This document shows positions 1 through 64,000 of a stretch of 64,000 nucleotides of DNA, in pieces. The notes beneath the pieces were generated by a model, which was not told the origin of the DNA, did not search any database, and saw only the letters and a program-made list of their open reading frames with translations. Source of the stretch: an uncultured Hyphomonas sp. (GTDB lineage Bacteria > Pseudomonadota > Alphaproteobacteria > Caulobacterales > Hyphomonadaceae). The DNA lies in NCBI RefSeq assembly GCF_963678195.1, contig NZ_OY782759.1, positions 558,001 through 622,000 of the forward strand, written 5' to 3'. Each line of letters begins with the position of its first letter. Position 1 is the stretch's first letter. Both the position numbers and the translations under genes were made by a program.

Positions 1-216
1 CTGTTCAAATATCCGGTTGCGCGTGACCATAGATGGGCGCAGCACGCAAGTCTCATGCAATAGGATCGTCCTTTTATAGGCCGTTTCTTGAAATTCCGTG
101 TTAGTAGAAAGAGGAAGTTTACTGGAATAGGGTTTGCAACCAAAACGAAGTTTTTGCGAGCATGCCCTGCCATGGGGCGCGATCGCGTATAGCAGAGGCG
201 TTCTGACGGCGTATTT

Positions 217-1431
217 ATGAGACTGGTGGCTCCCTTCGGCTTCTATGGCAGCGGCAATATCGGCGATGAGGCCACGCTGCTGGGTTTTGGCCGCCTGATT
301 GAACGTTTTGGCGGTAGCATCGGGGTGGATGTCGCTTCCAGCGATCCGGCGCATACCAAACGGGTTGAACCCGCATTCCGCTATTACCAGTATGTCGACG
401 GCATCATGGGCCTGCCAGCCAAGCTGCATGCGCATATGGGGGCAGGCTATATCATCCCGGGCGGCACGCCTCTGATGGACAATCTGGGCGACTGGCCGCT
501 CCTCAGCCTTGGCGGTATGCTCCAGCATGCGGGGAACTGGGGTAAGCCGGCGGCCTTTGTCGGGGTCGGTGTCGAACAGCTGCGCCATGATATTTCCCGC
601 CAGCGCGTCCAGGAACAGATCATTCCGAATGTCATGTGCTGGAGCGTGCGAAGCGTGCACGACCGGGATCGTTTGCTAGACCTCGGCGTTGCACCAGACC
701 TGATTACCGTGGCGGCCGACATGGCCTGGCTGCTGGATCCGGCGGACCCGGCCTATGGCCGCAAGGTGACACAGCGACTTGGGCTGGGCGGCCGCCCGGT
801 CATCGGGGTCAATATCAATGCCGAAGACCATATGGTCGAAAAGGCCCCGCGACTGTTTACGGAACTGGCCGCCGGGCTAGACGAACTGATCAACCGTCAC
901 GGCGCCCGCATCCTGTTCCTCTTCAATGAAGTCCGGGAAGGGGAGACCTATGATCAGGCGGCGGCGGAGCTGGTCCGCTCCCTGATGGCGCGCAAGGATG
1001 CCGTCCTGATGGGGCCGACAGATTATCTGACGCCGCAGGAGATGATGTCGATCATCGCACAATGTGCCATGACGATCTCGACGCGCTATCATTTTTGCGT
1101 CTTTTCCGCGCTTCAGGGCGTGCCATTCCTCGGGATCCGGCGGTCTGACAAGGTCAGCGACCTGTGCCGGGACCTCGGCTGGAAGGCGGCGGTGGATCCG
1201 GACACGGCAACGGGTGCAGATTTTGCCAGTACAGGTGACCGGTTGCTTGGCGACCCGGCTGCGGACCTGAAGAAACTGGCGGACAAGATTGCTGGTATGC
1301 GCGTGCGGGCAGAGGACAATCAGATCGCGCTGGAGGCCTTATTGCAGGCCATGCGCGGCGTAGGAATGCAGACCTGGGTGCGTCATGCCGCCAGCCGGGT
1401 CGGACAGAAATTGGGGGGTGGGGTTCGATGA
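217..1431 (+). CDS. Polysaccharide pyruvyl transferase family protein
   Basis: This 404-residue protein has the features of the polysaccharide pyruvyl transferase family, which adds a ketal pyruvate from phosphoenolpyruvate to a sugar of a surface polysaccharide. The N-terminus carries a glycine-rich GSGNIGDEA loop at residues 11-19. A conserved STRYHF segment followed by a G-x-P-F-x-G-I stretch lies near residue 288, as is typical of the C-terminal half of the family. It is the first of four tightly packed genes: its stop overlaps the start of the glycosyltransferase in an ATGA. The ribosome binding site is weak. Acceptor sugar and linkage cannot be read from sequence. Confidence 0.82.
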   Translation: MRLVAPFGFYGSGNIGDEATLLGFGRLIERFGGSIGVDVASSDPAHTKRVEPAFRYYQYVDGIMGLPAKLHAHMGAGYIIPGGTPLMDNLGDWPLLSLGGMLQHAGNWGKPAAFVGVGVEQLRHDISRQRVQEQIIPNVMCWSVRSVHDRDRLLDLGVAPDLITVAADMAWLLDPADPAYGRKVTQRLGLGGRPVIGVNINAEDHMVEKAPRLFTELAAGLDELINRHGARILFLFNEVREGETYDQAAAELVRSLMARKDAVLMGPTDYLTPQEMMSIIAQCAMTISTRYHFCVFSALQGVPFLGIRRSDKVSDLCRDLGWKAAVDPDTATGADFASTGDRLLGDPAADLKKLADKIAGMRVRAEDNQIALEALLQAMRGVGMQTWVRHAASRVGQKLGGGVR

Positions 1432-2684
1432 AGCCCGAAAATACAAGAGTTCTGGTCATCACGGGCGTCTTTCCGCCCATGCCGATTGCCGAGGGGGATC
1501 ATATCGCCCGCCTCAGCCAGGGGCTGGCGGACCGCGGCTATTCGGTTGATGTGCTGACCAGCACGCAGGCGGATGGAAAAAGCGTCAAAGGCTGCCGCGT
1601 GCATGCTGAGATCGAGCATTGGAACTGGGCGTCTCAGGGCAAGGTTCTGCGCTTTGCCCAGGACCTGAAGCCGGACCTGATCTTCATCTGGTTCATCGGC
1701 ATGGCGTTCGAGTTCCATCCGATGATTTCACTGATCCCGACGCGCCTGAAGGCGGTCCTGCCGGACACGCAGATCGTCACCCAGATCACGGCGCCGGTCG
1801 GTGTGCGTCCGAAGGATCATCCGTTCCTGACCCGGCTGAACCTGAAATTGTCTACGCGTGCGCTCGGCGGTGACAATATCAGTTATGAATATGGCACGAT
1901 CCTGCGCGACTGCGACCGCGTAATCGCCATGGCAAAGCCGCACCTGGAGCGTTTTGCCGAGCACATGCCGGACCTGGAAGACAAGGCCGTCATCATTCCG
2001 CCGCCGCCGCTGATCCCGATGAGCGTGCCGGGCGAGGCTTCACGGCTGAAGGGACGCGAGATGCTGGGCGTGCCCGCTGATGTCCCGCTGTTTGCCTATT
2101 TCGGCCGGCTCTATGTCGGCAAAGGCCTCGAATACCTGATCAGGGGATTTGCCAAAGTGCGTGCAGAAATACCCGATGCGCGCCTCGCCATTATCGGCGG
2201 CGCAGCGCCCGATTATTTCAAGTCGGGCTGGAGCGTCGACGATCTTCACGCAATTGCCCGCGAAGAGGGGATCGAGGATGCGATCAGCTGGACGGGGGAG
2301 TTCCCCTTCGATACCGACGCAGGCTCCCTGTATCTTCGGGCGGCCGACTATGCCGTCCTACCATTCTCTGAAGGTGCGGCGCTGAACAACAGTTCCATCG
2401 CTGCCTGCGCGGCACATGACCTGCCGGTGATCACGACCCTGGGCGATCGTCCGGAGCCGGAATTCATCGACGGGGAAAACGTGCTTCTGGTCCGGCCGAA
2501 AGATGCCGATGCGCTCGCCGAGGGCATGTTGCGTACCCTGAAAGATGCAGGCCTTGCCGCGCGTCTGCGCGCTGGCTCTGTTGACCTGACGAAGAAATAT
2601 TTCAGCTGGGATGCGACGCTCGACGCCACGATGAAAGTGTTCGGAGACGCGCTGGAAACAGCGGCCGTGCGGGCACCGGCATGA
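1428..2684 (+). CDS. Glycosyltransferase family 4 (GT-B) protein
   Basis: This 418-residue protein has the two-Rossmann GT-B layout of family 4 glycosyltransferases, which move a sugar from a nucleotide donor onto a growing glycan. The C-terminal half begins near residue 222 with YFGRLYVGKGLEYLI, the usual start of the donor-binding domain. A later EGAALNNSSIAA stretch, near residue 320, occupies the place of the family's E-x7-E donor-binding region. It overlaps both neighbours by 4 bp (ATGA), so it is probably translationally coupled within the sugar operon. No membrane segment is evident, so the enzyme is probably cytosolic or peripheral. Donor and acceptor are unknown. Confidence 0.82.
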   Translation: MKPENTRVLVITGVFPPMPIAEGDHIARLSQGLADRGYSVDVLTSTQADGKSVKGCRVHAEIEHWNWASQGKVLRFAQDLKPDLIFIWFIGMAFEFHPMISLIPTRLKAVLPDTQIVTQITAPVGVRPKDHPFLTRLNLKLSTRALGGDNISYEYGTILRDCDRVIAMAKPHLERFAEHMPDLEDKAVIIPPPPLIPMSVPGEASRLKGREMLGVPADVPLFAYFGRLYVGKGLEYLIRGFAKVRAEIPDARLAIIGGAAPDYFKSGWSVDDLHAIAREEGIEDAISWTGEFPFDTDAGSLYLRAADYAVLPFSEGAALNNSSIAACAAHDLPVITTLGDRPEPEFIDGENVLLVRPKDADALAEGMLRTLKDAGLAARLRAGSVDLTKKYFSWDATLDATMKVFGDALETAAVRAPA

Positions 2685-3889
2685 CCCGTCCGACACAGGC
2701 CCTCTTTCTGGTGGGCGGCAGGGGGACGCGGCTGGGTGCCCTGTCTGCCAATACACCGAAGCCGATGCAGGAGATCGCACCGGGGGTCCGTTTCCTGGAC
2801 CTGCTTCTGGAGAATGCCGCGCGGATGGGGTTCACCGATCTTGTCCTGTTAGCAGGCCATCTTGGCGATCAGGTCGAGGCGGCGTATCAGGGCCGGCGGG
2901 TCGGTGAGGCGACAATCCGCGTTGTGCGGGAGAGCCAGCCCATGGGCACCGGCGGCGCGCTTGCGCAGGCCGCAGATGCGCTGGATGAGCGTTTCGTGCT
3001 GCTGAACGGCGATTCCTTTTTCGACATCAATCTGCGTGTCCTGACAGCGGCGCCCCTGCCGGAAGGCGGCGGCCGGTTGGCGTTGCGCATGGTGGACGAT
3101 ACGGCGCGCTACGGCTCTGTGCAGCTGTGCGACACGAAGATCTCCGCTTTCATCGAGAAGAACCCCGACCTCACCGGGCCAGGGCTGATCAATGGCGGGA
3201 TCTACTATCTCGACCGGGCCATGGTCGGCCGGATTGAGGCGCCGTCCTCGATCGAGAGCGATGTGTTTCCCGAACTGGTCCGGGAAGGGCGCCTGGAAGG
3301 GGTGCCATTCGATGGCTATTTCCTGGACATCGGGCTGCCGGAAACCCTGGCACAGGCTCAGCGTGAAACGGCGGCCCTGCGCGTGCGGCCCGCTGCATTC
3401 CTCGACCGTGATGGCGTGCTCAACGAGGATCATGGATACACCCACCGCGTGGACGATCTCGTGTGGATGCCGGGTGCCCGCGAAGCGATCCGTTTACTGA
3501 ACGATCGTGGCTACCGGGTGATTGTCGTGACCAATCAGGCTGGCGTGGCCCGCGGCTTCTATGATGAGGATGCCATCGGGATTTTCCATGCCGGCATGCA
3601 GACCCAGCTCGCAGAGGCGGGCGCGTTTGTGGATGCCTTTTATCATTGCCCATACCATGCGGACGGCAAAGTGCCGTCCTATACGGTGGAGGATCATCCT
3701 GACCGCAAGCCGAACCCCGGCATGATCCTGCGCGCGCTGAAGGACTGGCATGTGGACAAGGACAAGAGCTTCCTGATCGGTGACAAGCCATCGGACATGG
3801 AAGCCGCCCGCCGGGTAGGCTTGCCCGGTCATCTTTATGCCGGTGGAAATCTGCAGGCGCTTGTGTCGGATATAATCGGTCCGGAATGA
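2681..3889 (+). CDS. Bifunctional sugar-1-phosphate nucleotidyltransferase / HAD-IIIA phosphatase
   Basis: The 402-residue protein joins two enzymes. Residues 1 to about 230 form a nucleotidyltransferase with the VGGRGTRLG signature (residues 11-19) and the NGDSFFD metal/substrate motif. From about residue 238 a HAD-IIIA phosphatase of the HisB-N / GmhB type starts with FLDRDGVLN (nucleophile Asp242, general acid Asp244) and ends with the IGDKPSDM motif. The pair resembles heptose activation, where a bisphosphate is dephosphorylated and then nucleotidylated. The GmhB-type zinc loop looks altered: CPYH is kept but the second pair of cysteines reads EDHPD. The nucleotide and sugar are inferred, not proven. 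Confidence 0.78.
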   Translation: MTRPTQALFLVGGRGTRLGALSANTPKPMQEIAPGVRFLDLLLENAARMGFTDLVLLAGHLGDQVEAAYQGRRVGEATIRVVRESQPMGTGGALAQAADALDERFVLLNGDSFFDINLRVLTAAPLPEGGGRLALRMVDDTARYGSVQLCDTKISAFIEKNPDLTGPGLINGGIYYLDRAMVGRIEAPSSIESDVFPELVREGRLEGVPFDGYFLDIGLPETLAQAQRETAALRVRPAAFLDRDGVLNEDHGYTHRVDDLVWMPGAREAIRLLNDRGYRVIVVTNQAGVARGFYDEDAIGIFHAGMQTQLAEAGAFVDAFYHCPYHADGKVPSYTVEDHPDRKPNPGMILRALKDWHVDKDKSFLIGDKPSDMEAARRVGLPGHLYAGGNLQALVSDIIGPE

Positions 3890-3905
3890 CCGGAGAGGGG
3901 TGAGC

Positions 3906-5045
3906 ATGTCTGCGGCCATACCGTTTGACGAAATCCGTCGCTGGACCTTCGATGTCGCCCTGCCATTCTGGGGCGATGCGGGATACGACCTGCAGAGCAG
4001 GCGCTTTGTCGAGAAGCTGGATTATTCCGGGAAGCCCATCGATACGGGGTATCACCGGACCCGCGTTATCGGCCGTCAGACTTATGTGTTTTCCCACGCA
4101 GCGATCCTCGGCTGGGACCGGGGCATGTCCCTGTCGGCCGAAGGGGCGCGGCAGCTGGATGAGCTCTATCTGGGGCCGGACAAGGGTTGGCCCCGCACGA
4201 CGGGCCCGAATGGCGGGATACTGGATGGCACGCCCGATCTCTACGATCTTGCCTTCGTTCTGTTCGGCTATGCGTGGCGGCACAAGGCGGCAAGGGATGA
4301 GGCCTCACGGGACGGCATGCATCGCGCGATGGATTTTATCGAAGCGCACCTTCGTGCAGATGTCGGCTATTGGCACGAATTGCCACCGGAAGGCTGGCGC
4401 CTGCAAAACCCTCACATGCATCTGCTGGAAGCATCTCTTGTTGCCTATGAGGCGACAGGGGAGACTCGCTTTCTTGCGACCGCGCGGGAGCTGGTGACGC
4501 TGTTCCGGGAAAAGCTGTTCGATGGCACCACGCTTGCCGAGTATTTCGACACGGACTGGAATCGGGCCGAAGGGCAGGAAGGCCGGCTGGTTGAGCCGGG
4601 CCATATGCTCGAATGGGCCTGGATCCTCGTTCAGTATGGAAAAGTCAGCGGAGAGGACACAGTTGCTGTGGCGGAGGGGCTGGTCCGGTTCGCGGAAGCC
4701 CATGGCGTTGACCCCAAGACAGCCCGCACCCTGCAGGTGGTTCTGGATGATGGCACGCCTGTCGATGCCGGGGCGCGCACCTGGCCGAACACAGAGCGGA
4801 TCAAGGCGCATCTCGCCCTGTTCGAGGCAACGGGCCGGGATCCGCGTTCCGCGGTGGCCGCCAGTGCGCGCCTGTTGCTGGATGAGTATCTGAGCACACC
4901 GATACCGGCCGTGTGGCTGGAACGGTTTACAGCGGATGGCCAGCCGGATGCCGATGATGTGCCGGCTTCAACGCTCTATCATATCTTCCTGGCCTTCACG
5001 GAAGTGCTGCGCCTACAGGACCGGATCGAATCCCTGGGCGGCTGA
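3906..5045 (+). CDS. AGE-family epimerase/isomerase
   Basis: This 379-residue protein belongs to the N-acylglucosamine 2-epimerase / mannose-6-phosphate isomerase-like family, whose members form an alpha/alpha barrel and interconvert sugars. Recognisable parts are the RVIGRQTYVFSHA segment, NPHMHLLEA near the middle, and an EPGHMLEWAW stretch, which carry the family's conserved histidines and acidic residues. The ATG at 3906 follows GGAGAGGGG by five bases and was chosen over an in-frame GTG at 3900. It is the last gene of the sugar operon, 16 bp after the nucleotidyltransferase-phosphatase. It could supply mannose- or N-acylhexosamine-type precursors. The exact substrate is unknown. Confidence 0.75.
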   Translation: MSAAIPFDEIRRWTFDVALPFWGDAGYDLQSRRFVEKLDYSGKPIDTGYHRTRVIGRQTYVFSHAAILGWDRGMSLSAEGARQLDELYLGPDKGWPRTTGPNGGILDGTPDLYDLAFVLFGYAWRHKAARDEASRDGMHRAMDFIEAHLRADVGYWHELPPEGWRLQNPHMHLLEASLVAYEATGETRFLATARELVTLFREKLFDGTTLAEYFDTDWNRAEGQEGRLVEPGHMLEWAWILVQYGKVSGEDTVAVAEGLVRFAEAHGVDPKTARTLQVVLDDGTPVDAGARTWPNTERIKAHLALFEATGRDPRSAVAASARLLLDEYLSTPIPAVWLERFTADGQPDADDVPASTLYHIFLAFTEVLRLQDRIESLGG

Positions 5046-5064
5046 CACCGGCTCGTCTGCCCCG

Positions 5065-5089
5065 GGAACCGCAGAAGCGGTCTTTCGTT
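5065..5089 (+). promoter_or_regulatory. EcfG-type general stress promoter upstream of otsA
   Basis: GGAAC at 5065-5069 and CGTT at 5086-5089 are separated by 16 bases. This matches the GGAAC-N16/17-CGTT consensus used by the alphaproteobacterial general stress sigma factor EcfG. The site lies 130 bp before the otsA start, in the right orientation. A hairpin ACCGC-AGAA-GCGGT (5068-5081) and an outer inverted repeat CGTCTGCC/GGCAGACG (5054-5061 and 5101-5108) overlap it and may also end transcription of the preceding operon. Trehalose genes are known targets of this regulon in related bacteria. Confidence 0.65.
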
Positions 5090-5219
5090 GATCTTTCTTC
5101 GGCAGACGCCCGCATTGGCTTAATCCTGAGCAGGCTGGAAATTTTCGTGAGGAAAATGGCCCTCGGAGGTTGGGTCTTCCGGCGGAGCGGCCTACATGGA
5201 ACTTAGCAGGAAGGAACCG

Positions 5220-6641
5220 ATGACAAGCGCCAAGGCAGACACATCGGCAGAGCCGTCAGGGCGTCTGGTCGCCATTTCAAACCGGACCGCCGCAGGCAGC
5301 GAAAGCAAGGCAGGCGGTCTCGCTGTGGCGCTTTGGGAGACCCTGGTGGAGACCAAGGGGCTCTGGATCGGTTGGTCCGGCCGTGTGCTCGACTTCGAAA
5401 CCGCCCGGGTCAATCACGTGGAGGAGGAAGGGGTTCACTTCGCCCTCAGCGACCTCTCACGCCGGCAATATGATGGCTTCTATCTCGCTTATGCCAATTC
5501 CGTCCTCTGGCCAGTCATGCATAACCGGATCGATCTTGCCGTGTTCGAGGCGGACACCTATCGCAACTACCGCTCCGTGAATGAGAAGTTTGCCCGGATC
5601 GCGGTGCAGGAGGCCCGGCAGGAAGACTTTGTCTGGGTGCATGATTACCACTTCTTTCTTCTGGGGCGGATGATGCGCCAGAGGGGCTGGCAGGGTCGGC
5701 TCGGCTGGTTCCTGCACATCCCGTTTCCGGCACCGGACGCTTTCCGCGCCATCCCTCAGCACCGGGAGCTCGGCGAGGCGATGTGCGCCTATGATGTGGT
5801 TGGCGTCCAGACGGGAAAAGACCTCTATAATCTCGCCCGCTATCTGGAAGAAGAGTTCGACGCAGAAGAAATGCCGGACGGGCGCTTTAAAGTCGGTGAG
5901 CGGACGGTCCGCCTGCTGCATTGCCCCATCGGGATTGACGTGGACGCGTTCGTGGAGGCCTCCACCTGCGATGAAGCGCAGCTGGCGGCATCAAAGCTCA
6001 ACAAGTTTCTCGGCAATCGCCAGCTCGTGCTGGGGGTCGACCGGATGGACTATTCCAAAGGCCTCATTCAGCGCTTCGAGGGCATGGCGGACCTGTTTGA
6101 CCGCCACCCGGATGTGCACGGGCACATCTCCTTTACCCAGATTGCACCGCCTTCGCGTTCCGTTGTGGAAGAATACCAGCAGCTTCGCCAGCAACTGAAC
6201 GAACTGTCGGGCCGCATAAACGGCGACTATGGGGATCTGGACTGGATTCCCATCCGCTACCTGGCGCGAGGGTATGACCGGGACGAAATTGCCGGCCTGT
6301 ACCGGCAGGCCAAGGTGTGCCTGGTCACGCCCTTGCAGGATGGCATGAACCTGGTCGCCAAGGAGTTTGTGGCCGCGCAGGACCCGAATGACCCCGGCGT
6401 TCTTGTCCTGTCCCAGTTCGCCGGCGCGGCGGAGCAGATGCAGGAGGCCCTGATCGTGAACCCCTATGATGCGGGCGCGATTTCCGAAGCCGTCTACCGG
6501 GCAATTCACATGCCGCTCGAAGAGCGACAGACGCGCTGGCGGACGCTCATGGACGGCATCCGGTCCCAGGACCTGATCTGGTGGCGTGAGCGGTTTTTGA
6601 ACGCCGTTCCGGCAGGTTCCGAAGCGCCTGCGGAGTCATGA
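5220..6641 (+). CDS. otsA: Trehalose-6-phosphate synthase (UDP-forming)
   Basis: OtsA, a GT20 glycosyltransferase, joins glucose from UDP-glucose to glucose-6-phosphate to make trehalose-6-phosphate in the cytosol. The ATG at 5220 is preceded by AGGAAGGA with good spacing and gives 473 residues. An in-frame ATG at 5196 lacks such a site. Seen motifs are RLVAISNR at the N-terminus, the KAGGLAVAL loop, [19 protein letters not shown] and [11 protein letters not shown]. The C-terminal [10 protein letters not shown] segment is also typical. It overlaps otsB by ATGA and forms an operon with otsB and a GH15 hydrolase behind an EcfG-type promoter, which suggests stress or osmotic induction. Confidence 0.95.
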
Positions 6642-7369
6642 TGTTGCAGGGGGAGGCGCCGCCGCCGCTGCAGGCGGAAGATGCGCTGTTTTTGGATTTT
6701 GATGGGACGCTGGCCGGGTTGCAGGACAATCCGGATACGGTGTTTCTGGCGCCGGGTATGGATGCGGTGCTGGAGGCGATTGGCGGGCGGCTTGAAGGGG
6801 CGCTCGCGATCCTGTCCGGGCGGGATGCGGGCGATCTCGCCCGCCGCGTGCCGGGCGGGTTGTGGCGCATCGGTAATCACGGACTGATTCCTTTGGCGCC
6901 AGGCGCGAAGCCACCGGAAGTGAGGGCTGCTGCGCCGGATGCCGTGCGCGGTGCGATTGAGAAAATCAGTGCCATGTTCCATGGCACGCGCGTGGAAACC
7001 AAGGGGCCGGTTCTTGCTTTGCATTATCGCCAAGCCCCAGATTTTGCAGGAGAAATAGGTGTGGCGCTCGCCGATGCCGGGCTCTCCGCGGAGGGGTACC
7101 GCATCCAGCATGGCAAATTTGTTTTTGAGGCCAAGCCTGAAGACGCAAACAAGGGCCGCGCACTGGCCCGTATGATGCAAGACGCTCCGTTTTCCGGACG
7201 GCGTCCGGTCATGATTGGTGACGATACGACCGATGAAGATGCTTTCCGGGCCGCAAACGACTTGGGCGGGTTGACGATCAAGGTCGGCGCAGGTGACACC
7301 GTCGCCCAGTACCGGCTGAAAGATGTCGAGGCCGTGCATGCGTATCTGAAGGAGCTGACAGGGACATGA
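6638..7369 (+). CDS. otsB: Trehalose-6-phosphate phosphatase
   Basis: OtsB removes phosphate from trehalose-6-phosphate to give trehalose. This 243-residue HAD phosphatase has the nucleophile motif FLDFDGTLAGL near residue 22, the LSGRDAGDL motif, and the metal-binding MIGDDTTDEDAF motif near residue 192. The length is usual for the family. Start and stop overlap otsA and the GH15 gene by 4 bp each (ATGA), so the three are very likely co-translated. The start region reads ATGATG, and either ATG could be used. Confidence 0.92.
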   Translation: MMLQGEAPPPLQAEDALFLDFDGTLAGLQDNPDTVFLAPGMDAVLEAIGGRLEGALAILSGRDAGDLARRVPGGLWRIGNHGLIPLAPGAKPPEVRAAAPDAVRGAIEKISAMFHGTRVETKGPVLALHYRQAPDFAGEIGVALADAGLSAEGYRIQHGKFVFEAKPEDANKGRALARMMQDAPFSGRRPVMIGDDTTDEDAFRAANDLGGLTIKVGAGDTVAQYRLKDVEAVHAYLKELTGT

Positions 7370-9135
7370 GCGGACTGGATCTTGGCATCGTGGGAAATGG
7401 CACGATTGCCGCCCTGATCAATTCACGCGGCGATTACCAGTGGGCGTGCCTGCCACGGTTCGACGGCCAGCCGGTATTCAACCAGCTTCTGGGCGGGGGC
7501 GGCGCCTTTTCCGTCTGGATGGAAGATCTTGCGTCCCGTACGCAATCCTATGATCACAATAGTGCGATCCTGCGGACGCGGCTGGAATCGCGTGACGGCG
7601 CGGTTGTCGAAATCGTCGACTTCGCGCCCCGTTTTGAAAACCAGGGCCGCATGTTCCGACCGGCCGCATTGGTGCGCCGCTTCCGTGTTCTGGCGGGCAC
7701 GCCGCGTATGCGTATCACGCTGACTCCGGAAACAGACTGGGGCGGGCGCAAGCTGAAGCCGGTGAGAGGGGTCAACCACGTTCGGTTCATTGACGAGGAG
7801 CTTGGCTTCCGCGTCACCACAGATGCACCGGTTTCCTATATCCTGTCCGGTACAAGTTTCATCCTCGACCGGGAAGCGACTTTCATTCTTGGGGCGGACG
7901 AATCCCTGTCAGACCATCCGGAAGTCATTGCCCGTGACTGGGAAGAGCGTACGCGCCTCTACTGGAAGCGATGGGCGCGCAGCCTGGCGGTTCCATTCGA
8001 ATGGCAGCAGGCGGTCATTCGCGCGGCGATCACGCTGAAGCTGTGCGTGTATGAAGAAACCGGCGGCATTGTTGCGGCGTTAACAACTTCGGTTCCTGAG
8101 CACGAAGGCTCAGAGCGCAACTGGGACTACCGTTATTGCTGGATCCGGGACGCCTATTTTACCGTAACGGCGCTGAACCGCCTCTCCGGTATGGGGACTC
8201 TGGAACATTATATGCGTTGGGTACGGAATATCGTGGCGCAGTCCAAGGGCGGCCACATCCAGCCCGTGTATGGCATCGGACTGGAGGCGGACCTGACGGA
8301 GGATATTGCGAAACAGTTGCCCGGCTATCGGGGAATGGGCCCGGTGCGCGTTGGCAATCAGGCGGCCGAACACGTTCAGCATGACGTCTATGGGCAGGTT
8401 GTTCTGGGCGTTGCGCAAAGCTTCTTCGATACCCGTCTGATGAAGCGGCCGGGGCTGACCGAATTCGAACAGCTTGAGCCGGTGGGGGAGCGGGCTTTTG
8501 CGGTTCACGACACGCCGGATGCAGGTATCTGGGAGTTCCGCACGATTGCTCACGTCCACACATCGTCGGCCATCATGTGCTGGGCGGCATGCGATCGTCT
8601 GGCAAAGATTGCCGCGCATCTTGGCCTGCCTGCGAGGGCTGATTACTGGCGCGAGCGGGCGGACATCATACAAGGCACCATTCTGGAAAAAGCCTGGAAT
8701 GAGGAGGTTGGCGCCTTTACCGCGGCGTTTGGCGGGGAAGACCTCGATGCGTCGGTTCTGCTGATGGCGGAGATCGGGTTTATCGACGCGGATGACCCCC
8801 GTTACATCTCGACCGTTCAGGTCATCAATCGGGACCTGCGCGACGGTGACCACGTCTACCGCTACAAGGTAACGGACGATTTCGGGAAACCGAAAACCGC
8901 CTTCACCGCGTGTACGTTCTGGCTGGTCGATGCCCTCTACCGGATCGGTGAGACCGAGGAAGCCCGTCGTGTGTTCGAAGCGTTGCTGGCCGCCCGGAAC
9001 CATCTCGGCCTGCTGTCTGAAGACGTGGATACCGAAACAGGAGAGCTCTGGGGCAACTTCCCTCAGACCTATTGCATGGTGGGCATCATCAATTCGGCAG
9101 CTCTGCTTTCGCGGTCCTGGAGCAAGTCGATTTAG
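7366..9135 (+). CDS. Glycoside hydrolase family 15 protein (glucoamylase/trehalase-like)
   Basis: The 589-residue protein has the GH15 layout: an N-terminal beta-sandwich starting with LGIVGNGTIAALIN and a C-terminal alpha/alpha barrel. Barrel motifs include NWDYRYCWIRDA near residue 250 and LGLLSEDVDTETGELWGNFPQT near the end, which hold the family's acidic catalytic region. No signal peptide is seen, so it should be cytosolic. GH15 members include glucoamylases and trehalases. Its position directly behind otsAB, with overlapping start and stop, favours a role in trehalose turnover or glucan trimming. Which of these it does is inference. Confidence 0.82.
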   Translation: MSGLDLGIVGNGTIAALINSRGDYQWACLPRFDGQPVFNQLLGGGGAFSVWMEDLASRTQSYDHNSAILRTRLESRDGAVVEIVDFAPRFENQGRMFRPAALVRRFRVLAGTPRMRITLTPETDWGGRKLKPVRGVNHVRFIDEELGFRVTTDAPVSYILSGTSFILDREATFILGADESLSDHPEVIARDWEERTRLYWKRWARSLAVPFEWQQAVIRAAITLKLCVYEETGGIVAALTTSVPEHEGSERNWDYRYCWIRDAYFTVTALNRLSGMGTLEHYMRWVRNIVAQSKGGHIQPVYGIGLEADLTEDIAKQLPGYRGMGPVRVGNQAAEHVQHDVYGQVVLGVAQSFFDTRLMKRPGLTEFEQLEPVGERAFAVHDTPDAGIWEFRTIAHVHTSSAIMCWAACDRLAKIAAHLGLPARADYWRERADIIQGTILEKAWNEEVGAFTAAFGGEDLDASVLLMAEIGFIDADDPRYISTVQVINRDLRDGDHVYRYKVTDDFGKPKTAFTACTFWLVDALYRIGETEEARRVFEALLAARNHLGLLSEDVDTETGELWGNFPQTYCMVGIINSAALLSRSWSKSI

Positions 9136-9153
9136 GTGATGTGCCTAATTTTT
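9132..9153 (+). terminator. Putative intrinsic terminator of the otsA-otsB-GH15 operon
   Basis: TTAGG (9132-9136) pairs with CCTAA (9144-9148) over a 7-base loop and is followed directly by five T residues. The hairpin overlaps the GH15 stop codon. The stem is short and AT-rich, so termination may be partial. Confidence 0.4.
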
Positions 9154-9261
9154 GGGCAGGACTGATGGCGCACTCTTCAAAGCCGGGCGACCACAGCAGC
9201 GCAAGGTTATGCCCATAGGGGTGGGTTGACCGGGCATACACTTGCATGCGTTGTTGTCTCC

Positions 9262-10695
9262 ATGGGAGAGGCACCTCATTTTTTTGATGAAATGGACGGG
9301 TTCGACGGAAATGTCCGCGCCCCCTATGAAGCTTATTCAGGCTGGCTGGAGGAAATGAGCCGGCCTGCGCTGCTCAAGAAATCCGCAGAAGCGCAAGCTT
9401 TCTTCCGGCGCACCGGGATCACATTCAACGTCTATGGTGACGCAGAAGCCGATGAACGGTTGATCCCGTTTGACTTGGTCCCGCGCATCATCGGGGCGGG
9501 GGAGTGGGCGAACCTGGTTCGCGGCATCGAGCAGAGGGTGAAGGCGATCAATGCCTTCCTTCACGACATTTATCACCGGCAGGAGATTATCCGGGCCGGC
9601 CGTGTGCCCGAACGCCTGATCGGGGAGAACGCCGCCTTCCTGCCGAGAATGATCGGCATGGACCCACCCGGTGGAATCTACACCCATATAGTCGGCGTGG
9701 ACCTTGTCCGGACCGGTCCGAACGAGTTTTTTGTTCTCGAGGACAATGCGCGCACGCCAAGCGGCGTGTCCTACATGCTGGAAAACCGCGAAACGATGTT
9801 GAAGATGTTCCCGGAACTCTTCTCGCATATCCGCGTGGAACCGGTTCAGCAGTATCCGGCAACGCTGCGGCGGTCTCTGGAACAGTGCGGCCCGCCAGCC
9901 GCGGATGGAAACCGCCCGACCGTGGCTGTCCTCACACCGGGTATTCACAACTCTGCCTATTTCGAACACGCCTTCCTGGCGGATCAGATGGGTGTCGAAC
10001 TGGTCGAAGGGCATGATCTTCGGGTGGTCGATGGCCGGATCGCCATGCGCACAACCCGCGGCTATGAGCCAATCGATGTCATCTATCGCCGGATCGATGA
10101 TGATTACCTGGATCCGCTGAATTTCCGGTCAGACTCCCTTCTTGGGGTGGCGGGCATTTTCGACATTTATCGCGCGGGCGGCATCACGATCGCGAATGCT
10201 CCGGGAACGGGTATTGCCGATGACAAGGCAATCTATTCCTACATGCCGGAAATCGTCGAATTCTATACCGGCCAGAAGCCGATTCTTCAGAATGTGCCGA
10301 CCTGGCGGTGTGCCGAAAAGGATGCGCTGGCTTATGTGCTGGAGCACCTGGACGAGCTGGTGGTGAAGGAAGTGCATGGGTCCGGCGGATACGGAATGCT
10401 GGTGGGACCGGCCGCCAGCAAGGCGGAGCTGAAGGCCTTCCGTGCCAAGCTGGTGGATAAGCCGGAAAACTATATTGCCCAGCCGACGCTCGCGCTTTCG
10501 ACTGTTCCGGTGCTGACCAAATCTGGCCTTGCCCCGAGACACGTCGATCTCCGGCCATTTGTCCTGGTCTCCCCGGAAGGCGTGCAGGTGACGCCCGGCG
10601 GCCTGACCCGTGTGGCGATGAAGAAAGGTTCCCTGGTGGTCAATTCCAGCCAGGGCGGCGGAACCAAGGACACCTGGGTCCTGAAGGGGGAATAG
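9262..10695 (+). CDS. Circularly permuted ATP-grasp protein (type 2)
   Basis: The protein has the features of the circularly permuted ATP-grasp family (former DUF404/DUF407). It starts with FFDEMDGFDGNVR and contains LEDNARTPSGVSYMLENR, DVIYRRIDDDYLDP, VVKEVHGSGGYGMLVG and SSQGGGTKDTWVL. Such proteins are predicted peptide or amide ligases. They typically sit beside alpha-E, transglutaminase-like and Anbu genes, as here. The start is uncertain: ATG at 9262 was chosen, but TTG at 9226 has an AGGGG just upstream and ATG at 9292 is also in frame. The stop is followed at once by the alpha-E gene. The product of the ligase is unknown. Confidence 0.85.
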   Translation: MGEAPHFFDEMDGFDGNVRAPYEAYSGWLEEMSRPALLKKSAEAQAFFRRTGITFNVYGDAEADERLIPFDLVPRIIGAGEWANLVRGIEQRVKAINAFLHDIYHRQEIIRAGRVPERLIGENAAFLPRMIGMDPPGGIYTHIVGVDLVRTGPNEFFVLEDNARTPSGVSYMLENRETMLKMFPELFSHIRVEPVQQYPATLRRSLEQCGPPAADGNRPTVAVLTPGIHNSAYFEHAFLADQMGVELVEGHDLRVVDGRIAMRTTRGYEPIDVIYRRIDDDYLDPLNFRSDSLLGVAGIFDIYRAGGITIANAPGTGIADDKAIYSYMPEIVEFYTGQKPILQNVPTWRCAEKDALAYVLEHLDELVVKEVHGSGGYGMLVGPAASKAELKAFRAKLVDKPENYIAQPTLALSTVPVLTKSGLAPRHVDLRPFVLVSPEGVQVTPGGLTRVAMKKGSLVVNSSQGGGTKDTWVLKGE

Positions 10696-10698
10696 GTG

Positions 10699-11640
10699 AT
10701 GCTGGGCCGCACAGCTGCCGGTCTCTTCTGGCTGGCTCGTTACCTGGAAAGGGCGGGGAATACGTCGCGCCTGGCCGAGGCGGGTTTCCGCATGGCATTG
10801 ACGCGGGCCGATTCCGATACGGAGGAGTGGCAGTCTGTTGTCACCACGGCGGGGTGTCGGGAGGCTTACCTTGAAAAACACGAGACAATCCGTTCGGACA
10901 AAATCCTGGATTTCATCCTGAGAGACAAGGAGAATCCCAACAGCGTGCTCTGCGCGTTTCACACCGCGCGCGAGAATGCCCGGATGACGCGTACCGCCCT
11001 GACGCGGGAAGTGTGGGAAGCGATCAATGAGGCCTGGATGAGCGTGCGCGATGCGTTGCGCCGCCCGGTGCCGGAGCGGGACCTGCCGGAAATCCTGTCC
11101 TTGGTACGCCGGCAGGGAGCGCAGGTCAGCGGGGCGGTCACGGGGACCATGCTGCGCAATGATATCTACAATTTCATGCAACTCGGCACGCTGGTCGAGC
11201 GAGCCGACAACACGTCGCGTATTCTGGACGCGAAGTATTATGTGCTGCTGCCTTCCAGCGCATCCATCGGGTCATCGCTCGATAATGTTCAGTGGGAAAT
11301 GATCCTGCGGTCTGCATCGGCAGAGCGCAGCTTTTACTGGTTGCATGGCGGTCGGGCCAGTCCGCCCGCCATTGCGGACTTTCTGATCTTTGATGCACGC
11401 CTGCCGCGGTCTCTGGCATTCTGCTATGATATGATTACGGAATATCTGGGACGACTTGCCCTGGAATATGGCGAAAGCACACCGGCGCATGAACTGGCGA
11501 CCCGTCAGGAGAACCGCCTTACAGACCTGAACATCGCGCTTGTATTTGAGGAGGGGTTGCACGAATTCCTCACCAGCTTCATGGCTCAGAACGCGGCTTT
11601 CTCGGCCCAGATAGAAACCGACTACAGGTTCAATGAGTAA
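10699..11640 (+). CDS. Alpha-E domain-containing protein
   Basis: This 313-residue, mostly helical protein matches the alpha-E family (former DUF403). It begins MLGRTAAGLFWLARYLERAGN, the hallmark of the family, and has the repeated R-E-N-A-R type helix motif (HTARENARMTR) in its middle. Alpha-E proteins occur with circularly permuted ATP-grasp and transglutaminase proteins and are thought to be a scaffold or partner for them. The ATG at 10699 has AAGGGGGA at good spacing. A GTG at 10696 is also in frame. Four bases separate it from the transglutaminase gene. Confidence 0.85.
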   Translation: MLGRTAAGLFWLARYLERAGNTSRLAEAGFRMALTRADSDTEEWQSVVTTAGCREAYLEKHETIRSDKILDFILRDKENPNSVLCAFHTARENARMTRTALTREVWEAINEAWMSVRDALRRPVPERDLPEILSLVRRQGAQVSGAVTGTMLRNDIYNFMQLGTLVERADNTSRILDAKYYVLLPSSASIGSSLDNVQWEMILRSASAERSFYWLHGGRASPPAIADFLIFDARLPRSLAFCYDMITEYLGRLALEYGESTPAHELATRQENRLTDLNIALVFEEGLHEFLTSFMAQNAAFSAQIETDYRFNE

Positions 11641-11643
11641 GCC

Positions 11644-12444
11644 ATGAGACTGCGCATCGATCACACAACAGTATATAATTACGAAAAGGCGGCGGTCTAT
11701 GCGCTGCACCAGGTGCGCAAGCGTCCGCACGACACGGATGCGCAGACGGTCATGACCTGGGAGCTGGTTCTGGATGGAGCCAAGCTCGAAGCCCAATATG
11801 TCGATCATCACGGGAATCATGTCGATCTTGTCTCGATCGAGCCGGACGCCAAACGCGTGTCGATCTCCTGCCAGGGCGAGGTTGAGACCCGCGACACCGC
11901 AGGCGTGTTGACCAATAGCCGGGTGACGCCACCACTCTGGCTCTACCGCCGGTTTACGCCGCTTACGAAGGCGGGGAAGGGCGTCCGTAGTCTTGTCTCC
12001 CAGTTGGGAAAGGACCCGGCGCTCAATATCGAAACGCTGCATGCCCTGATGAACCTGATTGCAGAAGCGGTTGTCTATGACACCAACCCGACCGGACCGA
12101 ACACGACGGCCGAGGAGGCGCTCGAACTCGGTCATGGTGTTTGCCAGGACCATGCCCACGTCTTTGCGTCGGCAGCGCGGCTGCTGGGCTTTCCGGCCCG
12201 GTATGTCGGTGGTTACATGATGATGCTGGACCGGGTCGATCAGGACGCAGGCCATGCCTGGGCGGAGGCCTGGATCGAGGGGCTTGGGTGGGTCGGATTT
12301 GATGCAGCCAACCGTGTTTGTCCTGACGAACGGTACATTCAGGTTGCAACCGGGCTCGACTATCGCGAAGCTGGTCCGATGACAGGGGTCATGTATGGCG
12401 GCGAACGGGAGGTTCTCTCGGTCAATGTTCAGGTCCAACAATAA
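11644..12444 (+). CDS. Transglutaminase-like (bacterial N-terminal type) cysteine protease family protein
   Basis: The 266-residue protein has an N-terminal beta domain starting MRLRIDHTTVYNYEKA, then a transglutaminase-like core. The catalytic cysteine sits in LGHGVCQDHAHVF (near residue 165), the histidine in AGHAWAEAW and the aspartate in GFDAANR. These proteins act as cysteine peptidases or amide-bond transferases and accompany the ATP-grasp and alpha-E genes just upstream. No signal peptide is visible, so it should be cytosolic. It is followed 24 bp later by the Anbu gene, completing a gene set that recurs in many proteobacteria. Confidence 0.87.
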   Translation: MRLRIDHTTVYNYEKAAVYALHQVRKRPHDTDAQTVMTWELVLDGAKLEAQYVDHHGNHVDLVSIEPDAKRVSISCQGEVETRDTAGVLTNSRVTPPLWLYRRFTPLTKAGKGVRSLVSQLGKDPALNIETLHALMNLIAEAVVYDTNPTGPNTTAEEALELGHGVCQDHAHVFASAARLLGFPARYVGGYMMMLDRVDQDAGHAWAEAWIEGLGWVGFDAANRVCPDERYIQVATGLDYREAGPMTGVMYGGEREVLSVNVQVQQ

Positions 12445-12468
12445 CAAACGGGTCCGAAGAGGTTCGAA

Positions 12469-13218
12469 GTGACATATTGCGTGGCGATGCGGCTCAACGC
12501 GGGGCTCATCTTCATGTCCGACACGCGCACGAATGCGGGCGTGGACAACATTTCCAAGTTCCGGAAGATGTTTACCTGGGAGGAACCGGGAGAACGGGTG
12601 ATCACCGTTCTCACGGCAGGGAACCTTGCAACGTCTCAGGCCGTCATCAGCGTTCTGGATGAACGGGCCAAGGCGCCCAAGGAGCGCCGCCCCAGCCTGC
12701 TGGAAGCGCCGACCATGTTCCAGGTCGCCAACATTATCGGCGACACGCTCAAGGAAGTGATCAAGACGCAGAAAATGACCGGCCCCGAATCGGAGGCCGA
12801 CTATGGCGCCACAATGATTGTGGGGGGCCAGATTGCCGGAATTGGGCCGCGCCTTTTCCTGATTTACCCCGAAGGCAATTTCATCGAAGCGAGCGAAGAG
12901 ACGCCTTTCTTCCAGATCGGTGAAACCAAGTATGGCCGGCCGATCCTTCTACGGGCCTATGACCCGGAGATGAGTTTCGAGGAGGCAATCAAGCTCCTCT
13001 ACGTTTCCTTCGACTCGACCTTGAAAGCGAACCTGTCCGTTGGCATGCCGCTGGACCTGCAGGTCGTCGAAAAGGGGACAATGCAAGTCCGTCACAACCG
13101 GCGTATCGACGAGGACGATCCGTACTTTCAGACCGTTTCCAGCAGCTGGGGTGACGCCTTGAAACTGGCGTTCAAATCGCTTCCGGACTTTTCGTTTGAC
13201 GAAGGGGGCGAAGCCTAG
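12469..13218 (+). CDS. Anbu-type proteasome-like peptidase
   Basis: This 249-residue protein matches Anbu (COG3484 'proteasome-type protease'), an ancestral beta-subunit homologue related to HslV. It begins MTYCVAMRLNAGLIFMSDTRTNAGVDNI: removal of the first Met would expose Thr2 as the N-terminal nucleophile. GTG is the start codon. Anbu genes usually cluster with ATP-grasp, alpha-E and transglutaminase genes, so the protease probably acts in the same pathway, perhaps on peptides made or tagged by the ligase. Its stop codon shares the bases CTAG with the stop of the convergent ATP-grasp gene. Confidence 0.9.
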   Translation: MTYCVAMRLNAGLIFMSDTRTNAGVDNISKFRKMFTWEEPGERVITVLTAGNLATSQAVISVLDERAKAPKERRPSLLEAPTMFQVANIIGDTLKEVIKTQKMTGPESEADYGATMIVGGQIAGIGPRLFLIYPEGNFIEASEETPFFQIGETKYGRPILLRAYDPEMSFEEAIKLLYVSFDSTLKANLSVGMPLDLQVVEKGTMQVRHNRRIDEDDPYFQTVSSSWGDALKLAFKSLPDFSFDEGGEA

Positions 13219-14180
13219 GCGGTTGCCAGCGCGGGCGCGTATTCGCGGAATAGCTTCTTGGCGAGCACCACACGGCCTTCCGCATCCAGTCCATCTGTGT
13301 CTGCCGTAAGTGTTGCGTTCACCAGCGGCCGGATGCCCAGGCGATTGGCAATCTGGATGGCAAGGCCCGGCCTGGCATTCAGTTCCAGAAGGAGCGGGCC
13401 CTTTTCCTTGTCGAGCACGATGTCCGCGCCAAGATAACCGAGGCCGGTCACTTCATAGGCCTTGGCGGCCATCAACAGCATGGCGTCCCAGTGAGGAACG
13501 GAGAGATTGCTGAGCGGGTTGGCTGTGTCGGGGTGGATCTCCGTCGTCTTGCCGTTCTGCATGCCGTGCAGCGTCCGCCCATTGACCAGATCGAGACCGA
13601 CGCCGACGCCGCCCTTGTGAAGGTTTGCCTTGCCGTCTGACTCTGCCGTTGGCAGGCGCACCATGGCAACGAAGGGAATACCGCGTAGCACGATGATGCG
13701 GATATCGGGGACGCCGCCGAAGCTGATCGGGTCGAACACTTCGTCGAACTTGACCCGGTATTCGATCATCGCGACGTCAGGCTGTCCTGACAGGGAGTAC
13801 ATGCCCGACAGGATGTTGTTGACGTGGAATTTCAGGTCTTCCAGCAGGGCGCGTTGGCCGTTCGACCGTCGCCAGCCGCCCCGCATCGGGCCGAGGATCA
13901 CCTGAATGCCATTGCCCTGAGAGCCGTTGGCCGGCTTGATGACGCAGCCGTCCGGCTTGTCCAGCAGCTTCTCCAGATTGCGCATGTCGAGCGGATTTCG
14001 GATCAGGCCATAAAGTTCTGGGGTCGGAATGTCTGCTTCGATCGCAAGACGCTTGGTTTCCGTCTTGTCGTTCACCAGCCGCATGAGGCGGCGGGGGTTC
14101 AGGTCATTCACGAGGCGGAGGTTCCGCTCATTGATGCCAAGCAGACCGGCCTTGCGCAGGGCGATCCAGGTGCTGATCAT
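13215..14180 (-). CDS. Alpha-L-glutamate ligase-like ATP-grasp protein (RimK-related)
   Basis: The 321-residue protein is an ATP-grasp enzyme of the alpha-L-glutamate ligase-like (RimK/LysX-related) class. Visible motifs are NDLNPRRLMRLVNDKTETKRLA near the N-terminus, VIKPANGSQGNGI (nucleotide-binding loop), LGADIVLDKEKGPLLLELNARPGLAIQIAN (metal ligands E and N). Such enzymes join amino acids to a carboxylate at ATP cost. It is the last gene of a three-gene set with a 7TM inactive-transglutaminase protein and a retropepsin-like protease, and its start overlaps the upstream stop by 4 bp. The substrate is unknown. Confidence 0.85.
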   Translation of the reverse strand: MISTWIALRKAGLLGINERNLRLVNDLNPRRLMRLVNDKTETKRLAIEADIPTPELYGLIRNPLDMRNLEKLLDKPDGCVIKPANGSQGNGIQVILGPMRGGWRRSNGQRALLEDLKFHVNNILSGMYSLSGQPDVAMIEYRVKFDEVFDPISFGGVPDIRIIVLRGIPFVAMVRLPTAESDGKANLHKGGVGVGLDLVNGRTLHGMQNGKTTEIHPDTANPLSNLSVPHWDAMLLMAAKAYEVTGLGYLGADIVLDKEKGPLLLELNARPGLAIQIANRLGIRPLVNATLTADTDGLDAEGRVVLAKKLFREYAPALATA

Positions 14181-15742
14181 TTCTCTGCCTGCTTGGCCAG
14201 TTCACGGAAGCGGATGATTTCGCTGAGGCGCAGGCCCGTATACTTGCCCATCAGGAGGCAGAGCGCCATCAGGACCAGAAGCAGTTCAGGGAAATTGAAC
14301 AGCAGATATTCGATGTGCGTGTTCGTCATCACCAGATAGGAGATCGATGCAACCAGCATGGATCCGGCGCCGGCCTTGATGGCATCTTCGGCGGAATACT
14401 CTTCCCACATGATCGACATACGCTCGATGGTCATGGTCAGGATCACCATCGGGAACAGCGAGATAGACAGGCCCATGCGCATATTGGCGCCATTCATGAC
14501 CTGCGCGATCACCGCCATACAGATCACGATGAAGATCAGCACGACGGCCAGCCGTGGCACGAGCAGCAATCGGAGCTTTTCGAGGTAAAAGCGCATGGCG
14601 AGGCCGAGGGCGACCAGCATGGTGAACAGGATCAGACCGTTCAGCAGGGCCGTCTCACGGAACGCGATCCCGATCAGGATCGGCATGAACGTGCCAAGCG
14701 TCTCAATCCCGATAAACTGACGCATGAAGACCAGCAGGACGATACCGGCCGGGATTGTGATCAGGACCTGATAGACGAGTTGCGTCGTGACCGGCAGGCG
14801 GTCGAAACTGAAGAGTTCCACAGGCGTGCGGTCGGCCCTGGCGGCTTTGCGCACGACATCCGATGCAGAGGAGTCGATTGGCTGGATGGAGACCTGTGGC
14901 TCAAAGTCAAACACGCCATCGGCGCGGATCATTTCTTCGGTGCCATACCAGATCGTGAAGAACTCCTTGGGATCAGGGCCGATGAAGTAGCGCTTGTCGC
15001 GCCCGTCGACATGGTATTCCAGCCAATGCTGCACTTCCGTGCGGCGCCGGGCTTCATCGAGGTAAACACCATTGGCAACGCGGGCGCGGATGCCCTGGCT
15101 TTGCAGCGCTTCGGCAGCAAGGGTCAGACGGTCGAGCGGCGGCGGCAGGACGGGCAGAAGGGCTTCGATCTCGTCAGCATCTTTCTGGATGAAGATCTCC
15201 TGGAGGATCAGTTCAGCCAGCGAATCATCGTCAGCGGACCGGCGGCGCATGTCGGAAGACCAGACGAGGAAGGCCTGGCGCTCCAGATCGTTCAGGGATT
15301 CCGGCGGCTCGCGGTCTGCCGGGCGGTGCATCTCTGCAGGCAGGGGAGAGCGCTGTGTTTCGCCCTCGAGGCGCGCACGATAGCGCAGCACTTTGCGGTC
15401 GTTCGGGTAGCGATAGGTCCAGATCGCCTTGCGGCCATTGTCGTTATCGCTCTCAAGGCGAAGACCGAATGCGCCATTATAGTATTGTTCCTGCGAAACG
15501 CGGCGGGTGTCGCTGTTTGCCGGAATGAAGGTCTCGATCCGGACCGGCTGATTGGCCGTGTCGAAATCGAGATAGATCTCGAAATCCCAGGTTGTGGTCT
15601 GGGTGCCCGGCGTCAGCGGGTAATTGTACTGGAATACCTTGATGCCGAAGATCGTCAGGGCGATCGCGGTCAGCACAAAGGCCAGAAGTCGGGTGTGAAA
15701 AGTGCTAGTCACGCTCGGATACGTTACATTCGTCGTCTGCAA
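14177..15742 (-). CDS. Inactive transglutaminase / 7TM membrane protein (UUP1-type)
   Basis: The 521-residue membrane protein has one N-terminal membrane segment (about residues 16-36), a soluble domain of about 270 residues, and from about residue 325 a bundle of some seven hydrophobic segments with a proline/glycine-rich MRQFIGIETLGTFMPILIGIAFRE loop. This matches the 'inactive transglutaminase fused to 7 TM' family. These proteins always seem to accompany the glutamate-ligase-like ATP-grasp and the small aspartic protease found on either side. The soluble domain lacks a clear Cys-His-Asp triad, in line with the family name. It overlaps the protease gene upstream by 38 bp. Its molecular role is not established. 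Confidence 0.8.
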   Translation of the reverse strand: MQTTNVTYPSVTSTFHTRLLAFVLTAIALTIFGIKVFQYNYPLTPGTQTTTWDFEIYLDFDTANQPVRIETFIPANSDTRRVSQEQYYNGAFGLRLESDNDNGRKAIWTYRYPNDRKVLRYRARLEGETQRSPLPAEMHRPADREPPESLNDLERQAFLVWSSDMRRRSADDDSLAELILQEIFIQKDADEIEALLPVLPPPLDRLTLAAEALQSQGIRARVANGVYLDEARRRTEVQHWLEYHVDGRDKRYFIGPDPKEFFTIWYGTEEMIRADGVFDFEPQVSIQPIDSSASDVVRKAARADRTPVELFSFDRLPVTTQLVYQVLITIPAGIVLLVFMRQFIGIETLGTFMPILIGIAFRETALLNGLILFTMLVALGLAMRFYLEKLRLLLVPRLAVVLIFIVICMAVIAQVMNGANMRMGLSISLFPMVILTMTIERMSIMWEEYSAEDAIKAGAGSMLVASISYLVMTNTHIEYLLFNFPELLLVLMALCLLMGKYTGLRLSEIIRFRELAKQAEK

Positions 15743-16229
15743 TGAAAGTCGATGCAGAATCGACCAGGACGCGGGACGCGAGGAATTCGCGACCGATCAG
15801 GATGTCGTATTCAAAGTCCTCCCGGTCGGCAAGATTGACTTCAGCCAGACCGCGAACACCTCCAACGCAAATCGGAAGGTGAATGACCGGGCGGCGGATC
15901 GTGCCACCGGTCTTGAGTTTGATCAGGGCAAAGCGGCGTACATCCTGATCGTACCGGACCGTGCGGCCATTCTTGCCGCGCAGGCGGAAGGTTACCCAAT
16001 CGTCCTTGCCGGACTTCTTGTAGACTTTCACGTCGCGGCCATAAACCGAGGAGGAGTCGGCGCCGGTATCAAGTTTTCCTTTCATTTCAAGGCCTAACTT
16101 GCCAACGTGAACATCTTCGACATAGCCCAGAACTGTCATGTCATCGCGCCCCTCGCGTTCGGCAAAGGCGGGTGACGGGACCAGCGCCAGAACAAGAGCG
16201 GCGTAGATTGGCAGTCTCAACAGTTTCAC
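15705..16229 (-). CDS. Exported retropepsin-like protease (RimK-associated, COG4067)
   Basis: The 174-residue protein starts with a signal peptide (VKLLRLPIYAALVLALV, then an AFA cleavage site) and then a retropepsin-like fold. The DTGADSSS motif contains the active-site aspartate, and a later hydrophobic ILIGREFL segment is typical. Family members are often labelled 'ATP-dependent zinc protease' but carry an aspartic-protease signature. The GTG at 16229 is preceded by AGGAAGGAGG, a near-perfect ribosome binding site, so longer forms are unlikely. Being periplasmic, it probably acts on the external side of whatever the 7TM protein and the ATP-grasp ligase handle. Confidence 0.78.
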   Translation of the reverse strand: MKLLRLPIYAALVLALVPSPAFAEREGRDDMTVLGYVEDVHVGKLGLEMKGKLDTGADSSSVYGRDVKVYKKSGKDDWVTFRLRGKNGRTVRYDQDVRRFALIKLKTGGTIRRPVIHLPICVGGVRGLAEVNLADREDFEYDILIGREFLASRVLVDSASTFIADDECNVSERD

Positions 16230-16379
16230 GGGGGACCCCCTCCTTCCTGAGCTGTCGCGCGGATGTGGACTTAGCATGTGCCGAAGTGCTGCGATAGGCA
16301 CTCCACCCGGTGCGCAGGGGCGGCACAAACACCAGATTCGTGGCGAAAAATGGACGAAAACTGCGGGTGGATTCGGTGG

Positions 16380-16398
16380 GGCCTGATCCGATCAGGCC
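16380..16398. repeat. Perfect inverted repeat at the 3' end of the PLP-protein gene
   Basis: GGCCTGATC and GATCAGGCC flank one central base, and the right arm covers the stop codon of the gene at 16392. It could fold into a hairpin in the transcript, but no T-tract follows on the minus strand. It may stabilise the 3' end or assist termination, or be an operator-like palindrome. Confidence 0.4.
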
Positions 16399-17675
16399 GA
16401 TACAGGGAAAACCGGCCAGGTATCGACAATGGCGCCATCCTCATAAACGGCGATATCGCCGAACTGCAGGAAGACGGCTTCGCTTTGCTGTGGGCGGAGA
16501 AAAACGAATTCATCGGGCTGGATCGACAGTTCCGGTCCGCCGTTCAGCATTTCCTGATTTGAGGAACGTCCGAACGTCTTGTTGTATTCGAGGCCGGGCG
16601 GGTCGACCGGTTCCGCAAGCCAGTGCCCGCCATGGATGAAGACTGTTTTCTTCGAATTGGGGTTCCAGGCAGAGGCGGCCCCGCTTGCGAACTCAAGGCC
16701 GGGCAGGCGGGTCTTGTCGAGGGATTTGATCACCGGTGTCGCGATGAAGCTCGCTGGCTTGTGAGGTTCGAGCAGTTCGGTGTCGAAATGCGTCGGCTTG
16801 ACCAGGCAGGACCCGGCCGAGACCTCATTCGCAATATCCGTGGTCTGGTAATACCGGTAGGTCGGGCTGCCGGCGGCATTGCGGGTCAGGCCTGCCATGC
16901 GGTCGGCGCCGATCAGGGCCGAGGCGTGTTCAAGTGCGGCCGTGTACGTGTCCCATGCACTTTTCAGCGCCTTGTCGCGCCAGCCGAGCGTCGTGGGCAG
17001 GGAAGGGATGTGGGGCTCGTATCCCATGAAGCCGGAGAATTCGAGATTCGGGGCCGCTTCTATCGCTTCGATCGCCGCGCCCATTTCCGGGCCGGGGGTA
17101 AAGCCGCCGCGGTGCAGTCCCACATCCAGCTCCAGGACAAGTTTCAATGGGCGTCCGATGTTGGAAGCGAGCGACGTGTATTGCTGCAGGCGTGCGGGCG
17201 TATCGATCAGCCATTCGACATTGTCTGCGGCTGCCGCAGACGTCGCCGGCAGGGTCTCGAAATAGTGCTGCGCCGCGCGGACAGGCAGCGGTTTGCCGAG
17301 CAGCTGGCTGGCTTCCGGCATATCGACAGAGAGCTTTGACAACATGGGCTGGTTGAACGTCATCAGCCGATCGGTGCCCGACAGGTCGCGGATGAATGAG
17401 ATCAGATCGATGGAGGGCAGCGACTTGGCGACAATGCGATAGCCCATACCCGCGGGGAGATGGGTTTTGAGGGTGCGGATATTTTCCGAAAGGCGCGTCT
17501 TGTCGATCACCAGTGTCGGCCAGGCAATGCCGGCGCCGATCAGGGCTGCCTGCATGCTCATGAAATAGGCGTCTCTAGGTCCGCTATGATCATGGGGCTT
17601 GTTCATCAGGACGGCTCCTCCGGCGGCGACGGCAGCGCCGCCTAGAAACAGGGTACGGCGCGACAGATCAGGCAT
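16392..17675 (-). CDS. Tat-exported PLP-dependent D-threonine aldolase / D-serine dehydratase-like protein
   Basis: The protein (427 residues) starts MPDLSRRTLFLGGAAVAAGG, a twin-arginine signal. The body is an alanine-racemase-type PLP barrel of the D-threonine aldolase / DSD1 class: TLVIDKTRLSENI, then GYRIVAKSLPS with the likely PLP lysine. A C-terminal beta domain carries HGGHW and the FLRPQQSEAVFLQFGD stretch where family members bind a metal. The ATG at 17675 forms ATGCCTGA with the stop of the oxidoreductase upstream and is preferred to a start at 17702. A PLP enzyme outside the cytoplasm is uncommon. It may cleave or dehydrate a D-hydroxy amino acid in the periplasm. Confidence 0.75.
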   Translation of the reverse strand: MPDLSRRTLFLGGAAVAAGGAVLMNKPHDHSGPRDAYFMSMQAALIGAGIAWPTLVIDKTRLSENIRTLKTHLPAGMGYRIVAKSLPSIDLISFIRDLSGTDRLMTFNQPMLSKLSVDMPEASQLLGKPLPVRAAQHYFETLPATSAAAADNVEWLIDTPARLQQYTSLASNIGRPLKLVLELDVGLHRGGFTPGPEMGAAIEAIEAAPNLEFSGFMGYEPHIPSLPTTLGWRDKALKSAWDTYTAALEHASALIGADRMAGLTRNAAGSPTYRYYQTTDIANEVSAGSCLVKPTHFDTELLEPHKPASFIATPVIKSLDKTRLPGLEFASGAASAWNPNSKKTVFIHGGHWLAEPVDPPGLEYNKTFGRSSNQEMLNGGPELSIQPDEFVFLRPQQSEAVFLQFGDIAVYEDGAIVDTWPVFPVSA

Positions 17676-19092
17676 CGAAGTCGACTCCGAACAGGTGGGC
17701 AAGGTGGGGGTTCAGGAATTTCCCGTCCGGATCAAGAGATGCGCGCAATTTGAGGAAATTCCCGAAATCCGGGTAGAGGCCGATCAGGTCGTCCTTTCCC
17801 AGCGAATGCAGCTTGCCCCAGTGAGGCCGTCCGCCATGAGATCGGTGAATGGGTTCCAGCACCTTGAAGAAATAATCGTACGGCTCGTCCACCGCGGCGT
17901 GGGTGGCGATAGACAGACGCGGACCGTCATTGAATGGGCTCAGCCACGCATCGTCCTGGGCGGTGATACGGACCTCCATCGGGAAAAACGTGTCCTTACG
18001 GCTCTCAAGGGCCGCAATGATATCGCGAAGGCAGGCCAGGCCGTTATCCAGCGGAATATGGTATTCCATCTCGTTGAATTTTGTCGGGCGGGCCGTCGCA
18101 AGCAGCTTCCAGTAGGTATCGGTGCTTTCTTCCACGAGCCCTCTTGGCAGGCTGCCCTGTGCAATCTGCCGGCGCAGCCAGGGGGCCCAGCCGAACATGT
18201 CGCGCAGCGACTGCAGTCCGGCGAGCGTGTCCTCATCCTCGTCAGAGATGCGTCCTGTCACTTCGCCGTCGTAGACGTCGTGTGAGATGCCGGCAGCCAG
18301 GCCGGTGAAGGGAAAATAGTAAAACTCGAAATTCCGGTGCTGCTGCGACAGGTCCATCGCCTGGTCCATGATACTGTCCAGCGTATCGACCCAGACACGG
18401 CGCTTCAGCTTGTAGGATGGGACGCATTTCAGGGTGTATTGCGTGATCACGCCCAGAGCGCCGAGAGACACGCGGCCGGCATTGAAGAGGGCCGGGTCAG
18501 AGCTTGCCGTCACATCCCGGGCTGTTCCATCCGGTGTGACAATCCGGAAGCCCTCGATGTGTGCATGAATGGGTTGCAGCGTCCGCCCGGTTCCGTGGGT
18601 TGAGGTCGAGAAAGACCCGGCCAGGGTCTGCACATCGACATCCGGAAGATTCTGCAGGGCGAGCCCGGCCTGATCCAGTTCCCGGGCGGTCTGCCGGATA
18701 CGCGTGCCGGCACCGACTGTGGCGAGGCCGGTCGTCGCATCCGCCGAGATGAGGCCCGAAAAACGGCTGGCATCCACAATCAGATGCTCAGACGGGACCA
18801 GACCTGTGAAGGAGTGCCCGCTGCCGACGGGGCGGACGCGGTGGGCGTCTGACAGCGCGGCCGAAAGATCTGATTCCGTGGCCGGCACGGCAATTTGCCG
18901 GGGGGTGGATTGCTGAATGCCGGACCAGTTCGACCAGGCCACTTCCCCATCCGGAGCAGGGGGAAGGCCGGAACTGTAACCGTCCCGTTTAAAATCCTTC
19001 ATGCTCCAGCGGGCATATTGCACGCCGGGAATGGCGGCGGCTGCGGCAAGTCCGGCAGTTCCGAACAATATGGCCCGGCGTGTTGTGCTCAT
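17668..19092 (-). CDS. Tat-exported FAD-linked oxidoreductase, sugar-lactone oxidase family
   Basis: The 474-residue enzyme begins MSTTRRAILFGTAGLAAAAA, a twin-arginine signal. It then shows the PCMH-type FAD domain with RPVGSGHSFTGL, whose histidine is the usual covalent flavin site in L-gulonolactone / D-arabinono-1,4-lactone oxidases. It ends with the family signature RPHWGKLHS and LDPDGKFLNPHL. It probably oxidises a sugar lactone or polyol in the periplasm. The cytochrome c gene upstream overlaps it by 4 bp and is a natural electron acceptor. The PLP protein follows with an 8-bp overlap. Confidence 0.82.
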   Translation of the reverse strand: MSTTRRAILFGTAGLAAAAAIPGVQYARWSMKDFKRDGYSSGLPPAPDGEVAWSNWSGIQQSTPRQIAVPATESDLSAALSDAHRVRPVGSGHSFTGLVPSEHLIVDASRFSGLISADATTGLATVGAGTRIRQTARELDQAGLALQNLPDVDVQTLAGSFSTSTHGTGRTLQPIHAHIEGFRIVTPDGTARDVTASSDPALFNAGRVSLGALGVITQYTLKCVPSYKLKRRVWVDTLDSIMDQAMDLSQQHRNFEFYYFPFTGLAAGISHDVYDGEVTGRISDEDEDTLAGLQSLRDMFGWAPWLRRQIAQGSLPRGLVEESTDTYWKLLATARPTKFNEMEYHIPLDNGLACLRDIIAALESRKDTFFPMEVRITAQDDAWLSPFNDGPRLSIATHAAVDEPYDYFFKVLEPIHRSHGGRPHWGKLHSLGKDDLIGLYPDFGNFLKLRASLDPDGKFLNPHLAHLFGVDFDA

Positions 19093-19475
19093 GATTGGCC
19101 CTCGGTGGACATGAATTCGATCAGCGCTTCAAACGTGTCGTCCGTGCAGTCCGGGCAGTAACCCATGGCGGGCATGGCGCCGCGGCCGGAGTGAACAGAC
19201 GCCAGCATGCCTTCCAGACCGCGCGCGTCGAAACGCGGTGTCCAGGCGGCTGAATGTCCGGTTAGCGGGGCGCCGAGACCGTTCAGTGCGTGGCAGGCAC
19301 GGCAGGACCGGTCATACACTGCGCTGAGGTCAGGGTCTGAGGGGGTGAGCTCTTCTGCCAGGGCAATATGGCGTGCATCCGGTTCGATTATTTCCGGGGC
19401 CGGGTTCTGGCTCGCTCCCTGTGAGCAGGCACATGTGCAAACAAGCAGCACCATGGCCGGAACATACCTCACCAT
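19089..19475 (-). CDS. Small periplasmic cytochrome c (probable lipoprotein)
   Basis: The 128-residue protein has a short hydrophobic N-terminus with cysteines (LLVCTCACSQ) that suggests a lipoprotein signal, though the exact lipid-bearing Cys is unclear. A single haem site, CRACH, is followed about 45 residues later by GAMPAMGY, which supplies the distal methionine. An extra CPDC pair near the C-terminus is unusual. The gene leads a three-gene operon and overlaps the FAD oxidoreductase gene, so it most likely passes electrons from that enzyme to the respiratory chain. An AT-rich stretch at 19500-19535 upstream may hold the promoter. Confidence 0.8.
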   Translation of the reverse strand: MVRYVPAMVLLVCTCACSQGASQNPAPEIIEPDARHIALAEELTPSDPDLSAVYDRSCRACHALNGLGAPLTGHSAAWTPRFDARGLEGMLASVHSGRGAMPAMGYCPDCTDDTFEALIEFMSTEGQS

Positions 19476-19577
19476 GTCTCTCCCCTCTAATCGACCCGGT
19501 GATATAATAAGATAGCAAATACTATAATTACATCGACGGACAGGGAGAGTCTATCTTTGAAAGAGGGGCAACCGGAT

Positions 19578-20198
19578 CTATTCGGCGTTCGAGGAGTTCC
19601 GGACGTCTTCGTTCAGGGCAGCAAGACGGAGGCTGACGGCATAGGCCTTTTTGGTCTCCATGCCCGCGAGAATCATACCGGCTTGTTCAGACCGCATCAG
19701 GCGCAGGAAACCGGCTGCGAAATCGGAATCCATCTGGTTGAAGATTGAAGCCGCCTGATCCGGTTTCATTGTGCCGTACATGCGGGCCAGATGCTCCATG
19801 TCGTCATTGGAAACATCCTGAAGCTGGACCCACCGGTCCTGCAGGGTGGTTTCGACAGCCTGCAGGTCTGCTGCGCGCCGGTCCAGTTCCTGTTGCCGGG
19901 CGAGTAGTTCCAGTTCCAGTTCCTGCAGCGCGGCTTGTTGTTCTTTCAGCTTCCGCTGGTCATCTGCCAGAAGCGCGGCGGTTTCTGCGGTAAAGCAGAC
20001 CTGATCGACCTGTTTTGTGCTCGGCAATGACGCTTCTGTGGAAGGTGCATGATCCTTCGCATCAGCAGGATGTGCGGGGGCCTGGGGGCTTTCTGCAATG
20101 GCCAGATTGCTCGGCAGGAATCGAACGGCGGCCCCGAGCGTGAAAAGGAACCCGAGTGTGAGCAGGACGTAGGATCGGCTGTTTTTGAGCGATTTCAT
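19578..20198 (-). CDS. motE: MotE-like flagellar stator/motor chaperone
   Basis: This 206-residue protein has one N-terminal membrane helix (SYVLLTLGFLFTLGAAVRFL), a long coiled coil (about residues 70-130), and a C-terminal MgtE-N-like domain with MYGTMKPDQAASIFNQMD. This matches MotE, the periplasmic chaperone known from rhizobia that assists MotC. A cytosolic MgtE-like family member is a less likely reading. It is the third gene of the fliL-DUF6468-motE unit, transcribed away from fliF. The ATG at 20198 was chosen over an in-frame TTG at 20207. Confidence 0.75.
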   Translation of the reverse strand: MKSLKNSRSYVLLTLGFLFTLGAAVRFLPSNLAIAESPQAPAHPADAKDHAPSTEASLPSTKQVDQVCFTAETAALLADDQRKLKEQQAALQELELELLARQQELDRRAADLQAVETTLQDRWVQLQDVSNDDMEHLARMYGTMKPDQAASIFNQMDSDFAAGFLRLMRSEQAGMILAGMETKKAYAVSLRLAALNEDVRNSSNAE

Positions 20199-20226
20199 GG
20201 CAGGCAACCAGTTCGTTTTCTGCGGG

Positions 20227-20691
20227 TCAGCGCCCGGTGGTCTGGGCGAGGGGGCGGTAATCTTCGTCGGCGGCTTCAGTCATTTCGCGCATGTCGTGCA
20301 TGACGCGGTTCATTTCCATGATGCGGGTTTTGGACTGATCCAGGATAATCCGCATCATCGTGCTGAGTTCAGCCTGGGAGGCTGTGACCTGATCGACGGC
20401 ATCCTTCTGCGACGCTTCAAGGGAGGCTTTCAGCTCTTCCATCCGGGCGCACGTCTGTTTTGCATCTTCCAGCTGCGTCGCCAGTCGAGCTGCCATCTCG
20501 CCAACATGCGAGCGGGTTTCCTTGGTCGAATTGGACATGGCGGCGATGGATTTCGACATCGCCATGATGGTCGCGCCGAGGCCGTCACGTGTGTCCTGAA
20601 GGGCCTTCAGACGGCGATTCAGAACGAAACAGTACACGCAGGCCGCGAAGGACACGAGGATGATGGCAATATCGGTGGCTTGAATTGGCAT
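20227..20691 (-). CDS. DUF6468-type flagellar protein
   Basis: The 154-residue protein has one N-terminal membrane helix (DIAIILVSFAACVYCFVL) followed by a long helical, coiled-coil-rich segment. Proteins of this type lie between fliL and motE-like genes in alphaproteobacterial flagellar clusters. No activity is known. The ATG at 20691 has GAGG eight bases upstream, inside the end of fliL. A GTG at 20700 overlapping the fliL stop (GTGA) is the alternative. The context implies a membrane-anchored partner of the stator or switch. Confidence 0.65.
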   Translation of the reverse strand: MPIQATDIAIILVSFAACVYCFVLNRRLKALQDTRDGLGATIMAMSKSIAAMSNSTKETRSHVGEMAARLATQLEDAKQTCARMEELKASLEASQKDAVDQVTASQAELSTMMRIILDQSKTRIMEMNRVMHDMREMTEAADEDYRPLAQTTGR

Positions 20692-20696
20692 GGGGC

Positions 20697-21221
20697 TCAC
20701 CTCAGCAGGAATTCTGTGATCAGGACACCCTGGGAGACGCCGCCGCCCAGCACCAGTTCCGAACGCCGGCTCAGCTGTTCGCGCATATGGGCGTAAAAAT
20801 CCGGATTCTCGAAATCGCTGAGTTCGACCGAGCGCAGGTAGTTGGTAAATGCGTCGATCAGCACCGGTTCGGCTTTCTCAACCATGGCAGAGCCTTCATT
20901 GTCGGTGACGATGGAGACTTTCATCTTCAGGTACCGCGTCGCCGGCTCGCTGCCGATTGTGATGAGAATGTCCTGCAGTTCGACATAGGCTTGGTCTTTC
21001 TGGGCAATGGGCTCGACGGCCGGGCCTGTTTCCGGCGCGGGGCAGGCCGGGCCGGTCGGCGGATCGGACGCCAGAACGTAAACGGTTGCGAACGAACTTG
21101 TCATTGCGCCCACAGCAAGAATCGCCAGGCCGACGAACCCGCCGCCCGACTTTTTCTTGCTGGTCGCATCGCTGCCGTCCGCAGCTTGTTCGCCAGTTTT
21201 CGCAGCACCTTTTTTAGCCAT
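20697..21221 (-). CDS. fliL: Flagellar basal-body protein FliL
   Basis: FliL is a single-pass inner-membrane protein that surrounds the stator and supports motor torque. This 174-residue copy has a charged cytoplasmic N-terminus, a membrane helix (GFVGLAILAVGAMTSSFATVYVL), a periplasmic linker and the stomatin-like FliL domain (YLKMKVSIVTDN to the ITEFLL end). The ATG at 21221 is preferred to a TTG at 21224. It is the first gene of a minus-strand unit divergent from fliF. A second FliL-type protein is encoded at 37862-38431. In many relatives fliM follows fliL, but here it does not. Confidence 0.88.
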   Translation of the reverse strand: MAKKGAAKTGEQAADGSDATSKKKSGGGFVGLAILAVGAMTSSFATVYVLASDPPTGPACPAPETGPAVEPIAQKDQAYVELQDILITIGSEPATRYLKMKVSIVTDNEGSAMVEKAEPVLIDAFTNYLRSVELSDFENPDFYAHMREQLSRRSELVLGGGVSQGVLITEFLLR

Positions 21222-21256
21222 CAACTTCCCGGCTATCCCAAGACTCCCAAGCCTCG

Positions 21257-21313
21257 TTAAACAAGGCTTCGGGTAAAGGAAGCGTTAAGAATTTTCGGCG
21301 ATCTATTAACCAT
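21257..21313. promoter_or_regulatory. CtrA-like sites between fliL and fliF
   Basis: The 128-bp divergent region holds GTTAAA (21256-21261), GTTAAG (21284-21289) and an exact TTAACCAT (21306-21313), the half-site reported for CtrA in Caulobacter-type bacteria. Class II flagellar promoters in that group are controlled by CtrA. No experimental boundary can be given. Confidence 0.45.
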
Positions 21314-21349
21314 TCCACCGATCCGCCCAGATACGGGAAGACCTGATTA

Positions 21350-22861
21350 ATGAGTTTTATCGCCAATCTTCGAGCCCTGCCCGTCAGCCGGCAAATTATG
21401 CTGGCCGTCGCCGTCCTGGGGGTCGTCGGCATCATGAGTGTCATGATCCAGGGGGCGATGAAACAACCGATGAGCCTGCTTTATTCGGGGCTCGATGCGT
21501 CAGTGACCGGCGAAATCATCGACGAACTCGACAAGCGCGGAACCCGGTACGAGATCAAGGGAGACGCCATTCTGGTGCCTCAGAACGATCGCGACTCAGT
21601 TCGCTTTGCGCTGGCGCGGGACGGACTGCCAAAGCAATCGGTTCAGGGGTATGAGCTGCTGGACAATGTAAACGGGTTTTCGGTCACGTCCGAAATGTAC
21701 AACGCCGCCTACTGGCGCGCGAAAGAGGGGGAGCTGACCCGCACGATCCTGGCGGTCCCCGGCGTCCAGTCCGCGCGGGTCCACATCGGAGCCAGCCTCC
21801 GGTCCGGCTTTGCCCGTTCCGATCCGGCCCAGACAGCATCCGTCACGCTCTCCTCTGCCCACGATCTGACGGGCAGCCAGGCACAGGGGATCCAGTATCT
21901 GGTGGCGCTGGCCGTTTCAGGCCTGAGCCCGGACGAAGTGGCCGTGATCGACCTCAACAAGGGCATTCTTGCGGGTCCCGGCGTAGCCAACGCTGAACAA
22001 GCAGGCGTCAAAGCCGAAACCCAGGAAGCGCAGCTCGAACAGAAGATCCTGCGCCTGCTGGAAGCACGCGTCGGCCCCGGAAACGCACGTGTGTCGGTTT
22101 CCGTGGACGTCAACCATGAGCGTCAGCGCACATCTGCAGTGACCTATGACCCCGATTCCCGGGTTGTCCGTAGCCGGACAACAGGTGATGTGGCGGAAAC
22201 CAGCGGCGGAACATCGGGCGCACTGACGGTTTCCAGCAATCTGCCTCAGGGCGCTGCGCCTGCTGGCAGCCAAAGCAACAGCTCGGTCAAGAATTCCTCT
22301 GAATCTGTCTCCTACGAAATCAATGAAACGCGGACCGAAACAGAACGCCTGCCAGGGCAGGTCGAGCGGATCTCCGTGGCCGTCCTCGTCAACGACCAGG
22401 TGCTTGGCCTCGATCCGGCTGCGCCGGATGCTGCAACGGTCAATGATGAAATGGTGGCCAATTTCCGCCAGTTGGTGATGTCGGCCGTTGGTCTCGATCA
22501 GGGAAGGGGAGACAATCTGACCGTTGAGTTCATGCCGTTCCAGGCTGCTCCGGTCGAGGATCTCGTTGCTGCACCGAGCATGGTGGATCAGTTGATGGAG
22601 CGCTATTTCTGGTCCGGTATCCAGATCCTGGTGCTTGGCCTTGTGGTCATCGTGCTGGCGCTGGGTGTGATCCGGCCAATGCTGAAACAACCGAAGGCGG
22701 GTGCGCTCGCGCTTGACAATGACGAGCCCGGAAGCCTCGACGCGATCGCGGCGGATCCGTTCGCGTCCCTGAAAGACTATGCAACCGAACGGCAGGATGA
22801 CGCCGCTGCGATCCTGCAGGAATGGTTGAGCGAAGACCGGAAAGTCGCCGTCAATGAGTAG
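21350..22861 (+). CDS. fliF: Flagellar MS-ring protein FliF
   Basis: FliF forms the MS ring in the inner membrane. The 503-residue protein has an N-terminal membrane helix (QIMLAVAVLGVVGIMSVMI), periplasmic ring-building domains (SLLYSGLDASVTGEII, and ARVHIGASLRSGF within the first half), a disordered Ser/Gly-rich section, and a C-terminal membrane helix (WSGIQILVLGLVVIVLALGV). The tail DPFASLKDYATERQDDAAAIL is the FliG-binding end. It leads the fliF-fliH-like-fliN-fliP-fliG operon and overlaps the next gene by 8 bp. Confidence 0.95.
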   Translation: MSFIANLRALPVSRQIMLAVAVLGVVGIMSVMIQGAMKQPMSLLYSGLDASVTGEIIDELDKRGTRYEIKGDAILVPQNDRDSVRFALARDGLPKQSVQGYELLDNVNGFSVTSEMYNAAYWRAKEGELTRTILAVPGVQSARVHIGASLRSGFARSDPAQTASVTLSSAHDLTGSQAQGIQYLVALAVSGLSPDEVAVIDLNKGILAGPGVANAEQAGVKAETQEAQLEQKILRLLEARVGPGNARVSVSVDVNHERQRTSAVTYDPDSRVVRSRTTGDVAETSGGTSGALTVSSNLPQGAAPAGSQSNSSVKNSSESVSYEINETRTETERLPGQVERISVAVLVNDQVLGLDPAAPDAATVNDEMVANFRQLVMSAVGLDQGRGDNLTVEFMPFQAAPVEDLVAAPSMVDQLMERYFWSGIQILVLGLVVIVLALGVIRPMLKQPKAGALALDNDEPGSLDAIAADPFASLKDYATERQDDAAAILQEWLSEDRKVAVNE

Positions 22862-23459
22862 TGCCCTGCTCTCCAATCTCCCGCGGTTCGACCAGGGGGA
22901 CCAGACGCATCCGGCTGAACAGCTGAAGCGCATGCTCGGACAGATGCAGGATGCCGCCGCACGGACGAAACCGGCGCCGGACTCCAAGGACGAGGCGGCG
23001 GAGGACGAGGCTCAAACACCAGAGCCGGTCGATCTGGGGCCATCGCTTGCCGAAGTCGAAGGGCTCGCCGGGCAGCTTTCTGCCGCATTGAGCCGGATCG
23101 AAAGCGAAGCGCGTGACCAGTCGATGCAGGTCACTCAGGCGGTTGCGGCGCGGCTGTTTCCGGCACTTTCCCAACGTTTTCTGGCGGCGGAGATCGCTCA
23201 ACATCTTCCGCAGCTCATACCCGCATCCGTGCCATCTATCGAGATCCGTGCTCGGCAGGAAATGCTGAGCAAGCTGGAACCCTTTATCGCGCGGGATCCA
23301 TCCCTGTCGGAGCGCTGTAAAATGACGCCTGCGATGTCGGAAGACGAGCCCCGTGTGCTTGTTTCCTGGCGGACCGGAGGCGTGACGTTTGATTTCGAGG
23401 GGCTTCTGGCTGCTTGCCTGACCCATCTGGACCCCTCCCACACAATGATTGAGGAGTAG
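22854..23459 (+). CDS. fliH: FliH/FlbE-like export ATPase regulator
   Basis: The 201-residue protein lies where fliH (flbE in Caulobacter) is expected, overlapping fliF. Its N-terminal third is charged and poorly structured. A helical stretch (about residues 65-100) leads to a globular end with a conserved-looking RVLVSWRTGGVTFDFEGLL. This layout (disordered N-terminus, coiled coil, short C-terminal domain) is that of FliH, which binds and restrains the FliI ATPase. Sequence identity to known FliH is too low for me to be certain, so the call rests mainly on position and layout. Confidence 0.55.
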   Translation: MSSALLSNLPRFDQGDQTHPAEQLKRMLGQMQDAAARTKPAPDSKDEAAEDEAQTPEPVDLGPSLAEVEGLAGQLSAALSRIESEARDQSMQVTQAVAARLFPALSQRFLAAEIAQHLPQLIPASVPSIEIRARQEMLSKLEPFIARDPSLSERCKMTPAMSEDEPRVLVSWRTGGVTFDFEGLLAACLTHLDPSHTMIEE

Positions 23460-23463
23460 ACTC

Positions 23464-23787
23464 ATGGCCGCCCCAATGGAAGCCGAACCAAAGCCTGCCG
23501 ATGTCGAGCGTCGTGACCCCTCGTCGTCAAACCAGCATCGCCGGACCATTTTCAGCGTTCCGGTGACGGTAACCGTCTCGATCGGGCAGGCCCGGCTGAG
23601 CGTTTCGGAGATCCTTGAACTGCAGCCCGAATCTATCGTGCCGCTGACCTCCCGGATCGAGGACCCCGTCGATCTGACCATCGACAACAAGGTCATTGCC
23701 AAAGGCGAACTTGTTGAAACCGAAGACGGCTCACTGGGCGTTAAAATCACGGAGATACCGGAGCAATCCTACGATGATCTTGGCTAG
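23464..23787 (+). CDS. fliN: Flagellar motor switch protein FliN
   Basis: This 107-residue protein is a FliN-type C-ring component. After a short polar N-terminus, the SpoA domain reads VPVTVTVSIGQARLSVSEILELQPESIVPL, then VDLTIDNKVIAKGELVETEDGSLGVKITEI, all typical FliN features. The ATG at 23464 follows GAGGAG at seven bases. An upstream in-frame ATG at 23449 lies inside the previous gene without such a site. It overlaps fliP by 14 bp. Confidence 0.9.
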   Translation: MAAPMEAEPKPADVERRDPSSSNQHRRTIFSVPVTVTVSIGQARLSVSEILELQPESIVPLTSRIEDPVDLTIDNKVIAKGELVETEDGSLGVKITEIPEQSYDDLG

Positions 23788-24559
23788 AGCCGGGGGAGGT
23801 TTCCTCCGCTTCAGCATTCTTATCCTGATTGCCGCGGCGAGCCTTGGGTTCGCCGCGCACGCACAAGGTGCACCGGCGCTGGATCCGGTGCCGAACCTGA
23901 ATGATGTCCTGAACGGAAACGGGCAGGGCGGCCTCAGCCGGTCGGTCATTCAGCTGTTCCTGCTGGTCTCCGTCCTGAGCCTGGTGCCGGCCATCGCCAT
24001 GATGGTGACCTGCCTGCCTTTCATGGTGATCGTTTTCTCCTTCATGCGTCAGGCGATTGGCGTGCCCCAGGCGCCCCCCAACATGATGATCATGGCGCTT
24101 GCCATGTTCCTGACCTTCTTCGTCATGGAGCCGGTTTTTACCGATGCCTGGGACAGCGGCATCTCGCCCTATATGGATGGAGTGCTGACGGAAGAACAGG
24201 CCTGGGTGATGACCACAGACCCGTTCCGAACCTTCATGACGAGCCGCACCGAGCCGGAAACTCTTTTCGTCCTGAGCGATGCCCTGAACCGGCCACTGGC
24301 GGAAGGGGAGGCGCCCTCATTCCCGCTGCTCGCGACCGGCTTCATGCTGTCGGAAGTCAAGCACGCCTTTCAGATCGGCTTTGTGATCTTCCTGCCTTTC
24401 ATGGTGATCGACCTTGTGGTCGCATCCGTCCTGATGGCGGTTGGCATGATGATGGTCCCGCCCACTGTGGTGTCCCTGCCGTTCAAACTCGGATTTTTTG
24501 TTCTGGCCGATGGCTGGCTTAAGATTACGGAAGCCATTTTGCGCGGATATGCAGGATGA
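23774..24559 (+). CDS. fliP: Flagellar export gate protein FliP
   Basis: FliP is a core subunit of the flagellar type III export gate. The 261-residue protein starts MILARAGGGFLRFSILILIAAASLG, a cleavable signal peptide as in other FliP proteins, with an AHAQG end. It then has the family segments LFLLVSVLSLVPAIAMMVTCLPFMVIVFSF and FQIGFVIFLPFMVIDLVVASVLMAVGMMMVPP. The start at 23774 is chosen because it begins the signal peptide. The frame is open further upstream but inside fliN. Its stop overlaps the fliG start (ATGA). Confidence 0.94.
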   Translation: MILARAGGGFLRFSILILIAAASLGFAAHAQGAPALDPVPNLNDVLNGNGQGGLSRSVIQLFLLVSVLSLVPAIAMMVTCLPFMVIVFSFMRQAIGVPQAPPNMMIMALAMFLTFFVMEPVFTDAWDSGISPYMDGVLTEEQAWVMTTDPFRTFMTSRTEPETLFVLSDALNRPLAEGEAPSFPLLATGFMLSEVKHAFQIGFVIFLPFMVIDLVVASVLMAVGMMMVPPTVVSLPFKLGFFVLADGWLKITEAILRGYAG

Positions 24560-25668
24560 GCTCAGCCCGTCCCGCCTCGAATGTTGAAAGCCTGCCAGCG
24601 CGCCGTGCCCAGAAAATGGCCGCTGTCGTGCCTCAGCCCGCGCCGATCAGCTCGGCTCAGCGGGCGGCTGTGATCATTGCGCTGCTGGGGGAAAGTGCAG
24701 CAAAGCCGATTGTCGAAAAGCTCGACGATGTGGCCTTGGCCAAAGTCGCCACAGCGCTCGAAAATCTTTCCATGCTGACCCGTGACGAGCTCGTAGAGAT
24801 CGTAATGGACTTCATTGCTCACCTTCGCAAAACCAATGGAGCGCTGCGCGGTGGACGCAGCCGGGCGAAGGAAGTCCTGTCCGGTGTCGTGGATTCCGGC
24901 CGCCTGAACCTGTTGTTCAAGGAAGACGAGACCGAAGCGACCAGCGATGAGGACAATGAGGAACTGAGCGTCTGGGACCGCCTGGAGCGAAAGGATCCCA
25001 AGCAGATTGCCAATTATCTGTCGCGCCTGTCACCCAATCTGATCGCCCTGATCCTCCAGAAGCTGGATGTCTCAGTGTCATCCGAGATCCTGGGGCATAT
25101 GGAAGGTGAGAAACTCGGACCGATGATCGGCCACATGGTTGAGCCGCGAAAGACCGATCCGGGCGTAGACCAGGTGCTCGGCCGGATGGTCGAGATGGAA
25201 TTCCTGAACGCCGTGCAGGAAGAAGATGAAGACGAAGGCAGCAATCTGTCTTCGGTTGGAGAGCTGCTGAGCCTGATTTCTACAGAGAAGCGCGACAGCC
25301 TGGTTGCCTTTCTCCGATCCAAACATGAAGACAAGCTCGAGGGGATCGAAAAGTCGATCTTTACGATCGAAGGCTTGCCGGACCTGCTTCCCAAGAATGC
25401 CGTTCCGGTCGTATTCCGTGAGGTCGACCAGTCCTTCCTGCTGAAACTCCTGGGCACGCTGCAGGGCGTCAATAGCGCGGTATCCGACTATTTGCTCGGC
25501 AACATTTCATCGCGTATGGCGGACCAGTACCGCGACGATCTTGGAAGCATGAAGCCAATGGCCCCTGAGGCCGTGGAGCAGGTACAGCGCGAGTTCCTGA
25601 ACGTGTTGATGGGCCTCAAGCGTCGCGGGCTGATCGTCCTCGAGCGCAATGCCGAGGAAAACGCCTGA
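24556..25668 (+). CDS. fliG: Flagellar motor switch protein FliG
   Basis: FliG couples stator force to the rotor. The 370-residue protein has an N-terminal domain from SSAQRAAVIIALLGESAAKPI (FliF-binding), a middle domain with a long acidic insertion (EDETEATSDEDNEE near residue 125) and a C-terminal torque domain. By alignment with E. coli FliG, Arg281 and Asp288/Asp289 correspond to Arg320, Asp327 and Asp328 here. The positions of Lys264 and Arg297 are Gln303 and Ala336. The gene follows fliP, not fliF, which is an unusual order. A short hairpin surrounds its stop codon. Confidence 0.88.
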   Translation: MSSARPASNVESLPARRAQKMAAVVPQPAPISSAQRAAVIIALLGESAAKPIVEKLDDVALAKVATALENLSMLTRDELVEIVMDFIAHLRKTNGALRGGRSRAKEVLSGVVDSGRLNLLFKEDETEATSDEDNEELSVWDRLERKDPKQIANYLSRLSPNLIALILQKLDVSVSSEILGHMEGEKLGPMIGHMVEPRKTDPGVDQVLGRMVEMEFLNAVQEEDEDEGSNLSSVGELLSLISTEKRDSLVAFLRSKHEDKLEGIEKSIFTIEGLPDLLPKNAVPVVFREVDQSFLLKLLGTLQGVNSAVSDYLLGNISSRMADQYRDDLGSMKPMAPEAVEQVQREFLNVLMGLKRRGLIVLERNAEENA

Positions 25669-25674
25669 GGCGTT
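25660..25674. terminator. Short hairpin enclosing the fliG stop codon
   Basis: AACGCC (25660-25665) and GGCGTT (25669-25674) pair perfectly, with the fliG stop TGA as the three-base loop. It lies in the 35-bp gap between convergent fliG and flgI. There is no clear T-tract, so a terminator role is only possible. Confidence 0.3.
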
Positions 25675-25703
25675 CTGACCGGCTAAATTCCCGCAAACAG
25701 ACG

Positions 25704-26807
25704 CTACCGGATAACCAGTTCGGCATGAATGGCGCCGGCCGTTTTCATGGACCGGATAATGTCTGCCATTTCCTGAGGCGTCACGCCCAGTGCATTCAGT
25801 CCGGAAATCAGTTCCGACAGCGTCACGTTTGGTTGCAGCATGGCGATATTGCTGTTGCCGGTCTGGCCGATGGAGATTTCCGATCTCGGCAGGACCTGTG
25901 TTTCCCCGTTTGAGAAGGGACCGGGCTGCGAGGCGACGGGGGTTTCGGAGATCTTGATGGAAATGTTGCCCTGGGCGATCGCGACGCGGGAAATGGTGAC
26001 ATCCTCGCCGAGCACAATGGTGCCGGACTTTTCGTCGATCACGATCCGTGCGGGTGCATTGACCGGAACAGTCAGGTTCTCGATGTCTGCCAGGAGCCGG
26101 GCAGGGGAGACCTGCAGAGAGGCGAAGTTCAGTTCAACAGTGCCAGGGTCGCGCATGGAGGCGATCGGCATGCCCATTCGTCCGTTGATGGCGTCTTCGA
26201 TCCGGGCAGCAGTTGTGAAATCAGGGCTGCGCAGCGCAAGCGTCAGCTCTCTGCGTTGGTTGAAATCATATGCCAGTTCGCGCTCGACGCGCGCACCGTT
26301 TGGAACCGCGCCGGTTGTCGGCGTCCCGCGCGTTTCCCGCGCGCCCTGTGCCTGCACATCTATACCGCTGACGATGATAGACCCTTGGGCAACCGCGTAG
26401 ATCTCATTGTCTGCGCCTTTGAGCGGTGTGAGGATCAGTGTGCCGCCTTCAAGGCTCTTTGCATCACCGATTGAGGCCACGGTCACATCGATACTGGAGC
26501 CCGACCGGGAGAAAGAAGGCAGGGTCGCGGTCACAAGAACTGCGGCTACGTTCTTGGGCTTGATCTCTTCTCCCTGAACATTCACGCCGAGGCGTTCAAG
26601 CATGTAGGAGAGAGAATCTTCCGTAAACGGGGCGTTCTTGACCGTATCGCCGGTGCCATTGAGGCCGACGACGATACCATAGCCTACAAGGTCATTCTGC
26701 CGAATGCCTTCAACATCGACGATGTCTCGAATGCGAGTCTCGGCACTTGCCGTAAAAGCCATCGTCGCGACTGAGAACGCGGCAAGAATAAGAGCGGACC
26801 ATTTCAT
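25704..26807 (-). CDS. flgI: Flagellar P-ring protein FlgI
   Basis: FlgI builds the periplasmic P ring around the rod. The 367-residue protein has a signal peptide (MKWSALILAAFSVATMAFTASA) and the family motifs RIRDIVDVEGIRQNDLVGYGIVVGLNGTGD and, near the end, PNVTLSELISGLNALGVTPQEMADIIRSMKTAGAIHAELVI. Length is normal. It is the last gene of the minus-strand flgE-flgK-flgL-flgI unit and lies 4 bp after flgL. Placing flgI with hook genes, away from flgA and flgH, is less common. Confidence 0.95.
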   Translation of the reverse strand: MKWSALILAAFSVATMAFTASAETRIRDIVDVEGIRQNDLVGYGIVVGLNGTGDTVKNAPFTEDSLSYMLERLGVNVQGEEIKPKNVAAVLVTATLPSFSRSGSSIDVTVASIGDAKSLEGGTLILTPLKGADNEIYAVAQGSIIVSGIDVQAQGARETRGTPTTGAVPNGARVERELAYDFNQRRELTLALRSPDFTTAARIEDAINGRMGMPIASMRDPGTVELNFASLQVSPARLLADIENLTVPVNAPARIVIDEKSGTIVLGEDVTISRVAIAQGNISIKISETPVASQPGPFSNGETQVLPRSEISIGQTGNSNIAMLQPNVTLSELISGLNALGVTPQEMADIIRSMKTAGAIHAELVIR

Positions 26808-26811
26808 GGCG

Positions 26812-27789
26812 CTACCTCATAAAATTCAGCAGGCTGAGATTCGCGAGCCGGGCTGTAAGGGTGTAGGACGCTTCGAGACTGCTTTCCAGCTGCTTCAGTT
26901 CCGACGCGGCTTCGTACTGGTCTCGTGCTGTCATCTGGTTGAAGGCGTGGGTGAGAACCGTTTCTTCCACATCCAGCGCACTTTTCGAGGTTTCGATCTG
27001 CGCTTGCAGGATACCGCGTTCGGCGCGGACATTTGTCAGAGCTGCCTGGCCATCGGCGATCGTGTCGGTTGCCTGGATCAGGGCGGCGCTGTTTCCATCA
27101 AACAGTGCCAGCGTTTCGTCCGATCCGGAGAGGGCCAGCACTGCGAGACCCCAGACAGACTGGACAATAGCCGGATCTGTTCCGGTGACGCCAGCAGGGT
27201 CAGACGATGTTGGCGTGCCCGCATAGATGTCGGTCTGCCAGCCGCCGCCGGGTGTGTTGAAATAGGTGTCCATCTGCGTGGCAAAATCTGCTGCATCGGT
27301 CGCCGACGCGGCCATCGCGCGGACGTCGCTGAGAAACTCGTCTGCATCGGCAAAGGGCTTCGTGTTCGTTGCATCGCCGGAGAAGAGATACCGTTCCCCG
27401 TGCCGGGTATTCAGAACCGAAAAGGTGGATGCGAGCGCGGCCTTTGCATCCCTGGCGACGGCCTCCCGTGCGGTGAAGTCCTCAGAGCCAAGTGCCGCTT
27501 TCATGCGGACGCCGAGCTGTCCGATATTGCCGTCGATGGCGGTAAGGGACTGCTGGATGATTTCGAGCCGGCTCTCCTTCAGGACAAGCTGGGTTCGTTC
27601 GTTCGACACATCGTCAATCGCCTTCTGACCCAGCATCGCTTTTCCGATGCGGCCGGACAGGTGTGCGGTCATATCCTTGTAGCGTCCGGTAACGGCCTCT
27701 TCCGACGTCGTCTCAACGCGTTCGCGCAGCCGGACGATTGTCTCGCTGAGGCCGCCTGAATGGTGTGTGACAGGAAGAGTCAGTCGCAT
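26812..27789 (-). CDS. flgL: Flagellar hook-filament junction protein FlgL
   Basis: FlgL joins the hook to the filament. The 325-residue protein starts near MRLTLPVTHHSGGLSETIVRLRERVETTSEEAVTGRYKDM, the flagellin-like N-terminal helix region. Its C-terminal helix region LKQLESSLEASYTLTARLANLSLLNFM is typical. The central GERYLFSGDATNTKPF segment is a family hallmark. It sits 4 bp after flgK in the same unit. Confidence 0.88.
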   Translation of the reverse strand: MRLTLPVTHHSGGLSETIVRLRERVETTSEEAVTGRYKDMTAHLSGRIGKAMLGQKAIDDVSNERTQLVLKESRLEIIQQSLTAIDGNIGQLGVRMKAALGSEDFTAREAVARDAKAALASTFSVLNTRHGERYLFSGDATNTKPFADADEFLSDVRAMAASATDAADFATQMDTYFNTPGGGWQTDIYAGTPTSSDPAGVTGTDPAIVQSVWGLAVLALSGSDETLALFDGNSAALIQATDTIADGQAALTNVRAERGILQAQIETSKSALDVEETVLTHAFNQMTARDQYEAASELKQLESSLEASYTLTARLANLSLLNFMR

Positions 27790-27793
27790 GTCA

Positions 27794-29242
27794 TCAAATC
27801 TCCATCAGCCGGTCGATCATGTTGCTGGCAATCTCGATCACGCGTGCGTTTGCAGCGTAAGCCTGTTCGATGATCATGAGGTCCTGCATCTGCTGGTCAA
27901 CATCGACCGCGGTCTCTGACACTTCGGCTTCCGCCATGATCGTGTATTGCGAAGCCGTCGAAGAGACGATGGCCTCGTGGCTGACCCGTTTCTGACCGTT
28001 TATCGAGGCAAACTGGGCAAGGAGTTCGCTGGAGGAGAAACTCCCCTGAAGCCCGCTAGCGTTCATTGGGCGGACGGTGGTGATTGCATCCAGTATGTTC
28101 CGCAGGATGGTGGCATCGCCGGAGGGGCCTTCACTTGTGGCGCCGATCCCATCCCGAAGCCGCCACATATCGCCGCCCTGGGACGGGTCTATGGCCGGGT
28201 TCAGGGCCAGGCGACCGGCCAGGCCGGGATCGCCGGTACCGTCGGAATCCACAAACAGTCCCTGAGCACCGGGTGTTTTTGTTGGGTCAATGGAGTCATC
28301 GGACAGGCGCGCAATGAGATCGCCAGCCAGTGTATCCAACTGGTCGCTGAAGGCAGGCAGGTCCGTATCGCGGAGTGTGAACAGTGCACCGAACATGCCA
28401 CTCGAAACGGCGCCGTAGGATGACGTTCCAGGCGTGATGGAAATCCCGTCAACGGTCATGCCAGACAATCCGCCGCCTGCCAGGGTTTGCGCGGGGCCAA
28501 AAGCCGTCGATGGGGAAAATTCGATTTGTCTCGCCGTAGACTGCAGCAGGTAGACGCCTTCCTGCGTGACGATATCTATGCCGCCGCCCTGACGTTGCAC
28601 GGTCTGGATCGGCATGTATTCGGAGATCTGGTCCAGCAGCCGGCCGCGTTCATCCATAAGGGCTGCCGCCTGGCCGGACGACTGATCGATCTTTGCCAGT
28701 TTGGCGTTGATTTCCTCAACGCCCTTCAGGGCTGAGTTTACGGTGTCCACGCCGATGGCGATTTCATTGTCCGTTTCTGCGCGCAGGGACGTGGCGAAAT
28801 CTGACAAGGCGTTGAACTCATTGACCAATGAGACTGCAGCCTGAAGCGTGGCCGTCATGTCGGATCCGGATTCCGGTGATACGGCCAGATTGGAGAGGGC
28901 GCTCTCGAAATTCGAAAACAGGCCGAACAGGCTCGCTCCATCCGACGTGCTTCCCACGCGGGTCGAAATTGTTTTCCAGGTCGAGGCGAAGAGGTCTGCC
29001 TGAGATAAGTCGCTGCTGAGCGAACGGCGCTCGGCTGACAGGGCCTCATCACCCGCACGTGCGACCCCGACAGAGTGGACGCCGGAGCTTTGGCCACCAA
29101 TAATGTTTTCGGCAACAATCAACGAACGGCGGACATAGCCCGCCGTCGTCGAGTTCGACACGTTCGTGGCGATAATGTCGGCCTTCTGACTGGTGATCCG
29201 AAGGCCGGATTGTGCCGCATTGATGGCGCTAGATATGGTCAC
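27794..29242 (-). CDS. flgK: Flagellar hook-associated protein FlgK
   Basis: FlgK is the first junction protein between hook and filament. The 482-residue protein has the rod/hook N-terminal motif SGLRITSQKADIIATNVSNSTTAGYVRRS and the C-terminal QQMQDLMIIEQAYAANARVIEIASNMIDRLMEI. The GTG start at 29242 has GAGGGG upstream. Length is at the short end for FlgK, with a modest variable middle. It follows flgE by 26 bp. Confidence 0.93.
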   Translation of the reverse strand: MTISSAINAAQSGLRITSQKADIIATNVSNSTTAGYVRRSLIVAENIIGGQSSGVHSVGVARAGDEALSAERRSLSSDLSQADLFASTWKTISTRVGSTSDGASLFGLFSNFESALSNLAVSPESGSDMTATLQAAVSLVNEFNALSDFATSLRAETDNEIAIGVDTVNSALKGVEEINAKLAKIDQSSGQAAALMDERGRLLDQISEYMPIQTVQRQGGGIDIVTQEGVYLLQSTARQIEFSPSTAFGPAQTLAGGGLSGMTVDGISITPGTSSYGAVSSGMFGALFTLRDTDLPAFSDQLDTLAGDLIARLSDDSIDPTKTPGAQGLFVDSDGTGDPGLAGRLALNPAIDPSQGGDMWRLRDGIGATSEGPSGDATILRNILDAITTVRPMNASGLQGSFSSSELLAQFASINGQKRVSHEAIVSSTASQYTIMAEAEVSETAVDVDQQMQDLMIIEQAYAANARVIEIASNMIDRLMEI

Positions 29243-29268
29243 GTACGTGCCGTCCCCTCAGGCCCGGA

Positions 29269-30573
29269 TCAGCGCTTCAGATTGGTGGTTTCCTGCAGCA
29301 TCTCATCGACCGTCTGCACAATCTTCGCGTTCGAAGAATAGGCTCGCTGGGTTTCGATGAGGTCTGTCAGTTCTGCTGCAATATCCGTGGTGGAATCCAT
29401 CAGGGAGTAACCCGAGACAGTGCCGACCGGGCCAGTACCGGCATCCCACAGATAGAGGCTGCCGGAGGACGAAGAGACTGAAAATGCCTGACCATCGAGC
29501 GCGGTGAGGCCGTTCATATTCGGCACGTCGCCCACCGGGATCTGATAAAGCGTCCGGCGCAGGCCAGTGTCGTATACAGCCTGAAGGTAACCGTTTTCGT
29601 CAATCTCGACCGATGCAAGGTCACCGAGCGGCGCGCCATCTTTGGTCACTGCCGTCGGAGAGTAGGGGCCGGCCAGCTGGGTCATCCCGGCGCTGTCGTC
29701 GGGGCGACCAATGAAGATGTCGACCGGACCGTGTTCCAGTGTCATGGAGAGCTTGCCGGTAGCGGGATTGTAGCTGACGCCGCCGCCTGCGGTTGCGGAG
29801 TCGATCCGACCGCCATTTGCTGCAGTATCGTCAAAAACAAGGTTCAGGCTGCCGAGCGAAGTCGCTGGATTGCCGGCACTGTCGAAGAACTGAACATCCC
29901 ATTCGTTCGAGGAGCCGCTCCCGGGTACGGACGGCGTGAATTCCATTGTCAGCGTTTGAGCACGGCCAAGATTGTCGAAGTACTCAATAGGCAGAGAGTA
30001 TGGTTCGCCCGATCCGCCGGCATTCGTCGCGTCTGCAGGCAGGTTGATGCCGAGTTCTATACTGGTCGTGGGAGACGCGGTGAACTGGGATGTCGCGATG
30101 TTCACCGGCTCCAGGTTCAGGCCGCTATTACGGCTGACATTGCCGATGTCACCCGAGGAGTCTGCAGGCCAGCCCAGGAGAAACATGCCGCTCTGCGTAC
30201 GGAGAAATCCGTTCTGGTCAGTGTGGAATGAGCCGGTCGGCAGGAGCATGAGCGAACGCTCAGATGGAACGGCGCCTACGCCGCCCTCATTGGTCACCGG
30301 GATAAGTCCGCGACCTCCGACAGCGATATCCGTCGCATTCCCTGTTCCGGTCAGAGATCCTGTTGCCGCGATGTCCTTGTAAGAACTCACGCGGACACCG
30401 CCCGCCGCATAGGCTGAGCTGCGTTGCTTGAGAACCATACTCGAAAAATCGACCTGACTGCGTTTGTAACCGTAGGTCGACGAATTGGCTATGTTGTCGG
30501 AAATCGTAGAGAGGCGGGCGGAGTTTACATTCAACCCCATCACCCCTGCGTTCAGGGACGAAGAAATACTCAT
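29269..30573 (-). CDS. flgE: Flagellar hook protein FlgE
   Basis: FlgE forms the hook. From the ATG at 30573 (AGGAG eight bases upstream) the protein has 434 residues. It has the family N-terminus MSISSSLNAGVMGLNVNSARLSTISDNIANSSTYGYKR and the C-terminal LTDLIETQRAYSSNAKIVQTVDEMLQ. A TTG at 30600 would extend it by nine residues without a good site. Its C-terminus is required for hook assembly. It heads the flgE-flgK-flgL-flgI unit. Confidence 0.93.
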   Translation of the reverse strand: MSISSSLNAGVMGLNVNSARLSTISDNIANSSTYGYKRSQVDFSSMVLKQRSSAYAAGGVRVSSYKDIAATGSLTGTGNATDIAVGGRGLIPVTNEGGVGAVPSERSLMLLPTGSFHTDQNGFLRTQSGMFLLGWPADSSGDIGNVSRNSGLNLEPVNIATSQFTASPTTSIELGINLPADATNAGGSGEPYSLPIEYFDNLGRAQTLTMEFTPSVPGSGSSNEWDVQFFDSAGNPATSLGSLNLVFDDTAANGGRIDSATAGGGVSYNPATGKLSMTLEHGPVDIFIGRPDDSAGMTQLAGPYSPTAVTKDGAPLGDLASVEIDENGYLQAVYDTGLRRTLYQIPVGDVPNMNGLTALDGQAFSVSSSSGSLYLWDAGTGPVGTVSGYSLMDSTTDIAAELTDLIETQRAYSSNAKIVQTVDEMLQETTNLKR

Positions 30574-30616
30574 GTCGGTTGCTCCTGCAAAGTGACGCAA
30601 CCATGAGTAAATCTCC

Positions 30617-30647
30617 TTGGTTAATGACGAGATAACTCTGCTTAACC
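30617..30647 (-). promoter_or_regulatory. TTAACC sites upstream of flgE
   Basis: On the minus strand, TTAACCAAGG (30624-30615) and GGGGTTAAG (30649-30641) lie 44-76 bp before the flgE start. They resemble the TTAACC half-sites found before other flagellar units in the window. No clear sigma-54 GG-N10-GC pair was found. Confidence 0.3.
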
Positions 30648-30655
30648 CCGTAAAT

Positions 30656-31468
30656 TTATTGGGTCAGGATGGTAATCGAGATTCGCCGGTTCTGAGGTGC
30701 AGACGGATCGTCCGGGATCAGGGGTTCGGAGTCCGCCTTGCCTGACACTTCGCGGATCCGGCTGGCAGGCATACCGGAACGAACCAGCAGGCGGCGTGCC
30801 GTGTTGGCGCGATCTGCCGACAGGTTCCAGTTGTCGTAGACGGCAGCATTCCGGTAGGTGCGGTTATCCGTGTGCCCGACGATCTTCACCTGATTTTCGA
30901 AGTTGCCGAACGAACCTGCAACCTGACTCATCAGGTCTGCCAGAAGTTCGGACGGATAACTCGATCCGACCGGGAAGAGGGGAGTCTGCGCGGAGTCTGT
31001 AATCTCAACCACGATCCCTTCCGGAGACATTTTGATCAGCATATGTTCCGAGATCTGGTGCCCGTCTTCGGTGAGACCTTTTTTCAGGTCTTCCAGTTGG
31101 GCCGCTATCGCGCGCTCATCCGTTTTGTCCTTCGAACCATGCGAGTCGATGGATTTTGACCGTGAGGCGCCTGTGCCCATTTTCGCATAGGTTTCCTCGG
31201 TGAAGATGGACGAGCCATTCAGGCCATCGGAACCACCACCGGAAATGCGGCTGATCGGAATTGTCGGGTTGAAGTAATCAGCAATACCCTTGCGTTGCTC
31301 CTCTGTCGTGGCGTTGAGCAGCCACATGAGAAGGAAGAACGCCATCATCGCGGTAACAAAGTCGGCATACGCAACCTTCCAGGCACCACCGTGGTGCCCG
31401 TCGGCTTTGACGACCTTCTTTCGCTTGATGATTGTCGTGTGAACGACTGGTTGTTGCTTAGTACCCAT
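30656..31468 (-). CDS. motB: Flagellar stator protein MotB
   Basis: MotB anchors the stator to peptidoglycan and carries the proton site. The 270-residue protein has one membrane helix with the essential aspartate in VAYADFVTAMMAFFLLMWLL (Asp36), an immediate plug-like stretch (NATTEEQRKGIADYF), a Ser/Gly linker, and an OmpA-like domain with VKIVGHTDNRTYR and the final PQNRRISITI. It is transcribed divergently from the FliM-like gene, and motA lies beyond that gene rather than next to motB. The length of the linker is short. Confidence 0.93.
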   Translation of the reverse strand: MGTKQQPVVHTTIIKRKKVVKADGHHGGAWKVAYADFVTAMMAFFLLMWLLNATTEEQRKGIADYFNPTIPISRISGGGSDGLNGSSIFTEETYAKMGTGASRSKSIDSHGSKDKTDERAIAAQLEDLKKGLTEDGHQISEHMLIKMSPEGIVVEITDSAQTPLFPVGSSYPSELLADLMSQVAGSFGNFENQVKIVGHTDNRTYRNAAVYDNWNLSADRANTARRLLVRSGMPASRIREVSGKADSEPLIPDDPSAPQNRRISITILTQ

Positions 31469-31618
31469 TAACCCTAACCATTTGTGGCAGTGGGCATTCT
31501 CTAACAGACAGCCATGAAGGAACGCTGCGGAGGCGATGGTTAACTTGGCCCGCCTCGTTAATGGTTTTTCAACCGGTCACCCACCATCACTGGTTAACGG
31601 GACGGTACGTTTTTTTAA
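31468..31618. promoter_or_regulatory. CtrA-like site cluster between motB and the FliM-like gene
   Basis: The divergent region contains TTAACC at 31468-31473, TAACCAT at 31475-31481, ATGGTTAA at 31536-31543 (exact reverse of TTAACCAT), TTAA at 31558-31561, GTTAAC at 31593-31598 and TTAA at 31615-31618. This is the densest such cluster in the window. The first possible ATG of the downstream reading frame (31536) lies inside one of the sites, which argues for a later start. Confidence 0.45.
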
Positions 31619-31631
31619 TAGGTGGCAAACT

Positions 31632-32525
31632 GTGTCTGCAGTTCTGCGGAAAAAGATAGACGCTGGGGCGGGTATTCCACCCAGCATGATGCAACTGCAG
31701 CCTTTCTGGCTGAAGTTGCAGACCTGTACCCGCGAGTGGGCCGCAGACACTTATGGGATTCTGCCGGATATTTTGCTCGCCAGCCGGCGTGCTGTGAGTG
31801 GCGCCGAAGCCCGGCAGACGCTGGATCAGGAAGCCGCGTTCTATTTTTCCGCTACTCTTTCGCCCGGCCTTGCGGGCATCGCGCTGGATTCTGCTGGAGC
31901 CGTCCGGAACGCGGCCGTCCGCATGGATCAGGACGTCGACAGCCTTGCCGATGCTTCCCCCCTGTTTCTCAAGCTTTTAGCTGAACAGGCAGGCCTCGAT
32001 CTGGCTCAAGCCGTTTCATCCGGCCTGTTCAAGACAGAGCAGGGGGTGGCTGCGACGGCTGATCCGGCAGCAGCGGCTGGCGGTTTCAATGCTGCAAACC
32101 GCTACCTGGTCATCGAATACAAGCTGCAGCTGGATGAGGACGTCACCCGGGTCTGGTTCGCCTTCGCCTTTGATTATTTACAGAAATATTCTGCATTGAG
32201 CTTGCGCGATGCGGCTGATCATAAAGCACAGGCCCGGCATCACAGCCGGAAATCGCTCAGCGACAGCGTGCTGGCATCCACGACAACCCTGGATGCGGTT
32301 CTGGACCGATTGTCTCTGACGATCGGTGAGTGCGCAAAGCTTGAAGTCGGTACCGTGTTGCCGCTTTCCGGAGCCGATGCGGGCAAATTGTCTTTGTCAG
32401 CGGATACGCTGAATGGGTGTGTCGATATAGGTTCGGGAGAACTGGGTGTCTGGAAGCGGCAGCGGGCGCTGAAGCTGACGACACCGATCTCGGAAAATTT
32501 TGCGCAGGAAATCGTGGATTCTTAG
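31632..32525 (+). CDS. Divergent FliM-like (SpoA-domain) flagellar switch protein
   Basis: From the GTG at 31632 (AGGTGG six bases upstream) the protein has 297 residues. An in-frame ATG at 31536 would give 329. The C-terminal 70 residues form a SpoA domain (DRLSLTIGECAKLEVGTVLPL, then LNGCVDIGSGELGVWKRQRALKL). Before it, LVIEYKLQLDEDVTRVWFAFAFDYLQKY resembles the end of the FliM middle domain. The N-terminal CheY-binding EIDALL-type motif of FliM is not seen with either start. No other fliM is in this nearly complete locus, so this is the best candidate for the switch's FliM. Confidence is high for SpoA content, moderate for function. Confidence 0.6.
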   Translation: MSAVLRKKIDAGAGIPPSMMQLQPFWLKLQTCTREWAADTYGILPDILLASRRAVSGAEARQTLDQEAAFYFSATLSPGLAGIALDSAGAVRNAAVRMDQDVDSLADASPLFLKLLAEQAGLDLAQAVSSGLFKTEQGVAATADPAAAAGGFNAANRYLVIEYKLQLDEDVTRVWFAFAFDYLQKYSALSLRDAADHKAQARHHSRKSLSDSVLASTTTLDAVLDRLSLTIGECAKLEVGTVLPLSGADAGKLSLSADTLNGCVDIGSGELGVWKRQRALKLTTPISENFAQEIVDS

Positions 32526-32565
32526 CAATCACTCCGTGTGGAGATTGCTAGAGGGGAGTTGAGAA

Positions 32566-33432
32566 GTGAACGCAATTATTGGGATGCTGGTGACAGTCGC
32601 CATGGTTTTTGGCGGCTATCTGTTGGCCGGTGGCAAAATGGAGATCATCACCCATGCGCTCCCGTTTGAGGGCATGATGATCGGTGGAGCCGCACTTGGT
32701 GCCTTCCTGGCAGCCAACGACCTGACGACGATCAAGCATACGGTTGGCGACATCGTCTCCGTATTCAAAGGGCCGAAATGGAAAAAGCAGGACTATCAGG
32801 ACCTGCTTTGCCTGATGCATGAACTTCTGAATGTGCTCAAGCAGAACCCAGTCGATATCGAGCCGCATATCGAGGCGCCGAACGAGTCCGAGATTTTCGC
32901 CAAATATCCGAAGATCCTTAAGGACCATTCTGCGGTTGAAATGATCTGCGATACGATCCGTTCAATGATCATGAACTTCGACAATGTTCATCAGGTTGAG
33001 GAACTGCTCGAAGCTCAGCTGGAAGGCCTGCAGGAAGACAGTCTTCATGGCGCGCACGCCCTGCAGAACATGGCAGACGCCTTGCCGGCCCTTGGCATTG
33101 TTGCGGCCGTTCTGGGCGTTATCAAAACGATGGCCGCAATCGACAAGCCGCCTGAAATTCTGGGCGGCATGATTGGCGGCGCTCTGGTCGGAACGTTTCT
33201 TGGGGTTTTCCTCGCTTACGGGATCGTTGGGCCGTTTGCGAACAAGGTGAAGCACAACCGGACCGAAGAGCATTTTTTCTATGCGACCATTGGCGGTCTT
33301 CTGGTGTCAAACCTTCACCACAACCCGGTCAATATCTCGGTCGAAGTGGCGCGCCGCCATGCCCCTGCCAGGGTGCGTCCGAGTTTTGACGATGTGGAAC
33401 AAGCAATCCGGGAGCTGAAAAAGGCAGCATGA
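32566..33432 (+). CDS. motA: Flagellar stator protein MotA
   Basis: MotA is the four-helix proton channel subunit that pushes FliG. The 288-residue protein starts with GTG after GAGGGGAGT. Helices lie at about residues 1-22, 35-52, and, in the second half, ALPALGIVAAVLGVIKTMAAI and MIGGALVGTFLGVFLAYGIVGPF. The proline-containing PALGIVAAVLG segment is a known family feature. The cytoplasmic loop carries charged residues. It overlaps the next gene by 4 bp. Confidence 0.93.
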   Translation: MNAIIGMLVTVAMVFGGYLLAGGKMEIITHALPFEGMMIGGAALGAFLAANDLTTIKHTVGDIVSVFKGPKWKKQDYQDLLCLMHELLNVLKQNPVDIEPHIEAPNESEIFAKYPKILKDHSAVEMICDTIRSMIMNFDNVHQVEELLEAQLEGLQEDSLHGAHALQNMADALPALGIVAAVLGVIKTMAAIDKPPEILGGMIGGALVGTFLGVFLAYGIVGPFANKVKHNRTEEHFFYATIGGLLVSNLHHNPVNISVEVARRHAPARVRPSFDDVEQAIRELKKAA

Positions 33433-35177
33433 TCCGCTTCGGCTTCCTTCTGCTTCTTGGTTGTGTCCTTGTGCCTGCATCGCTGGCGCAGGAGGGCGCT
33501 AGCGATGAGCCTGTGGCAGAGCAGGGAAAACCGGTCCAGTTGGCGAACGAGCTGGATCAGTTCGTTCGAGACGCGATTGACGAAGGGCTGCTGACGCCCG
33601 TCGGGGAAGCCGATGCCGAGCCGGAGGAGCAGGCGGATGATCGCCCGAGCTTGCCTGCTGGTGTGCGGCCGCGCCAGGCTGCGCCGTTTGAGGTGGAGGT
33701 GGACTGCAATGGTCCCAACCCCCTCGATTTCGGTGAATTTGAAGCGTTCGACCGTTACCAGCAAATCTACACGTTTCAGGAAAAGGCCAGTCAGCAGCCA
33801 GGGCAGGGCGAGGAACTCGCGGGGGTCGAGCTTGCCAAAGCTTATCTGGCGCTTGGTCTTTATTCCGAAGCAGCGATGGTTCTGAAGTCCACGCCCGGGC
33901 CGGTCGCCACAGCCTACCTTAAAGTCAGCCGAATGATGGAAAACCGCGCGGTCGCGGATTTGGAGTACTTCCAAAAGCTGGCGGAGTGCCGGGAAGAAGC
34001 TGGAATCTGGTATGGAGTTGCGCTTCTGGCGAACGACCGGGATGCGGGCGTGGAGGTCTTGAGCGAAAACATCAATGCTTTCCGCAAATTGCCCTTTCGC
34101 TTGCGTGCGGATCTGACGGCGATGGTGGTGCCGGAACTGGACAAGCGTGGGGAACGCATTCTGCCAGTGAAGCTTCTGGCCGACTTCACATCTTCCCAGG
34201 TTGCTGACACGACACAGTTGCAGTTCGCAAAATCCATCATCGATCTTGGGGAGCAGCGGCCTGATGCAGAAAACGACATTCGACGGTTTCTGAGCGAGCC
34301 GCAATTCCAGGAGCAGGCGCTCGCCGTCCTGATGCGCCACGGCAAACCTCTGAGTAGCCTGCAGGAAGAGATCCTGATGGGCGAACTTATGAAGAAGTTC
34401 GGTCAGACGGGGGATGACCGGGCGCTGGCCGCAAGCCTTCAGTATGCGTTGCAGGAGCTCAGTGGCAGCTCCAACTACCAGCCGATTATGGAACTTGCCG
34501 GCATGCCTGCATTGCAGAATGAATCGGCGCAGAAGGAGATTCGGCGGCAATTCATTAAGGGGCTGGAGCGCGATCTGAACAGCGACAACCGACTCCGCAA
34601 TCTTGCCGCGCTCAATGCACTCGTTTCGGATCCCGGGATCCTCGAAACGGCACCTGGACGGACAAAACTTTACCGGGCCGGAGCATCTCTGGCGGTTCGC
34701 TTCGGACTCGTTTCCATGACCCGGGTGCTGATGCAGCAGGATGAAGCGGATGATGCCGTGATCGCAGAATTGGCGAGGTTGGAATTCCGCGCCGGTGATT
34801 ATGATGCTGTCACCAATTGGGCTCAGGCCTATCCGGAGAATGCGCCACTCAATCTTCTGGCTGCGCAGAGCGCGATCCGGCAAGGTAACTCTGTCGGGCT
34901 CCGTATCTATGAAAGCCGGCTGGAATTGGAGCCGGAGGCGATCCTGTCCCTGATCGAGCTGGATGCGGCGACCAATCGCTGGATGGTCTCGGACCAGATA
35001 TATGCAGCGGCGGCTGCGCTTTCAGATCCTGTTCTGAAACAACGTGCAGACCGGGTGTTTGCGATGCGTACCTCGGCCCGGGAGTTGGCGAATCCAAAAA
35101 AGTCGAAGCTCGCCATGGGGCAGGTCTCTTCCGTGCTCGGGCCGCGTTTGGAACAAGTCACCGGAGGAACGCACTGA
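33429..35177 (+). CDS. Large exported helical-repeat protein of unknown function in the motor operon
   Basis: I do not recognise this 582-residue protein. It begins MIRFGFLLLLGCVLVPASLAQEG. This is either a signal peptide cut at ASLA-Q or, because of LLGC, a lipoprotein signal. An acidic, proline-containing linker (about residues 45-80) follows. The rest is helical with TPR-like pairs, such as AKAYLALGLYSEAAMVLK and ELARLEFRAGDYDAVTNWAQAYPENAPL. Start and stop overlap motA and flgF. Its place suggests a periplasmic motor or rod partner, comparable in position only to the rhizobial MotC. A role is inferred, not shown. Confidence 0.6.
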   Translation: MIRFGFLLLLGCVLVPASLAQEGASDEPVAEQGKPVQLANELDQFVRDAIDEGLLTPVGEADAEPEEQADDRPSLPAGVRPRQAAPFEVEVDCNGPNPLDFGEFEAFDRYQQIYTFQEKASQQPGQGEELAGVELAKAYLALGLYSEAAMVLKSTPGPVATAYLKVSRMMENRAVADLEYFQKLAECREEAGIWYGVALLANDRDAGVEVLSENINAFRKLPFRLRADLTAMVVPELDKRGERILPVKLLADFTSSQVADTTQLQFAKSIIDLGEQRPDAENDIRRFLSEPQFQEQALAVLMRHGKPLSSLQEEILMGELMKKFGQTGDDRALAASLQYALQELSGSSNYQPIMELAGMPALQNESAQKEIRRQFIKGLERDLNSDNRLRNLAALNALVSDPGILETAPGRTKLYRAGASLAVRFGLVSMTRVLMQQDEADDAVIAELARLEFRAGDYDAVTNWAQAYPENAPLNLLAAQSAIRQGNSVGLRIYESRLELEPEAILSLIELDAATNRWMVSDQIYAAAAALSDPVLKQRADRVFAMRTSARELANPKKSKLAMGQVSSVLGPRLEQVTGGTH

Positions 35178-35914
35178 TGTCGAGCGCCATTTACGCCATG
35201 CTCGGCCGCCAACAGGGCCTGATGCAGGAAATGCAGGTGGTAGCGAACAATATCGCCAACTCCAGCACGACCGGGTACAAATCCGACCGTGCGCTCTTTG
35301 GCGAGTTTCTGGTCGCAACCGGCTCCCAGTCTTCCTCCCTGTCGATGGGCGGGCTTGCGGGACACAGTTTTGCCATGCAGCAGGGGGCGCTGAAGATCAC
35401 CGGAGGTGAGCTGGACCTTGCGATCCAGGGCGATGGGTTTTTTCTTGTCGATACGGAGCAAGGGCAACGTCTGACGCGCGCCGGTCATTTCCAGCTGTCT
35501 ACGGATGGACAGCTTGTGGACATGAATGGCAGTCCGGTCCTCAACGCAGGTGGTGCACCAATCAATATTCCGCCGAATGCCAGCCAGGTTCGTATCGCCA
35601 CAGACGGTACGATTACGATCAGTGCAGGCGATGGCCTTCCTCCACAGGAAGTCGGGCAGGTGGGCGTTGTTACCGTCGACCAGGAAGCGACTTTGGTGCG
35701 CGATTCCAACTCCTACTTTTCCGCACCGGACGGTCACAGGCCTGCCGAGAACAATGAAATTGTCCAGGGTGCGCTCGAACAGTCGAATGTCTCCCCGGTG
35801 CTCGAGGTTGCGCGCATGATTGAAGTGCAGCGCGCCTATGAAGCCGGACAGGCCCTTTTTGAACGCGAAGACCAGCGCATCAGCAAGATCATCAGCGCAG
35901 TACGTAACGGATAA
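35177..35914 (+). CDS. flgF: Flagellar proximal rod protein FlgF
   Basis: FlgF is a proximal rod subunit. The 245-residue protein has the rod N-terminus MSSAIYAMLGRQQGLMQEMQVVANNIANSSTTGYKSDRALFGEF, the central LDLAIQGDGFFLVDTEQGQRLTRAGHF, and the C-terminal EVARMIEVQRAYEAGQALFEREDQRISKII. The sequence matches FlgF rather than FlgG in its shorter N-terminal loop. Its start ATG at 35177 overlaps the preceding stop by one base. Gap to flgG: 35 bp. Confidence 0.92.
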   Translation: MSSAIYAMLGRQQGLMQEMQVVANNIANSSTTGYKSDRALFGEFLVATGSQSSSLSMGGLAGHSFAMQQGALKITGGELDLAIQGDGFFLVDTEQGQRLTRAGHFQLSTDGQLVDMNGSPVLNAGGAPINIPPNASQVRIATDGTITISAGDGLPPQEVGQVGVVTVDQEATLVRDSNSYFSAPDGHRPAENNEIVQGALEQSNVSPVLEVARMIEVQRAYEAGQALFEREDQRISKIISAVRNG

Positions 35915-35949
35915 GACAGGCAAATAGCCGGTAAGAGAAGGAGCAGGAC

Positions 35950-36735
35950 GTGAAATCTCTACAAATCGCCGCGACAGGGATGGCCGCGCAGCAGATGCGT
36001 GTCGACGTCATCTCCAACAATATCGCGAACATGAGCACGGCGGCCTACCGGCCGCGGTCCGCGGAATTTTCCGATCTGGTGTACCAGCAATACCTGACGC
36101 CTGGAACGTCAACGTCCCAGGTCGGCACGCTGGTGCCCGCCGGGATTCAGATCGGCACGGGCGTTCGTCCGTCTACGGTGTCTATGGAGCTGACGCAGGG
36201 AGCCCTCAATCCAACGGATGCGGAACTCGACCTGGCAATCGATGGCACCGGCTATTTCGAAATTACGCTCCCGTCCGGAGAGTCTGCCTATACCCGGGAT
36301 GGTAAGTTCAATCGCGGCCAGGCAGGCGAGATTGTTACCATGGACGGATTCCCGCTCGCCGATGGTGTGATCATTCCCGAGGATGCCCAGAGTATCTCCA
36401 TCAGCCGGGATGGCGAAGTGGTGGCTTATTTCGAAGGTGTCACGGAAGGGCAGTCCATCGGCAATATCCAGCTGGTTCGTTTCGTGAATGAAAAGGGCCT
36501 TGAGGCAATGGGGGACAATTTGTTCCGCGAAACAGAGGCCTCCGGAACGCCGACCCAGCTGGTGCCCGGCACGGAAGGCGCCGGTTACATCCGTCAGGGG
36601 TTCCTTGAGGGGTCTGGCGTCGACGTTGTGAAGGAAATCTCCGAACTGATCGAAGCTCAGCGCGGTTATGAGCTCAATTCCAAGGTCATCACCGCTTCGG
36701 ACGAAATGCTCGCCGCCACGACAAGGGTGAAGTGA
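35950..36735 (+). CDS. flgG: Flagellar distal rod protein FlgG
   Basis: FlgG forms the distal rod. Its 261 residues include MAAQQMRVDVISNNIANMSTAAYRPRSAEFSDLVYQ, which keeps the FlgG-specific insertion after the first helix, DLAIDGTGYFEITLPSGESAYTRDG, and the terminal ELIEAQRGYELNSKVITASDEMLAATTRVK. The start is preceded by AAGGAGCAGGAC. It is followed by flgA. Confidence 0.95.
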   Translation: MKSLQIAATGMAAQQMRVDVISNNIANMSTAAYRPRSAEFSDLVYQQYLTPGTSTSQVGTLVPAGIQIGTGVRPSTVSMELTQGALNPTDAELDLAIDGTGYFEITLPSGESAYTRDGKFNRGQAGEIVTMDGFPLADGVIIPEDAQSISISRDGEVVAYFEGVTEGQSIGNIQLVRFVNEKGLEAMGDNLFRETEASGTPTQLVPGTEGAGYIRQGFLEGSGVDVVKEISELIEAQRGYELNSKVITASDEMLAATTRVK

Positions 36736-36737
36736 TC

Positions 36738-37142
36738 ATGATGTCTGTGTTTGCCTTCGGGTTTGGGGTGATAGCGGCGCTTGCCGGTTCATCACCCCTG
36801 GTCGCTTCGGAAGTGATCCGGGCAGGAGATCCTGTCACGGCTTACAACGCAATGACCGAAGAAGGGGAGAGCGCATCTGGCGACCCGCTCGTCGGTCGTG
36901 AAGTGCTTCGTACGGTTTATGCGGGTAGGCCAATCACCTTCGAGAATACACGGGCGCCCGTCATCGTCAGGCGTAATCAGGTTGTGTCCGTAAAGTACAT
37001 CAAGGGCGGTCTGGAGATCACGGCATCTGGTCGTGCGCTCGGTGATGCAGGTGTGAACGACCCGGTGACGGTACTGAATCAACAGTCGAAGCAAATGGTG
37101 CAGGGCATCGTTCAGGAAAGCGGATGGGTATTGGCACAATGA
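36738..37142 (+). CDS. flgA: Flagellar P-ring assembly chaperone FlgA (short form)
   Basis: FlgA helps FlgI assemble into the P ring. From the ATG at 36738 this copy has 134 residues: a signal peptide (FAFGFGVIAALAGSSPLVA) and then the SAF-like domain with TVYAGRPITFENTRAPVIVRRNQVVSV and the ending DPVTVLNQQSKQMVQGIVQESGWV. It lacks the extra N-terminal domain of enteric FlgA, a short form that is common in alphaproteobacteria. GTG 36732 and ATG 36741 are alternative starts. It overlaps flgH by ATGA. Confidence 0.87.
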   Translation: MMSVFAFGFGVIAALAGSSPLVASEVIRAGDPVTAYNAMTEEGESASGDPLVGREVLRTVYAGRPITFENTRAPVIVRRNQVVSVKYIKGGLEITASGRALGDAGVNDPVTVLNQQSKQMVQGIVQESGWVLAQ

Positions 37143-37846
37143 GAAACTTCATTTCAACCGCGCTTCTTGCGACAGCGGCCACGGCTTGTGCCGGGTCTCC
37201 GCTTGCGGACCCCAAGCCGGAGCCTGTGCCACTCTATGCCGGGCCCTGGGCCGGGGCAGGGGTCGATATGGAGGCGGTCAGCGAGCCAAATCCGTCCCTT
37301 TGGGCAACCTCGCCGAATGCGCTGCTCAGCATGCGCCGCGCAAAGGCTGTCGGTGATTTGCTGACTGTGGTCGTCGAGATGAATGACCAGGCCAACCTGA
37401 AAAGCTCTCTCTCTCGTAGTCAGGGATCCAGTGAGGATCTGGGCATTGAGGCACTTCTTGGTCTTCCGGATGTTCTGAACAATGCCCTGCCAGGATCGGC
37501 GAGCGTGTCGCCGGCGATCGATTTCAAACGCAATTCGAATATGGCGGGCAATGGCGCAGTGAACCGGGCCGAACAGGTCACGTTTACACTTGCAGCGCGT
37601 GTTGTCGGGGTTGAGCCCAACGGGAACTTAATCATTCAGGGGTATCAGCAGACACGGGTCAGTAACGAGATCCGCTATCTGAGCGTCTCGGGCGTCATTC
37701 GCGCCCAGGACATTACCCGGACCAACACTGTAACGTATGACAAGATCGCCGATGCCCAGCTTTCCTATGTCAATCAGGGTGACACAACCGGCCTTCACGG
37801 GCGCAAAGCAGTACCGAAGCTTCTGGACAAGGTGCTGCCATTCTAA
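37139..37846 (+). CDS. flgH: Flagellar L-ring lipoprotein FlgH
   Basis: FlgH forms the outer-membrane L ring. The 235-residue protein begins MRNFISTALLATAATACAGSP, a lipoprotein signal with Cys17 as the likely lipid site. The body has SLWATSPNALLSMRRAKAVGDLLTVVVEMNDQANLKSS and the C-terminal VRAQDIT-like ISVSGVIRAQDITRTNTVTYDKIADAQLSYVNQG family signature. The ATG at 37139 overlaps the flgA stop. An upstream ATG in frame (37124) lies before the signal peptide and is not used here. Confidence 0.95.
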   Translation: MRNFISTALLATAATACAGSPLADPKPEPVPLYAGPWAGAGVDMEAVSEPNPSLWATSPNALLSMRRAKAVGDLLTVVVEMNDQANLKSSLSRSQGSSEDLGIEALLGLPDVLNNALPGSASVSPAIDFKRNSNMAGNGAVNRAEQVTFTLAARVVGVEPNGNLIIQGYQQTRVSNEIRYLSVSGVIRAQDITRTNTVTYDKIADAQLSYVNQGDTTGLHGRKAVPKLLDKVLPF

Positions 37847-37861
37847 GGGTGGGAGACCGGT

Positions 37862-38431
37862 ATGAAGCATGTCATCTCAGCAGTGGTTGCTGTCGTATGT
37901 ATTCTCATCGGCGGGATCACCGGACATTTCGTGAAGACCGGCCTGTCAGCAGCAGCCAGCACGAATGCCCATGAGGCATCCGGCAAGTCCGATGGCGGGC
38001 ATGGTGCAGCCGATAGTCATGGCAGTGAGAAGAAAGAGTCTCACGGAGCGAAAAAGGATGCTTCCGGGCATGGAGGCGGAGGCCATGGCAGCGATGGTGC
38101 CGCGGGCGGCGTCGTCTATTTCAAATTCACGCGTGAGTTCATCGTCCCGGTCATGCATGACCGCAAGGTCGAGAGCCTTGTGATCCTGAATATCAACCTG
38201 GAAGCAGATTCGAGTATTTCCCAGAAACTGTTTTCCATGGAGCCCAAGATCCGGGACAACATCATGACGACGCTGATTGAGCTCAGCAATGACGACCGGA
38301 CTTTCGAGAACATCACAGATGTGGAAAGCTATGAGACGATCCGCGCCATGGTCCTGATGAACCTGCAGAAGGCGGTGCCGACAGGGATTCAGAATGTGCT
38401 TATTGTCGACATTGCACAGCAGGATCTCTGA
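37862..38431 (+). CDS. Second FliL-family protein with a histidine-rich linker
   Basis: This 189-residue protein has an N-terminal membrane helix (VISAVVAVVCILIGGITGHFV), a low-complexity His/Gly/Lys/Ser-rich linker (about residues 35-80, with roughly eleven histidines), and a FliL-like periplasmic domain ending ENITDVESYETIRAMVLMNLQ and VPTGIQNVLIVDIAQQDL. It is the last gene of the motor-rod operon, 15 bp after flgH. With fliL at 20697-21221 the locus has two FliL-type proteins of low mutual similarity. The histidines might bind metal or sense pH; that is speculation. Confidence 0.7.
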   Translation: MKHVISAVVAVVCILIGGITGHFVKTGLSAAASTNAHEASGKSDGGHGAADSHGSEKKESHGAKKDASGHGGGGHGSDGAAGGVVYFKFTREFIVPVMHDRKVESLVILNINLEADSSISQKLFSMEPKIRDNIMTTLIELSNDDRTFENITDVESYETIRAMVLMNLQKAVPTGIQNVLIVDIAQQDL

Positions 38432-38461
38432 TCCGCAGGGGCAAATGGCCCGATCTGCAAT

Positions 38462-39091
38462 CTAGCGATCATACTTTTCGACATTGGCCATCTCGGTGGT
38501 CAGGTTGAGTGACGTTTCCAGAAGCAAAGTTCCGGTTTCGTCAACCGTGACGCCGGTAACCGTTCCGATGAGACGGGGTGATGTGGTGCGCTGGAGCTCA
38601 CCATCCTTGTACATCTGAATTTCCAGCTGATAGACGCCGTCTTCCGCCATCTGGTCTCCGGTGGAGGTTTCGCCATTCCAGGTGTAGGTGCTTGCTTCCG
38701 GATCCAGAGTTTTCGACCAGATCTCGTTTCCGTCTGCATCCCGGACTTTCAGGATGGTTTCATCGGTGGATTCCGGAATGTCGACGACAAGATCCACGCC
38801 TTCGCCGGAATAGGGGGCCCATGACGTATCGATGGCAACGGTCTCCCCCAGCCACTGGCCCGCAAGAATGCTGGAATGCAGTCCGCCGATCATGCTGGCA
38901 ATGCCTTCCAGATGGGTGTTGGAAGCAACCTGTTGTTCCAGTGTCGAAAACGTCGCCAGTTGGTCAACGAACTGCGTGGAATCCATCGGCGACAATGGGT
39001 CTTGGTTTCTGATCTGAGCGGTCAGCAGTTTGATAAACGAGTTGAACTCTTTGCCGATGGACTGAGTTGTGGTGCCAGATACGTCGGACAT
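38462..39091 (-). CDS. flgD: Flagellar hook-capping protein FlgD
   Basis: FlgD caps the growing hook. The 209-residue protein has the conserved N-terminus EFNSFIKLLTAQIRNQDPLSPMDSTQFVDQLATFSTLEQQV, and then the FLN-like and tudor-like domains with DADGNEIWSK, TYTWNGETSTGDQMAEDGVYQLEI and the final L-L-E-T-S-L-N-L-T stretch. It lies 11 bp after fliK on the minus strand and converges on the FliL-like gene. Confidence 0.92.
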   Translation of the reverse strand: MSDVSGTTTQSIGKEFNSFIKLLTAQIRNQDPLSPMDSTQFVDQLATFSTLEQQVASNTHLEGIASMIGGLHSSILAGQWLGETVAIDTSWAPYSGEGVDLVVDIPESTDETILKVRDADGNEIWSKTLDPEASTYTWNGETSTGDQMAEDGVYQLEIQMYKDGELQRTTSPRLIGTVTGVTVDETGTLLLETSLNLTTEMANVEKYDR

Positions 39092-39102
39092 GTGGTTGAT
39101 CC

Positions 39103-40545
39103 TTAAAGTCTGATATCAAGACCGCCGCTCGCCGTGCGGGCTGGGCGAAGGGTGTCTGCAGAGAGATTTGCCGTGGTCAGCGGCGGCGATTCCGCGCCGA
39201 TGGCACGGTCTCCAATCACGCGCCCCGGCATGGGTGTGTGAGCGTGTTGTTGACCGGAATGCTGTTGCTGCTGGAACGTCATGTTCTGGCTGGACAGACC
39301 ATTTCGTTCCAGGGCCTGGGTAAGTTCGAAATGCATGAGGCGAAGCTGTTTCAGCGCTTCCGGAGAATCGCCGGTGACAGTGATGTGCTGAAGACCGTTG
39401 GCGTCGAATTTGAAGTCGATCGACACCCGGCCGAGTTCCGGCGGATCCAGCTGAACTGTGATCCGGTCGGGCGTATCGTCAGGTGACGAGACAGCGTCAG
39501 TGATAATCTTGACCGTCTCTGCCGGGCTGGCCGTTACAACCGCCTGAGTTGGCGTCATCTGGATCTGGGACTGGTTGGATTGCGCCTGTACCGGAGAATT
39601 CGGAACGGCGCCAAAAGCTGTCATTGGCGACTGTTGGCTCGTTTCCGCGCCATGCGCGGTGTGAGCTGACTTGCCGGAAATGCTGGCGGTGGCCTCACCT
39701 TCATCCGACTCCGCCAGAAGACTGGCGACTGAAGGTCCATCTTCTTTCGCGGCATCCGGGGAGTCTGTAGACACTTCTGCCAGATCATTCGGGTGGGGCG
39801 CCGAGGCGGTTGCAGGCGTGCCCGCGGAACCCGCTACGGCGGAGGCTGATACTTTTGTGTCCGCACCGCGCTGCAACGGCGATCCGGCCGTACTCTCCTT
39901 GGAAGACATTTGACCCGTGACGTTCATGCCTGACGCAGGCGCCATCTCGGCCCGTGCCTCGGAAGAGGTAGCCGCAGAAGTAGCTTCAGTGACTTGTTGA
40001 GCTGCGCCCTCATTTGTGTCGGTCCGGAGCGTCGCGGCGGGGTCTGCCGGCGGTCGGTCGACAGCGGAATCTGTTTCAGACGGCACGACGTCATCAGGTT
40101 TCTGAACTGAGGCTGCCACAAGAAGTGGGTCAGACGGATCCTCCTGCTCTGTGTCCGTTTCCGTGTCGGCTTGAGCGATTTCTTCGGGTGTCACGTCGCC
40201 CCCGGTGTGCGGACCGGTCGTTCCGGCGGCGAGATCTATGTCGCCTTCTTCCGGTGAAAGATCAGCAGCTGGCTCGAGTGTTTCATCGTCAGGAAAACGG
40301 GGCATTCCAGCTGTCGCCGCGGTGTCCGACACCTCAGCGGGTGTAATGCGGCTATATGCTTCGCGGCCATTGCTTTTTCCCGCTGGTGTACCAGTCACCT
40401 CTTCAGAAGAGGCAGCGCTGCTTTCCTGCTTCAGCGTTCGGGTGAAGGCTTCACCGGAATTACTCGTCACAGCCTTGTAAGCTGAGCGGCCTGACTTGGT
40501 GCTTGCTGACGAATACGCCGGTTCCGATTCAATCAGAAATGTCAT
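39103..40545 (-). CDS. fliK: Flagellar hook-length control protein FliK
   Basis: FliK measures hook length and switches export specificity. The 480-residue protein has a long, low-complexity N-terminal part rich in Ala, Ser, Thr, Glu and Asp (residues about 1-330), as is normal for the secreted ruler region. The C-terminal hook domain holds ITVQLDPPELGRVSIDFKFDANGLQHITVTGDSPEALKQLR. A Gln/His-rich tail (MTFQQQQHSGQQHAH) follows. It precedes flgD in the same unit and is divergent from flgJ. Confidence 0.88.
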   Translation of the reverse strand: MTFLIESEPAYSSASTKSGRSAYKAVTSNSGEAFTRTLKQESSAASSEEVTGTPAGKSNGREAYSRITPAEVSDTAATAGMPRFPDDETLEPAADLSPEEGDIDLAAGTTGPHTGGDVTPEEIAQADTETDTEQEDPSDPLLVAASVQKPDDVVPSETDSAVDRPPADPAATLRTDTNEGAAQQVTEATSAATSSEARAEMAPASGMNVTGQMSSKESTAGSPLQRGADTKVSASAVAGSAGTPATASAPHPNDLAEVSTDSPDAAKEDGPSVASLLAESDEGEATASISGKSAHTAHGAETSQQSPMTAFGAVPNSPVQAQSNQSQIQMTPTQAVVTASPAETVKIITDAVSSPDDTPDRITVQLDPPELGRVSIDFKFDANGLQHITVTGDSPEALKQLRLMHFELTQALERNGLSSQNMTFQQQQHSGQQHAHTPMPGRVIGDRAIGAESPPLTTANLSADTLRPARTASGGLDIRL

Positions 40546-40572
40546 GACCGGTTACCATTCCCTGTCCCAATA

Positions 40573-40613
40573 TTAACCAAGTTACAACCAAAGGACATGA
40601 AAACAGCGTTAAC
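40573..40613. promoter_or_regulatory. CtrA-like sites between fliK and flgJ
   Basis: TTAACC at 40573-40578 and GTTAAC at 40608-40613 lie in the 120-bp divergent region between fliK and flgJ. Their spacing does not fit a single full TTAA-N7-TTAA box. They are listed because the same core recurs before other flagellar units. Confidence 0.35.
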
Positions 40614-40665
40614 GCACCTGTCAGTCCGGCGAATAAGTTTTCCCGATCCGGACCCGGAGGACCTG

Positions 40666-40986
40666 ATGACCCAGCCTATCTCAATTCAGGCTTTCACTCC
40701 CAAAACAGGCGAACTTGCAAATCGGCCAACTGCCGGTGGGGAAGGGGCGGATGCCTCTGATATCGGCAAACGCTTTGAGCAGATGCTCTGGACGGAAATG
40801 TTGTCCTATGCAGGGCTCGACAAGGCTTTCGCGCAAGATGGTGGCCAGGCCGCCGAGACCTTTTCGCGTTACGTCGTTGAATCCATCGCTGCAGATCTCG
40901 CGGAAAGCCACCCAATGGGACTTGGAGAGGCCGTTGACCGCTCAGTTGCGGCGCGCCAATCACCACAACAGGATGACATCCCATGA
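40666..40986 (+). CDS. flgJ: Rod-binding protein FlgJ (short, without muramidase domain)
   Basis: The 106-residue protein matches the rod-binding domain of FlgJ: ASDIGKRFEQMLWTEMLSYAGLDKAF, then AETFSRYVVESIAADLAESHPMGLGEAV. As is common in alphaproteobacteria, the peptidoglycan hydrolase domain is absent, so a separate enzyme must open the cell wall for the rod. The ATG at 40666 has GGAGG at a good distance. The ATG at 40597 would add 23 residues through the promoter region. It overlaps the next gene by 4 bp. Confidence 0.87.
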   Translation: MTQPISIQAFTPKTGELANRPTAGGEGADASDIGKRFEQMLWTEMLSYAGLDKAFAQDGGQAAETFSRYVVESIAADLAESHPMGLGEAVDRSVAARQSPQQDDIP

Positions 40987-41363
40987 GCCAGGCAAACATC
41001 CAGTCCGAAATTGATGGTCTGAAGGAAATGCTCGCCCTTGAGAAGTCATACCTGCTTGCTGGGCGTGCGCGGGAAACGCTGACGCTTACAGAGGCAAAAC
41101 TCACTGCGATGAATTCGCTGGAGACTGCCTTCGGTTCTTTCGAAGCTGGCTCAGTGCCGCTTGCCTATCGGACGGACATGGCCGAAGTCGTCACGATGGC
41201 GAAGGAGAACGCCGTTCATTTCGAAGCGATCCAGAACGGCTTGCGGCGCGCGATTGAACGTGTCGAATCCCAGCATGCAAATGCTTATGTCGGGTCCTAT
41301 ACCCAGACGGGTGGCAAAGTCGCATTTACTGAAGTGACCGGGCATTTCCTGAAAAAGGCCTGA
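40983..41363 (+). CDS. flgN: FlgN-like export chaperone
   Basis: The 126-residue protein is helical throughout (IDGLKEMLALEKSYLLAGRARETLTL, then AENAVHFEAIQNGLRRAIERVES). Size, helical content and place directly behind flgJ fit FlgN, the chaperone for FlgK and FlgL. The sequence itself shows no diagnostic motif. It overlaps flgJ (ATGA). A 149-bp gap follows before the flagellin gene. Confidence 0.55.
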   Translation: MSQANIQSEIDGLKEMLALEKSYLLAGRARETLTLTEAKLTAMNSLETAFGSFEAGSVPLAYRTDMAEVVTMAKENAVHFEAIQNGLRRAIERVESQHANAYVGSYTQTGGKVAFTEVTGHFLKKA

Positions 41364-41512
41364 CTGGTTAACTGCTTGTACACTCCCCGATTGTAACACG
41401 TTCTGGAAACCTGGAGGGGTTGGCGGTCTTTTCCGCAGTCAGGACGACACGTAGATTAATCAGGCCGCGACAAGGTTCGCTGGCCTCGTGCCTTAAGGGA
41501 TGGGTATAAAAG

Positions 41513-42760
41513 ATGTCCAGTATTCTGACTAATAACAGCGCTATGGTTGCGCTCGACACGCTTCGCAACATCAACAAAGACCTTGCATCGGTCCAGAACG
41601 AAATTTCGACGGGCAAGTCCGTCTCCAGCGCCAAAGACAATGCAGCAATCTGGGCGATCTCGACGGTCATGTCGACCGACGTCGAAAGCTTCAAAACGAT
41701 CTCTGACTCTCTGAACCTCGGTTCTTCCACCGTCGGCGTTGCTCGCGTTGCCTCCGAGAAGGTGACCGAGCTTCTTCAGGACATGAAAAACCTGATCGTG
41801 AATGCTCAGGGTGCAAACGTTGACCGCAGCAAGATCCAGACCGAGATCAGCGAAATCCGCGAGAACATTGCCTCGGTTGTTGGTGCTGCCCAATTCAACG
41901 GGCTGAACCTGGTTGATGGTTCTTCCACGGCTGACATGCAGATCCTGTCGTCGCTCGACCGCAGCTCTTCCGGCACCGTGACGGCCGCCTTCATTGACGT
42001 TGCGCGTCATGACCTGTCGATTAGCAACACGGCATCGGGCGCAACCTTCGGCGGCACGGCTGTCACTGACACCTCGATCATCAACAATGGTGGTACCGCT
42101 GCAGGTACGGGCGCAACCCTGGCTGACGGCAACTCGCAGACTGTCACGATTGCTGCTGTCGCTGATGGCAACTCCTACCGGATTGTTCTCGATGACTCGG
42201 CAGGTGCCAACAGCCTCGGCCAGCGCACTTTCGAGTATGTCGCCGGTACTGACGACAGCCTGAACTCTGTCGCTGCGAACCTGGCCAACCAGGTCAGCAC
42301 GTTCCTCTCGGCAACCGGTGATACCAACTACTCGGTTTCCCGTACGGATGACGTCATCACGATTACCAACGACTCCGGCGATAATCTTTCGATCACTGCA
42401 GAGTCTGCAACGGGCGGTACGGCTGCTGCCAGCGCAGGCGGTCTTGGTAACGTTGCAACCATCGACGTGACCACGGATGCTGGTGCAACATCTGCACTGA
42501 CCTCGATCGAATCGCTGCTTCAGACGTCGATCAACGCTGCTGCCGGCTTCGGTTCTTCTCAGACCCGTATCGAAAACCAGACTGACTTCGTCAGCTCCCT
42601 GGTCGACTCCATGACTTCCGGTATCGGTGGTCTGGTGGACGCCGACATGGAAGCTGCTTCGGCCAAACTGCAGGCCCTTCAGGTCCAGCAGCAGCTGGGC
42701 GTCCAGTCTCTGTCCATTGCTAACCAGGCGCCGCAGACACTGCTGTCGCTGTTCCGCTAA
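41513..42760 (+). CDS. Flagellin
   Basis: This 415-residue flagellin builds the filament. The N-terminal D0/D1 helices (SSILTNNSAMVALDTLRNINKDLASVQNEISTGKSVSSAKDNAAIWAIS) and the C-terminal ALQVQQQLGVQSLSIANQAPQTLLSLFR are typical. The centre is a variable Thr/Ser/Asp/Gly-rich part longer than in the roughly 275-residue Caulobacter flagellins. It is the only flagellin in the window. A strong hairpin follows the stop, and flaF and flbT lie downstream, as in Caulobacter-type bacteria. No cysteine is present, as usual for secreted filament proteins. Confidence 0.95.
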   Translation: MSSILTNNSAMVALDTLRNINKDLASVQNEISTGKSVSSAKDNAAIWAISTVMSTDVESFKTISDSLNLGSSTVGVARVASEKVTELLQDMKNLIVNAQGANVDRSKIQTEISEIRENIASVVGAAQFNGLNLVDGSSTADMQILSSLDRSSSGTVTAAFIDVARHDLSISNTASGATFGGTAVTDTSIINNGGTAAGTGATLADGNSQTVTIAAVADGNSYRIVLDDSAGANSLGQRTFEYVAGTDDSLNSVAANLANQVSTFLSATGDTNYSVSRTDDVITITNDSGDNLSITAESATGGTAAASAGGLGNVATIDVTTDAGATSALTSIESLLQTSINAAAGFGSSQTRIENQTDFVSSLVDSMTSGIGGLVDADMEAASAKLQALQVQQQLGVQSLSIANQAPQTLLSLFR

Positions 42761-42769
42761 TATGACCGG

Positions 42770-42801
42770 TAGCCCGGGAGCCAATGGCGGCTCCCGGGCT
42801 A
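42770..42801 (+). terminator. Strong hairpin between flagellin and flaF
   Basis: A 13-bp perfect stem (TAGCCCGGGAGCC with GGCTCCCGGGCTA) encloses a 6-base loop AATGGC, starting 10 bp after the flagellin stop. Only a weak T-rich stretch follows (TCATTTCT). It probably ends or protects the flagellin mRNA and lowers read-through into flaF-flbT. Confidence 0.7.
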
Positions 42802-42829
42802 TCATTTCTACTATCCCGGGGAGGGTGCA

Positions 42830-43219
42830 TTGCAATCACTGGCTTTCAAGGCATATGGGGAGGTCAAGCAACGCACTGCGGGTGAGAAGGAAATTGAATT
42901 CGCGCTGTTCCGGCAGATTACGGACGCGCTTGAACAGGTTTCCGAAGGTGAAGATGTGCAGCCCACAGATTGGGCAGAGGCAATTCACCGAAATCAACAA
43001 TTGTGGACAACTATCGCGATCGATCTGCTTCACCCTGGCAACAGCCTGCCGGATGAGATGAAGCGGAGCCTTTTGTACCTCGCCGAGTTTGTCCGGCAGA
43101 CCAGTATGAAGATCATGGGCGGCGAAGGCGATATTGCCGACCTGATCGAAGTCAACCAATCCATCATGAAAGGCCTTGTGGGCGCTGCCGCCCAGGAAGC
43201 GGCCGGGGAGGGTGCCTGA
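42830..43219 (+). CDS. flaF: Flagellin assembly/regulatory protein FlaF
   Basis: FlaF is needed for flagellin production and secretion in Caulobacter-type bacteria and works against FlbT. The 129-residue protein begins LAFKAYGEVKQRTAGEKEIEFALFRQITDAL and continues TDWAEAIHRNQQLWTTIAIDLLHPGNSLPDEMKRSLLYLAEFV, both family features. The start is TTG at 42830 after a GGGGAGGG site. No better in-frame ATG exists nearby. Its stop overlaps the flbT start by one base. Confidence 0.88.
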   Translation: MQSLAFKAYGEVKQRTAGEKEIEFALFRQITDALEQVSEGEDVQPTDWAEAIHRNQQLWTTIAIDLLHPGNSLPDEMKRSLLYLAEFVRQTSMKIMGGEGDIADLIEVNQSIMKGLVGAAAQEAAGEGA

Positions 43220-43653
43220 TGTCTGGTCTCGTGTTCAAAGTGGCGCCGGGTGAGCGTTTCATTATCAATGGTGCAACGCTGGAAAACGGCGACAAGCCGG
43301 CACGTATCCGCGTTGTCGAAGGTGACGCGCGTGTCCTGCGATGCCGCGATGCGATGCATCCAAGTGAAGTCAATACACCGATCAAGCAGGTTTACTACGC
43401 CATCCAGCTCCTGGTCACAGGCGATCTGAAAGAAGACGACACTGTGCCCGCAATCGATGCAGAGTGCGAGCGCCTGGAAGACGTATTCAGCCACATCGAT
43501 GCCGAACTTATTCCAGTGCTGCGCTCCATGATCGACCGCGGGAACTATTACTCGGCGATGTGCCATTTGCGCCAGATCATGCCTATTGAGGCAGAGCTCC
43601 TGGCCTTGCCGGCTGGTCGCAGCGAGCCGGTGCGCCAGGCACAGGTCGCCTGA
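43219..43653 (+). CDS. flbT: Flagellin translation repressor FlbT
   Basis: FlbT binds flagellin mRNA and represses its translation until the hook is done. The 144-residue protein opens with LVFKVAPGERFIINGATLENGDKPARIRVV, and has the IKQVYYAIQLL segment and a YYSAMCHLRQIMPIEAELL end, all typical. It overlaps flaF by one base and is followed by a DUF1217 gene. The RNA it would act on, the flagellin leader, lies just upstream at 41364-41512. Confidence 0.92.
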   Translation: MSGLVFKVAPGERFIINGATLENGDKPARIRVVEGDARVLRCRDAMHPSEVNTPIKQVYYAIQLLVTGDLKEDDTVPAIDAECERLEDVFSHIDAELIPVLRSMIDRGNYYSAMCHLRQIMPIEAELLALPAGRSEPVRQAQVA

Positions 43654-43658
43654 CGCCT

Positions 43659-44489
43659 ATGTTCCAGCCGGCGATCCCTCTTTCCGGAATCGGTGGATGG
43701 AGATTTCTCCAGGACACGTATTCCCGTCAGCTCGATTCCTTCAGCGATTCCCCCCAGGTCCGGAATGACCGGGATTATATGCTGGAGAAACTCTCCAATC
43801 GGATGACCGTGGACGAGTTCATGAGTGACCGACGCCTGTTGCGGGTCACGATGACGGCGTTTGGTCTGGGCGGTGAAGAATGGAAAGGCGGTTTCATCCG
43901 CAAGGCGCTCGAAGAGGTCGGGGATCCGGACAGCACATTCCTCGCGCGCCTTAACAACACAAAGTATACCAAATTCGCTGAAGCGCTGGCGCCCATCGAT
44001 GGCAATATCATCATGTCGTCCGGCGAGTTGGCAAAGATTGCGGTCAATTTTGAGGCTCAATCGTTCCAGACCGCTGTCGGGGAAGTCGACGATTCCATGC
44101 GGCTCGCGCTGAACTTCCAGGCCGAAATTGCCGAGATGACCAGCAATGATGCGTCGGACAAGACGATTCTCTACCGTATCCTTGGAGATGTCCCGGTCCG
44201 TACGGTTTTCGAGACAGCCTTCAGCCTGCCTCAGGGCATCAGCGGTCTCGACCTCGATCGGCAGGCGGACATCTTCAAGGAAAAGATCACGTCTGTCCTC
44301 GGGATCAGCGACCTGTCCGAACTGTCAGAACCGGAAATGACTGAAAAGCTCATCCACCGGTACCTGGCCATGGAGACGATCGAAAACGGATCGACGTCTT
44401 ACTCTTCGGCATCTGCAGCTCTGACATTGCTCGGCAACGGGGTGGGCAGCCAGGCCAGCCAGAACCTGTTCATCAGTCTTCTGATGTAG
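43659..44489 (+). CDS. DUF1217 family flagellar-locus protein
   Basis: The 276-residue protein resembles the DUF1217 family, found in flagellar regions of alphaproteobacteria. It shows FQPAIPLSGIGGWRFLQDTYSRQLDSF, then RDYMLEKLSNRMTVDEFMSDRRLLRVTMTAFGLGGE, a repeat-like pattern with matching units further on (DKTILYRILGDVPVRTVFETAF). No membrane segment is present. Its function is unknown. It is 6 bp after flbT and its end overlaps the convergent fliI gene by 17 bp. Confidence 0.7.
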   Translation: MFQPAIPLSGIGGWRFLQDTYSRQLDSFSDSPQVRNDRDYMLEKLSNRMTVDEFMSDRRLLRVTMTAFGLGGEEWKGGFIRKALEEVGDPDSTFLARLNNTKYTKFAEALAPIDGNIIMSSGELAKIAVNFEAQSFQTAVGEVDDSMRLALNFQAEIAEMTSNDASDKTILYRILGDVPVRTVFETAFSLPQGISGLDLDRQADIFKEKITSVLGISDLSELSEPEMTEKLIHRYLAMETIENGSTSYSSASAALTLLGNGVGSQASQNLFISLLM

Positions 44490-45819
44490 GTGGTGGCTCC
44501 GGCGGTGCAGACGAAGCGTCCGGCCCAAGGATGGTATTCAACGTCTGGAATGCGCTTTCGATCCCGTCCTGGTTTTTCGTGCCCATGAATTTGTCCAGTG
44601 CAGGGAAGAGGGCGATGGCGTTGTCACCGTCGGGATCCTTGCCGAATTCGTAGAGGTTGGCCCTCAGCATGGGTTCCAGTTCCTCATACAGGGCGAGTGT
44701 CCGGCGGCAGCGGCGGATCAGAGCATTCTCTTCTTCCGTTGCTGCATGTGGCAGGGCGCGGGAAACCGACCGGAGCACATCTATTGCAGGATAGCGCTGG
44801 CGTTCGGCAATCTGGCGTGAGAGAATGATGTGCCCGTCGAGGATGCCGCGGATCATGTCAGCCACTGGCTCTTCCATGTCCGATCCGGCGACGAGCACGG
44901 AATATATGGCGGTGATGTCGCCCTTATCGTCCAGACCGGGCCCCGCACGTTCAGCCAGTTCGGAGATGACCCGGACCGTTGAGGGAGGGAACGCGTTCAA
45001 TGCCGGAGTCTCGCCGGCCATGAGCGCGGTTTCCCGGTGCGCTTCGGCAAACCGTGTAATCGAGTCGAACAGGAAGAGGACATTGTGCCCTTCGTCCCGG
45101 AAGTGTTCGGCCGCGGTGATCGCACAATACGCCGCACGTTTCTTGGCGCCCGGAGGTTCGCTGGCTGTCGCAGCGACCACGACGGTCTTCGACATGATGG
45201 ATTTCGGCAGGACATTGCGTACAAATTCGTTTACTTCGCGGGATCGTTCGCCAATCAGGGCGATAACGACCCGGTCGGCTTCCAGACCGGCGGCGAGCGA
45301 TCCCAAAAAGGTCGACTTTCCGACACCGGAGCCGGCAAACAGGCCAAGCCTTTGCCCCTGACAGACCGGTAGCATCGTATCGGTGACCATCCAGCCCGTT
45401 GCCAGCCGGTTGCCAATGCCGCGCCGCGCATGCGCCGGCAGGGGGGCGGTGTGCAGGCGGCGGTTGGTCGCGCGCAGAGGTGCAATCTGGGCGGAAACGC
45501 CCGTGATGTCCCCGCGATAATTGATGATCTGCCCCAGCCAGTGGTCGCCGGGCTCAATCCGGGGTTCCTGCTGGATCTGGACAGCATCGCCGATCCGGAT
45601 GGCATCGCAGGGAGAGTAGAGCAGGGCAGTCACGCTGTCTCCGGCGATAGAGAGGATTTCACCGAGAATGCTGGTGCCTGGTTTCTGGATGACGATTTCA
45701 TTGCCTACGCCGGCCAGTTCGCTGATCCCGGCAATCTTGATCATCCCGGGTGCAACTTCGGTCACCGTGCCCCAGAGACTAAAAAGTGTGAACGAGGCGG
45801 AAGCCGCACCCATCGGCAT
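44473..45819 (-). CDS. fliI: Flagellar export ATPase FliI
   Basis: FliI powers flagellar protein export. The 448-residue protein has the Walker A motif GSGVGKST (residues 163-170), Walker B NVLFLFDSITRF, the family segment GETPALNAFPPSTVRVISELAERAG and a C-terminal helical domain. The N-terminus lacks extra extensions. Unlike many loci, fliH and fliJ are not beside it: the candidate fliH is behind fliF and the candidate fliJ is behind flhB. It is divergent from flgB. Confidence 0.95.
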   Translation of the reverse strand: MPMGAASASFTLFSLWGTVTEVAPGMIKIAGISELAGVGNEIVIQKPGTSILGEILSIAGDSVTALLYSPCDAIRIGDAVQIQQEPRIEPGDHWLGQIINYRGDITGVSAQIAPLRATNRRLHTAPLPAHARRGIGNRLATGWMVTDTMLPVCQGQRLGLFAGSGVGKSTFLGSLAAGLEADRVVIALIGERSREVNEFVRNVLPKSIMSKTVVVAATASEPPGAKKRAAYCAITAAEHFRDEGHNVLFLFDSITRFAEAHRETALMAGETPALNAFPPSTVRVISELAERAGPGLDDKGDITAIYSVLVAGSDMEEPVADMIRGILDGHIILSRQIAERQRYPAIDVLRSVSRALPHAATEEENALIRRCRRTLALYEELEPMLRANLYEFGKDPDGDNAIALFPALDKFMGTKNQDGIESAFQTLNTILGPDASSAPPEPPPTSED

Positions 45820-45850
45820 GGTGTAAATCCTAACAAAACGCGTCGATCGG

Positions 45851-45899
45851 TTAACCCTTTCTTCAACTTATCCCTTGAAGTCTTGTTAACGAGTTAACC
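45851..45899. promoter_or_regulatory. CtrA-like sites between fliI and flgB
   Basis: GGTTAACCC (TTAACC at 45851-45856), TTAAC at 45886-45890 and TTAACC at 45894-45899 lie between divergent fliI and flgB. The last two form TTAACGAGTTAACC, a close pair. They are 14-63 bp before flgB and resemble CtrA half-sites. Confidence 0.45.
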
Positions 45900-45913
45900 A
45901 AGACGAGTCTGTC

Positions 45914-46270
45914 ATGATTTCCCAGCTTCCGCTTTTTGAAATCTACGGCGCGATGGCCCGTTATGCGGCGGAGAGCCAGAAGGTCAGCGCGACCAATATC
46001 GCGCACGCCGACGAGCCTGGATACAAAGCCAAAGAGCTTGAATCCTTTGAGGCTTACCTCTCCCGCGCCGCAAATGGTGCTTCGCACACCGGGCTCAACA
46101 CGTCTTTCAAAGTCGTCGAGTCCGAGACGCCCGTGTCGCCCGGCGGCAACTCGGTCAGCATTGAAATGGAAATGTTCCGGTCAGCGGAAGCGGCCGGACA
46201 GCACGAGCAGGCAATGACGGTCTATTCCAAATCGCTCGACCTGCTTCGTACCGCACTTGGCAAATATTGA
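45914..46270 (+). CDS. flgB: Flagellar proximal rod protein FlgB
   Basis: FlgB is a proximal rod subunit. The 118-residue protein has LFEIYGAMARYAAESQKVSATNIAHADEPGYKAKELESFEAYL, the rod motif, and EMEMFRSAEAAGQHEQAMTVYSKSLDLLRTALG at the end. Size is normal. It is the first of the unit flgB-flgC-fliE-fliQ-flhA-fliR-flhB-fliJ-like. Confidence 0.93.
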   Translation: MISQLPLFEIYGAMARYAAESQKVSATNIAHADEPGYKAKELESFEAYLSRAANGASHTGLNTSFKVVESETPVSPGGNSVSIEMEMFRSAEAAGQHEQAMTVYSKSLDLLRTALGKY

Positions 46271-46281
46271 GGGAGGTCTGA

Positions 46282-46665
46282 ATGAACCCGCTCAAGCAAA
46301 TCATGATGCAGGCCGTTTCCGGCATGTCGCTGGAACAGCGGCGAGTCACCGTCGCGTCGGAGAACATCTCCAACGTCGACACGCCAGGATACCGCCGCAA
46401 GCTATTGTTGCAGGAAGCCCTGCCCGGACAGGGTGCGGACTTTGCTGCCACCAAGGTCATGCTGGATGAGACACCGGGTCAGAGGGAGTATGACCCGTCC
46501 CATCCCATGTCCGATGAGGACGGTTACGTCACCATGTCCAATGTTTCCCTGATCACGGAAATGGCGGACCTGCGTGATGCCAACCGGACTTACGAGGCCA
46601 ATCTGAACTCGTTTCAGCAGGCCCGCACAATGTACCAGTCGTTGCTGGATGTTCTACGCCGCTGA
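46282..46665 (+). CDS. flgC: Flagellar proximal rod protein FlgC
   Basis: FlgC is a proximal rod subunit. The 127 residues contain SGMSLEQRRVTVASENISNVDTPGYRRKLL and the end VSLITEMADLRDANRTYEANLNSFQQARTMYQSLLDVLRR, as in other FlgC proteins. It follows flgB by 11 bp with a GGGAGG site and precedes fliE. Confidence 0.94.
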   Translation: MNPLKQIMMQAVSGMSLEQRRVTVASENISNVDTPGYRRKLLLQEALPGQGADFAATKVMLDETPGQREYDPSHPMSDEDGYVTMSNVSLITEMADLRDANRTYEANLNSFQQARTMYQSLLDVLRR

Positions 46666-46688
46666 CGCGGTAAGAGGGGAGATGGGTA

Positions 46689-46994
46689 ATGTCGACAGTG
46701 GGGTTCAGCGCTTATACGGCGCTTAACACAACTCGTCCTGCAGATGCCGCCGGTTCAGCGGGTGCTGCAGCAAAAACCGGTGATGGCAACAACGTCGTCG
46801 CTGAGGGGATATCCGATTTCCGTGCTGCCCTTCAGCAGGCGGAAGGAGCTGCCATGGAGACGGCGGTATCCGGGGCAGACCCGCATGCCATGGTCGAGGC
46901 GCTGGCGAACGCAGAGATGATGCTGGATGCGGCAGTGACGATCCGTGACAAGGTGGTCGAGGCCTATCAGGAACTGCTGCGGATGCCGGTCTGA
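46689..46994 (+). CDS. fliE: Flagellar MS ring-rod junction protein FliE
   Basis: FliE links the MS ring and rod and is needed for export of rod proteins. The 101-residue protein has an unstructured start and the C-terminal helices DFRAALQQAEGAAMETAV and PHAMVEALANAEMMLDAAVTIRDKVVEAYQELLRMPV, which are the family signature. It lies between flgC and fliQ, the usual order. Confidence 0.9.
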   Translation: MSTVGFSAYTALNTTRPADAAGSAGAAAKTGDGNNVVAEGISDFRAALQQAEGAAMETAVSGADPHAMVEALANAEMMLDAAVTIRDKVVEAYQELLRMPV

Positions 46995-47010
46995 GGCATG
47001 AGACTGCAGC

Positions 47011-47274
47011 ATGTCTGAAGCGGAAATCTTCGAGATTCTGAGAGCGCATATCTGGGGCGCAGCCATGATGGCCATGCCGATCCTGATCACGACGCTCATC
47101 CTCGGTTTCGTCATCGGTCTCCTGCAGGCCCTGACCTCCATTCAGGAGATGACCCTCACCTTCATCCCGAAGATCTTTGCGGTTGTCGTCGTGTTCTTCC
47201 TGTCGCTTGGCTACATGACCCGTATCGCACTCGACCTTTTCAATAATTACGTCCTGCCGATCATTTCAGAATAG
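47011..47274 (+). CDS. fliQ: Flagellar export gate protein FliQ
   Basis: FliQ is a small two-helix subunit of the export gate. The 87 residues contain AMMAMPILITTLILGFVIGLLQALTSIQEMTLTFIPKIFAVVVVFFLSL, which covers both membrane helices and the QEMTLTF-P-K signature. It is 8 bp before flhA. Confidence 0.94.
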   Translation: MSEAEIFEILRAHIWGAAMMAMPILITTLILGFVIGLLQALTSIQEMTLTFIPKIFAVVVVFFLSLGYMTRIALDLFNNYVLPIISE

Positions 47275-47282
47275 GCCCCACC

Positions 47283-49361
47283 GTGGAAACTCAGAAACTC
47301 TTTGGCCTGTCGAACCCCACCGCGCTTCTGGCGATCGGTCTGATGATGGTCATCCTGGTCATGATCCTGCCGGTTCCGGCCTGGGTGATGGATATTGGCC
47401 TGACGTGTTCGTTCGCCTTCGCGATCCTGATCTTCACCACGTCGATTTTCATCGAGAAGCCGCTGGATTTCTCTTCCTTCCCGAGCGTGTTGCTCGCGTC
47501 GCTGATCCTGCGCCTCGCCTTGAACGTGTCGTCGACCAAGCTGATCATCGGCGACGGTCATACGGGTACGGATGCCGCCGGCGGGGTGATCCAGGGTTTC
47601 GCCATGTTCATCATGGGCGGCAATCTTTTCGTGGGGCTCGTCGTGTTTGGCGTTCTCGTGATCGTGAACTTCATGGTCATCACCAAGGGTGCGGGGCGCA
47701 TGGCAGAAGTTGGTGCCCGCTTTGCTCTCGACGCCATGCCGGGCAAACAGCTGGCCATCGACTCCGACCTTGCTGTCGGCGCCATCTCTCACGAGGAAGC
47801 CAAGAAGCGCCGCCAGAAGGAACAGGAAGAAGCCGCCTTTCTCGGCTCCCTCGACGGTGCGTCGAAATTCGTGAAGGGCGACGCGATCGCCGGCCTGCTG
47901 ATCACTGCGCTGAACCTGCTGGCAGGTATCGGCATCGGCCTGACGGTGCATCACCTCAGCTTCTCTGAGGCGCTCAGCAATTATTCGATCCTGACAGTCG
48001 GTGATGGTCTCGTCTCGCAGATCCCCGCCGTGATTGTGTCCGTCGCTGCCGCGCTTCTGCTCTCGAAGGGCAGGGAAGATGGAGCAATCGACCTCGCGCT
48101 GGTGGCCCAGCTGGGTGCCAACGCAACGGCGCTGTTCATCGTTGCAGGGATTCTCGGTGTGTTTGCCCTGTTCCCGGGCCTGCCATTCCTCCCGTTCATG
48201 GTGGCCGCAGTCGGATTTGCGACGGCTGCCTGGTTCATCCATCAGCAGCATCAGAAGACCGAAGCCGATAAAGAGCTGGCGCTCGAGGAGGAGGCACCGG
48301 AGCCGGTCCAGTTCGGCGATTCCATCCATTCCGACGAAATCCACCTCGAAGTCGCGCCGGACCTCGTGAACCTCGTCCTGCTGGGTGATAATGGATTTGA
48401 GAGCCGGATCCAGAAGATCAGGCGGTACATCGCCGAGGAATACGGCTTCGTTCTCCCGCCGATCCGGATGACGGACAATCCGATCCTGAAGAAAAACGAA
48501 TACCGTATCCGTATTCAGGGCGTGCGGATCGATTCCGGTTTCCTGCGGCCAGGGTCTGTCCTCGCGCTGCTTGAGGATGATCAGCTGCCCCATCTCGATG
48601 GGGAGAAGGTCAAGGAGCCGGTCTACAAGGCAGCTGCGCGCTGGCTCGCCTCCGGCAAGAAACAGGAACTGGCGGCGTCCGGCATTCCGGCGGTCGAGCC
48701 GATCGAGGTGCTCGCCACCCATATGCTCGAAGTTATCCAGTCGAACTTCTCGCTGATCTTTACCCGCATGGTGATGCTCGACACGCTGGACGCCCTGACC
48801 AAGGTGTCCGATCCGGACCGCGCTGCTGCCAATCGCCGTTTCCTGGATGAATACATTCCCGGCAAGGTTACGCCGGAACTATTACTGTCTGTTGTCCGGC
48901 TCCTGCTGGAAGAGCGGGTCTCTATCCGCAATCTCTTCCTCATCATCGAAACACTCGCCGAGGCAAAACAGGCCGGGGCGAATATCCAGCGGTCTGTGGA
49001 AATGGTGCGCCAGCGGCTCGCCTTCCAGATCGTCGACCGTCTTCAGGACGAGCAGGGGCGCCTGCCGCTGATTCAGCTTTCCACCAACTGGGAACAGAAG
49101 TTTGCCCAGTATGAAATCACCAATGAGAGCGGTAGCAGCGACATCGCGTTGCCGCCGGAACTGTTCGGCGAGCTGACGAATTCGGTCCAGTCGAAACTGA
49201 ATGAAGCTGCCCGGAAAGGCGTGATTGCCGCTGTTGCGACCACATCCCGCCGCCGCCGCTTCCTGCAGACCGTGCTCGTCAGCAAGGGCATTCGCAATGC
49301 CGTGTTGGCCTATGAGGAAATCAACGCCAAGACGAAGCCCTATATTATCGGCGTTGTCTGA
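47283..49361 (+). CDS. flhA: Flagellar export gate protein FlhA
   Basis: FlhA is the large export-gate subunit that docks substrate-chaperone complexes and couples to proton flow. The 692-residue protein starts at GTG. About eight membrane helices fill the first 320 residues. The FHIPEP-type region between helices reads ARFALDAMPGKQLAIDSDLAVGAIS, with the following EEAKKRRQKEQEEAAFLGSLDGASKFVKGDAIAGLLI. The cytoplasmic domain is complete and ends NAKTKPYIIGVV. It overlaps fliR by one base. Confidence 0.96.
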   Translation: METQKLFGLSNPTALLAIGLMMVILVMILPVPAWVMDIGLTCSFAFAILIFTTSIFIEKPLDFSSFPSVLLASLILRLALNVSSTKLIIGDGHTGTDAAGGVIQGFAMFIMGGNLFVGLVVFGVLVIVNFMVITKGAGRMAEVGARFALDAMPGKQLAIDSDLAVGAISHEEAKKRRQKEQEEAAFLGSLDGASKFVKGDAIAGLLITALNLLAGIGIGLTVHHLSFSEALSNYSILTVGDGLVSQIPAVIVSVAAALLLSKGREDGAIDLALVAQLGANATALFIVAGILGVFALFPGLPFLPFMVAAVGFATAAWFIHQQHQKTEADKELALEEEAPEPVQFGDSIHSDEIHLEVAPDLVNLVLLGDNGFESRIQKIRRYIAEEYGFVLPPIRMTDNPILKKNEYRIRIQGVRIDSGFLRPGSVLALLEDDQLPHLDGEKVKEPVYKAAARWLASGKKQELAASGIPAVEPIEVLATHMLEVIQSNFSLIFTRMVMLDTLDALTKVSDPDRAAANRRFLDEYIPGKVTPELLLSVVRLLLEERVSIRNLFLIIETLAEAKQAGANIQRSVEMVRQRLAFQIVDRLQDEQGRLPLIQLSTNWEQKFAQYEITNESGSSDIALPPELFGELTNSVQSKLNEAARKGVIAAVATTSRRRRFLQTVLVSKGIRNAVLAYEEINAKTKPYIIGVV

Positions 49362-50116
49362 TGCTTTTGGGCATGCCCGTCCCGGATGCGCTGTCTGCAT
49401 GGATCGCGCTGGTCATGGTGATTGTCGCCCGGCTCAGCTTCATCATCTTCTTCATGCCGGGCATTGGCGAGCAGACCATTCCTCTGCAGATGCGGGTGAT
49501 GATCCTGCTGGCGCTGTCTGCCATGTTCTCGATCTCCGGCTTTGTGGCGCCGCCGCCGACAGAGTCTTTCGCATCTTATGCAGGCGTGCTGTCCACTGAA
49601 GTCGCAATCGGGTTTGCACTGGGCGTTGTTCTGAGAGTCACCATCTGGATGCTCAGCATCGCCGGCACTGTGATTTCACAGGCCATTGGCCTGTCACAGC
49701 TGTTGGGCGTCGCACTGGAACACGAGCAGCAGACGATGACGGCGAACCTCTTATCTATGGCCGGGGCAGCGTTGCTGTTATCTGCAGACTTTCACATCAA
49801 GGCGATTGCCAGCTTGTTGCGCCTCTATACAGACGTGCCGATTGGCGCACTGGAAGCCATGAATCAGGACATGCTTGTCCAGGCATTCCTGTCTGCCTTC
49901 GGGCTTGCCATCATGCTGGCCTGGCCCTTTGTGGCGGTGAATTTGCTGTACAATATCTGCCTCGGCTTCATCAACAAGGCGCTGCCTTCGCTGATGGTCG
50001 CCTTTGTTGGTGCCCCGCTGATGATCGGTGCAGGCATCATCCTGCTGGCCTTGTCGATCATGGGCATGCTGGTGGTGTGGGAAGGGCGCATTCCTGATAT
50101 TGTGGTCTGGCAGTGA
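49361..50116 (+). CDS. fliR: Flagellar export gate protein FliR
   Basis: FliR is a gate subunit with several membrane helices. The 251 residues hold VMVIVARLSFIIFFMPGIGEQTIPLQMRVMILLALSAMFS, the GFALGVVLRVTIWMLSIAGTVISQAIGLS stretch and AFLSAFGLAIMLAWPFVAVNLLYNICLGFINKALPSLMVAFVGAPLMIGAGI, all typical. It is 8 bp before flhB. Confidence 0.93.
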   Translation: MLLGMPVPDALSAWIALVMVIVARLSFIIFFMPGIGEQTIPLQMRVMILLALSAMFSISGFVAPPPTESFASYAGVLSTEVAIGFALGVVLRVTIWMLSIAGTVISQAIGLSQLLGVALEHEQQTMTANLLSMAGAALLLSADFHIKAIASLLRLYTDVPIGALEAMNQDMLVQAFLSAFGLAIMLAWPFVAVNLLYNICLGFINKALPSLMVAFVGAPLMIGAGIILLALSIMGMLVVWEGRIPDIVVWQ

Positions 50117-50124
50117 GGTAGACC

Positions 50125-51201
50125 ATGGCTGAGCAGGAATCAGACAGCGGTGAAAAGGAATTCGAGGCCACCGAGCAGCGGCGCCAGCAGGCGCGCGAGG
50201 AAGGCAATGTTCCGCAGTCAAAGGAAGCCAACACGCTGGCCCTCATTGTCGGCGCGATGGTCGCGGCACTGGTCCTGCAGGCCGCAATCGGAAACTCGGT
50301 GTTCCAGGACTTTTCGTCCATGCTCTATCATGCCGATGCTTTCTCGGAGGACATCTTCGAGTCCGGCGGTTCGGAGACGCGTAGCTGGTTTTCCAGCACG
50401 CTCCTCAAGTTCGCGCCGATCCTTCTGATCCTCGGCGCAATTGTGCTGTTGGCCCTGGTGGCCCAGCGGTCGATTTCCTTCTCGGCAAAGAAGATCCAGG
50501 CAGATCCGAAAAAGCTGTCGCCCATCGAGAATCTCAAGAAAAAGTATGGCGCCAAGGGGTTGCTGGATTTCTTGAAAGATACGGCAAAGCTGGTCTTTGC
50601 GGCCACGATCGCCATCGTTTTCCTCGTCCAGCTGGCGCAGAACTATTACGCTTCAAGTGCAGTGCAGCAGGGGCAGTTTGCGGAATTCACCTTCAGCCAG
50701 GTGCTGAAACTGATCTTCTGGTTCCTTCTTTTCCATTTTGTCCTTGCAGCCATCGACCTGCCGCTGCAGCGCCGTCTCCATGCGAACCAGCTGAAGATGA
50801 CGCGGGAAGAAATGAAGAAGGAACTGAAGCAGTCCGAGGGCGATCCGCAGCTGAAACAGCAGCGCCGGCAGAAGGCGCAGAAAATCACCCGCGGCCAGAT
50901 GCTGACCAATGTAAAGGATGCCACGGTCGTCATGGTGAACCCGGAGCATTATGCCGTGGCCCTGAAATGGGATCCGGACTCCAGCAAGGCGCCGGTCTGC
51001 GTCGCCAAAGGCGTGGACCATCTCGCGGCCCGCATCCGTGAGGTCGCAACGGCCAACAATGTTCCCATCTATCGAGACCCGCCTGCCGCGCGGTCCATGT
51101 ACAGCCTTGTCGAAGTGGATGAAGAGATCCGCCCCGAACACTTCGCCGCAGTTGCCGCCGCGATCAATTTCGTCGAGCGCGTGAAGCGGCATATGGAGTA
51201 G
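50125..51201 (+). CDS. flhB: Flagellar export switch protein FlhB
   Basis: FlhB switches export from rod-hook to filament proteins by self-cleavage. The 358-residue protein has four membrane helices in its first 220 residues, a linker with KMTREEMKKELKQSEGDPQLK, and a C-terminal domain. The cleavage site reads NPEH (Asn272-Pro273-Glu274-His275) in place of the canonical NPTH. Asn, Pro and His are kept, so cleavage between Asn272 and Pro273 is still expected. It is followed 3 bp later by a FliJ-like gene. Confidence 0.93.
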   Translation: MAEQESDSGEKEFEATEQRRQQAREEGNVPQSKEANTLALIVGAMVAALVLQAAIGNSVFQDFSSMLYHADAFSEDIFESGGSETRSWFSSTLLKFAPILLILGAIVLLALVAQRSISFSAKKIQADPKKLSPIENLKKKYGAKGLLDFLKDTAKLVFAATIAIVFLVQLAQNYYASSAVQQGQFAEFTFSQVLKLIFWFLLFHFVLAAIDLPLQRRLHANQLKMTREEMKKELKQSEGDPQLKQQRRQKAQKITRGQMLTNVKDATVVMVNPEHYAVALKWDPDSSKAPVCVAKGVDHLAARIREVATANNVPIYRDPPAARSMYSLVEVDEEIRPEHFAAVAAAINFVERVKRHME

Positions 51202-51204
51202 GGG

Positions 51205-51540
51205 ATGGCGCAGAAAGGCCCGCCGCTGCAGAAGCTTGTCGCCCTGAAACGCCAGCGGGCCGAACAGGATTTGCTGAGTGTTCAGCAGGAACTGACCGCC
51301 CTCAAGGCGGACCTGCAACGCCTCGAAGCCGATCTTGCATCCCTGAATGGCGAGGCGGGCGGGATCGAATCCCACATCCTGTCCTACGAGCACGGGTATG
51401 CTCAGCGTCAGACCTTCGCGATCCAGGCCTGCCGGGCAAAGATCATCGAAAAGGAGGCCGAGTTCCTGGCGGCACGCGAAGCGCTTAAACGCGCCTTCGA
51501 TTCAGAGGAGCGATTGCGCCGGGAGGCCGGCCGGCCCTGA
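51205..51540 (+). CDS. fliJ: FliJ-like coiled-coil protein
   Basis: The 111-residue protein is almost entirely a two-stranded coiled coil (KLVALKRQRAEQDLLSVQQELTALKADLQRLEADLASL, then CRAKIIEKEAEFLAAREALKRAF). This length and fold fit FliJ (or YscO-type stalk proteins), which contact the FliI ring and FlhA. It lies at the end of the flhB unit, and no other fliJ candidate is in the locus. FliJ proteins diverge quickly, so sequence alone does not settle it. Confidence 0.6.
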   Translation: MAQKGPPLQKLVALKRQRAEQDLLSVQQELTALKADLQRLEADLASLNGEAGGIESHILSYEHGYAQRQTFAIQACRAKIIEKEAEFLAAREALKRAFDSEERLRREAGRP

Positions 51541-51585
51541 CCCGCATGCTTGATCTTTGTCGGTCAGCTCGCCACAAGTCCGCCC

Positions 51586-52560
51586 ATGCTCGACTATCGC
51601 TTCTCCGTAGCCCCCATGATGGACTGGACCGATCGCCATTGCCGGGCGTTTCACCGGTGCTTGTCGAAACGGGCGCTGCTGTGGACGGAAATGGTGACGG
51701 CGGATGCCGTGATCCATGGCGACCGCCAGCGGCTGATCGGCTTTCATGAGGCCGAGCACCCGGTCGTGCTTCAGCTTGGCGGGAGCGAGCCACACAAATT
51801 GGCCGAGGCGGCGCGCATCGCCGAAGGCTTCGGCTATGACGAGGTGAACCTCAATTGCGGGTGCCCGTCCGACCGGGTGCAGTCGGGGGCGTTCGGCGCC
51901 TGCCTGATGGCGCAGCCGGATCTCGTGGCAGACTGTGTGGCTGCTATGAAGGCGGTGGTTTCCCTTCCTGTCACCGTGAAGTGCCGGATCGCCATTGACG
52001 ATCTGCCGGCGCGCGAAACTCTGTTCACCTTTATCGACAAGGTGTCTGCCGCCGGGTGCGAGGTCTTCACCGTGCATGCCCGGAAGGCCTGGCTGAAAGG
52101 GCTGTCGCCGAAAGAGAACCGGGACATTCCCCCGCTCGATTATGAATTGGTTGCCGATCTGAAAGTTGCCCGGCCGGACCTGACGATCCTCCTTAATGGC
52201 GGCATTCCCGATATAGCAGCGTGTGCGGAGCATCTGACCCGTTTCGACGGGGTCATGCTCGGCCGAGCCGCATACCAGACGCCCGCCTTGCTCGGTGAAG
52301 TCGACGCGGTGCTGTTCGGGGAAGGGGAGGTGTGCTCGCCTTTCGAGGCCCTGGAGGCTTACCGCCCCTATATGGCCGCGCGGCTGGCGGAGGGTGTCGG
52401 CCTGCACGGTATGACGCGGCATATGCTGGGCCTCTTCAACGGTCGCCCGGGTGCGCGCCTCTGGCGGCGGACCCTGTCTGAACGTGCCCCGCGTGCGGGC
52501 GCCGGGCTGGAAGTCCTGGATGCTGCGCTGGAAGCGGTGACCGAACAGGCGCCGGCCTGA
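51586..52560 (+). CDS. dusA: tRNA-dihydrouridine synthase, DusA type
   Basis: DusA reduces uridines in the D-loop of tRNA with FMN and NADPH. From the ATG at 51586 the protein has 324 residues with FSVAPMMDWTDRHCRAF at the N-terminus, the VNLNCGCPSDRV motif with the catalytic cysteine, VKCRIAI, VFTVHARKAWLKGLSPKENR and LNGGI, all characteristic of DusA. The open frame reaches a TTG at 51550 that would add 12 residues. The gene begins 45 bp after the flagellar block ends and is unrelated to it. Confidence 0.92.
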   Translation: MLDYRFSVAPMMDWTDRHCRAFHRCLSKRALLWTEMVTADAVIHGDRQRLIGFHEAEHPVVLQLGGSEPHKLAEAARIAEGFGYDEVNLNCGCPSDRVQSGAFGACLMAQPDLVADCVAAMKAVVSLPVTVKCRIAIDDLPARETLFTFIDKVSAAGCEVFTVHARKAWLKGLSPKENRDIPPLDYELVADLKVARPDLTILLNGGIPDIAACAEHLTRFDGVMLGRAAYQTPALLGEVDAVLFGEGEVCSPFEALEAYRPYMAARLAEGVGLHGMTRHMLGLFNGRPGARLWRRTLSERAPRAGAGLEVLDAALEAVTEQAPA

Positions 52561-52630
52561 TCTTTATTTTTGTTCTTTATTTGTTCGCCGCCGCGTGTTA
52601 ACCCTTTTCCCGCTGGAAGGGAAACGGGCG

Positions 52631-54190
52631 ATGGTCTGCAGGGTCACCACTTTTGCGTTTGAGGGCGTCGAGGCACAGCCTGTCGATGTTCAGGTGCAAC
52701 TCACGGGCGGAAATCCGAACTTTCATATTGTTGGCCTGCCGGACAAGGCGGTCGGCGAAAGCCGGGAACGCGTGCGGGCAGCCTTTGCCTCGCTGGGGCT
52801 GGCATTGCCGCCAAAACGGGTGATCGTGAACCTTGCCCCGGCAGACCTGCCCAAAGAGGGCAGCCATTATGATCTCGCCATTGCACTCGCCATGCTGGCC
52901 ATCATGGGCGTGATCCCGGCCGACCAGTTGGAAGGATATGCGGCAATCGGGGAGCTTTCCCTCGATGGAAGTCTCGGGGAGACCGTTGGTGTCCTGCCTG
53001 CAGCCATGGCGGCCGAGTCCATGGATCTGCGTCTGATCTGTCCGGAAATCTGCGGGGCCGAGGCGGTCTGGGCTGGCGGCAGCGTGATTGCCGCGCGCAG
53101 CCTGATTGCCCTGATAAATCATTTCACCGGACGCGAAGCCATCGGAGCGCCCAAGGCGGGCCTGCTGGCTGAGCCACCACCGGGTCCTGACCTCAGGGAT
53201 GTGAAGGGGCAGGAGGGGGCCAAGCGTGTGCTGGAGATCGCCGCGGCGGGCGGGCACAATCTCCTGTTCTGTGGCCCGCCGGGATCGGGCAAATCGATGC
53301 TTGCCCAGCGCCTGCCGGGACTGTTGCCGCCGCTGAGCGCGCGGGAATTGCTGGAAGTCTCGCAGATCCAGTCGATTTCCGGCCTTCTGGAACGTGGACG
53401 TCTGTCGCGCACGCGGCCTTTCCGGGCGCCGCACCATTCGGCCTCCATGGCGGCGCTGGTCGGCGGAGGGATCAAGGCGAAGCCGGGGGAGGTGTCGCTC
53501 GCCCATCATGGCGTTCTGTTCCTGGATGAGCTGCCGGAATTTCCGGCGCATGTGCTGGACAGTTTGCGTCAGCCGCTGGAAGCCGGGGAGGCCGTGGTGG
53601 CCCGGGCCAACCGGCATGTGCGGTATCCGGCGCGTTTTCAGCTGATCGCAGCAATGAATCCCTGCCGGTGCGGAGGTGGCCCCGGCGCAGCGGCCTGCAC
53701 GCGTGGGCCGAAATGCGCCCAGCAATACCAGTCCCGCCTGTCAGGTCCGTTCCTCGACCGGATCGATCTTTATTTTGATACTCCGCCTGTCACGGCTGTG
53801 GACCTTGCCTTGCCGACATCTACGGAAGGCACGATGGAAGCCCGCGCCCGTGTGGCAGCCGCGCGGGATATCCAGGCTGACCGGTTCGGCGAGACAGGGG
53901 ATGACACGCGCCGGCCGGTCAATGCCGATGCACCGCTTCCGGAACTGGAAAACGTTGCCCGGCCGGATCAGCCCGGCGCCGCGCTGTTGGCCGATGCCGC
54001 GGCCCGACTGAATCTGACGGCGCGAGGTTATTCCCGCGTGCTGAAAGTGGCCCGGACCATCGCGGACCTGGACGGATCAGATGCTGTACGCCGCGTACAC
54101 ATTGCTGAAGCCCTGTCTTACCGCCAGCGTCCTGTTGGGTGCGAAGGGCATGTCGAAAGAAAAGTGACTGGAAATATTCAAGTTAGTTGA
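52631..54190 (+). CDS. comM: YifB/ComM-family Mg-chelatase-like AAA+ ATPase
   Basis: ComM is a hexameric helicase that drives branch migration during natural transformation. The protein from ATG 52631 (GGAAGGGAAA upstream) has 519 residues: the N-terminal Lon-like domain VCRVTTFAFEGVEAQPVDVQVQLTGG, Walker A FCGPPGSGKSML, Walker B VLFLDELPEF, a zinc-site-like NPCRCGG and CTRGPKC, and the chelatase C-domain ending HIAEALSYRQR. The last 20 or so residues (GCEGHVERKVTGNIQVS) are not typical and run into AT-rich DNA, which may mark an insertion junction. Confidence 0.9.
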   Translation: MVCRVTTFAFEGVEAQPVDVQVQLTGGNPNFHIVGLPDKAVGESRERVRAAFASLGLALPPKRVIVNLAPADLPKEGSHYDLAIALAMLAIMGVIPADQLEGYAAIGELSLDGSLGETVGVLPAAMAAESMDLRLICPEICGAEAVWAGGSVIAARSLIALINHFTGREAIGAPKAGLLAEPPPGPDLRDVKGQEGAKRVLEIAAAGGHNLLFCGPPGSGKSMLAQRLPGLLPPLSARELLEVSQIQSISGLLERGRLSRTRPFRAPHHSASMAALVGGGIKAKPGEVSLAHHGVLFLDELPEFPAHVLDSLRQPLEAGEAVVARANRHVRYPARFQLIAAMNPCRCGGGPGAAACTRGPKCAQQYQSRLSGPFLDRIDLYFDTPPVTAVDLALPTSTEGTMEARARVAAARDIQADRFGETGDDTRRPVNADAPLPELENVARPDQPGAALLADAAARLNLTARGYSRVLKVARTIADLDGSDAVRRVHIAEALSYRQRPVGCEGHVERKVTGNIQVS

Positions 54191-54273
54191 AATTTGTACA
54201 ATTTTAGGATTAGAGGGAAGTTCAACAGATAGTTGTGCTGAAACGACACGATTATAGTACTGGGATTTTAAGC

Positions 54274-54963
54274 ATGAGCTTGAATACATTGTGGCATGGC
54301 TCGAATGACGACAACGAGCTTCTGAAGAAAATCGTTGGTCCACGTGCTTTCGGTGAGCGACCGATAGACCGCTTGGATGAGGTGCTGGCTTTCAAGGCTA
54401 GGACTGCCAACATGATTGCTAAGCTACTTGAGGTTACCCCACAGGATACTGTACTCGACATTGGCGCTGGTGGTGGTTTGGTCGCTGCCCGGATGGCGGA
54501 TCTCGCGAAACAAGTCGTGTGCGTCGATATCAGTCCTGAACAAAAGGCTTTTGCGGAACGGCTAGCGCTCCGAGACATTGATAACGTCACTTACCATGTC
54601 ATGGAGTATGCGGATTTTAGCCAGATTGCAGACCTTGGGATAAAGCATGCGTTTTCGACCGCAGTGTTCATCCACTTCAGCCCTTACGATATTGCAGCTT
54701 ATCTCCGAGCGTTGGCGGAGATCATTCCTGTCGGCGGAAGGTTCTGGTTTTCATTCGTTGATGGAGACCAGATCAATCCCGAAGAGCACAAAACCTTTCA
54801 ACAGCACTTGGCAATTCACACTTCCCGGGGTGACCCGCGTTATCTGATTTGTCCACAATCTCCGGCTTTCATCCGCAAGCTCGCCACCATGTACGGGTGG
54901 TCGGTGCTGACAACGCGGCCACTGGGAACGGCAAATATGATTATGGTTGTTGAGCGGCAGTAA
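54274..54963 (+). CDS. Class I SAM-dependent methyltransferase (possibly acquired)
   Basis: The 229-residue protein has the SAM-binding motif TVLDIGAGGGLVAARMADLA, the acidic VVCVDIS loop, and a later IIPVGGRFWFSFVDGD segment, so it is a class I methyltransferase. The substrate is not evident. The ATG at 54274 lacks a clear ribosome site. A GTG at 54235 in frame has GAGGGAAG some 13 bases upstream. Base composition from about 54170 to 54960 is visibly lower in GC than in neighbouring genes, and codons such as CTA, AGG and TTG are more frequent, which suggests transfer. Confidence 0.7.
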   Translation: MSLNTLWHGSNDDNELLKKIVGPRAFGERPIDRLDEVLAFKARTANMIAKLLEVTPQDTVLDIGAGGGLVAARMADLAKQVVCVDISPEQKAFAERLALRDIDNVTYHVMEYADFSQIADLGIKHAFSTAVFIHFSPYDIAAYLRALAEIIPVGGRFWFSFVDGDQINPEEHKTFQQHLAIHTSRGDPRYLICPQSPAFIRKLATMYGWSVLTTRPLGTANMIMVVERQ

Positions 54964-54990
54964 CTTAAGCAAATTCTGGCTCAGAACCCG

Positions 54991-55026
54991 CGGGGTTTGC
55001 AGGTTATCGATGACCCCGGTTTTTTT
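54991..55026 (+). terminator. Intrinsic terminator after the methyltransferase gene
   Basis: CGGGGT (54991-54996) pairs with ACCCCG (55013-55018) across a 16-base loop, followed by G and seven T residues (55020-55026). It is 28 bp after the methyltransferase stop. Confidence 0.5.
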
Positions 55027-55151
55027 ACCGCCAGCGTGCGGCGGGGCAGGGCGAGGGTGTCAATGCAGAGGCCATGGCCCGTTAGGAAGCAGCCCTCGAA
55101 ACATGTGCCGGATTTAAACAAATCCTAAAGCGTCTGTTGCAGGATGCGGCC

Positions 55152-56636
55152 ATGACCAAGCCTTCCCTGCCGCCGGGCGAGCACCGCCCGCAAGAGACAT
55201 TCCTCGCCGCCGCGAGCCATGAAATCCGCACGCCGCTGAACGGGATTCTCGGCACGGTGTCGCTGTTGCTGGAAACCGAACTGGAACCGGCCCAGCGGGA
55301 ATATGCCGAAGCCATCCGGCTGAGCGGCTCCCGTCTGCTCGATCTCCTGAACAATGTGCTCGATTATGCGCGCCTCGATGCTTCTGCCATCGAACTGGAA
55401 ACCGAGGCGTTCTGCCCGGTCCGGCTCGGCCGGGAAGTGATGGAGTTGCTGAGCCCGCGCGCCCATGCCGCCGGGCTGGACATTGCCGCGCGTGCCTCGG
55501 TCCTGCCGATGCCGTCCTATTCGGGCGATGCGGGCCGTATCCGCCAGATCCTGTTCAACCTCGTTGGCAATGCGCTGAAATTTACCGAAAGCGGCGCAGT
55601 CCTGCTCGACATCTGCGCGCATGAAGACGGGCTGGAATACCGGATCATCGACACTGGCCCCGGCATTGCGCCGGAAGATCGGGAGCGTCTGTTCGAGGCG
55701 TTCCGCCAGACCAGCCGGCAGGACGCCTACAAGGATGGCGGCGTTGGGCTTGGCCTTGCCATCGTCAAGCGCCTGACAGACCTGTTGGGCGGCCGGATCG
55801 AAGTCACCGGAGAGCCCGGTCTGGGCACCTGTTTTTCTGTCTTTCTCCCATTGAAGAGGGCAGACCTGCCGCCGACGCATGACCTGCCGGTTCTCGACGC
55901 CGTGGTGGGGATCGCGGGCCTGCCGCCGGCCACCTGCCTGTCGACCACGGCAGCCCTGATCAATGCCTCGGCCAGGCCTGTGCGGATCGATGTGTCGTCC
56001 GGCCATGTGCCGCCGGAGGTCGATGTGCTGCTGATCGGGGCGGAACAGCCGGAGGAAACGGTGCGCGCGCTCGCCCGAAAGGCACCGGCGCTCATTGTGC
56101 TGAGGCCGGAAGACCGGGGCGCCATTGCGCGCTTCAAGGCGATGGGATGCGCTGGCTGGCTGGTACGCCCGCTGAGAGCCTCGTCGCTGATCGAGCGCAT
56201 CCATGTTGTCAAAACGGGCGGCTTGCCGGTCGACGAGCCCGAAAAGCTGACAGGGGCCGGGCGCGTGCTGATCGCGGACGACAATCCGGTCAATGCGATG
56301 ATTGCACGGCGCGCCTTGGAATCGGCCGGATTTACCGTCACAGTCGCTTCAACAGGTATAGAAGCGCTGGAGGCCGCGAAGAGCATGAATCCCGCCCTGG
56401 TCCTGATGGATCTCCGCATGCCCGAAATGGATGGGTTCGAAGCCATGCGCCAGCTGCGCGCCGGCGGTTCGGACGTCCCGGTCATTGCGGTCTCCGCCGA
56501 AGTGAACGCCGACATCGAACGCCAGGCCAGGACGGCCGGGGCCAATGATGTCGTGGCCAAGCCGATCGAGCCTCAGGCCCTTCGGACCCTCGCGATCAGA
56601 TGGACTGGCGCTGCCGGAAAGGCCGGCGCTGCATGA
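55152..56636 (+). CDS. Soluble hybrid histidine kinase with pseudo-receiver and receiver domains
   Basis: The 494-residue protein has no sensor domain or membrane segment. The HisKA box ASHEIRTPLNG (His23) comes almost at once, then a HATPase domain with ILFNLVGNALKFT, DTGPGI and GVGLGLAIVKRL. A degenerate receiver (about residues 255-350) lacks the phospho-acceptor Asp. The final receiver has IADDNPVNAM, the phospho-acceptor Asp420 in LMDLRMPEMDG and a VAKPI end. HK plus pseudo-receiver plus receiver resembles Caulobacter ShkA without its PAS domain. ATG 55152 is chosen over TTG 55137. It overlaps the permease gene (ATGA). Confidence 0.85.
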   Translation: MTKPSLPPGEHRPQETFLAAASHEIRTPLNGILGTVSLLLETELEPAQREYAEAIRLSGSRLLDLLNNVLDYARLDASAIELETEAFCPVRLGREVMELLSPRAHAAGLDIAARASVLPMPSYSGDAGRIRQILFNLVGNALKFTESGAVLLDICAHEDGLEYRIIDTGPGIAPEDRERLFEAFRQTSRQDAYKDGGVGLGLAIVKRLTDLLGGRIEVTGEPGLGTCFSVFLPLKRADLPPTHDLPVLDAVVGIAGLPPATCLSTTAALINASARPVRIDVSSGHVPPEVDVLLIGAEQPEETVRALARKAPALIVLRPEDRGAIARFKAMGCAGWLVRPLRASSLIERIHVVKTGGLPVDEPEKLTGAGRVLIADDNPVNAMIARRALESAGFTVTVASTGIEALEAAKSMNPALVLMDLRMPEMDGFEAMRQLRAGGSDVPVIAVSAEVNADIERQARTAGANDVVAKPIEPQALRTLAIRWTGAAGKAGAA

Positions 56637-58375
56637 GCGGCAATGCCGCGCTTCCGGTGAAGAAGCCCTCCCGGGCGGCGCGCGCTTTCCGGGCCCTGAA
56701 AGACCGCCGCATGGCGGCGATGCTGATCCTCGCCTTCGCAGCCAGCATTCCCTATGGCGCCATTGTCGGCGTGCTGACAGCCTGGCTGACCCAGGAGGGG
56801 ATCGACACGGATACGATCGGCGTTCTTTCGCTCGTCGCCATCGGGTATTCGTTCAAATATCTCTGGGCGCCCTTGTTCCAGACGCCGCATGGCGTGCCGT
56901 TCATCCGCGTCGGCGGGCGGCGGTCCTGGCTGATCCTTTGCCAGGCTTCGATTGCTGTACTGCTGGCGGTGCTGGCCTTCTCCAACCCGCCGCAGAATAT
57001 CGGTCTGGTGGCGCTGATCTGTTTCGTGATCCTGATCCTCGGGCCCACGCATGACATTATCCTCGACGCCTGGCGGATCGAAGTGGCCCGGTCTGAAGAA
57101 GACAAGGACCTGATGTCGGCGCTTTATCAGTTCGGCTACAAGTCGGGCGGCTTCATCTCAGGTTTCGTTGCGCTGCTGGTGGCGGCGCGCGGCGGGTGGT
57201 CGGTCGCTTATGTGATGATGGCCGGTTTTGTCGGCCTGACCATTCTGGGCAGCCTGCTGGCGCCGGAGCCTGAATATAACAAGCACGAACACACGACGCG
57301 GCTCAGCTTCCTGCCATCCGTGCCGGGGCGGGAAGCCGCGCCGGCAGTGGCTTTCGTGGCGGCCTGCTGGGCGACGGCCTTTGTCATGATTGCTTCCTTT
57401 GCGGTCATGCGGCTCGGCTTCAATGCAGATATCTCCTCGCGCACTTTCGTGTCGGAGCAGGGGCCCATCATTGTCATCCTGACCGTGATCGTGCCGTCCG
57501 TCGTGGCGGCATTCCTGCTTGTCCGGAACAAGGGGGAGGCGGTCGATGCGCCGCTGTTTTCACCTGGTCAGAGCCGGCGCAGCAAGCTGGTCGCGACCCT
57601 GTTTCGCGCCATTTTCGACCCTCTGATGGACCTGATCTACCGCCTGCGCTGGTGGACGATTCTCGTGCTCGCCCTGGCGCTGACCTATCGCTTCACCGAT
57701 GCGGTCTGGGGCTCGTTCGCCTATCCGTTTTACCTGCGCGGCGATCTCGATGCGCTTGGCCATACGCTGGACGATGTGGCGATCGCCTCCAAATTCTTCG
57801 GCGTGATCGCGACCATTCTGGGCTCACTGATCGGGGCGACGCTGATCGCAACCATCGGCCGGATGCCGGTCTTTTTTATCGGCGGCGTCGTGGCGGCGGC
57901 GACGAACCTGCTTTATGCAGACCTGGCCCATGGGGCGCATGCCGTGGATGCCTTCCTGGCGGTGACCCATCTTGATGGGCCTTTGATCGCCTTTGCAGAC
58001 TTTGCGGCGAAGCTACAACCGCATGAAGTTGCCCTGCCGGCAGACCACAGCCAGCGGCTGGCCCGGCTGATGGTCACCATTTTTGCCGAGAACATTGCCG
58101 GCGGGTTCGCGCTGGTTGCCATGACGGCGTATCTGACTGCCGTGGTGAACCCGCGCTTTGCGGCGGTTCAGTATGCGCTGCTTGCCTCGCTGACCATGCT
58201 GATCGGGACGCTCGGCCGTCCCTGGCTGGGCGCGATGATCGAGACGAATGGCTTTTATCCGGTTTTCATTGTTACCTTCTGGCTGGGCGGCGTTGCAGTC
58301 CTGCTCAGCATAGTGGAATGGTGGCGACAGGCGCGTGTGGCGCGCATCGCAAAAGAAGGAGCTGTAAATGGATAG
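56633..58375 (+). CDS. AmpG-family muropeptide MFS permease
   Basis: The 580-residue protein has about 12-14 membrane helices. AmpG-type signatures are GVLTAWLTQEGIDTDTIGVLSLVAIGYSFKYLWAPLFQ near the start and LGPTHDIILDAWRIE, with the aspartates that matter in the family. AmpG imports anhydromuropeptides from cell-wall turnover for recycling. A loop of about 90 residues in the middle (around residues 420-470) is longer than usual. Start and stop overlap the kinase gene and the hdeD-like gene. The nearby BlaI/M56-M23 genes make a cell-wall link plausible. Confidence 0.85.
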   Translation: MSGNAALPVKKPSRAARAFRALKDRRMAAMLILAFAASIPYGAIVGVLTAWLTQEGIDTDTIGVLSLVAIGYSFKYLWAPLFQTPHGVPFIRVGGRRSWLILCQASIAVLLAVLAFSNPPQNIGLVALICFVILILGPTHDIILDAWRIEVARSEEDKDLMSALYQFGYKSGGFISGFVALLVAARGGWSVAYVMMAGFVGLTILGSLLAPEPEYNKHEHTTRLSFLPSVPGREAAPAVAFVAACWATAFVMIASFAVMRLGFNADISSRTFVSEQGPIIVILTVIVPSVVAAFLLVRNKGEAVDAPLFSPGQSRRSKLVATLFRAIFDPLMDLIYRLRWWTILVLALALTYRFTDAVWGSFAYPFYLRGDLDALGHTLDDVAIASKFFGVIATILGSLIGATLIATIGRMPVFFIGGVVAAATNLLYADLAHGAHAVDAFLAVTHLDGPLIAFADFAAKLQPHEVALPADHSQRLARLMVTIFAENIAGGFALVAMTAYLTAVVNPRFAAVQYALLASLTMLIGTLGRPWLGAMIETNGFYPVFIVTFWLGGVAVLLSIVEWWRQARVARIAKEGAVNG

Positions 58376-58903
58376 TCAAAGACCCAAGGGGCTCGGCGGC
58401 CACTGGCGGCTCTATGTGGCGATGGGCGTGCTGTCGCTTCTGGGCGGCATGTTCGCCCTTCTGAACCCTTATATCGCTTCGATCTTCGTGCTTCAGCTCG
58501 TGGCCTTCTGTTCATCCTGCTGGGCGTGATGCAGGTGGCGTTTACGCTACGCTCGCCCTTCGGCCTGTCCTGGTTTGACCTTGGTATGGGCGTTCTGCAG
58601 ATTCTTCTGGGCGTCATGCTGGCGACCAATGTGCTCGGCGGGCTCGTCTCGCTGACGCTGATCCTCGCCTTTCTGTTCATGCTGGAAGGCGTGATCCTCG
58701 TCATGGCCGGAATGAATCTCCGCCCGTTCCGGTCCTGGCTCTGGCTGGTCGTGGGCGGTACGATTTCGATCCTGCTGGCGGTCTTCGTTCTGATGAATCT
58801 GCCGGAAGCGGCCGAGACTCTGCTGGGCATGCTTCTGGGCATCGACCTCCTGTCCAACGGGCTCTGGCTTGTTGCAGCGGGCCTGATGCTCCGCAATCAC
58901 TGA
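58368..58903 (+). pseudogene. Frameshifted HdeD-like (DUF308) membrane protein
   Basis: An ATG at 58368 with AAGAAGGAG upstream opens a frame that reads MDSQRPKGLGGHWRLYVAMG and continues to NPYIASIFVLQLVA, then meets TGA at 58527. The rest of the HdeD-like protein (LLFILLGVMQVAFTLR to LMLRNH) continues in the -1 frame to 58903. Adding one base near 58503-58506, for example GCC to GCCC, restores a protein of about 178 residues with the six hydrophobic segments of the family. Either a true one-base deletion or a sequencing error is possible. It overlaps the AmpG gene by 8 bp. Confidence 0.75.
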
Positions 58904-58956
58904 GAAGGCGGGAAACCGGCACGGGAAGGGGCTGGCGGCCCGCCGCGGCGCGCCCT

Positions 58957-58988
58957 AGGCTCCGGCATATTCTTCTCTGTCGGAGCCT
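58957..58988 (+). promoter_or_regulatory. Hairpin covering the ribosome binding region of the DUF4440-like gene
   Basis: AGGCTCCG (58957-58964) and CGGAGCCT (58981-58988) pair perfectly over a 16-base loop. The right arm ends four bases before the ATG and contains the only GGAG available as a ribosome binding site, so folding would hide it. Confidence 0.4.
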
Positions 58989-58992
58989 TCCC

Positions 58993-59466
58993 ATGAAATC
59001 CTTGTTCGCCGCCGCTGCCATCGCCCTTCTGCCGCTTGCGGCATGTGCCACGCAGGATGGCGCGCCGATCTCGGCCATCAATGCGCAGAGCGATGCTGAA
59101 ACCGCAGCGATCACGGCGCTGCTGGAGGCGCAGGATGCGGCGTGGAACCGGGGCGACATTGACGCCTTCATGGAAGGCTACTGGAAGTCGCCTGAGCTGC
59201 GCTTTGCGTCCGGCGGCAAGGTGACGCGTGGCTGGGACGAAACCAATGCCCGCTACCACAACACCTATGGCGGCCCGGAGACGATGGGCACGCTGGTGAC
59301 CGACGACTATGAAATCGTACTGCTGGGCCCCGATGCCGCCGTCGCGCATGGCCGGTGGAAGCTGGAAGGCCGCGAAGGGACGCCCTGGGGGCTCTATACG
59401 CTGATCCTGCGCAAGATGGGCGGCGAGTGGAAGATCGTCTCGGATACGACCACGTCGGCTGGCTGA
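58993..59466 (+). CDS. SnoaL/DUF4440-like lipoprotein
   Basis: The 157-residue protein starts MKSLFAAAAIALLPLAACATQ, a lipoprotein signal (LAAC, Cys19). The rest is an NTF2-like fold of the DUF4440 / SnoaL type: ITALLEAQDAAWNRGDIDAFMEGYWKSPELRFASGGKVTRGWDET, then GPDAAVAHGRWKL and WGLYTLILRKMGGEWKIVSDTTT. Such proteins may bind small hydrophobic ligands, but most have no known function. It would sit on the periplasmic side of a membrane. Confidence 0.8.
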   Translation: MKSLFAAAAIALLPLAACATQDGAPISAINAQSDAETAAITALLEAQDAAWNRGDIDAFMEGYWKSPELRFASGGKVTRGWDETNARYHNTYGGPETMGTLVTDDYEIVLLGPDAAVAHGRWKLEGREGTPWGLYTLILRKMGGEWKIVSDTTTSAG

Positions 59467-59576
59467 GGTCTTCGGTCTGCCATGAAATGACCTTATGCCT
59501 CCGGCTTGGCATGCCCGCGCTTTGACGGCAAAAAGCGATCAGTGGCCCCGTGCGGTCGCAGGATCAGGGGACCGGC

Positions 59577-60470
59577 ATGAAGCGAGCGACACTCGACCAG
59601 GAGACGGCGAATTTCGCCCTGGAACGCTCGATTGAGCGGCCCTGGTTCCGGAGCTTCATCACCGGCCTCATCATCTTCAATGCGGTGATCCTGGGTATCC
59701 TGACCTATCGGCATTCCCTGCCGGCGGAATTGGTTCTGACACTGGAGATCATGGACCATGGGATCACCTATGTGTTCGCAGTGGAGATCCTGCTGAAACT
59801 GGTGGTCTACCGGTTCCAGTTCTTCCGGCGCGGCTGGAACTGGTTCGACTTCATCGTCGTTGGCATTTCGCTGATTCCAGGGGGCGGGGCGTTCAGCGTC
59901 CTTCGGGCCTTGCGCGTCCTGCGGGTGCTGCGCCTCCTGCATGTTGTGCCGGTGATGCGCCGGATTACCGAGGCACTGCTGAAAGCCCTGCCGGGCATGG
60001 GTGCCATCGTCGCCGTGCTGGCGCTGGTGACCTATGTCGCGGCCGTGATGGCGACCAATATGTTCGGCAATACGGAAACCGAGGAAGTGCGCCAGCTCTT
60101 TGGCGACCTGCCGAGCTCGGCCCTGTCGCTGTTCCAGGTCATGACCATGGATGGCTGGCGGTTCGAAGTGATGCAGAAAGTCATCGATGACGGCCATCCG
60201 ATGGCGTGGGTGTTCTTCCTGATTTTCATCTTCGTGGCGAGCTTTGCCATCCTCAACCTGTTCATCGCGCTGGTCGTGGATTCACTGGCGGCAGAGCAGA
60301 AAACCCTTCTGGAAGAAGGGCTTGAGGATCTGGAGGAGGAGTTCGAGGAAGAGCGCGAAGAGGCCGACGATGCCCGTCATGAGATTCTGGCCGTTCTGAA
60401 GCAGTTGCAACAGGAGATGGCCGAGCTTAAAGCCGCCGTGGCGGCCCGCGACAGGCCGCCGGAGACCTGA
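59577..60470 (+). CDS. Bacterial voltage-gated cation channel (NaChBac/BacNav-like)
   Basis: The 297-residue protein is a single-domain six-helix ion channel. S4 carries four arginines at three-residue spacing in VLRALRVLRVLRLLHVVP. The pore reads FQVMTMDGW (Thr190-Trp194), in the place of FQVMTLESW in known bacterial sodium channels, so the key Glu is Asp192 and the Ser is Gly193. The C-terminal tail is a long, highly acidic coiled coil (EEGLEDLEEEFEEEREEADDARHEI and on), as in tetrameric BacNav channels. ATG 59577 follows AGGGG. An in-frame TTG at 59550 would add nine residues. Ion preference may differ from the sodium type. Confidence 0.88.
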   Translation: MKRATLDQETANFALERSIERPWFRSFITGLIIFNAVILGILTYRHSLPAELVLTLEIMDHGITYVFAVEILLKLVVYRFQFFRRGWNWFDFIVVGISLIPGGGAFSVLRALRVLRVLRLLHVVPVMRRITEALLKALPGMGAIVAVLALVTYVAAVMATNMFGNTETEEVRQLFGDLPSSALSLFQVMTMDGWRFEVMQKVIDDGHPMAWVFFLIFIFVASFAILNLFIALVVDSLAAEQKTLLEEGLEDLEEEFEEEREEADDARHEILAVLKQLQQEMAELKAAVAARDRPPET

Positions 60471-60547
60471 CTCATTAAGCCCGCTTCACAGAACTGTCAG
60501 CAACCCGGCCTCCCAAGATCTGAAAATCCTGCTATAAGGCGCCAACG

Positions 60548-61264
60548 ATGAGCCTGTGGACGCGACTTCTTGAGGGCGGCAGACGCCTTTTTGATCCCGA
60601 CATCACGCATGACGACGAGCCTCGCGAGCCGGGGGAGGTTCCGTGCGCGCCGGACCCGAACGATGTGGGCTTTACTGCAGCGGTTGTTGGCCTCGGCGCC
60701 AAGCTGGCCAAGGCGGACGGCACCGTTTCCGACAAGGAAATCATGGTCTTCTCCCGTGTCTTCCGCGCCCCGCCGGAAGAGGCTGACAATGTGCGCCGCG
60801 TGTTCAATCTCGCCCGCCAGACGGTGCGGGGCTATGAAGGCTATGCGCGCCGGATCGGCCGGCGCTATCACGACCGGCCCTGCCTGCTGGAAGGCGTGAT
60901 GGACGGCCTGTTCCAGATCGCGGGCGCTGATGGCGTCATTACACAGGACGAGCTGATCTATCTGCAGAATGTGTCGGAGGCGTTCGGCTTCAGCGAAGCC
61001 ACCTTCCGCCGGATCAAGGCCGCCCATATGGGCCCTGACCGGAACGATCCCTATCACGTGCTGGGCGTGGCGCATGACGCCGACTTTGGTGTCATTCGCG
61101 CGGCCTATCGCCGGCTGATGGCGGATCACCATCCAGACCGAGTGATCCAGATGGGCGCGCCGCGCGAATTCGAAGACGCCGCCCACGCCAAAGCTGCCGC
61201 GATTACAGCCGCTTATGCCCAGATCCGCACCGAGCGGGGCCTGCTGATCCGGCAGGACTCCTGA
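60548..61264 (+). CDS. TerB-DnaJ (DjlA-like) co-chaperone
   Basis: The 238-residue protein has a TerB-like helical domain (about residues 35-160, with GLGAKLAKADGTVSDKEI and FQIAGADGVITQDELIYLQ) and a C-terminal J domain: PYHVLGVAHDADFGVIRAAYRRLMADHHPDRV, including the HPD motif. This is the DjlA layout, but the N-terminal membrane helix of enteric DjlA is missing, so it should be cytosolic. It is expected to stimulate DnaK. Confidence 0.87.
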   Translation: MSLWTRLLEGGRRLFDPDITHDDEPREPGEVPCAPDPNDVGFTAAVVGLGAKLAKADGTVSDKEIMVFSRVFRAPPEEADNVRRVFNLARQTVRGYEGYARRIGRRYHDRPCLLEGVMDGLFQIAGADGVITQDELIYLQNVSEAFGFSEATFRRIKAAHMGPDRNDPYHVLGVAHDADFGVIRAAYRRLMADHHPDRVIQMGAPREFEDAAHAKAAAITAAYAQIRTERGLLIRQDS

Positions 61265-61352
61265 GCGAAACATAAGTTTCTGTAAGGTGCCGCCTGCGCC
61301 GCGTTGACGGGGGGCCATGATGCCGCCATGTTGATCAGGCAAAGGAATTGCC

Positions 61353-61631
61353 ATGACTCAGACAGCCCCGCATCCCGCCGGATTTGATTTCGCCGCCACC
61401 CTTCGCGCTGGCTTTGCCCTGTTTCTTCAGGTGATGATCGGGATGATGCTGGTCCTGACCGCCGGGATCGTTGCCGTGATGACCGCCATCGCAGGCGTGC
61501 TGATCGGAACTGCGGCGCTGGTGATGCGCTTTGCCGGCGGACGCCGCACACGCCGCCAGGCGGAAGGTGCCGGCCATGAGACCGTAACACTGGAAGCCCG
61601 CCGCACACCGCGCGGCTGGACGGTTGAATAA
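61353..61631 (+). CDS. Small membrane protein of unknown function
   Basis: The 92-residue protein has one or two membrane segments (LFLQVMIGMMLVLTAGIVAVMTAIAGVLIGTAALVM) and a basic, Arg-rich tail (GGRRTRRQAEG). The start ATG follows AAAGGAATTGCC. It is followed by a good terminator, so it seems to be a single-gene unit. I do not recognise a family. Confidence 0.55.
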   Translation: MTQTAPHPAGFDFAATLRAGFALFLQVMIGMMLVLTAGIVAVMTAIAGVLIGTAALVMRFAGGRRTRRQAEGAGHETVTLEARRTPRGWTVE

Positions 61632-61686
61632 GTCCGCTTCCGGACCCTCAACAACACCCTCTAAAGACCATCTATACACCCTCTAT

Positions 61687-61720
61687 ACGGCCCGTTTCAC
61701 GCGGGCCGTTTGCTTTTCTT
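61687..61720 (+). terminator. Intrinsic terminator after the small membrane protein gene
   Basis: ACGGCCCG (61687-61694) and CGGGCCGT (61702-61709) form an 8-bp stem with a 7-base loop, followed by TTGCTTTTCTT. This is a classical rho-independent terminator. Confidence 0.75.
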
Positions 61721-61730
61721 CGCATGTCAC

Positions 61731-61759
61731 TTGACGCGAGTTCGCTACAAATGTAGTGA
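61731..61759 (+). promoter_or_regulatory. Putative sigma-70 promoter of the blaI-like operon
   Basis: TTGACG (61731-61736) and TAGTGA (61754-61759) are spaced by 17 bases, 40 bp before the repressor start. The -10 element is a weak match. It overlaps the palindromic operator, so bound repressor would block RNA polymerase. Confidence 0.45.
61745..61756. promoter_or_regulatory. BlaI/CopY-type operator
   Basis: CTACA-AA-TGTAG is a palindrome with the TACA...TGTA core used by BlaI/MecI/CopY repressors. It lies in the spacer and -10 region of the probable promoter, 42 bp before the repressor gene, which suggests self-repression. Confidence 0.6.
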
Positions 61760-61798
61760 GTCGGTGACCTTGATAGTGATCCCGGCACAGGTGAAGCC

Positions 61799-62185
61799 AT
61801 GTCCCAGCCCAATTCCTCCGAACTTATCGTGTTGAAGCATCTCTGGTCCGCCGGGCCGCAAAGTGCGCGCGAAGTGCATCAGGCCGTCGGCCCGGCGCAG
61901 GGATGGAAGCCGTCCACCACGCGCACCGTGATCGCCCGGATGGAAGAGAAGGGGTGGGTGGACCGCAAGGACATGCATGGCATGGCCGTCTTTTCCGCCG
62001 TGCTGGACCGGACCGCCACGCTGGGCGGGCTCGTCCGCCACCTTGCCAGACAGGTCCTCGACATGGACGGGCCGATCCCGGCGGCGCTGTTTGCCGAAAG
62101 CCCGCACCTGTCCGATGCCGAGCTCGACGAGCTGGACGCCATCATCAATGCCGCCGAGGATGAGACGAAAGGGGGCAAGTCATGA
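61799..62185 (+). CDS. BlaI/MecI/CopY-family transcriptional repressor
   Basis: The 128-residue protein is a BlaI-type winged-helix repressor: ELIVLKHLWSAGPQSAREVHQAV, then WKPSTTRTVIARMEEKGWVDRKD, with a C-terminal dimer region of helices (LDDAE-like LSDAELDELDAIINAAEDE). Such repressors are inactivated by cleavage after an M56 protease of the BlaR1 class senses a signal. The next gene encodes that type of protease and overlaps this one by ATGA. A palindromic operator lies just upstream. Confidence 0.9.
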   Translation: MSQPNSSELIVLKHLWSAGPQSAREVHQAVGPAQGWKPSTTRTVIARMEEKGWVDRKDMHGMAVFSAVLDRTATLGGLVRHLARQVLDMDGPIPAALFAESPHLSDAELDELDAIINAAEDETKGGKS

Positions 62186-64000
62186 GCCCGCTGGGTCTGG
62201 TCCTTCTCGTTCTTGGCTGGAGCGCGGCTGTCTGGGCCGGTGCCAGCCTGATCTGCCGGAAACAGCCTTCGCCGAAAGTTGCGCAGGCGATCTGGCGCGG
62301 CGCGGCGCTTGCGTTGCTAGCGCCCTTTGCTGCGGCTCTGGTCGTGCCGGGCTTCTCCGTAGAGGTCGACGTTCCGCTGGGCGAGCTGCCCTTGCTGGAG
62401 CCGGTCATGATCACCCCGCAGGATGGCGTTGCCATGCCCGCGCCCGCCGCCGGGGTCAAACTGCCGGACATTGGCACGCTGATTATCTGGACTGTTGTCG
62501 CAGGCTGGGGCGTACGCCTCCTGCTCTGGGGGATCAGCCAGCTCCGTCTGCAGCGGCTGAAGGCGCGCGCCATGCGCACACACCGTCCGATCGGCCATTG
62601 GGCGGAAGCCGTCGGCCTCGCCCGCACGCCGCGCGTGTTTGTCATTCCGCGCGGCGCCCCATTCCTGGCCGGTATCCTGAAACGCGCCATCTATGTGCCC
62701 GCCGCCCTGATCCGCGGGGGAGGGGCGAGCGAAGTGGTCGTCCACGAACTGGTTCACCTGAAACGCGGGGACCTGATCGCCAGACCCCTGGAACGGATCG
62801 TGGCGGACCTTTTCTGGTTGTCCCCCTTTGCCTGGTGGATTCGCGGGCAGCTCGACTTCTGGCGCGAAGCGGTTGTCGATGAAGAGACCGTCGAATTGAC
62901 AGGCGACCCGATCGCCTATGCCCGGACCCTGACGTCTGCTGCGCGCATCTCGCGCGATGAGGCGGTGCTGCCTGTGGCGGCATTCATCCTCCGGAAGAAA
63001 GGAACCCTGAAGATGCGTCTCAACGAATTGCTGACAGAAAAACCCCGCCCGCGCCGCATGGGGCTGGTGCTCGCCGCCGCCCTGATGTGCGCCGCCCCGC
63101 TGGCCGTTGCGCAGGGCATGCTGATCAAGGGGGCCGCTGCCGTGCCCGGCGAAACCCTGTTCTACAGCCACGCCGTTCTGGACAAGGCCACGCTGACCAG
63201 CGCGTTCGGGGAAAGGGTCGACCCGTTTACCAAGAAGACTGCCACACACCGCGGGGTAGACCTTGCTGCCGCACGCGGCACGCCGGCTTACGCGCCTGCC
63301 GACGGAACAGTCATCTTCGCAGGTCAAAAGGCGGGCTATGGCAATGTCGTTGAATTGATGGTCGGCAACGACACGGTGCTGCGTTTCGGCCAGCTGGATA
63401 CGCTGTCGGTGGAACAAGGCCAGTTGTTGAAAGCCGGTGATGAAATTGGCGGGGTTGGTACTTCCGGGCGCTCCACCGGACCTCATCTCCACCTCGAAGT
63501 CTGGCGTGATGGTGAGCTAACTGATCCGCAAACGGAAGAGGGGCTCGTCCTGGCGGACAGCCTGTTCATCATGTCGAGTTCGGGAGCAAAAGCGCCAGCG
63601 GCACCGGTTGCGGCTCTGTCGCCGGAGCGCCCGGAAGCGTGCGTCAAGGCAGCGCTATGGTCCCCCAAGGGCGCGGGTCATGCGGATTGGTTGGCGCGGC
63701 GGGAAGCGGGGCGTGAGGCGAACCGTCAGGCCGGGGTGGTTTTCGATACGGGCTCCATGCCCTATGCCGTGTCGCCGCCTGCGCCCTATTATCCGGCAGA
63801 GGCTGTCGAGAAGGGCTTGAGCGGATCTTGCGAAGTCCTGTTCGATCTGGGACCGGACGGCATACCGAAAAACATGGCGGCGGTCTGTTCCGACCCGGTC
63901 TTCGAAGACTCTGCAGCTGAACTGAGAGGCGCCCGTTTTGCACCCATCAACGGCCCGGACGGAAAACCCGCAGAGGTGACGGGACTGACCTATCCTATCG
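62182..64000 (+). CDS. M56 (BlaR1-type) metalloprotease fused to M23 endopeptidase and TonB-like domain (3' end beyond window)
   Basis: The frame is open from the ATG at 62182 to the window end (606 codons), so it is partial. Residues 1-180 hold about three membrane helices. The M56 zinc motif HELVH is at residues 188-192, with a downstream EAVVDEETV. After a fourth helix near residue 300 comes an M23 (LytM) domain with complete ligands: His356 and Asp360 in HRGVD and His435/His437 in PHLHLEV. From about residue 530 the sequence YPAEAVEKGLSGSCEVLFDLGPDG begins a TonB C-terminal-type domain. BlaR1 relatives normally carry a penicillin-binding sensor domain instead. It is coupled to the BlaI-type repressor (ATGA). 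Confidence 0.85.
   Translation, partial: MSPLGLVLLVLGWSAAVWAGASLICRKQPSPKVAQAIWRGAALALLAPFAAALVVPGFSVEVDVPLGELPLLEPVMITPQDGVAMPAPAAGVKLPDIGTLIIWTVVAGWGVRLLLWGISQLRLQRLKARAMRTHRPIGHWAEAVGLARTPRVFVIPRGAPFLAGILKRAIYVPAALIRGGGASEVVVHELVHLKRGDLIARPLERIVADLFWLSPFAWWIRGQLDFWREAVVDEETVELTGDPIAYARTLTSAARISRDEAVLPVAAFILRKKGTLKMRLNELLTEKPRPRRMGLVLAAALMCAAPLAVAQGMLIKGAAAVPGETLFYSHAVLDKATLTSAFGERVDPFTKKTATHRGVDLAAARGTPAYAPADGTVIFAGQKAGYGNVVELMVGNDTVLRFGQLDTLSVEQGQLLKAGDEIGGVGTSGRSTGPHLHLEVWRDGELTDPQTEEGLVLADSLFIMSSSGAKAPAAPVAALSPERPEACVKAALWSPKGAGHADWLARREAGREANRQAGVVFDTGSMPYAVSPPAPYYPAEAVEKGLSGSCEVLFDLGPDGIPKNMAAVCSDPVFEDSAAELRGARFAPINGPDGKPAEVTGLTYPI

Follow-up and report, generated by a model that had tools for sequence, protein, structure and literature searches.

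The closest described relatives of the locus reported here are the BlaR1/MecR1–BlaI/MecI systems (family M56 in MEROPS). The sensor domains of BlaR1/MecR1 resemble class-D β-lactamases and show considerably slower deacylation (PMC7593790, where the word is printed 'deacetylation'). According to PMC3305447, a peptidoglycan dipeptide at millimolar concentration releases BlaI/MecI from DNA. BlaR1-type switches are best known for β-lactams, and little is understood of how Gram-negative bacteria gauge the condition of their wall.

The M23/LytM endopeptidases, among them LytM, MepM, ShyA and Pgp3, form the second group for comparison. LECT2, a vertebrate M23 relative, keeps zinc; unlike the protein described here, it is a secreted animal protein. 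M23 enzymes use two histidines besides the zinc ligands: one opens the HxH motif, and the other precedes it by about 30 residues (PMC9662197). In Campylobacter Pgp3 these are His216 and His247, both described as part of a strictly conserved catalytic core (PMC6978369). EnvC and NlpD are M23 folds with lost catalysis that serve regulation. The same review describes them as devoid of catalytic residues and/or zinc (PMC9662197), whereas the zinc site is complete in the present sensor.

A fusion of M56 and M23 is already listed in this 2022 review, which names M56 among the catalytic domains found with M23, together less than 1% of hits (PMC9662197). The view of the original prediction that no system with this fusion has been described thus needs correction. 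On the function of M56–M23 proteins, including a signalling role, His loss or cassette exchange, nothing was found in the open-licence PMC literature searched. NCBI presumably labels such proteins 'M23/M56 family metallopeptidase'.

Gene order, repressor and operator

The window, the whole stretch of 64,000 nucleotides that was analysed, comprises positions 558001–622000 of a single-contig 3.67-Mb genome. The gene order is a 92-aa gene, a hairpin, the operator, the repressor, the sensor and a 98-aa putative lipoprotein gene. The terminator-like hairpin (61687–61709, plus strand, tail TTGCTTTTCT) separates the upstream 92-aa gene from the operon; one was found versus 0.2 expected from shuffles. 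A candidate −35 element, TTGACG (61731–61736, plus strand), was read by eye, and a sigma-70 scan gave no full promoter match. The putative palindromic operator CTACAAATGTAG is located at 61745–61756 (plus strand), in front of the repressor gene as predicted.

The 128-aa repressor of the BlaI/MecI/CopY type (61799–62185, plus strand) matches Penicillinase_R (PF03965) with 71.2 bits, above the cut-off of 22.6. Its gene overlaps that of the sensor by 4 nt (ATGA). The sensor-protease of 612 aa (62182–64020, plus strand) has the domain order M56–M23–TonB_C. Its frame is free of stops from 62182 onwards, and the stop codon, sought past position 64000, ends at 64020, 20 nt beyond the window. The 98-aa putative lipoprotein gene (64017–64313, outside the window) overlaps the sensor gene by 4 nt, and all its Pfam matches are below cut-off. 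It is followed by a PRPP synthetase gene on the opposite strand. A search with PADLOC for anti-phage systems (E 0.01) gave no match for the sensor, the repressor, the lipoprotein or the accessory protein of locus L211.

Phe98 of the repressor aligns with Phe102 of BlaI/MecI (alignment to MecI), which is the P1' residue of the BlaR1 cut in BlaI. This residue is kept in 59/59 repressors. A site of the TACAnnTGTA type, which we take to be the operator type of the BlaI/MecI/CopY family, is present in the window and in 46 of 59 loci and is a candidate operator. Within the 3.67 Mb of the genome, the operator CTACAnnTGTAG is unique. The exact 12-mer CTACANNTGTAG has one genomic copy (61745–61756); six copies have one mismatch. 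The core TACANNTGTA has 3 genomic copies versus 47 for the reversed control.

In a search that began 300 nt ahead of the called repressor start and reached 80 nt into the ORF, the core was present at the repressor start in 46/59 loci. In six of these 46, the site is 15–32 nt inside the called ORF, which suggests a later true start. The 13 loci without the core are the six g7 loci fetched, L075 and L102 (both non-family loci tested), L021, L034, L156, L161 and L168, the last with only 81 searchable nt. These counts cover 59 of 61 loci; L020 and L111 were left out because the script picked no repressor, although one is present in both (in L020 with the core TACAAATGTA).

Two further core sites occur in the genome. 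About 20 nt separate the site TTACACGTGTAA (L068:3763–3774) from the start of the minus-strand gene that follows it (794 aa, phosphoketolase-like by eye), and TACATTTGTA (L069:4247–4256) lies 24 nt before an ATG of a dehydrogenase-like gene. By eye neither gene has a wall function, and both sites are promoter-like in position. They may be further targets of this repressor or of a second BlaI protein, and the single 12-mer copy may overstate how specific the operator is. The BlaI/M56 operon is very likely autoregulated.

A permease of the AmpG type 4 kb upstream had also been connected with the operon. A permease-like gene (56600–58375), which scores as MFS_1/Acatn, is indeed present and ends 3.4 kb upstream of the repressor; its link to the operon is not supported. 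There is no exact operator copy at the permease, as the 12-mer is single in the genome. The nearest listed operator-like place (window 56350) has two mismatches and is one of 318 genome-wide matches at up to two mismatches, thus at chance level.

The sensor-protease and its M23 domain

Residues 24–281 of the sensor match Peptidase_M56 (PF05569) with 57.5 bits (cut-off 31). The zinc motif HELVH comprises residues 188–192 (62743–62757, plus strand) and is intact, as predicted. The third zinc ligand, Glu229 (62866–62868, plus strand), follows His192 after 37 residues, which equals the spacing of His205 and Glu242 in BlaR1. His188, Glu189, His192 and Glu229 are kept in 58/58 sensors. Hydropathy peaks at residues 6–24, 42–60, 97–115 and 297–315, together with inside-positive charge, predict three helices before the protease and one after it. 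The overlapping repressor and M56 genes, the HEXXH..E motif with its spacing, the four predicted helices and the P1' Phe of the repressor are shared with BlaR1/MecR1. The ectodomain differs: it is penicillin-binding in BlaR1/MecR1 and consists of M23 and TonB_C here. No Pfam match to a penicillin-binding sensor domain was found in the sensor at E up to 1, and no β-lactamase or PBP gene was seen in the operon. The scores against the curated BlaR1/MecR1 models NF000326 (20.8 bits, cut-off 400) and NF033109 (15 bits, cut-off 1200) are far below cut-off. The predicted pairing of BlaI and M56 with a non-β-lactam periplasmic domain is thus borne out.

The TonB_C-like domain stands C-terminal to M56–M23 (residues 533–608, plus strand, from 63778 to beyond the window end at 64000). 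It scores 37.9 bits against PF03544 (cut-off 24.6) and 15.9 bits against TIGR01352, below the cut-off of 27.1. In the relatives L006 (22.5) and L181 (21.1) this stretch remains below the Pfam cut-off of 24.6. All three domains of the sensor are above their Pfam cut-offs in one frame. Many genomes across the genus and the family carry relatives fused in a single frame, several of which have no TonB_C end. Hence the fusion is not a sequencing artefact, and the stop or frameshift between M56 and M23 that would have spoken against it is not there.

The M23 domain (residues 355–449, predicted periplasmic; 63244–63528, plus strand) scores 99.0 bits against Peptidase_M23, above the curated cut-off. 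The zinc ligands His356, Asp360 and His437 are present. His435, also counted as a ligand in the original prediction, opens the HxH motif and is instead a catalytic residue (PMC9662197). The second catalytic His, that of the YxHL motif and equivalent to LytM His260, is replaced by Gln404 (codon CAG, 63391–63393, plus strand). Profile alignments to solved M23 enzymes place Gln404 in the column of the catalytic His, and the spacing of Gln404 and His435 equals that of His216 and His247 in Pgp3 (31 residues). With LytM, MepM, ShyA and Pgp3 the domain shares the fold, the zinc ligands and HxH; it differs from them in the Gln of the YxHL motif and in its fusion to M56.

In 54 fused family homologues, His, Asp, His and His occupy the zinc and HxH positions without exception. 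The catalytic column contains 49 Gln, 3 Ser, 1 Arg and 1 His, the latter in L168. The catalytic His is therefore missing in 53/54, which does not agree with the 'peptidoglycan-cleaving' role first considered. Control M23 stretches have His in 114/114, of which 113 are standalone (Fisher p 3e-43 for sensors versus all 114 controls, in a test that ignores relatedness). Thus, it is well supported by the alignments that the M23 ectodomain keeps its zinc ligands and has lost the catalytic His.

The 54 homologues are 28 of 30 loci of a first set and 26 of 32 loci of a second one, with L003 as the single entry for the window gene. From the first set L019 (contig end) and L026 (without M23) were left out. 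From the second set L164, L165 and L181 (no M23 found), the pieces L169 and L170 (both with Gln in the catalytic column) and L180 (standalone, used as a control) were left out. Loci that repeat a place already represented, L065 and L070 (same gene as L020) were dropped as well. Other matching genomes, e.g. G006, G021–G025 and G082, lie outside the fetched sensor set. The controls are 114 M23 stretches from 110 loci without an M56 match (81 + 28 + 4 + 1 by search), chosen by similarity to the sensor profile. They include L111, a distant fusion missed by the M56 profile; hence 113 are standalone. Stretches of L072, L076 and L092 were dropped as second ORFs, without the HxxxD residues, of loci already giving a control.

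Arg401, three residues before Gln404, is Arg in 46/54 sensors, and ShyA likewise has an Arg before its YxHL motif. By spacing, Arg401 matches the position of Gln213 in Pgp3, which contacts mDAP in simulation (PMC6978369). Residue 394 is Val here and His in 43/47 rows of A2, so the groove is changed in more than one place. In four operons a complete separate M23 gene, with a signal-peptide-like N-terminus and the His kept, lies directly behind the sensor gene; these four are among the 113 standalone controls.

The His is still present in the M56–M23 fusions of Aliikangiella, Duganella and Croceivirga. These fusions have a repressor-like gene directly in front (Croceivirga by eye), and the M56 assignment in Croceivirga is a 25%-identity match plus an HExxH motif. 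Together with L168, these fusions indicate that the architecture can exist with the His in place. Gln404 by itself is no proof of lost activity. A tree of M23 domains (117 rows, 126 columns, controls thinned by half, catalytic column retained) is too poorly resolved to count His losses; it hints that the g7 sensors lost the His separately. M23 entries fill both the Foldseek and the VIA list, and the absence of other folds there carries no meaning.

Distribution and the periplasmic cassette

Sensor matches at E 1e-150 or better are present in 22/42 Hyphomonas genomes. For the survey of the class an M56-only profile was used, because standalone M23 proteins crowded the matches of the full-length profile. 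At E 1e-12 it matches in 19/385 alphaproteobacterial genomes. A BlaI-like ORF is found at 22/22 of the survey loci and M23 in two, both Hyphomonas sensors. The repressor-protease core is thus ordinary, and the outer domain is the changing part. The remaining 20 survey loci share this core, differ from the present sensor in having no M23, and their C-terminal part varies from protein to protein. By eye, one of these proteins, L188, has a TonB_C-like stretch at its end. On plasmids there was no sensor match at E 1e-20.

Six of eight Hyphomonas genomes without a close sensor match have an empty site with TerB-DnaJ, the 92-aa gene and PRPP synthetase in the same order, and no repressor or sensor match lies between the flanking genes. 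In the other two genomes PRPP synthetase alone was seen.

A comparison of species representatives provides good support for the periplasmic half being an exchangeable cassette in Hyphomonas. The putative cassette (~63150 to ~64330, plus strand) includes M23, a linker, TonB_C and the 98-aa putative lipoprotein gene. Its left edge is at ~63150–63200, just after helix 4, and its right edge at ~64330, past the accessory gene. Identity was calculated in overlapping 100-bp bins from window position 56700 to 66450. Against G055, G056 and G040, the 171 outer bins of each comparison have means of 94.4, 94.4 and 89.7% (minima 84, 83 and 79%), and the inner 21 bins have means of 59.2, 57.9 and 57.5%. Within the one sensor gene, dS between the window and G055 is 0.145 in M56 and 2.28 in M23.

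In the tree of the M56 part the window groups with G040, G055 and G056 (100/100). In the tree of the M23 part it groups with G060 (100/100), and G056 groups with G049 (100/100). With groups chosen after earlier results, the exchanged groupings fail the AU tests (p 0.0059, 2e-74 and 0.0005). Furthermore, G060 agrees with the window in M23 type and lipoprotein and not in the TonB_C segment; G049 agrees in the TonB_C segment and not in M23. Pieces of the cassette thus recombine separately. The accessory genes vary as well: a lipoprotein, a 297–304-aa protein, both, or no such ORF is listed. For the ~300-aa accessory proteins, Pfam gave nothing at E up to 1. Domain identities revealed no clear cassette swap for g3 and g7.

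Proposed switch and its ligand

We consider the best explanation, with a probability of about one half, to be a BlaI/M56 proteolytic switch with a peptidoglycan-type receptor, a zinc-binding and probably non-cleaving M23 domain. At rest, the repressor on CTACAnnTGTAG would silence its own operon, i.e. repressor, sensor and accessory gene. The sensor would consist of three N-terminal helices, a cytoplasmic M56 gluzincin, a fourth helix and the periplasmic M23 and TonB_C domains. M23 would bind a peptidoglycan stem or cross-link without turnover, since the zinc site and the groove Arg are kept and one of two catalytic histidines is lost. Its occupancy, or the loss of it, would be relayed via helix 4 to M56, which would cut the repressor before Phe98 and derepress the operon. 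The output is probably the accessory gene, a putative lipoprotein here and a complete M23 enzyme in some relatives. Binding without cutting, the identity of the ligand and occupancy-driven repressor cleavage are what we infer from these features.

A fold that retains the metal site and lacks one cutting residue suggests that it feels the wall, or something bound to the wall, without cutting it. As in BlaR1/MecR1, the ectodomain would derive from an enzyme with impaired turnover, here judged from sequence. A wall-hydrolase fold on a BlaR1 core was apparently made a receptor by the trick of BlaR1, i.e. binding site kept and turnover lost. This idea lends itself to direct tests through the operator, natural variants that have or lack M23, and the natural domain swaps found in sister species. 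Points against it are the 13/59 loci without the core, the extra core sites, the His kept in L168 and three other fusions, and the lack of a clear swap in g3 and g7. Additionally, if the ligand were a constant self molecule, one would not expect sister species to exchange the periplasmic half of its receptor.

It is possible, if doubtful, that M23 is a protein-docking module comparable to the amidase-activating LytM domains of EnvC/NlpD, and that the sensor reads a protein partner instead of peptidoglycan. An amidase, the downstream lipoprotein, a TonB-dependent receptor or a foreign wall hydrolase would be candidates. The regulatory M23 proteins described in PMC10945521 have lost metal-binding residues, however, which are kept in all 54 sensors, and Arg401 in 46/54 points to a retained substrate site. 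Most likely, the M23 receptor reads peptidoglycan peptides, and a protein partner is less likely.

The exchange of cassettes could also reflect a polymorphic receptor islet with a constant repressor-protease core at a single chromosomal site, a swapped cassette of non-cleaving M23 and TonB_C and a cognate secreted or lipoprotein partner, whose ligand varies between Hyphomonas species. We regard this as unlikely. If true, wall chemistries, rival wall hydrolases or phage lysins would vary as ligands, and the locus would be like peptide-pheromone specificity loci with a disabled wall hydrolase as the receptor. The agr and comQXPA loci have a constant intracellular half and an exchangeable receptor half with a neighboring gene. 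This is a resemblance; agr and comQXPA work with two-component kinases and peptide pheromones.

Rather unlikely is an M23 domain that tolerates Gln and is still an active endopeptidase, so that the protein is a self-regulated, membrane-anchored wall hydrolase and M56 senses something else. The intact zinc site and HxH His, and the His kept in L168 and in fusions of three other bacteria, would fit this; the lost His, on the other hand, belongs to the strictly conserved catalytic core (PMC6978369) and is missing in 0/113 standalone controls. A sensor of periplasmic zinc or another metal is very unlikely. Both domains have zinc sites and BlaI-type repressors include the copper-responsive CopY, but a metal sensor would not need a conserved substrate groove, and the repressor scores 40.9 bits against TIGR02698 (CopY), far below the cut-off of 121.95. 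A functionless, passively decaying M23 domain is hardly credible: a natural sensor without M23 exists (L181) and G058 holds a remnant (L169), but dN/dS within types is 0.051–0.204, the zinc residues are invariant and the replacements hit one and the same position, where Gln is the usual substitute.

The host is a marine bacterium, and its genus Hyphomonas comprises budding bacteria. The peptidoglycan of H. neptunium is described as weakly cross-linked (PMC10945521).

Sensor variants and the catalytic histidine

Among the 54 fused family homologues examined, the catalytic His of the M23 YxHL motif is retained only in the G092 sensor (RFAHL; locus L168:394-2340). In sensors of genus g10, the interval from M56 to M23 is longer by roughly 200 or more residues. 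A natural variant in Hyphomonas G043 (L181:1854-3281, minus strand) consists of M56 and a TonB_C-like end without M23; this end scores 21.1 bits, under the cut-off of 24.6. In G058 the sensor is reduced to a remnant (L169:1653-2153, minus strand), an M23 piece carrying Gln with no M56 match, which lies close to the same flanking genes as the sensor locus.

A Duganella sacchari M56-M23 fusion (L102:3410-7100) also has an intact catalytic His. It is preceded by a BlaI-like gene, and a 705-aa ORF, TonB-dependent receptor-like by eye, begins 5 nt past its last base.

Neighboring genes

Upstream of the sensor locus, the window encodes an Ion_trans-family channel (59550-60470, 154 bits), possibly a voltage-gated one of the bacterial type, and a TerB-DnaJ fusion protein (60548-61264). 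The latter gene is also present at the empty site of 6/8 relatives. Behind the G056 sensor lies an accessory gene of 297 aa (L211:7622-8515), and similar genes are present in G040 and G049. Its product matches nothing in Pfam with E values up to 1; its ILFGDYHGT motif is reminiscent of ChaN-like proteins.

Other operator cores and a second BlaI/M56 pair

Only two further copies of the operator core occur in the whole genome (L068:3763-3774 and L069:4247-4256). Both are located about 20–24 nt upstream of a gene start, the genes being phosphoketolase-like and dehydrogenase-like, respectively, by eye. These two sites may also be targeted by a BlaI-type repressor.

The same genome contains a second BlaI/M56 pair (L004:4349-6711; G000:C1 about 3203348-3205710). 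According to Pfam, its C-terminal part lacks M23 and TonB_C and gives only a weak Apolipoprotein/coiled-coil-like match.
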